Origin: a virus
IMG/VR virus record: IMGVR_UViG_3300021185_003607
Coordinates: 1 to 20,670 of that record
DNA length: 20,670 bases
Direction: 5' to 3' (one strand)
How positions within the stretch are numbered: the first letter of the stretch is position 1; every line of letters starts with the position of its first letter. The notes beneath the pieces were generated by a model. The model did not search any database and was not told the DNA's origin. It saw nothing but the letters and a program-made list of their open reading frames with translations. Below are positions 1 to 20,670 of the stretch, in pieces. The position numbers were made by a program, and so were the translations under genes.

Positions 1-512
1 TTTATGCTAACAAACTTAGATTTTACATGTTTTGCTAAATACATTTTAACACATGGTGCAAAGAACTTTAGATTCGCAGCACTATTTAATATCTTATAGT
101 TTATTTGTAATTGTGTATTCTCATCGTATCTTTTATCTGATACAGTACTATAGAGAGCATCCATTAATTCTGCTCTCATCTTTGGTGGTAAGTAATGCAT
201 GTTCAAACCAAGTATACCACCTTTAACTTTATTTATTGGGAATATACATGGGAATGCGTCGTAATATGGTAAAGTAGCTTTATGCTTAGGATCGTATCTA
301 AAGAAATACATTGAACCGTATGGACTATCACCTCTGAGTTGAGAAACGTTTCTTCCTGGATCACTATTACCTACAAGCTCCTGTTCGGTAATCTTTTTAC
401 CTAATGCTTTAGTTGCTTGTCCGCGGTACCATTCACGAGCACTTTTTGTTCGAGCAGGAATTTGTCCTTGTCTTATACCCTTTGCGAGTATATCTGAAAA
501 CAGCTGTGCCAC
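1..512 (-). CDS. gp2-like DNA end protector (partial, 3' end outside window)
   Basis: The visible 170 codons begin with GTG directly after the gp4 stop codon, and the C-terminus lies beyond the left edge. The N-terminus (AQLFSDILAKGIRQGQIPAR) followed by a basic KSAREWYR stretch, and the later block YDPKHKATLPYYDAFPCIFP with LGLNMHYLPPKMRAELMDAL, resemble proteins annotated as DNA end protector in T4-like marine phages. In T4, gp2 binds the ends of packaged DNA and protects them from host RecBCD, and its gene lies next to gene 4, as here. GTG is the only sensible start: the preceding in-frame codon is the gp4 TAA, and the next in-frame ATG is far inside the conserved part. The family call comes from remembered motif similarity, so the function is probable rather than certain. 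Confidence 0.62.
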   Translation of the reverse strand, partial: MAQLFSDILAKGIRQGQIPARTKSAREWYRGQATKALGKKITEQELVGNSDPGRNVSQLRGDSPYGSMYFFRYDPKHKATLPYYDAFPCIFPINKVKGGILGLNMHYLPPKMRAELMDALYSTVSDKRYDENTQLQINYKILNSAANLKFFAPCVKMYLAKHVKSKFVSI

Positions 513-974
513 TTATCGTGCTCCTGGTATATGTTTTTCTGTCATAATTGTCCACAACCATCCACGGTCAGCGCAAAAGTTTTTTGCTGCTTTCCATTTT
601 GCTTCGTTGACTCCCCACTGTTTAACTTCATTTAAATATCTTCTCGAAACTCTGCCTGTCTTTGTTTTATTTTTATTCTTTATATCAGGTGGTCTACATT
701 GAGAGCTTGGTTTAATTTCAATCATAATCGTTTGAGGATTACCTTGACCATCTCTTTTATGTACTACCACATCAGGAAAATACCTATGTACCTTTCCGTC
801 TATCGGTGATCTATATGGAACAATGACTTCTTCTGATTGCCACCATATTACATCAGGATGAGAATCCATCCATTTAAATACCTTAAATTCCCACAAAGAC
901 CTATAAATAATTTTTGTAGGGTCACCTTTATACTTATCGGGACGTTTTGGTCTAAACTTACCCTTATATGCCAT
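513..974 (-). CDS. 4: Head completion protein gp4 (TnsA/PD-(D/E)XK nuclease-like)
   Basis: This 153-aa protein is about the length of T4 gp4 (150 aa). gp4 acts after packaging, before the head joins the tail, and T4-type gp4 has been described as a nuclease. The sequence supports a restriction-endonuclease-like fold: Glu29 in the RSLWEFKVFKWMD helix, Asp68 in YFPDVVV, and Glu86-x-Lys88 in IMIEIKP. These fit the E...D...ExK layout of TnsA-like nucleases, and the active site looks intact. The basic N-terminus (GKFRPKRPDKYKGDP) is typical of the family. The start ATG has GGAAAG about 8 nt upstream. It is divergent from the baseplate genes and is followed without a gap by the gp2-like gene, so the two are probably co-transcribed and translationally coupled. 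Confidence 0.9.
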   Translation of the reverse strand: MAYKGKFRPKRPDKYKGDPTKIIYRSLWEFKVFKWMDSHPDVIWWQSEEVIVPYRSPIDGKVHRYFPDVVVHKRDGQGNPQTIMIEIKPSSQCRPPDIKNKNKTKTGRVSRRYLNEVKQWGVNEAKWKAAKNFCADRGWLWTIMTEKHIPGAR

Positions 975-995
975 AATATACTTTCCGATTTTTGT

Positions 996-1003
996 TATAA
1001 ATA
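996..1003 (+). promoter_or_regulatory. T4-type late promoter -10 box (TATAAATA) for the baseplate operon
   Basis: This is an exact match to the T4 late promoter consensus TATAAATA, which is read by the gp55 sigma with the sliding clamp and needs no -35 element. It lies about 60 nt upstream of the gp48-like start, in the only gap before a run of about 12 kb of tightly packed plus-strand genes. It probably drives the run from gp48 to the gp7-position gene. The ribosome binding site AAGGA at 1051-1055 sits 8 nt before that ATG. Confidence 0.75.
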
Positions 1004-1022
1004 ATTACATTATCCGTATACA

Positions 1023-1030
1023 TATTTATT
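1023..1030 (-). promoter_or_regulatory. Possible late promoter -10 box (AATAAATA) for gp4/gp2
   Basis: Read on the minus strand this is AATAAATA, one mismatch from the T4 late consensus, about 50 nt upstream of the gp4 start. The same variant occurs at 13302-13309 ahead of the fibre gene. The box faces the plus-strand box at 996-1003, so the two start sites would nearly coincide. In such AT-rich DNA a seven-of-eight match can arise by chance, hence the moderate confidence. Confidence 0.45.
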
Positions 1031-1063
1031 AGAATTAGACGGAGACAGCAAAGGAAACTAAGA

Positions 1064-2092
1064 ATGGCAAGACCTAAAAACAGAAGCGGTGGCAAGCGAG
1101 ATCTAAGTGGGATCACTCGACACCATTTTCCTGCTGCACCATTTCCGCACGGGATTCAATTAATCTTTAAGAAATACGATTACTCTCAGCTCGTAACGCC
1201 AGATAGTACAGGAACCATTCCTAAAACACAATTTTCAAACGCACAAGAAACTGGCCAATGCGTTGTTGAATTACCAATGCCAAAATCATTAACAGACGCA
1301 ACAGGCATTAGTGTTAATTCTATGGAAAAGACATTTATTGAAAGTTTCATTGTTGATACTCTTGCACCTGTATTTTCATCAGAAGGTGGTGGTTTAGGTG
1401 GAGTTGCTGGTAACCTATTTAGTATGGGAGAATCAGGAGTAAAAGGAATTGCCGACTTTTTAACTCAAGAATCAAATAATGCAAATAGTCAAAATGCAGA
1501 ACTTGCAGCACAAGGATCAAGAGTGTTATCATTTCTTATGAGTAATACTTTAAATAGTTTCTCTCCAGGTTTAGGTAAAGCAATGGGTGCTTCAAGAGGT
1601 ACCGCAATTAATCCACAGGCTACTCTTTCTTTTGAAGGTGTTAACTTAAGATCGTTTTCATTAGATTGGACATTATATCCTGAGAGTAAACAAGAAGCAG
1701 AAGATATTCGATTAATTATAAGAGCACTTAAGAGTCAAGTATTACCACACGTTCAATCAGTAACAGGAGATCTTACAAATGAATCCGGAAATGTTGCTGG
1801 TAATAACGGCGTATTTACTGCATCACTTAGTAGAGCATTTTTAACATACCCCGCAGTTGTAAGTATTAATCTGTTAGGTATTCAAGAAAATCATTTTGTA
1901 AAATTTAAACCTTGTATGTGTAGTAGTATAAATGTTGATTATGGAGCAAGTGGTGAAATTGTGATTGCCGAAGGCGGTGTACCACAAGGAGTTAAATTAT
2001 CAATGGAGTTTAAAGAACTTGAAATACAAACAGCCGAAGATTACAGTGATAATGTTGAATCTAATTCGGGTAGTGAAGAGGGAGAAGGATAA
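1064..2092 (+). CDS. 48: Baseplate tail-tube cap/initiator protein, gp48-like
   Basis: The 342-aa protein is close to the size of T4 gp48 (about 364 aa), which sits on the hub dome and starts or caps the tail tube. Its second half (about residues 185-325) has the look of a tube-protein fold: LSFEGVNLRSFSLDWTLYPE, then a helix EAEDIRLIIRALKSQVLPH, and a terminal strand block GVKLSMEFKELEIQTAEDY. This strand-helix-strand pattern is typical of gp19-related tube and initiator proteins. Residues 100-180 are Gly/Ser/Asn-rich and probably a flexible insertion. The C-terminus is acidic. It lacks the features I associate with T4 gp54, so gp48 is preferred, although one protein may serve both roles in this phage. 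Its stop overlaps the gp53 start by one base (TAATG). Confidence 0.72.
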   Translation: MARPKNRSGGKRDLSGITRHHFPAAPFPHGIQLIFKKYDYSQLVTPDSTGTIPKTQFSNAQETGQCVVELPMPKSLTDATGISVNSMEKTFIESFIVDTLAPVFSSEGGGLGGVAGNLFSMGESGVKGIADFLTQESNNANSQNAELAAQGSRVLSFLMSNTLNSFSPGLGKAMGASRGTAINPQATLSFEGVNLRSFSLDWTLYPESKQEAEDIRLIIRALKSQVLPHVQSVTGDLTNESGNVAGNNGVFTASLSRAFLTYPAVVSINLLGIQENHFVKFKPCMCSSINVDYGASGEIVIAEGGVPQGVKLSMEFKELEIQTAEDYSDNVESNSGSEEGEG

Positions 2093-2472
2093 TGGCAACT
2101 AAATATTTTCAACATTTCCCGGTCATAGAATATCAAGGAAGAAAAGTTAGAGATATATCTCGACGAGCGTCGTTCGCAAGATCACTCGCAAATAATCCAT
2201 TTGTTTATTATTCTTATACCGTTTCTGAAGGTGAAAGAGCAGAAGACATTGCATTGGACTATTATGGATCAGTTGATTATGTTTGGTTAGTTTATATGGC
2301 AAATAATATCATAGACCCATATTATGAATGGCCAATGGATGGTCAAACATTTAATGATTATTTAGTTAACAAGTATCAAGATCAGTCAGGTAGAATTGGT
2401 GAAGACGTTATTGATTGGACCAAAGATACAACAATTGATGAAAATATTATATACTATGTTAAAACAGTTTAG
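2092..2472 (+). CDS. 53: Baseplate wedge protein gp53
   Basis: gp53 joins adjacent wedges and binds the hub during baseplate assembly. The 126-aa protein matches the N-terminal, LysM-like half of the family: residues 42-83 contain YTVSEGERAEDIALDYYGS, then VDYVWLVYMANNIIDPYYEW, the usual gp53 signature. T4 gp53 is longer (about 196 aa), so this is a short form lacking most of the C-terminal part. The N-terminal FQHFPVIEYQGRKVRDISRR is also typical. It starts within the TAATG overlap with the gp48-like gene, indicating translational coupling. Confidence 0.85.
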   Translation: MATKYFQHFPVIEYQGRKVRDISRRASFARSLANNPFVYYSYTVSEGERAEDIALDYYGSVDYVWLVYMANNIIDPYYEWPMDGQTFNDYLVNKYQDQSGRIGEDVIDWTKDTTIDENIIYYVKTV

Positions 2473-2482
2473 GAAATAAAAA

Positions 2483-2740
2483 ATGGCAGTCGACAATATA
2501 GTCTTAGCACCAGAATCATTTAGAACGATATATCTTCGTAGAGAGGATCGTGTTATCTTGCGTACTGAAAGAGGTCAAAAGATAATCGTAAAAAGAATTA
2601 TTCCTGATGATTGGGTTCCTTATCGTATCTTTGAATATGAAACACAAATCAATGATAATAAGAAAGAAATCTTTTTATTCGATAATTCATATCTTAATCA
2701 ATTAACAAGCGAATTTAAAAACACGATAAGTACTGAATAA
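2483..2740 (+). CDS. Small unknown protein in the baseplate operon (85 aa)
   Basis: I do not recognise this protein. It is charged, with a central strand-rich segment (FRTIYLRREDRVILRTERGQ, then KIIVKRIIP) followed by DDWVPYRIFEYETQI, and has no signal peptide, membrane segment or metal motif. It starts 10 nt after gp53 with an A-rich leader (TAGGAAATAAAAA) supplying AGGA, and ends one base before the gp27-like start. The tight spacing in a baseplate operon makes it a likely small structural or assembly factor of the hub. Codon use looks like that of its neighbours. Confidence 0.75.
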   Translation: MAVDNIVLAPESFRTIYLRREDRVILRTERGQKIIVKRIIPDDWVPYRIFEYETQINDNKKEIFLFDNSYLNQLTSEFKNTISTE

Positions 2741-2741
2741 T

Positions 2742-4136
2742 ATGGCTGATTCATTTAATCCATCACTTTGCACTATTGAAAAAGCTACGGTAAGATCAGT
2801 AGATGGTAGAGAGCAAGATATCACTCCGCTAATTTATGGATTTAATATTGTTTCATCTATTTACGAATCAAGCATATCGGCAAACCTTAGGTGTTATGAT
2901 TCTGTTGGTACGTTACACAAATTTCCATTAAGAGCAGAAGAAGAATTAGATTTAGAATTAAAAGGCCATGATTTACAAACATCAATGGTAATACAAGCTC
3001 AAATTATTAAAATTAATAATGTTTCTAAAAACGAACAAGGTGATGGTTATTATTACACATTACATTTTGTAACTAGGACAACATTTAGAGCAGGCATACA
3101 AAGTATTATTACTGCATTCAATAATAAGACAGCATCTTTTTGTGCAAAAGAATTACTTAAAAAATATTATAATTCAAATAAGGAATTAGTAGAAAGTAAT
3201 TCTAATTTAAAAGAATTTATGCCTGAAGGATCTACCAAATATAAATTGAGTTCAAATAAAGGAAGAAATTTTTATATTGAAGACTCTGATGGACAGATGA
3301 GAACAATTATACCTGATTATACACCAGCACAAGCAATGAACTTTTTAGCAGCAAAGGCAAAAGCAAAATCACTTTCACCTTCAAGTTTATTTAGATTCTT
3401 TGAAACGTTTAATGGTTACTATTGGGTAACAGACGAATGGATGCTTAAGTTAGGGGCAGCAAATCCTACTCATACTAAAGATCTTTATTATATGAGCTTC
3501 GCAGAAAATCATCCAGAATATGCAGACCGAATAGTAAGACATGTTAAAGCTTTAGAAAATACAAGTCATGTTGATACAGGACAAGATCTTGACAGTGGAG
3601 CCTATAAGAATACTGTTATGGAAGTAGACTTCGTAAATCATACAAGAAAGTATTTTAATTACGAATACGGAGAAGCAAAAAAGAAATACATAAGTATGTC
3701 TGGTTCTCCAAAAACTTCAAATGTAGGTGCAGTACATTCAGATAAGTTTCTTAAAGAAGTATTTAAAGACGAAAATAAAAACGCAAAGCAATATGTTGTG
3801 TATAGAGATTGGCAAGCTGATGGTGTAGCATCAGTACCAGGACAAACAGTTCGACCTCAACAAAATATGGTTGAGATTATACAAAACAGAGTTGCATACA
3901 ATCATCATTTAAATAACTCTAAAGTAAATATAGAACTTGAAGGCAGAATAGATTTAATGCCAGGTGATTTAATTAATTTAATAACTCAAGAACCTAATAT
4001 TGAATTAGAGAATAAAAGAAACGAAAGATATAGTGGTAAGTATTTAATTTCAATGGTTAATCATAACATGGATCAAAATGTTTTAACCACACAAGTTGAA
4101 ATGATGAAATATGGTTTTCAGAAAGGTGATGTATGA
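2742..4136 (+). CDS. 27: Baseplate central hub protein, gp27-like
   Basis: gp27 forms the trimeric torus of the hub that connects the gp5 spike to the tail tube; its fold is shared with gpD of P2 and the first part of VgrG. The 464-aa protein is somewhat longer than T4 gp27 (391 aa). Supporting blocks are the opening beta domain with IYGFNIVSSIYESSISANLR (32-50) and LELKGHD, the helix-rich middle with PAQAMNFLAAKAKA and LFRFFETFNGYYWVTDEW (195-233), and the closing barrel with RIDLMPGDLINL (406-417) and YSGKYLISMVNHNM. The next gene encodes the gp5-like partner and overlaps it by ATGA, which suits equimolar production. There is only a weak Shine-Dalgarno, so translation probably depends on coupling to the 85-aa gene. 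Confidence 0.82.
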   Translation: MADSFNPSLCTIEKATVRSVDGREQDITPLIYGFNIVSSIYESSISANLRCYDSVGTLHKFPLRAEEELDLELKGHDLQTSMVIQAQIIKINNVSKNEQGDGYYYTLHFVTRTTFRAGIQSIITAFNNKTASFCAKELLKKYYNSNKELVESNSNLKEFMPEGSTKYKLSSNKGRNFYIEDSDGQMRTIIPDYTPAQAMNFLAAKAKAKSLSPSSLFRFFETFNGYYWVTDEWMLKLGAANPTHTKDLYYMSFAENHPEYADRIVRHVKALENTSHVDTGQDLDSGAYKNTVMEVDFVNHTRKYFNYEYGEAKKKYISMSGSPKTSNVGAVHSDKFLKEVFKDENKNAKQYVVYRDWQADGVASVPGQTVRPQQNMVEIIQNRVAYNHHLNNSKVNIELEGRIDLMPGDLINLITQEPNIELENKRNERYSGKYLISMVNHNMDQNVLTTQVEMMKYGFQKGDV

Positions 4137-5869
4137 TTGATGGTTCAGGAATAAGTAATCCGTTTTTCTTTATTGGTATTGTTGAAAGCAATAACGATAA
4201 GACACACGAAGGTCGAGTGAGAGTTCGAGCCTTTGGCGTACACGGAACAAATAAAGAAATTGCTTCTACAGATTTACCTTGGGCTATTTGTGCTTCAGGT
4301 AATTACGATCCAAACAATCCACCTCCTCCATTAAATTCATATGTATATGGAATGTTCCTTGATGGAAGAATGGCTCAGCATCCTGTCATACTAGGATTAT
4401 TGCCTGGTATGTATAACACAGAATCAAATCCAACAAAAGATGGTGAAGGTGTTATCGCAGAAAAGAATGGTGAATTATTAGCAAGAGGTTATAATCCAAA
4501 TGATTTCAACGCGGGAGGCGGTCCTGATAGATTAGCTCGTGGTGAATTATTAAACGAAACATACTTATTACAACAAGCAGCCAATAGAGTACACGATCAA
4601 AAGATTGCTGATATGGATGAAACGTGGTCTGAACCACCACCGGCTTACGCAGCAAAATATCCATATAACAGAGTAATTAAAACAGGAAAGCATTCAATTG
4701 AAATAGATGATTCTCCTGGTGCAGAAAGAATTCAAATTACTCATGACTCAGGTGCATATATTCAAATAGATTCTAAAGGTACTGTTTCAGAAAGAGCTGA
4801 AGCAGATCGTTATGAAATTAATATTGGAACAAAACATGAATCATCAGGACATAGTGTAGTTACCATTAACGGTAATTCTCATGTTTATGTTAAAGGAAAT
4901 AAAACAGAAGAAGTAGAAGGTGATTATAAATTACTTGTACATGGTCATACGGAAATTGCTTCAGGTGCTTCGTTAAATTTAAATGGTAGTGATCAAACAA
5001 ATTTAAGAGGATCGGAAGTTAAGTTAGAAGCCAATGCAGGTATTATGACTCTGTTTGGTAAAAAAGAAATACAGTTTGAATCTGTTAACCAATTAAACTT
5101 CGTTGCCAAGAATATTAAAAATACAGCATTAAATACTTACGATGTATTCTCAACCAAAGCAATTAAGTTATCTACTCCAGGTGATATACATAACGCTGCT
5201 TCAAATATTATTAACCTAGCAAGTGGTTTAATACCTCCTACATTATTAACAGGAACATCAGTACCTACACCAGGATGGAGTTTAACGACGCCATCAATGA
5301 ATATTGCTTCAGTATTGACTTCTCATATTGGAATATTCAATGCGACTGCTCTTAATGCAGGTATAATTACTGCAAGCAGTGTTGTGAATACTCCATCGGT
5401 TATTGCTACTTCGGTCGCGGCAACAAGAGGTGACTTTACAACATTAGGTGCACCATTACCAGCAGGTCCTGTATCTTATAATGGAGCATACAGTGTACCA
5501 GTTGCTGCAGTTTCAATACCAAGTATACCTGTTTTATTACCTCCTGCTATTTCCGCACCTGTCGTTGCTCCTTTACCAGGCATTACTTCAGGTTGGGCAT
5601 ATCCTACAGGTAATAGTCCAGAATTTATTACGAAGGTACTTAATCCTGTTAATGCGTTCCTTGCTATTGTTGCTGACTTTGCACCACTAGGACTTGGAGC
5701 TTGGGGTATGAATCTAATTAAAATGCCAGAACCACCTAAGAAGTCAACTTCTATTGTTCCTCGTGGTTATTTTGCGATGGGTTATTCTGGTGGTTATATT
5801 TCAGCTCTCGATGATTCTGCTAAAGATCAAACGAAAAAGTTAACAAGAAGAGGTAGAAGAAATGTCTGA
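4133..5869 (+). CDS. 5: Baseplate hub spike, gp5/VgrG-like, without lysozyme domain
   Basis: The N-terminal OB-fold spans about residues 10-95 (FFFIGIVESNNDKTHEGRVR, VRAFGVHG, LPWAICASG, QHPVILGLLPG), as in T4 gp5. A VgrG-like segment follows at 180-217 (KTGKHSIEIDDSPGAERIQI, then THDSGAYIQID), leading into a beta-helix-like repetitive region to about 365. T4 gp5 carries a lysozyme between OB-fold and helix; here only about 80 residues of Asn/Gly- and charge-rich linker (97-175) are present, with no lysozyme signature. The C-terminal 210 residues are unusual: Val/Ala/Ile/Pro-rich and hydrophobic (for instance 455-483), then Gly/Tyr-rich, ending in a basic tail TKKLTRRGRRNV. It overlaps gp27 by four bases and the M15 gene by eight. 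Confidence 0.85.
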   Translation: MIDGSGISNPFFFIGIVESNNDKTHEGRVRVRAFGVHGTNKEIASTDLPWAICASGNYDPNNPPPPLNSYVYGMFLDGRMAQHPVILGLLPGMYNTESNPTKDGEGVIAEKNGELLARGYNPNDFNAGGGPDRLARGELLNETYLLQQAANRVHDQKIADMDETWSEPPPAYAAKYPYNRVIKTGKHSIEIDDSPGAERIQITHDSGAYIQIDSKGTVSERAEADRYEINIGTKHESSGHSVVTINGNSHVYVKGNKTEEVEGDYKLLVHGHTEIASGASLNLNGSDQTNLRGSEVKLEANAGIMTLFGKKEIQFESVNQLNFVAKNIKNTALNTYDVFSTKAIKLSTPGDIHNAASNIINLASGLIPPTLLTGTSVPTPGWSLTTPSMNIASVLTSHIGIFNATALNAGIITASSVVNTPSVIATSVAATRGDFTTLGAPLPAGPVSYNGAYSVPVAAVSIPSIPVLLPPAISAPVVAPLPGITSGWAYPTGNSPEFITKVLNPVNAFLAIVADFAPLGLGAWGMNLIKMPEPPKKSTSIVPRGYFAMGYSGGYISALDDSAKDQTKKLTRRGRRNV

Positions 5870-7418
5870 TCCATGCGTTGATCCTAATGATCAGATAACT
5901 CAGAATACCTTATCTATCGGTGCAAGACCTGTCACTGATGGTTTAGGAAGATATACTCTTGCGCAGATTGATGTTGTTACTTCAGAAATTGCGGAAAGTA
6001 TTGTAAGAGATGCAGAAAACAATCCACTCAGTAGAGCAGTAAACAAATACGGTAATGGGATATATGCGGCGACAAGTTATCTAAACGGCTTACTAAGACA
6101 ACAAATTGGTTCCCTTGATAATTACCCAGATCTATCAGATAGGTGGGAACGCGGTGATATATCAAACCTGGAGGTTGCTGATTTTATTCAAGCATATAAT
6201 TATACTCCTGCCAATTTATTAACTGATAATGATGCTCCTAAGTTAGCAAGAAACCTTGATGCATATTATAAGAATGATTTCAATACATCTATCTTAGGTG
6301 GCTTTTGTGATAAGTTTGATTCGTTCTTTGCTTCAGTAGATGCTTTCTTTGATTTAATTGGAGTGGTTGAAGGTATTATAGCCGATGCTTTAGAAATCGT
6401 TGGTAAGATTCAGAGAGGATATGATGGAATTAAAGATCTTACAGTTCAGCAATTAATTGATAATTTAATTAAATCCATTAAAGGAAGAATTACAGATGTC
6501 ATAGATCGAGTATTTAATGAAGTACAAGATATGATAGAAAACTTTGATCCTTCTGCGTTGACCGAAGAAGCTGAAACATTTGTAAATAAGAATGTTGTAA
6601 AAGGTATTATGACAACAAGAGAACAAATGTGCGCATTCTTTACAGAAGAGAACAAGAAAGGAATTAAGGATAAAGTAAAAGGTTTAATTGATTACGCAAT
6701 AGCCGCGTTTGAATCACCAGGTATTGAAGAGATTCAATATATCATTTCTCGTATCTGTGCACTTGCTGGAAGTATTGAAGCATTAATACGTGATATCAAT
6801 AAACCACTTGATGATTATACGAGAAGGTATGCCACAATCGTAGATCGTCTTAAAAATATTTCAAGAATTAACGAATCATCAGCAATACGAGCAGGTGGCA
6901 TCAGGTATTCTCCAACAACTAGGAAAGAGGTAATAAATAGATTACAAGGTAGATGGACTTCTCCTGGTGGTAACGAACAAACTGATACAGGTAATTTACC
7001 TAAAAATGTTAAACCAATTACTGCCAAGGATTATAAAGAGTTACCAAGATGCGGGCATGTATTTGCCGGGTCATCAGATGTATTTAAAGTTGAAGGTGAT
7101 TCGTTTGATGAAAAAGAAGGTATAGGTATATACGCATACACAAGAGTTGATCTTGATGTTAAAGTATATTTAAAAAGGTTACAAGAATCAACGAATAAAG
7201 AAAAGCCTTTAACAATAGTCGAAGGTTGGGTTAGCAAAGCTTACAATAAAGAAGCAGACGGCCCAGAAGATAATTCACATTTAAGTGGTTTGGTTGTAGA
7301 CATTAAGAAGGATATGGAAGATCCTGCTAAGTTTATCGAAAACGCTTTAAAGGGTGGATTTAAATACGTTAAAGAATATGACGATAAGATTCATTTAGAC
7401 ATAAGAGAAATACTATAA
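5862..7418 (+). CDS. Hub-associated protein with C-terminal M15-type (D,D-peptidase-like) domain
   Basis: Residues 1-350 are mostly helical and not recognised; 150-330 holds long amphipathic helices that could pack in the hub. Residues about 425-516 look like a zinc peptidase of the M15/hedgehog-DD-peptidase group: KPLTIVEGWVSKAYN corresponds to the family's vtSGyRs-ayN block, SHLSGLVVDI gives ligands His473 and Asp480 with Gly476, and KIHLDIRE supplies His511. GFKYVKEYDDKIHLDIR fits the closing block of the M15_3 subfamily. Such enzymes cut peptide stems of peptidoglycan. Because the adjacent gp5-like protein lacks a lysozyme domain, this is a candidate tail-borne peptidoglycan hydrolase used at entry. 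The start has AGAGG upstream and overlaps gp5 by eight bases; the stop overlaps gp25 by one base. Confidence 0.8.
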   Translation: MSDPCVDPNDQITQNTLSIGARPVTDGLGRYTLAQIDVVTSEIAESIVRDAENNPLSRAVNKYGNGIYAATSYLNGLLRQQIGSLDNYPDLSDRWERGDISNLEVADFIQAYNYTPANLLTDNDAPKLARNLDAYYKNDFNTSILGGFCDKFDSFFASVDAFFDLIGVVEGIIADALEIVGKIQRGYDGIKDLTVQQLIDNLIKSIKGRITDVIDRVFNEVQDMIENFDPSALTEEAETFVNKNVVKGIMTTREQMCAFFTEENKKGIKDKVKGLIDYAIAAFESPGIEEIQYIISRICALAGSIEALIRDINKPLDDYTRRYATIVDRLKNISRINESSAIRAGGIRYSPTTRKEVINRLQGRWTSPGGNEQTDTGNLPKNVKPITAKDYKELPRCGHVFAGSSDVFKVEGDSFDEKEGIGIYAYTRVDLDVKVYLKRLQESTNKEKPLTIVEGWVSKAYNKEADGPEDNSHLSGLVVDIKKDMEDPAKFIENALKGGFKYVKEYDDKIHLDIREIL

Positions 7419-7837
7419 TGGCAATAGCAGATTACATTTCACCAGTAAGGAAAAAGATTAGTTTAAATTCTGATTTTAGAAAGAATCTACTTATTAGTCC
7501 AGTGTCAAAAGATTTAGCATTACTTAAAGATGAAGACTCAGTCAAAGAATCAATTAAGAACCTTATATTAACAGATCGCGGTGAAAGATTAATGCAACCT
7601 TATATAGGTGGTAATATTCGAGCGATGTTATTTGAAAATTTAACGCCCGGTACATTAAAATTAATAGAAGACAGAGTTACTTCAACAATTCAGACATACG
7701 AACCAAGAGCTGAGCTTATTAACGTTTCAGTAAGTTCAGATCCTGATAATGGTGAAGTATATGTTGGTATTACTTTTTATGTAAGACAGGTAGAACAGCC
7801 AATACAGTTAGATGTTGTATTACAAAGGAATAGATAG
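7418..7837 (+). CDS. 25: Baseplate wedge protein gp25
   Basis: gp25 is part of the wedge core that links baseplate to sheath and is among the most conserved proteins of contractile injection systems. The 139-aa protein matches T4 gp25 (132 aa) in length and signatures: SVKESIKNLILTDRGERLMQ (41-60), PYIGGNIRAMLFE, and the diagnostic EPR motif at 95-97 within QTYEPRAELINV, followed by terminal strands VYVGITFYVR. The start overlaps the M15 stop (TAATG), and gp6 follows after two bases, the usual gp25-gp6 neighbourhood. Confidence 0.95.
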   Translation: MAIADYISPVRKKISLNSDFRKNLLISPVSKDLALLKDEDSVKESIKNLILTDRGERLMQPYIGGNIRAMLFENLTPGTLKLIEDRVTSTIQTYEPRAELINVSVSSDPDNGEVYVGITFYVRQVEQPIQLDVVLQRNR

Positions 7838-7839
7838 AG

Positions 7840-9726
7840 ATGGCAAATCCAAAAACACCAATTACCGAACTTGACTTTGATAGAGTCAAGGATCAATTAA
7901 GAACTTATTTACAAACACAAACGCAATTCAAAGACTATAACTTTGAAGGATCGAATATGAGTGTCCTATTAGACGTTCTTGCGTTTAATAGTTATCAAAA
8001 TAACTTCTATACAAACATGGCACTTAACGAAATGTTTCTTGACTCTGCCGTCCTTAAGAACTCAATCGTTTCCCATGCAAAAGAATTAAACTATATTCCT
8101 CGTTCACGTAAATCTGCCAAGGCAACATTATTTGTATTAATCGTTGACCCAAATCAAGAAGGCTCAACAATTACAATTCCAAAGTATTCTCAATTTAGAG
8201 TATCTCATCAAGGTGAAAGTTTCGGATTTGTTACGAATCAAGTATATACAGCAAGAAGAGTAGTTGCTGGTGATATCAATCCGCAGACAGGACAATCATA
8301 TGAAAACAATTCTTTCGTTGCTGAAAGTGTTGATGTTTATGAAGGTGAAATGTTATCAAGTTTCCAAAGAGAAGGTTTTATTGTTGACGCGGATGGTGTG
8401 TTAAGAGTATTCCTTACAAACAACGAAGTAGATACAGATTCAATTGTCGTGTTTGTTGATGCTGAAGCAACAGATGATGCTAACGTATTCCAAAGAGCAA
8501 ATACAATTTATGGAGTAAGACCTTTAGATAAAGTATTCTATCTTGAACCTTATCTTGATGACAAGTATTCAATTTACTTTGGTAAGAATCAATTTGGTTT
8601 ACAACCACAAGAGTTCGAAGATGTAAGAGTAAGATATAGAATCTGTTCAGGAATAGAGCCAAATGGCGCAGGTAAAGATTCTGCGTTTAGTGCAAGCTTT
8701 ATTGAAGGTGCAGAAATTAGTCCTATTACATTATCACAAGCTGCAGGTGGTCAAGAAAGAGAATCATTAGAATCTATTCGTTACTTTGCTCCTAAATCAT
8801 TACAGGTTCAAGAACGTGCAGTTACAACAAAAGATTACGAAGTATTATTACAACAAGCATTCCCTGAAATTTCTGCGGTCTCTGCTTATGGTGGTGAACA
8901 GTTAGATCCACCTCAATTTGGTCGAGTTGCTATTTCTGTTTATTTAAACGATGATACTCAAATCATATCAACAACATTATCTAATTCTTATATTGCTTAT
9001 TTAAAAGAAAGAGCTCCATTAGGTATTGAACCAATCTTTAAACAAACAGAATTCGTTTATGCTGATACAAATATTATTGTAAACTATAGTAGAAAGAATA
9101 CTGAAAAGAGTGCAGCAGAATTAGAATCATTGGTAAGAGCAGAAGTTCAAAAATATTCTGACGATAACCTTGAAGGATTTGATAAAATATTAAGGTCTTC
9201 TAAGTTGGCAGGACAGATCGATGATTTGGATGTTGGTATTTTAAGTACTGAAATATCAATTTGTCCAATTATTGAATATTCACCTCCACTTAATTTCAAT
9301 ACAAACCCAACATTTAGATTTGAAACTAATCTTATTCGTCCTTATGCTTATCAAGCATCTAATGGATTTTCAACTTTTAAACCTGCGATTAAATCTTCAC
9401 CGTTTGACATTGCTGGTACTTGTGTATTTTTCCAAGACGATGGTATGGGTAATATTATGATCATTACTGATGAAGCAACTAATCCACAGATTATTAATCC
9501 AACTGCAGGTACAGTTGATTATGATAAAGGTGAAGTTAAATTAACAAACTTTAAAGTAGAAACATTTACAGGCAGTGCAATTAAAGTATCTGCCAAGACG
9601 GTTGATAACGATGTTGCTGCACCAAAAGGACGAGTGTTTATATTAAGAGATACAGATGTTAAGGTCACAATGGATTTGGAAGAATTCCAAACACCAATAT
9701 CAACTACCTCAACATCAAGTTATTAA
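7840..9726 (+). CDS. 6: Baseplate wedge protein gp6
   Basis: gp6 dimers form the ring that holds the wedges together around the hub and rearrange when the baseplate opens. The 628-aa length is near T4 gp6 (660 aa). The N-terminus shows the family signature: ITELDFDRVKDQLRTYLQ (8-25), then LLDVLAFNSYQNNFYTNMA and SHAKELNYIPRS, followed by J-like beta domains. The block QVQERAVTTKDYEVLLQQAF with ISAVSAYGGEQLDPP is the usual conserved central motif of the gp6/gpJ family. It is two bases downstream of gp25 and 15 bases upstream of the gp7-position gene. Confidence 0.95.
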   Translation: MANPKTPITELDFDRVKDQLRTYLQTQTQFKDYNFEGSNMSVLLDVLAFNSYQNNFYTNMALNEMFLDSAVLKNSIVSHAKELNYIPRSRKSAKATLFVLIVDPNQEGSTITIPKYSQFRVSHQGESFGFVTNQVYTARRVVAGDINPQTGQSYENNSFVAESVDVYEGEMLSSFQREGFIVDADGVLRVFLTNNEVDTDSIVVFVDAEATDDANVFQRANTIYGVRPLDKVFYLEPYLDDKYSIYFGKNQFGLQPQEFEDVRVRYRICSGIEPNGAGKDSAFSASFIEGAEISPITLSQAAGGQERESLESIRYFAPKSLQVQERAVTTKDYEVLLQQAFPEISAVSAYGGEQLDPPQFGRVAISVYLNDDTQIISTTLSNSYIAYLKERAPLGIEPIFKQTEFVYADTNIIVNYSRKNTEKSAAELESLVRAEVQKYSDDNLEGFDKILRSSKLAGQIDDLDVGILSTEISICPIIEYSPPLNFNTNPTFRFETNLIRPYAYQASNGFSTFKPAIKSSPFDIAGTCVFFQDDGMGNIMIITDEATNPQIINPTAGTVDYDKGEVKLTNFKVETFTGSAIKVSAKTVDNDVAAPKGRVFILRDTDVKVTMDLEEFQTPISTTSTSSY

Positions 9727-9741
9727 TAAGAGAGAAAAATA

Positions 9742-12700
9742 ATGCCTCAGGGTGATTTAGAAAAAAATCTATCGCTATTCATTAAGAATCAGTTCCCCGC
9801 TATTTACAGGGAAGATGGACCTGAGCTTGTTCAATTAGTAGAAGATTATTATAAGTTCTCTGAAACGCAAGAGAACCAACATATCTATCAACAAAGAAGA
9901 TTATTCGAGACGAAAGATATTGATACAACATTAGAGAATATGATTATATTCTTTAAGAAAAAGTTTCTTGCTGATCTTCCACTTAAAGCTGATATCATTA
10001 AGTTTATTATTAAAAATATTCTTGATCTATATCGTTCAAAAGGTACCGCTCGAGGTATTGAATTATTCTTTGCCATATTCTATCAAGAGTTTGAGATTGA
10101 AATTGTATACCCTGCTGAAAAGATGCAAAAGGTTTCTGATTCCGAATGGAAGCAAGGTGTATATTTACAGATGTTTCCAAACAACGATTTCTTTACTTCG
10201 AAGTCAGGTAAGGAATATGCTTACAAAGATTTATTAGCAAGAAACATCGAAGGATCTGTAAGTGGTGCAAAGGCATCAGTAAGATCAATTAACTTCTTTA
10301 TTTTAAATGGTATTAAAACTCCTGTCATATATCTTGATGGTATTCAAGGTACATTTAAAAAGTATGAAGATATTTTATCTAACATAGAAGGAGAAGTAGT
10401 TAACTTTGGTAAAGCAAACGGATCTCTTTCAAAGTTTACCATTGTTGATAGATCAAGAGTCGGAGCAAAAAGAAAGAACTTGCCGGGTAGAGAAATTGGT
10501 GAAGTTCTTAATGTACATCAAAAAGATGGTAATGCAGGTAAAGCAATTGTCACTGGTGTAACAAGAGAAGCGTCAGGTCAAATTAAATATGATTTAGTTG
10601 ATGGCGGTTATGGTTACACAATTGATAATACAAGGTTATTAGTTTCCGACCAATCAATTATTTTAGACAACAGTGTAGACGGTTATAATTTAGGATTCAG
10701 AGTTGGAGAATTATTAGAAGACGGCAATGGTAACCAAGCAATGGTCATTGGACAAAACTTGGCTTCAGTCGGTGTTAGACATGCAAGTGGTACTGATGGC
10801 GGAACATTTACTCCAAACTCTACGGTCACAACAATAAGACCACCTATTGACGGTGTTGCACAAACACAACTTTCAATTAACTTGGCTCTTGTTCAGAATC
10901 AATTAGTACAACCTAATGCTTCATCTCCAGGACCATTATATCCTGACACAAATGATACAGGTGATGTTATTGTTTCTCAGTTAGGTGATACAACAATTGC
11001 TTCTATTATTACCGATGTTATAACTCCACATTTACCTACAGTAATAAGTGCACCTGATTATGAAGCTACGGCTCCTATGTCAGGATCTGCTTCTCCTGTT
11101 AGTTTAACGACACCGTTAGATCAAGCATTTGATATTCAAGATTTATCAATTGGAAGAATCGTATCGTTTGCTAATGATAACCCAGGTGCAGATTATCAAT
11201 CCGATGTATTTGCGATTGCTCAGGATTCATTAATTAAAAATGTAGATCGTAAGAATCAATCAATTCTATTTACTGATGCAGGTGACGCAGGATCATTCTC
11301 GGTTGGTGATAGAGTAAAAGGTTGGGATTCTGCTGTCGTTGGTATTGTAAAGTCAATTAACCAACAAGAAGGATTCGTTACAGTAACACCGTATGACATT
11401 GATGGATTTAATAGAGTCGAAAGAGTTTATTTAGAAAATTCACCAACGGCCCCATTTGATGTATTAAGTATTTCAAACGATTATGCTGGTACAGATAGAT
11501 TTGGTGACAATGCTATTATTGAGTCAGAAACAGAATTTGCCATTGGTAAGATTTCAGAAGTAAGTATATTAAACTCTGGGTTTGGTTATTGGGAATACGA
11601 AGTAGATCCAGATCAGATTATAGATTTTGCTGGTGGTCTTGGTGAATTAAGACAGGACGATGGAAAATTTGTTTCTCACGGTATTATCGAAGCAGAGAAT
11701 CAAGGTCAAACAAGTGGTTATTGGGCAGGTACCAATTCTCACTTAAGTGGTTGGAAACAAAATGGTGTAACAACAACCACAACAAATTTACCTCTAATGG
11801 ACTTTTCTTTAGTTGTTTTAAGACTTGCTTTAGGTCAAGATCCAATAACTCTATACCCTTGGCTTTCTCCTTCGTTTGAAAGTTGGTTCAATAGTACAGC
11901 AGAAGATGGATTTGCGATATATGATTTAAGTAAACAGGCACAACCAATTAATGCTGCAACTGCAACTTTCTTCCAACAATTATCAATGAAATCAGCTGCA
12001 GAAAATATTACAGCAAGATGGAACAATATTGTAGTTCCTTCAATGAAACAACAAGTTTGGTATGAATCACATGAAAATCTTTTATGGGTACTTAACGAAA
12101 CAATCAATGTATACGACCAAGAGTATTTAGATTCAGGACAAAGAATACAAGATAGTAATTTCTATCAAGAATATTCTTATCAAATTAAATCAAGCTTACC
12201 ACTACAGAATTATGAAAAGCTATTAAAAGAAAATGTTCACTTAGCAGGTTCTAAACTATTTGGAGACTTTATATTTAAGGCAAAGGTTGGTGGAACAATT
12301 AGACCAAGGTTCTTAAGACTATTTAATGATGATGGCAAAGGTTCTCCGTTTGATGTTGCGAATACAGTTAATCTTGCGGCGGACGTCACAAACTATACGG
12401 CTGATAGTGCTCTTGTATCGGCTGACCACGAACCTGGTGGAGAAGGTGGATTAACATTAAGTCCAACTGCAATACCTGATTTAACAATTACAAAGAATTG
12501 GTTCCAAGGATTCCATGATTATGCTGTAGGTATAAGTATGCCTGAAACAGGTACGGCTCCTTACCCAGTTGCTATTTTATTACATGGCAATGGTGGTACT
12601 GGTTCAGGTATGGTAAATCAATTCAAAGATTTATTGCCAGGACATATTGTTCTTAGCTTACAAGGATATGAAAACTCATGGAACATTTCTAACGAACAGT

Positions 12701-13293
12701 CTAAAGGACCTGATATTGAAGTGTTGGAGGAGTTTGTTGCGTTACTTCAAACTTATTCTAATGTTGATAGTACCAAGATTCGTATTGTAGGTGTATCAAA
12801 TGGTGGTGCACTTGCATTAAGGGCAGCGGTTGAGATTGATGATCCTGCGATTGATACTATTGTATGTATGATATCTCAAACAAATACAAGTCAATACAGA
12901 GATAGTTCATTCTGGTATCCTTTCACTGAATTATATACAGGTGATGATTATACAAATGATGGATATACAACGCCTAAGAATCCAATACCACAAAGAAGAA
13001 TTGTTCAAATGAATGGAAGAGCAGATCTTGTTGTTCCTTATGGTGGAGGAGAGGCTCTTGGAGTTGACTTCCTCTCTGCTCGAGATTCTGCTTATAGGTT
13101 TGCTCAGGCACAAGGATACACTGGAGTAGAAGGTGCAGTACAAAATGCCTACGGAGGTACAAGTAGAATATTTGATTATGGCAATGTAATATTCTTGCGT
13201 GAAGATGTTGCACATACTGTTAGTGATGATATGAAACATCTATTACAGATGTACCTCGAAAACAATTACGACATTGCGACACCTCCGTCATAA
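9742..13293 (+). CDS. Large baseplate wedge protein (gp7 position) fused to a C-terminal alpha/beta-hydrolase
   Basis: The N-terminus (residues 1-210) is a tail-protein module seen in T4-like marine phages: LEKNLSLFIKNQFPAIYRED, a helical region, and the motif YRSKGTARGIELFFAIFY around residue 98. It stands where gp7 stands in T4 (after gp6) and is of similar size without its C-terminus, so a gp7-like wedge role is inferred from context. Residues about 914-1178 form a separate esterase-like alpha/beta-hydrolase: the oxyanion loop LLHGNGGTGSG (His948-Gly949), nucleophile elbow GVSNGG with Ser1019, acid Asp1095 in GRADLVVPYGGG, and base His1158 in DVAHTVSDD. The triad is complete. The style recalls feruloyl-esterase/PHB-depolymerase-like enzymes; the substrate is unknown, perhaps an acylated surface glycan or lipid. 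A Gly-rich linker (about 899-905) joins the parts. There is a good ribosome site (AAGAGAG). Confidence 0.82.
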   Translation: MPQGDLEKNLSLFIKNQFPAIYREDGPELVQLVEDYYKFSETQENQHIYQQRRLFETKDIDTTLENMIIFFKKKFLADLPLKADIIKFIIKNILDLYRSKGTARGIELFFAIFYQEFEIEIVYPAEKMQKVSDSEWKQGVYLQMFPNNDFFTSKSGKEYAYKDLLARNIEGSVSGAKASVRSINFFILNGIKTPVIYLDGIQGTFKKYEDILSNIEGEVVNFGKANGSLSKFTIVDRSRVGAKRKNLPGREIGEVLNVHQKDGNAGKAIVTGVTREASGQIKYDLVDGGYGYTIDNTRLLVSDQSIILDNSVDGYNLGFRVGELLEDGNGNQAMVIGQNLASVGVRHASGTDGGTFTPNSTVTTIRPPIDGVAQTQLSINLALVQNQLVQPNASSPGPLYPDTNDTGDVIVSQLGDTTIASIITDVITPHLPTVISAPDYEATAPMSGSASPVSLTTPLDQAFDIQDLSIGRIVSFANDNPGADYQSDVFAIAQDSLIKNVDRKNQSILFTDAGDAGSFSVGDRVKGWDSAVVGIVKSINQQEGFVTVTPYDIDGFNRVERVYLENSPTAPFDVLSISNDYAGTDRFGDNAIIESETEFAIGKISEVSILNSGFGYWEYEVDPDQIIDFAGGLGELRQDDGKFVSHGIIEAENQGQTSGYWAGTNSHLSGWKQNGVTTTTTNLPLMDFSLVVLRLALGQDPITLYPWLSPSFESWFNSTAEDGFAIYDLSKQAQPINAATATFFQQLSMKSAAENITARWNNIVVPSMKQQVWYESHENLLWVLNETINVYDQEYLDSGQRIQDSNFYQEYSYQIKSSLPLQNYEKLLKENVHLAGSKLFGDFIFKAKVGGTIRPRFLRLFNDDGKGSPFDVANTVNLAADVTNYTADSALVSADHEPGGEGGLTLSPTAIPDLTITKNWFQGFHDYAVGISMPETGTAPYPVAILLHGNGGTGSGMVNQFKDLLPGHIVLSLQGYENSWNISNEQSKGPDIEVLEEFVALLQTYSNVDSTKIRIVGVSNGGALALRAAVEIDDPAIDTIVCMISQTNTSQYRDSSFWYPFTELYTGDDYTNDGYTTPKNPIPQRRIVQMNGRADLVVPYGGGEALGVDFLSARDSAYRFAQAQGYTGVEGAVQNAYGGTSRIFDYGNVIFLREDVAHTVSDDMKHLLQMYLENNYDIATPPS

Positions 13294-13301
13294 GCAATGA
13301 G

Positions 13302-13309
13302 AATAAATA
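13302..13309 (+). promoter_or_regulatory. Probable late promoter -10 box (AATAAATA) for the fibre/protease pair
   Basis: One mismatch to TATAAATA, in the 44-nt gap between the gp7-position stop and the fibre start, which is larger than nearly all other gaps on this strand. The start codon is 28 nt downstream, with AGGA at 13327-13330 as its ribosome site. A separate late promoter here would let the fibre and protease genes be expressed at their own level. No hairpin terminator was seen in the gap. Confidence 0.55.
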
Positions 13310-13337
13310 ATTTAATAAAGAATTTTAGGAAAATAAA

Positions 13338-15125
13338 ATGTCTAAACAAATAATTAATATCGGTGCATCCGCTAACGACGGAACAGGTGATCCGTTACGT
13401 TCTGCATTCGATAAAGCAAACGATAACTTTAATGAGATTTACCTGGCGCTAGGAGATGCAAGTAATGCAACTGATCTATTCGACATTAATGGTAATTTAG
13501 ACCTATCAGGTAAACCGCATAAAATATCATTCTTATATGATACGAAACTTGAGCTCGATAATATTAATCCAGGTACTTATCATGGTTCTATAGGTCATGC
13601 ACATGATACCGGTTCATTATATTATGCTCATGGTGATTGGAGAAGACTTCTTGCTGATACTTCAGAAGGAGCAATTCTAAATTACACAGACCCATTAAAT
13701 GCTTGGGTATATAGTGTAAATCTTAGTAACTCTGAAACCGCAGGACACGTTTTAAGTACACAAGCAGATGGAACATATTCATGGGTTGCTCAATCAAGTG
13801 GTTCCGGTAGTTCATACAGTAATTCTGATGTTGATACTCATTTAAATCAAACTGACCCAGATGCAGGATATGTATTAAGTTGGAATGGAACTGATTACGC
13901 TTGGGTTGCTCAATCAGGTGGTTCCGGTAGTTCATACGGTGATACCGAGGTGTCTGCTCACTTAAATGTAAGTTCAGCCGGCTCAAATCAAATATTAAGT
14001 TGGGATGGTTCTGACTTTGCATGGGTTAACGATCAAACAGGTTCAGGCGGAAGTTCATTTGGAACAAGCGATGTTGATACTCACTTAAATATAAGTAGTG
14101 CTTCAAGTGGACAAATTCTATCTTGGAATGGAACTGATTACGCTTGGGTTGCAGATGCAACTGGTAGCGGAGGTGGTGGTTCAGTTGCTATGACTGACAT
14201 TACTAACACAACAATTACAAATCCACAATCTAATGATATTTTAAAATACTTCGGTAATGATGGGACTTGGAGAAACGTAACATTCACTCCAACTTATTCA
14301 GACATTAGTGAACAGCCTTCCAGTGTTTCAGATAAAGCTGCTTTTCATAATACTTTCCAAAATGCTGCTACAGTATTAAAGGTTACTCATAACGGTTCAT
14401 CCTCATATCGTTTTGACCAATATGGAACAACTGATAACCCAACGATTTATGTTAAAGCAGGAACAACAGTTGGATTTGATTTAACTGATGCGGGTGGTGC
14501 AGTTCACCCATTCGTAATTCAAACTGCGGGTGGTGCAGATTATAACGACGGTTTGGTTGCTTTAGATTCAGGAAACTATTACGAAGGCGCAAACGCAAAC
14601 GCAGGAATCGGTGGTGCCATGTTCTGGAAAATACCAGCAGGTATTTCTGGTAACTATAGGTACATATGTCAAGCACACGCAAGTATGGTTGGTACTATTG
14701 TTGTTGAAGCGGCTGCAGGCGGTGGCGGTGGTGGAGGCGGAAGTTTACCAAGTCGTACATCTCCTTCTCAGGCTACAGCATCAATTGCTGATGGAGTATC
14801 AACAGACCTTGATATTACTGGATTTAAAGGATACGCATTATATACGATTACAACATCAGCCGCGGCTTGGGTAACTCTTTACACTGATGCTAGTGCTCGT
14901 ACATCAGATAACTCAAGATCAGAAACAACAGATCCTGCACCGGATGCTGGTATTATTGCTGAGGTAATTACAACAGGAGCTGAAACGGTAAGATTATCAC
15001 CAGGAACTATTGGTTATAATTTAGAATCAACACCAACAACAAACATACCTGTTAAAGTAAGAAACAAAAGTGGTGGCACAACGGCCATTACAGTAGCTAT
15101 AGAAATACTTCAATTAGAGGCTTAA
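13338..15125 (+). CDS. Tail-fibre-like structural protein with embedded cupredoxin domain
   Basis: The N-terminus (INIGASANDGTGDPLRSAFD, then KANDNFNEIY) is the attachment module common in marine phage fibres. Residues about 139-285 hold near-identical 40-41-residue repeats (LSWNGTDYAWVA, GSGSSY, DVDTHLN). Residues about 345-457 resemble a cupredoxin: strands VLKVTHNG and PTIYVKAGTTVGFDL, His390 in VHPFVIQ, then YICQAHASMVGTIVV giving Cys444, His447 and Met450. C-x2-H-x2-M is the amicyanin-type copper loop, so all four type-1 copper ligands are present. An eight-glycine linker (461-468) leads to a C-terminal beta domain (about 469-595) of a kind frequent at marine phage fibre ends (DLDITGFKGYALYTI, AEVITTGAETVRLSPGTIGY). 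No signal peptide is present. A fibre or decoration protein of the baseplate is likely; copper binding is inferred from ligands only. Confidence 0.8.
   Translation: MSKQIINIGASANDGTGDPLRSAFDKANDNFNEIYLALGDASNATDLFDINGNLDLSGKPHKISFLYDTKLELDNINPGTYHGSIGHAHDTGSLYYAHGDWRRLLADTSEGAILNYTDPLNAWVYSVNLSNSETAGHVLSTQADGTYSWVAQSSGSGSSYSNSDVDTHLNQTDPDAGYVLSWNGTDYAWVAQSGGSGSSYGDTEVSAHLNVSSAGSNQILSWDGSDFAWVNDQTGSGGSSFGTSDVDTHLNISSASSGQILSWNGTDYAWVADATGSGGGGSVAMTDITNTTITNPQSNDILKYFGNDGTWRNVTFTPTYSDISEQPSSVSDKAAFHNTFQNAATVLKVTHNGSSSYRFDQYGTTDNPTIYVKAGTTVGFDLTDAGGAVHPFVIQTAGGADYNDGLVALDSGNYYEGANANAGIGGAMFWKIPAGISGNYRYICQAHASMVGTIVVEAAAGGGGGGGGSLPSRTSPSQATASIADGVSTDLDITGFKGYALYTITTSAAAWVTLYTDASARTSDNSRSETTDPAPDAGIIAEVITTGAETVRLSPGTIGYNLESTPTTNIPVKVRNKSGGTTAITVAIEILQLEA
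13752..14175 (+). repeat. In-gene tandem repeats of 120-123 bp in the fibre gene
   Basis: Units begin at about 13752, 13875, 13995 and 14118, spacings of 123, 120 and 123 bp, all in frame. Units 2 and 4 share a run of 29 identical bases starting TGGAATGGAACTGATTACGC at 13881 and 14124. The junction of units 1 and 2 repeats CAATCA(A/G)GTGGTTCCGG followed by TAGTTCATAC at about 13791 and 13911. Each unit encodes LSWNGTDYAWVA, a Gly/Ser linker, then DVDTHLN. The first unit has diverged at its start and the last is partial. Confidence 0.85.
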
Positions 15126-15129
15126 GATA

Positions 15130-16851
15130 ATGGAAGAATATATTGTCACTCTTCATAACAGAGAAGACTTAGACGATTTCTATAACGATATGGAAACGCC
15201 TGGTGGCGATCTTTATATTCCTGATAGAGCAGTTGATTTACAATTAAGAAGACAAATCAGTCGTAACACTCATTATATGTTAACACCTGAGGAAGTAATT
15301 GAATTAGAAAAAGATCCTCGAGTAATGAGTATAGAATCAAAAGCATTAATTGATTCTATAGAATGGAAAGCGAGTGGATATTCTGAATCCGGTAATTGGA
15401 AAAGAAATAATGGCGTTGCTGTCACAGGGGATAAAAATTGGGGAATACTACGACACACTATTGGTGCCAATGCAGAAAGTGGCACGTGGGGAGATGAAGC
15501 ATTATCTGGAAGTACCAACATTTCATCTGCAACTGTTAATATAACTGCTTCAGGAAAAAATGTTGATGTATTAATCGTTGATGGAGCAATCACAACAACT
15601 GCCATGGGCCACCCAGAGCTTGCCGTCAATGCTGATGGGACAGGAGGAAGTAGAGTTGTGCCGTTTAATTGGTTCTCTCTAACAAATCAATTAGGTTATG
15701 GCGCTAATGGTACCTATGATTATAATACAATGGGCGTAGAAAGTGATACTAATCATGGTGTTCATGTGGCAGGAACCGTAGCAGGAAATACTTTAGGTTG
15801 GGCAAGAGAAGCAAATATTTACAGTTTAGAATTTTATTATACTGGTGCAGTCAATCAGGTTGTGAATAGTTCACCTCTTGTACCATCTACATTATGGGAT
15901 TATATTCGCGAATGGCATAATACTAAACCAATTAACCCAGCCACAGGAAGAAGAAATCCTACAGTAAGTAATCATAGTTATAATGGATCTGTTAGTAGAG
16001 ATAGTCGAATTACCAATGGGATTTATAATGGAGTTGGTATAGTTAGATATAGAGGAGTAACGTACGATAAGTATGGTGATCAAGGATCTGATTTAACTGA
16101 TTCTGAATTAGAAGCAAGAGGTATATATGTACCGCCTGGTGGTAATTGGACTCTCGGCTATAATTCAAATTCAATTAACGCAGATATTACTGATGCAATA
16201 GCCGACGGTATTATTGTAGTAACTTCCGCAGGAAATCATTCTCAAAAAGAAACGAATAATACTGGTAATCAAGACTATGAAAATTATTTGTACCTTAGGA
16301 TAGGATCTAATACATATGCTTCAATTATTCCGAGTAACAGAACAGCTGGTATATCCCTCAATGAACCTACTATAAATGTTGGCACACTTGATGGTTATAA
16401 AGATGACCGTAAAGGATATTGGTCAGTTTGTGGTGATGGAGTTGATATTCATGCAGCCGGAAGGCAAATAATGAGTTCACAATTAACATCTACTGGTGCC
16501 ACCGTAAGTGATTCTAGAAATAGTTCGTTTTATCTTACTAAGAAGAGTGGAACAAGCATGTCTTCCCCACAAGTTACTGGTGTGGTTGCATTACTTATGG
16601 AAAGTAATCCTGGCCTAAATCAAGCGCAAGTCAATGAATGGTTAGAGGCAAATGCAACTAAAGATTTAATGTATGATACAGGAACTGATAGTAGTACTGA
16701 TCTTGTAAGTTTACAAGGTGCACCAAATAGAATATTAAGATGGATTAACCAAAGACCAGAATCTGGTGCGAGTTTTCCAAAAGTAAATGCAAAAGCAAGA
16801 CCTACAAGTGGTAGCGTATATCCACGACCAAGATTAAGAAAGAGAGGTTAG
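15130..16851 (+). CDS. Subtilisin-like serine protease (peptidase S8) in the baseplate cluster
   Basis: The 573-aa protein has a full S8 catalytic set: Asp151 in DVLIVDGAI, His209 in NHGVHVAGTVAG, oxyanion Asn369 in VVTSAGNHS, and Ser476 in GTSMSSPQVTG; the block CGDGVDIHAAG precedes the serine region. Residues 1-80 (EEYIVTLHNREDLDDFY, then YMLTPEEVIELEKDPRVMSI) look like an inhibitor_I9-type prodomain or a small virion-attachment module. There is no signal peptide or membrane segment, so it stays in the infected cell or is built into the virion. The C-terminal 50 residues are basic (KARPTSGSVYPRPRLRKRG). AGAGG precedes its ATG, four bases after the fibre stop, implying co-transcription from the promoter at 13302. 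It may mature the fibre or other tail proteins, or degrade host surface protein; the sequence does not decide between these. Confidence 0.9.
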   Translation: MEEYIVTLHNREDLDDFYNDMETPGGDLYIPDRAVDLQLRRQISRNTHYMLTPEEVIELEKDPRVMSIESKALIDSIEWKASGYSESGNWKRNNGVAVTGDKNWGILRHTIGANAESGTWGDEALSGSTNISSATVNITASGKNVDVLIVDGAITTTAMGHPELAVNADGTGGSRVVPFNWFSLTNQLGYGANGTYDYNTMGVESDTNHGVHVAGTVAGNTLGWAREANIYSLEFYYTGAVNQVVNSSPLVPSTLWDYIREWHNTKPINPATGRRNPTVSNHSYNGSVSRDSRITNGIYNGVGIVRYRGVTYDKYGDQGSDLTDSELEARGIYVPPGGNWTLGYNSNSINADITDAIADGIIVVTSAGNHSQKETNNTGNQDYENYLYLRIGSNTYASIIPSNRTAGISLNEPTINVGTLDGYKDDRKGYWSVCGDGVDIHAAGRQIMSSQLTSTGATVSDSRNSSFYLTKKSGTSMSSPQVTGVVALLMESNPGLNQAQVNEWLEANATKDLMYDTGTDSSTDLVSLQGAPNRILRWINQRPESGASFPKVNAKARPTSGSVYPRPRLRKRG

Positions 16852-16860
16852 CCCAATGGA

Positions 16861-16868
16861 TATAAATA
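16861..16868 (+). promoter_or_regulatory. T4-type late promoter -10 box (TATAAATA) for gp8 and the DUF4815 gene
   Basis: Exact TATAAATA in the 44-nt gap between the protease stop and gp8. The start codon is 28 nt beyond, so the leader is very short, and the ribosome site is weak (only AGAG about 12 nt upstream). Box-to-start spacing equals that of the fibre promoter at 13302. Confidence 0.75.
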
Positions 16869-16895
16869 AACTAAAATATAGAGATTCAAATAACA

Positions 16896-18875
16896 ATGCC
16901 TGAAATTTTAACAAACAATTTTAATCAAGACATTAATAAGTTATTCATAGCTGATGCAAAGGCTAACGATGACTATTATATGTTTGTTTCCAGCATTGGC
17001 GGTATTGAGCCAGTTGATTCTGCTACTTCTCAAAATGAGTTTTTAGAAAAGACTCTATTTGCCAAAAAGATAAAGAACGATGATATTAACTTTATGATAA
17101 AGTATTATCCTTGGCAAAGAGGAACCGTATACGCTGAATACGATGATAGTATTGATTTAGACGGTCTTAAGTTTTACGCGGTCGTTGGTCCTAACGATAA
17201 TGATACCGATGATTATAGAATTTATAAATGCCTTAATAATAACGAAGGCGTAGGTTCAGAATCTCCACCAACATTTGATGCAGCTAACGTAAATCAAGTT
17301 TATGAAACTGCCGATGGTTATGTGTGGAAGTATATGTATCGTCTCACTACATTACAATTCGAAGGTTATAATGCTTTAGGTTATATACCAATTGATCCTG
17401 AAACAACCATTGAACCAGCTGAGGTTTACGGCGGTGGTATTTCAGAGATTCAAGTAACTAATGCAATTGTGAATAATGGATACGAAGAAAAGAATGGACT
17501 TATTAATAGAAACCTTGGTAGAGTAGGTAGTCCTTTAACTCACGGTGATGTTTTATTAGAAATAGATCCTAGAGAACAAGATTGGAATGAAACCGATAAT
17601 TATTATGTAGGTCAATATCTTTATGCTACAAACCCAAGTTCAAGTGTTACCAACTTATTTGTAATTAAATCATATGAATTACAAACAGGTTCAGGTTTAG
17701 CAAGAATTGTTGTAGGTGGAGAATTAGCAGATCCTAGACGTGGTGTTATTGAAAATGCAACAGCAGCTGCACCAGTTGCTATTACATCAACTGACCACAA
17801 CTTAGTTAACGGACAACCAATTACTTTTAGAAATGTTCAAGGTATGGTTGAATTAAATCTTAATGAATTGTCATCTGATACAGTAGCAGCTACAACATTT
17901 TATGTTTCAGTAATTGATGCCGATACATTCTCATTAAAAGCTGATCCTTTATTGGTTACTGATTTAGATGGAAGTGGATTTACTAATTATGATTCAGGCG
18001 GTACCTGGGAAGCATTAACTGATTGGGAAATTTCTACTTCAGTCGTAAACGCAAATATTAAAATATTCCCAAGAGTTATTATTCAAGGTGACGGAGTAGG
18101 AGCAGTTGCAGTTCCTGAGATTGATTCCGGTGGAATTAATAAAGTCATATTGTTAAATAAAGGTTCAGGATATAATAATGCAATTGCATCAGTCGTTGAT
18201 CCTATCATTGACTTTAATCCAGGTGGAACAGAATCAGCAGACGTAAGAGCAACAATTAAACCTATTATTGAACCAAAAGGTGGACACGGTTATAACTTGC
18301 TTGACGAATTTAGATGTAAACATTTTTCAATGTATGCTTATATTACAGCAGAAGATAATACAAAGATCGGTGATAAGAATACATACGGATGTATTGGTAT
18401 TGTAAGAACTCCTCAATTTAAAAGTATGGTAGATGTAAATACATGGAGAAGTGGACAAGCAAACACTGCCTCTGAGCCTGACATATTCGATAATAGAATC
18501 GCAATTGTCACTGATGATTATGCAAGATTAAATGCAAATAGTACAATCACACAAGTTGATGTAAACAACGATGTTATATTCCAAGCTCAAGTACATGAGA
18601 TCGACGAAGCTTCGAATACAGTTTATTTGGCTGAATATATAGGTCCATATAAGAATAATGCACTTGTTGGTAATGGAGATACATCATTTAACCCAAATCT
18701 AGCAATTACATCAAATACTGGTCAGAGAATAACAATAAATAATCCTATAGCAGATAATGTTGTGTATTCAGATTATAAACAAAGAACAGGCGAAGTATAC
18801 TTCATGGAGGAATTCTTCCCATTAGCAAGAAACGACCTCTCAAGAGAAGAATTTAAATTTGTACTGGAATTTTAA
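16896..18875 (+). CDS. 8: Baseplate wedge protein gp8, enlarged form
   Basis: gp8 is a wedge subunit that binds gp7 and gp10 in T4. The signature is present in the first 170 residues: PEILTNNFNQDINKLFIAD, YRIYKCLNNN (107-116), and TADGYVWKYMYRL (138-150), the usual gp8 blocks. At 659 aa it is about twice T4 gp8 (334 aa). One visible insertion at about 289-374 (APVAITSTDHNLVNGQPITF to YDSGGTWEA) resembles the E1-FCCH-like beta module found in many phage structural proteins. Later blocks include NKGSGYNNAIASVVDP and a C-terminal EVYFMEEFFPLARNDLSREE. In T4, gene 8 directly follows gene 7; here the fibre and protease genes stand between them. Confidence 0.85.
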   Translation: MPEILTNNFNQDINKLFIADAKANDDYYMFVSSIGGIEPVDSATSQNEFLEKTLFAKKIKNDDINFMIKYYPWQRGTVYAEYDDSIDLDGLKFYAVVGPNDNDTDDYRIYKCLNNNEGVGSESPPTFDAANVNQVYETADGYVWKYMYRLTTLQFEGYNALGYIPIDPETTIEPAEVYGGGISEIQVTNAIVNNGYEEKNGLINRNLGRVGSPLTHGDVLLEIDPREQDWNETDNYYVGQYLYATNPSSSVTNLFVIKSYELQTGSGLARIVVGGELADPRRGVIENATAAAPVAITSTDHNLVNGQPITFRNVQGMVELNLNELSSDTVAATTFYVSVIDADTFSLKADPLLVTDLDGSGFTNYDSGGTWEALTDWEISTSVVNANIKIFPRVIIQGDGVGAVAVPEIDSGGINKVILLNKGSGYNNAIASVVDPIIDFNPGGTESADVRATIKPIIEPKGGHGYNLLDEFRCKHFSMYAYITAEDNTKIGDKNTYGCIGIVRTPQFKSMVDVNTWRSGQANTASEPDIFDNRIAIVTDDYARLNANSTITQVDVNNDVIFQAQVHEIDEASNTVYLAEYIGPYKNNALVGNGDTSFNPNLAITSNTGQRITINNPIADNVVYSDYKQRTGEVYFMEEFFPLARNDLSREEFKFVLEF

Positions 18876-18890
18876 GGAACGTAAGTAAAG

Positions 18891-20670
18891 ATGCCTATTA
18901 ATAAAAACTTAAACCAAGCACCATACTTCGATGACTATGATGCCGAAAAGCAGTTCTATCGAGTTATGTTCAAGCCTGGCTATGCTATACAGGCAAGAGA
19001 ACTTACACAACTCCAGACTATGCTGCAAAATCAGGTCGAGTCATTCGGAGATAATATTTTCAAAGAAGGTTCAATCGTAAAAGGTTGTAACTTTACAGAA
19101 CTTGACGATCTTCAATATGTAAAATTAAATGACGGTCCAACAGGATTTAATGCAGAAGCATATATCAGTGGTCCTGCAGTTGAAACACTCGGCGGTCAAG
19201 AAGTTGAACTTGATTATGTTTATGAAGTATCAGGTGCTTCTTCTGGTCTTAAAGCAGAAATTGTTCAAGCAGCAAAAGGTTTCCAAACAAGACCACCAAA
19301 TCTAAATACTTTCTTTATCAATTATACTAATATTGGTAACGCAGGACAAACTCAATTCCAAGCTGGTGAAGCTTTAGTTGTAACGAGATACAAATATCTC
19401 AGAGGAACAAGTACCGAAGCATTAACAGTTAATGTTGTAATTAATACCGATCTTACAGTTTTCCAATCTCCTTCAGCAGGTAATCCTCATGTTGGTAGAG
19501 CCTTTGGTATTGAAGCTGCTCCTGGTATTATATTTCAAAAAGGTCATTTTATATTTACAGCAGAACAAAGATTGGTTGTTGAAAAATATACCAATGTTGC
19601 CGATGCAAAATCAGTTGGTTATTTAGTATCTGAATCACTTATCAATGCTTTACAAGATAACAGTTTATACGATAACGCAAACGGTTCCAAAAACGAAAAC
19701 GCACCTGGTGCAGATAGATTACAACTTGTTCCTACATTAACAGTATTAGAAAGTTCTGAAGCAACTGCAAATTCTGACTTCTTTACATTAGCTCGTTATC
19801 AAAATGGTAACGCAATTACTGTTCGTGATGTTTCTCAATATAATGTTCTTGGTGAAGAAATGGCTCGAAGAACATACGAAGAGTCAGGAAACTATATCCT
19901 AGAGCAATTCCCATTAACAACTGATGACCGTGCTGGTGAAGTTCAAGTTGTTGTTGGACCAGGTACAGCATATGTTAAAGGTTATAGAGTAGAAAATTCT
20001 GGTGAACGTTCATTCCAAATAGATCAAATAGCATCAACCGAAACAATTGAGAATCAAAATATCTCAATGGAATATGGAAACTATTTTGAGATTGATAATT
20101 CATCTGCCTCACAAGGTTATTTAAATCTTGGTATATTATCAGTAGTTGATGCTCAAATAGCAAACAGCAGTTCAGCAGGTTCTGTTTTAATTAAGAACAT
20201 TACAGATAAAAGAGTTTATGTTCATTATAATATTTTCAATGGCGCAGCAGGAACACCAGTTAGAGACATTACTAAATTAAGTGATGGTAATGGTGATGTA
20301 CCTGTTAAAACAAATAGTTTAGGTGCTCCTGTTATTAAAGAGACAGGAAGAAAGGCATTAATATTTGATACAGGTGTAAATGGAGTATTCTCAACAAGCA
20401 ATACTCTTATTCCTTGTAGAGCACAAAATGCAAGTAGTGCAACAACAGGAACAATTACATTAACGGCAGGACCAGGAGAAGACTTTAATTGTCTTAACGA
20501 TGATATTAGAGTTAACCAAGGTGGAACTACTTATCCTGTTATAAGTACAACTACTGCATTAAATAATTCACAACTTAATATTGTTTGTGATTCAGGTTTA
20601 AGCGGATCAGTAGAAGTATTTTATAATAAGAGACAAATTGGATCCTCAGGTGGCATTTCTCCATACGCTA
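18891..20670 (+). CDS. DUF4815-type virion structural protein (partial, 3' end outside window)
   Basis: The reading frame is open from ATG at 18891 through the last base, giving 593 complete codons. The N-terminus (APYFDDYDAEKQFYRVMFKP, then GYAIQARELTQLQTMLQNQV and ESFGDNIFKEGSIVKG, residues 10-65) is the hallmark of the DUF4815 family, which is found beside gp8 in marine T4-like phages and is thought to be a baseplate or fibre-network component. Downstream segments are beta-rich (VEKYTNVADAKSVGYLVSES, VVVGPGTAYVKGYRVE). Its position after gp8 is that of gp9/gp10 in T4, so a peripheral baseplate or fibre-attachment role is inferred. The possible ribosome site AAGGA (18874-18878) overlaps the gp8 stop and is 12 nt from the ATG, rather far. 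Confidence 0.82.
   Translation, partial: MPINKNLNQAPYFDDYDAEKQFYRVMFKPGYAIQARELTQLQTMLQNQVESFGDNIFKEGSIVKGCNFTELDDLQYVKLNDGPTGFNAEAYISGPAVETLGGQEVELDYVYEVSGASSGLKAEIVQAAKGFQTRPPNLNTFFINYTNIGNAGQTQFQAGEALVVTRYKYLRGTSTEALTVNVVINTDLTVFQSPSAGNPHVGRAFGIEAAPGIIFQKGHFIFTAEQRLVVEKYTNVADAKSVGYLVSESLINALQDNSLYDNANGSKNENAPGADRLQLVPTLTVLESSEATANSDFFTLARYQNGNAITVRDVSQYNVLGEEMARRTYEESGNYILEQFPLTTDDRAGEVQVVVGPGTAYVKGYRVENSGERSFQIDQIASTETIENQNISMEYGNYFEIDNSSASQGYLNLGILSVVDAQIANSSSAGSVLIKNITDKRVYVHYNIFNGAAGTPVRDITKLSDGNGDVPVKTNSLGAPVIKETGRKALIFDTGVNGVFSTSNTLIPCRAQNASSATTGTITLTAGPGEDFNCLNDDIRVNQGGTTYPVISTTTALNNSQLNIVCDSGLSGSVEVFYNKRQIGSSGGISPYA

Follow-up and report, generated by a model that had tools for sequence, protein, structure and literature searches.

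The BW3 proteins of contractile tails build the baseplate wedge with their N-terminal helices, and the rim is made of their C-terminal globular parts, to which the receptor-binding proteins attach (PMC10811340). The polysaccharide-modifying enzymes described so far in phages come almost exclusively from tailspikes and tail fibres, and tailspikes are known to remove acyl groups from surface polysaccharide (PMC5380687). The hallmark of carbohydrate esterase family 1 (CE1) is a Ser/Asp/His triad together with a G-X-S-X-G motif (PMC7332973). The window analyzed here, a 20,670-nucleotide stretch of viral DNA, encodes a wedge protein that carries an esterase domain at its carboxyl end. A wedge-esterase fusion was sought in the literature and, within the partial coverage of that search, no description was found. 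The novelty lies in the place of the esterase on a wedge protein; the fold and the chemistry are ordinary.

The esterase-wedge gene and its baseplate neighbourhood

A single open reading frame on the plus strand (9742-13293) encodes a protein of 1183 residues, so the fusion of an esterase to a gp7-position wedge protein, claimed in an earlier note made from the letters alone, is present in one frame. The gene lies directly downstream of the gp6 wedge gene (7840-9726) and is followed by two other genes and by a gp8-type wedge gene (16896-18875, PHROG 438), all on the plus strand, with gp6 and gp8 as synteny anchors. The first of the two intervening genes (13338-15125, plus strand) encodes a gp9/gp10-N-type wedge/fibre connector with a cupredoxin-like domain at residues 363-457; the protein also contains repeated 'DVDTHLN...SWNGTDYAWV' units. 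The second (15130-16851, plus strand) encodes a subtilase of the S8 type (Pfam E 1.5e-17) that has HGVHVAGT and GTSMSSP motifs and is related to cyanophage subtilases. Elsewhere in the window, positions 5862-7418 encode a protein whose C-terminal part resembles M15 peptidases (PHROG 25247, E 7.5e-11), possibly a further baseplate enzyme, and residues 297-371 of the gp8-type protein (17784-18008) gave a Pfam E1 FCCH match slightly under the cut-off (E 8.4e-7).

The conserved wedge core, residues 6-311 (9757-10674, plus strand), matched the baseplate wedge subunit family PHROG 17744 with an E value of 1.4e-87. The identity to the wedge proteins of phiM12, Cr30 and DLP_6 was 31-34%. BLAST matches to phiM12 (E 7e-43), Cr30 (E 2e-36) and Pelagibacter phage Mosig (E 3e-15) fell at two places, the core and a C-terminal wedge motif at residues ~797-846 (12130-12279, plus strand) that is also found in a cyanophage giant protein. 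Immediately before this motif is an insertion of ~120 residues (residues ~676-796; 11767-12129, plus strand) that is partly helical in the model, has no family matches and is absent from one relative, L131.

The connection to T4 gp7 is bridged by phiM12, residues 6-122 of which match T4 gp7 residues 640-758 (E 3e-5). A family profile aligned window residues 12-123 with T4 gp7 647-760 (hhalign P 5e-4, at a probability of only 31%), and T4 gp7 was missing from the results when the full-length profile was searched against the PDB sequences. The detectable homology spans only ~115 residues, which are N-terminal here and lie at 640-760 in T4 gp7. Since only the core is common to both and occupies opposite ends of the chain, the protein as a whole is not collinear with gp7; the term gp7-position protein holds for gene position and core homology but not along the whole length. 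Confidence in the N-terminal core of the full-length model was low (pLDDT <50), residues 1-137 were modelled too poorly for a comparison with T4 gp7 by fold, and the fold-search list was filled by esterases, so that the placement in the wedge was based on homology. With the core homology and its location right behind gp6 among the baseplate genes, the protein is best read as the wedge subunit at the BW3/gp7 position in the baseplate of a marine T4-like phage.

The linker and the esterase domain

The wedge part is joined to the esterase by a linker, residues 881-902 (12382-12447, plus strand), in which SADHEPGG is conserved despite low model confidence. The Gly-rich linker proposed earlier does connect the two parts, but it is more than flexible filler, as the conserved motif SADHEPGGTGGLTL lies inside it. 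No ATG, GTG or TTG codon was found between residues 870 and 932, the linker included, so that the esterase domain has no start of its own and is translated only together with the wedge part.

The domain itself comprises residues ~903-1177 (12448-13272, plus strand). The span given in the earlier note, 12481-13275 (residues 914-1178), covers the homologous core, but the structural domain begins ~11 residues earlier. Residues 905-1175 matched PHROG 2576 (E 3.6e-60), and 65 cyanophage records, 34-41% identical, aligned with 97% of the domain. The closest solved sequence was PDB 9j07 (E 1.8e-9). An AlphaFold2 model calculated with 28 window and IMG/VR sequences had a pLDDT of 89.6 and a pTM of 0.88. 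Foldseek and VIA-align alike gave Aspergillus oryzae acetyl xylan esterase B as the top structural match (Foldseek E 1.8e-13; Z 24.4, 244 residues, rmsd 3.0 Å), followed by Z score by feruloyl esterases (22.1 and 21.1), a PHB depolymerase (20.9) and the acetyl xylan esterase 5x6s (20.8). Among viral models, the cyanophage YHYH-esterase and S-MbCM7 proteins matched best. The alpha/beta-hydrolase fold that had been expected from the motifs is thus clear in the model.

The HGNGG oxyanion loop, residues 948-952 (H948-G952; 12583-12597), the putative nucleophile Ser1019 in GVSNG (12796-12798), the putative triad acid Asp1095 (13024-13026) and the putative base His1158 (13213-13215), all on the plus strand, were found in the frame exactly where they had been reported. 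In the model, Ser1019 lies exactly between a strand (128-138) and a helix, as in a nucleophile elbow, and Asp1095 and His1158 follow strands 206-212 and 269-274, respectively (model numbering). This topology, from which co-location was judged, is the one expected for the triad of this fold. The order of the GXSXG serine, acid and histidine on this fold is that of a serine alpha/beta-hydrolase, and the hallmark of CE1 is likewise present. The Pfam and NCBIfam esterase models all matched under their curated cut-offs; the short-chain PHA depolymerase model NF050058 scored 34.9 bits against a cut-off of 150 bits (E 1e-8).

Conservation, proposed function and competing explanations

Relatives were retrieved from IMG/VR by the wedge core alone, and the loci having the 3' end of the gene were counted. 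The fusion is kept in 45 of these 47 loci, and 27 of 28 non-redundant complete proteins carry the esterase. Asp1095 and His1158 are present in all aligned relatives that cover them and Ser1019 in 115 of 119. The dN/dS of the domain, 0.10-0.28, is similar to that of the remaining protein and indicates purifying selection. Outside this group, a single weak match (L137, 30% identity over 101 residues) emerged when 84,980 bacterial and archaeal genomes were scanned for near relatives of the domain. In a further locus (L075:726-3798) the wedge gene is read as two overlapping ORFs, whether by frameshift, sequencing error or real fission.

The two exceptions, L131 and L135, end where the linker starts and seem to represent a single virus type. 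In the tree, L131 is placed within the fused relatives (88/88), which suggests that the domain was lost rather than gained, although an AU test did not reject the alternative (p 0.108). Four other loci (L122, L123, L124 and L134) have Ser1019 replaced by Gly and Gly949 by Glu in an open frame, and the Gly1019 domain is 75% identical to intact relatives. As the four are identical in the domain protein, they were counted as one lineage. A simple reading as a permanent and essential esterase has these two types against it, in which the nucleophile or the entire domain is missing.

The reading that we favour, at a probability of roughly 0.6, is that of a baseplate-borne acyl esterase that deacylates host surface polysaccharide during adsorption; its activity, substrate and virion location we infer. 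The N-terminal helical core would build into the wedge. The esterase would then be mounted, probably in several copies on each virion, at the rim of the baseplate, the attachment site of receptor-binding proteins. By analogy with the C-terminal parts of BW3 proteins in contractile tails, it would face the host surface. On contact, Ser1019, His1158 and Asp1095 may hydrolyze the ester bonds of acyl groups, acetyl being the likeliest, on a polysaccharide, for example O-antigen or capsule, and the barrier would be thinned or a receptor unmasked. Earlier, de-acylation of either polysaccharide or lipid had been envisaged; the best matches were polysaccharide deacylases, and lipases were not among the best, which favours the former. 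However, the substrates of the closest enzymes are plant polymers, and a fold does not fix the substrate.

The cyanophage homologues show the domain in other company. In S-ShM2, S-SSM4 and ACG-2014d it follows a YHYH domain, in a gene adjoining that of a giant structural protein. The S-SSM4 giant of 6,932 residues (L027:9788-30586) carries the wedge core and the C-terminal motif, whereas the S-SSM4 esterase gene has neither. The S-ShM2 gene labelled gp7 (L001:7104-8825) encodes a YHYH-esterase without a gp7-like core, and given the position of the core in S-SSM4 this label is probably wrong. A published comparison reported gp7 to be absent from cyano- and pelagimyophages (PMC7029224). In S-MbCM7, subtilase, esterase and cupredoxin are united in one protein of 974 residues. 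The window subtilase is homologous over its full length to the N-terminal part of that protein (33% over 593 columns), and a further match to the S-MbCM7 protein (32%) lies in the cupredoxin region of the gp9-like protein; in the window these two modules occupy the two genes following the esterase-wedge gene. A subtilase-esterase fusion also occurs at L083:4339-6783, on a contig stretch with no other recognized wedge genes nearby. These arrangements suggest that the three modules act jointly at one place. A bolder extension, which we regard as possible but hold only tentatively, is that the baseplate rim is an exchangeable rack on which esterase, subtilase and cupredoxin, in changing order and either fused (as in the single S-MbCM7 protein) or separate (as in the three neighbouring genes of the window), jointly open the host envelope, with the esterase a non-catalytic binder in one lineage.

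The possibility was considered that the domain is a former esterase that now serves mainly as a carbohydrate- or receptor-binding module or as a spacer, catalysis being dispensable. The lineage of four contigs has lost both the nucleophile and the oxyanion-loop glycine while the domain remains open and conserved, and the module is interchanged with YHYH and other surface modules. However, all other sampled relatives that cover the triad retain it intact, as do the cyanophage homologues at 35-41% identity, and the domain is under purifying selection, so that this explanation is unlikely.

About equally improbable is that the esterase acts on something else, be it a lipid, a protein acyl group or a polyester (PHB-like) polymer. 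NF050058 was the best named-enzyme profile match, albeit below its cut-off, and APT/lysophospholipase and PHB depolymerase structures matched at Z 20-21. The top solved matches, however, were acetyl-xylan and feruloyl esterases (Z 24.4 and 22.1), and at the baseplate rim the enzyme would encounter the outside of the cell rather than PHB granules within it. That the fusion is an assembly or frame-reading artefact and the esterase a separate protein, as the split gene of L075 and the separate cyanophage genes might suggest, is very improbable and is contradicted at the sequence level by the same fused frame in many samples and by the absence of a start codon from the junction.

Implications and comparison with known systems

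An enzyme built into the wedge is not exchangeable like a spike and would be expected to have a fixed stoichiometry, which suggests that adsorption in this marine group always includes a step of barrier modification. Ready comparisons are offered by the natural Ser-to-Gly lineage and by the relative without the domain. A psbA-type gene was found in none of five long related contigs (largest 156 kb), which weakly favours a non-cyanobacterial host.

AoAXEB (PDB 9j07/9j08) and the fungal CE1 acetyl-xylan and feruloyl esterases (5X6S, 8IYB) share with the window domain the alpha/beta-hydrolase fold (~245 residues), GXSXG and the Ser/Asp/His residues, but they are fungal, are not virion parts and are at most ~20% identical. 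The cyanophage proteins of PHROG 2576 (S-ShM2, S-SSM4, ACG-2014d, S-MbCM7) have the same domain at 34-41% identity, and in the first three the gene adjoins baseplate genes; the partner, however, is YHYH or subtilase plus cupredoxin instead of a wedge core, and the proteins are annotated as hypothetical or, in S-ShM2, as gp7.

The BW3 proteins T4 gp7, phiM12 gp105 and Cr30 gp248, which the comparison here covers, have the wedge core and the gene order after gp6 in common with the window; P2 gpI is a further BW3 wedge protein. The esterase is absent from T4 gp7 and from the phiM12 and Cr30 proteins, which stop near the point at which it is attached in the window. The tailspike and tail-fibre deacetylases of Vi phages, c341 and G7C deacylate surface polysaccharide from the virion, as is predicted from sequence for the window protein. 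While those enzymes sit on spikes or fibres, the esterase of the window is carried by the wedge protein itself.

Follow-up and report, generated by a model that had tools for sequence, protein, structure and literature searches.

A putative type-1-copper-like cupredoxin domain in a baseplate-wedge/tail-fibre connector of marine T4-like phages

Results and Discussion

A stretch of viral DNA of 20,670 nucleotides (positions 1 to 20,670 of IMG/VR record IMGVR_UViG_3300021185_003607, referred to here as the window) encodes a 595-residue structural protein, and we consider it likely that residues 345–457 of this protein are a genuine cupredoxin (type-1-copper-like) domain with a metal site. This judgement concerns the identity of the domain and not its role, and metal binding remains undemonstrated. 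Most likely, the domain is a module that is exposed on the outside and has moved among the fibre proteins near the baseplate in marine T4-like phages. The features on which the analysis is based are collected in Table 1.

Table 1. Positions in the window of the connector protein, its predicted parts, and neighbouring genes.
Feature	Position	Strand	Basis
gp9/gp10-like baseplate-wedge/tail-fibre connector, 595 aa, carrying the cupredoxin domain	13338..15125	+	PF07880, phrog_677, position relative to gp8
gp9/gp10-type N-terminal anchor, aa 3-42	13344..13463	+	PF07880 E 1.8e-6
Repeat shaft, three ~40-aa repeats S[YF]xxxxV[DS][TA]HLN...LSWNGxDYAWV, starting at aa 159, 199, 240	13812..14093	+	
Cupredoxin domain, aa 345-457	14370..14708	+	AlphaFold2, Foldseek, NCBIfam models
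His390, first predicted copper ligand (AVHPF)	14505..14507	+	
Ligand loop Cys444-x2-His447-x2-Met450 (CQAHASM)	14667..14687	+	
C-terminal beta-sandwich tip, aa 469-595, separate module	14742..15122	+	AlphaFold2 pLDDT 88.7
Subtilase-like protein adjoining the 595-aa ORF, between the gp9-like and gp8-like genes	15130..16851	+	PF00082 E 1.5e-17
gp8-like gene, two genes on from the 595-aa ORF	16896-18875		phrog_438

The carrier is a gp9/gp10-like connector

The window holds a T4-like baseplate gene cluster with tail tube cap, gp53-like wedge, hub, gp25-like, gp6-like, and gp8-like genes. An earlier note, made from the DNA sequence alone, had called the product of the ORF at 13338–15125, whose codon 345 lies at position 14370, a fibre protein. 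Judged by profile matches and gene position, the product is more precisely a gp9/gp10-like baseplate-wedge/tail-fibre connector. Its N-terminal segment matches PF07880 above the cut-off (28.6 bits vs 25), and the anchor motif is also present in cyanophage gp9, e.g., MAKQSLGLGASANDNTGDTLR. The family phrog_677, “baseplate wedge tail fiber protein connector”, matches residues 1–458 (E 1.2e-36), and the C-terminal part of that family is the same cupredoxin domain (E 8.7e-24). The order gp9, one gene, gp8 is common to the window and to phages S-SSM5, S-RIM8, and P-TIM40. Cyanophage gp9 (PHROG 677, T4-GC 398) is like the window protein in its N-terminal anchor, its cupredoxin with a His/Cys/His/Met (HCHM) ligand set, and its place upstream of gp8. 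In most of these proteins, however, the cupredoxin closes the chain, whereas the window protein adds a Gly-rich linker and a 127-residue beta domain, and its shaft repeats differ. The location of the cupredoxin between a repeat shaft and a C-terminal beta tip, claimed previously, was borne out by the three repeats that precede it and the linker and confidently modelled tip that follow. The tip is common to other Synechococcus-phage fibre proteins (identity to the S-CREM1 tail protein is no higher than 58%), and a fold search with it returned generic viral beta-sandwiches only, the HFTV1 turret being the best (E 7e-4).

The domain is predicted to fold as a cupredoxin

An AlphaFold2 model of the domain, 125 residues long and built with an alignment of 28 relatives, was a confident all-beta sandwich with about ten strands (pLDDT 91.3, pTM 0.84), as against the eight or so of the Greek-key cupredoxin fold. 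In the numbering of the model, H56 is located just before strand 58–62, C110 ends strand 104–110, and M116 is located just before the last strand, 117–123. The ligands are thereby placed as in cupredoxins, with His390 before a strand, Cys444 at the end of the penultimate strand, and Met450 before the last one. In a Foldseek search of the PDB, all 50 matches listed were cupredoxin or multicopper proteins. The best match among those listed was rusticyanin (E 2.1e-5), and the others included three-domain nitrite reductase, amicyanin, plastocyanin, pseudoazurin, laccases, and nitrous oxide reductase. TM-scores to PDB cupredoxins were only about 0.35–0.58; such modest values are as expected of a divergent member of the fold. 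The earlier note had held that a predicted fold other than a cupredoxin sandwich would refute its proposal, and this outcome was not encountered.

The profile search that it had proposed gave a mixed answer. The domain missed the Pfam gathering scores of both PF00127 (18.1 vs 21.2 bits) and PF13473 (15.8 vs 27 bits), and PF00127 responded in 19 of the 28 relatives. NCBIfam models of copper proteins responded below their cut-offs: rusticyanin (TIGR03095, E 8e-5) and halocyanin (TIGR03102, E 1.9e-4), in both cases far below, amicyanin (TIGR02657, 18.5 vs 110.2 bits), and plastocyanin (TIGR02656, 16.1 vs 87.85 bits). The window domain shares the fold and the ligand order with all four. These are small exported proteins, whereas the window domain is part of a large virion protein and has a His-Pro sequence at the first ligand. 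Since the domain lies below the Pfam gathering cut-off, the cupredoxin assignment rests on convergent evidence and not on one curated match. The fold of residues 345–457 is supported in several ways, yet the domain is within no named cellular cupredoxin family. Scanning of 84,980 species with peptide seeds, a weak method that needs short exact stretches, revealed no cellular relatives.

The missed Pfam cut-off could also be taken to mean that the ligand motif arose by chance in a generic fibre beta-domain that is not a cupredoxin. This interpretation is barely credible. The pattern H-x(35–75)-C-x2-H-x2-M arose in only 20 of 200,000 shuffles of the 113-residue domain (~1e-4 per shuffle), and the fold prediction and fold search, the responses of four copper-protein HMMs, and the conservation described below are likewise against it. 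It is refuted in the main by the Foldseek matches together with ligand conservation.

The four ligands are kept or lost as a set

The positions given earlier for His390, Cys444, His447, and Met450 proved exact when checked against the ORF translation. Cys444 is the sole cysteine among 595 residues, and across the six frames of the window the H-x(35–75)-C-x2-H-x2-M pattern occurs at one site only, in the cupredoxin domain. The C-x2-H-x2-M spacing is that of amicyanin in an alignment of PDB sequences, whereas the plastocyanin loop, C-x2-H-x4-M, has two extra residues in the plastocyanin alignment. The description of the site as “amicyanin-type” can be retained for the loop spacing but not as a family assignment, the cut-off of the amicyanin model being missed. 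His390 is directly followed by Pro and not by Asn, which is usual after the first ligand His in plastocyanin, azurin, and amicyanin; HPF is also found at the type-1 His in laccases.

Conservation was evaluated in 102 distinct near-full-length domains from viral contigs and annotated phages. The His/Cys/His/Met set was intact in 84/85 domains at <90% identity and in 28/29 at <60% identity, where the median pairwise identity is 28%. The ligand columns are among the most conserved in the alignment, with the axial Met as invariant as the other ligands. The sole exception has N/S/T/L, with all four ligands gone. This sequence is a second, degenerate cupredoxin copy, residues 156–270 of a 946-residue ORF in locus L048, and the same protein carries an intact copy. 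A search with a profile in which the four ligand columns were masked was used to exclude motif-driven selection. The complete set was found in 84 of 88 domains, the other four having lost the set or being truncated or misaligned at the C-terminus, and no domain among these 88 kept one to three ligands when aligned in full. Ascertainment bias as the source of ligand conservation can be dismissed, the result being unchanged by masking. At the ligand positions, synonymous codons are used interchangeably (CAT 65/CAC 48 at the first His, TGT 88/TGC 22 at Cys, and a further CAC/CAT alternation of 59/51), which indicates that the constraint acts on the amino acid.

All-or-none loss of ligands is expected of a working metal site and not of a vestigial scaffold. 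The earlier note had argued that retention of four ligands speaks against a degenerate scaffold and had named free substitution of the set among homologues as an observation that would refute its proposal; the argument gains strength from these data, and free substitution was not seen. A host-captured cupredoxin might nevertheless have been kept merely as an Ig-like adhesion scaffold with a vestigial metal site. The divergence of the sequence and the shuffling of the domain between fibre proteins are compatible with such an origin, and phage fibres often carry Ig-like beta-sandwich modules. We find it very improbable: ligands would be expected to disappear one at a time from a vestigial site, whereas at identities as low as ~28% the set is either whole or missing altogether. 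We consider it likely that the metal site is functional in the virion, although no metal-binding data or ligand distances are available. From the His2-Cys-Met set, copper is inferred to be the most likely metal.

The domain is widespread and mobile

The earlier note mentioned similar motifs in other marine phage structural proteins. This was correct, and the case is far stronger than it suggested: with the S-SSM5 domain as a query, 349 of 50,697 phage records matched, and 341 of the 349 are cyanophages by name. Nearly all the matching records belong to marine cyanophages, where the protein bears the annotation “baseplate wedge tail fiber connector”; the domain also occurs in many uncultured phages. 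Laboratory cyanophages with the domain include Syn9, S-SSM5, and P-SSM7. About 459 cyanophage records respond to a gp8 query. A comparison of these counts, not made record by record, suggests that a cupredoxin copy is detectable in roughly three quarters or more of the cyanophage records.

The domain also occurs outside the connector. In proteins of the phrog_9158 type (T4-GC 519, peptidase S8), the same module, with the same ligands, is fused to the C-terminus of a subtilase, whereas in the window it is on a gp9-like anchor. The window subtilase aligns to phrog_9158 positions 7–573, the cupredoxin matches positions 593–695, and the window subtilase ends without a cupredoxin, just before the point where that of its relatives lies. 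Subtilase relatives of 809 residues, encoded next to the gp9-like gene, have the cupredoxin at or near the C-terminus. The domain is thus found both internally and at the C-termini of its carriers, and its presence in the gp9-like connector as well as in subtilases and fibre proteins encoded nearby points to a mobile module. A longer-loop version with intact ligands and an insert between the first His and Cys (...NxHPLNFS...YYWCxNHxxMGN) was observed in other fibre-type proteins, several per genome and in the same phages (loci L062, L055, L067, L060, L116, and L167, and cyanophage loci L175, L176, L184, and L185).

In the lake phage DSL-LC01 (L173), an Actinomycetia phage, an HCHM cupredoxin is encoded by a hypothetical gene (5041–6411) that has collagen-like fibre genes as neighbours and a tryptophan halogenase gene downstream. 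The photosystem gene psbA was absent from 12 large window-related contigs and present in two cyanophage controls, which is weak evidence, as the contigs are fragments. The window gp6 is nearest to that of Sinorhizobium and Caulobacter T4-like phages, and this sequence affinity points to a non-cyanobacterial T4-like lineage. These three observations disfavour a cyanobacteria-specific photosynthetic role, and the domain is seemingly not tied to photosynthetic hosts. A plastocyanin-type auxiliary metabolic gene was also rejected: the domain sits inside a structural gene, while phage petE is a separate small gene (T4-GC 225; PMC3037559).

Possible roles of the metal site

The same ligand set is shared by cyanobacterial phages, an actinomycete phage, and psbA-free contigs; this host independence would fit a purely structural function in which copper or zinc on four ligands staples an exposed beta-sandwich, without a role in host contact or redox chemistry. 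The use of the domain at both internal and C-terminal sites, like a building block, agrees with this. Such a function is possible, but two observations count against it. The axial Met varies no more than the other ligands do, and a structural Zn site would not need Met; and the ligand-less copy in L048 implies that the fold does not need metal. Ligand-free cupredoxin folds are known, in ephrins and early-nodulin-like proteins.

A complete type-1 set with an axial Met, on a short amicyanin-like loop, is a natural electron-transfer site. Conceivably, it exchanges electrons with a partner in the host envelope, or its reduction upon contact triggers a change in the baseplate. We regard both possibilities as unlikely: no partner gene or redox partner is seen next to the domain, a specific host partner is improbable when phages of unrelated hosts carry the domain, and the domain is covalently part of a fibre, which keeps it away from membranes.

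By inference and tentatively, we favour a role in which the metal pole mediates adhesion or contact with the host. The two termini of a cupredoxin emerge at the end away from the copper, and a tethered domain would therefore be expected to present the copper pole outward. The domain would fold as an apo-protein in the host cytoplasm, because the site of a cupredoxin takes shape even in the absence of metal. Uptake of copper, or of another soft metal, would come after lysis or at the host envelope, because assembly is cytoplasmic; the resulting lack of copper at synthesis was counted against the copper-site reading. The metal-stabilised surface module would then contact the host envelope, a role that no experiment supports. 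Our inferred order of roles is metal-stabilised host contact, then a purely structural staple, then redox chemistry. In its most general form, the proposal is that marine T4-like phages, most cyanomyoviruses included, bear functional type-1 copper centres on the exterior of their baseplate fibres as a cofactor of host contact; this remains a conjecture.

Relation to known systems

Cupredoxins are familiar as electron carriers, either secreted or in the periplasm, and as domains of oxidases. In 5.4 million open papers (subscription papers and preprints were outside the scope), we found no description of a cupredoxin, plastocyanin, or type-1 copper in a phage baseplate or tail. Automatic domain databases may list the domain under the cupredoxin superfamily, and every occurrence of the combination in the phage records searched goes by a name such as “baseplate wedge tail fiber connector”. 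Each of the two, fold and carrier family, is known, and their combination appears to be undescribed. The domain has thus been sequenced hundreds of times and gone unremarked, as far as the searched literature shows. In this setting a cupredoxin fold, with strict selection acting on its metal site, is a component of the apparatus by which some of the commonest ocean phages attach. It is probable that these very common viruses bear a copper site on the particle exterior, copper binding being inferred.

The nearest idea in print is that of HxH iron sites in T4 gp37 and in the fibre of alterophage R22Y, the basis of the “Ferrojan horse” hypothesis (PMC11705849). It likewise concerns a metal site in tail fibres with a proposed link to marine metal chemistry; the site and the fold are different, octahedral His in the iron fibres as opposed to a soft-ligand Cys/His/Met cupredoxin site in a globular domain. 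If virions do hold copper, phage adsorption would be linked to trace-metal chemistry, the cupredoxin would be the equivalent, for copper, of the tail fibre that bears iron, and phages would constitute a pool of copper ligands in seawater.

Other features of the locus

The 595-residue protein also contains a His-x-His motif (H87 and H89 in GHAHD, residues 86–90, window 13593–13607), the type of motif proposed for iron binding in other fibre proteins; its conservation in this protein is untested. A 1183-residue baseplate-wedge protein (ORF 9742–13293) matches phrog_17744 at its N-terminus, and its C-terminus (residues ~905–1175, window 12454–13266) resembles alpha/beta-hydrolases and esterases, as judged by matches to phrog_2576 (E 3.6e-60) and PF20434 (E 0.0039) and by a GVSNGG nucleophile motif. 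A surface-polysaccharide esterase fused to a wedge protein is possible. Finally, a 518-residue protein (window 5862–7418) has a peptidase-like match (phrog_25247 “peptidase”, E 7.5e-11) and is possibly a cell-wall-degrading hub component.
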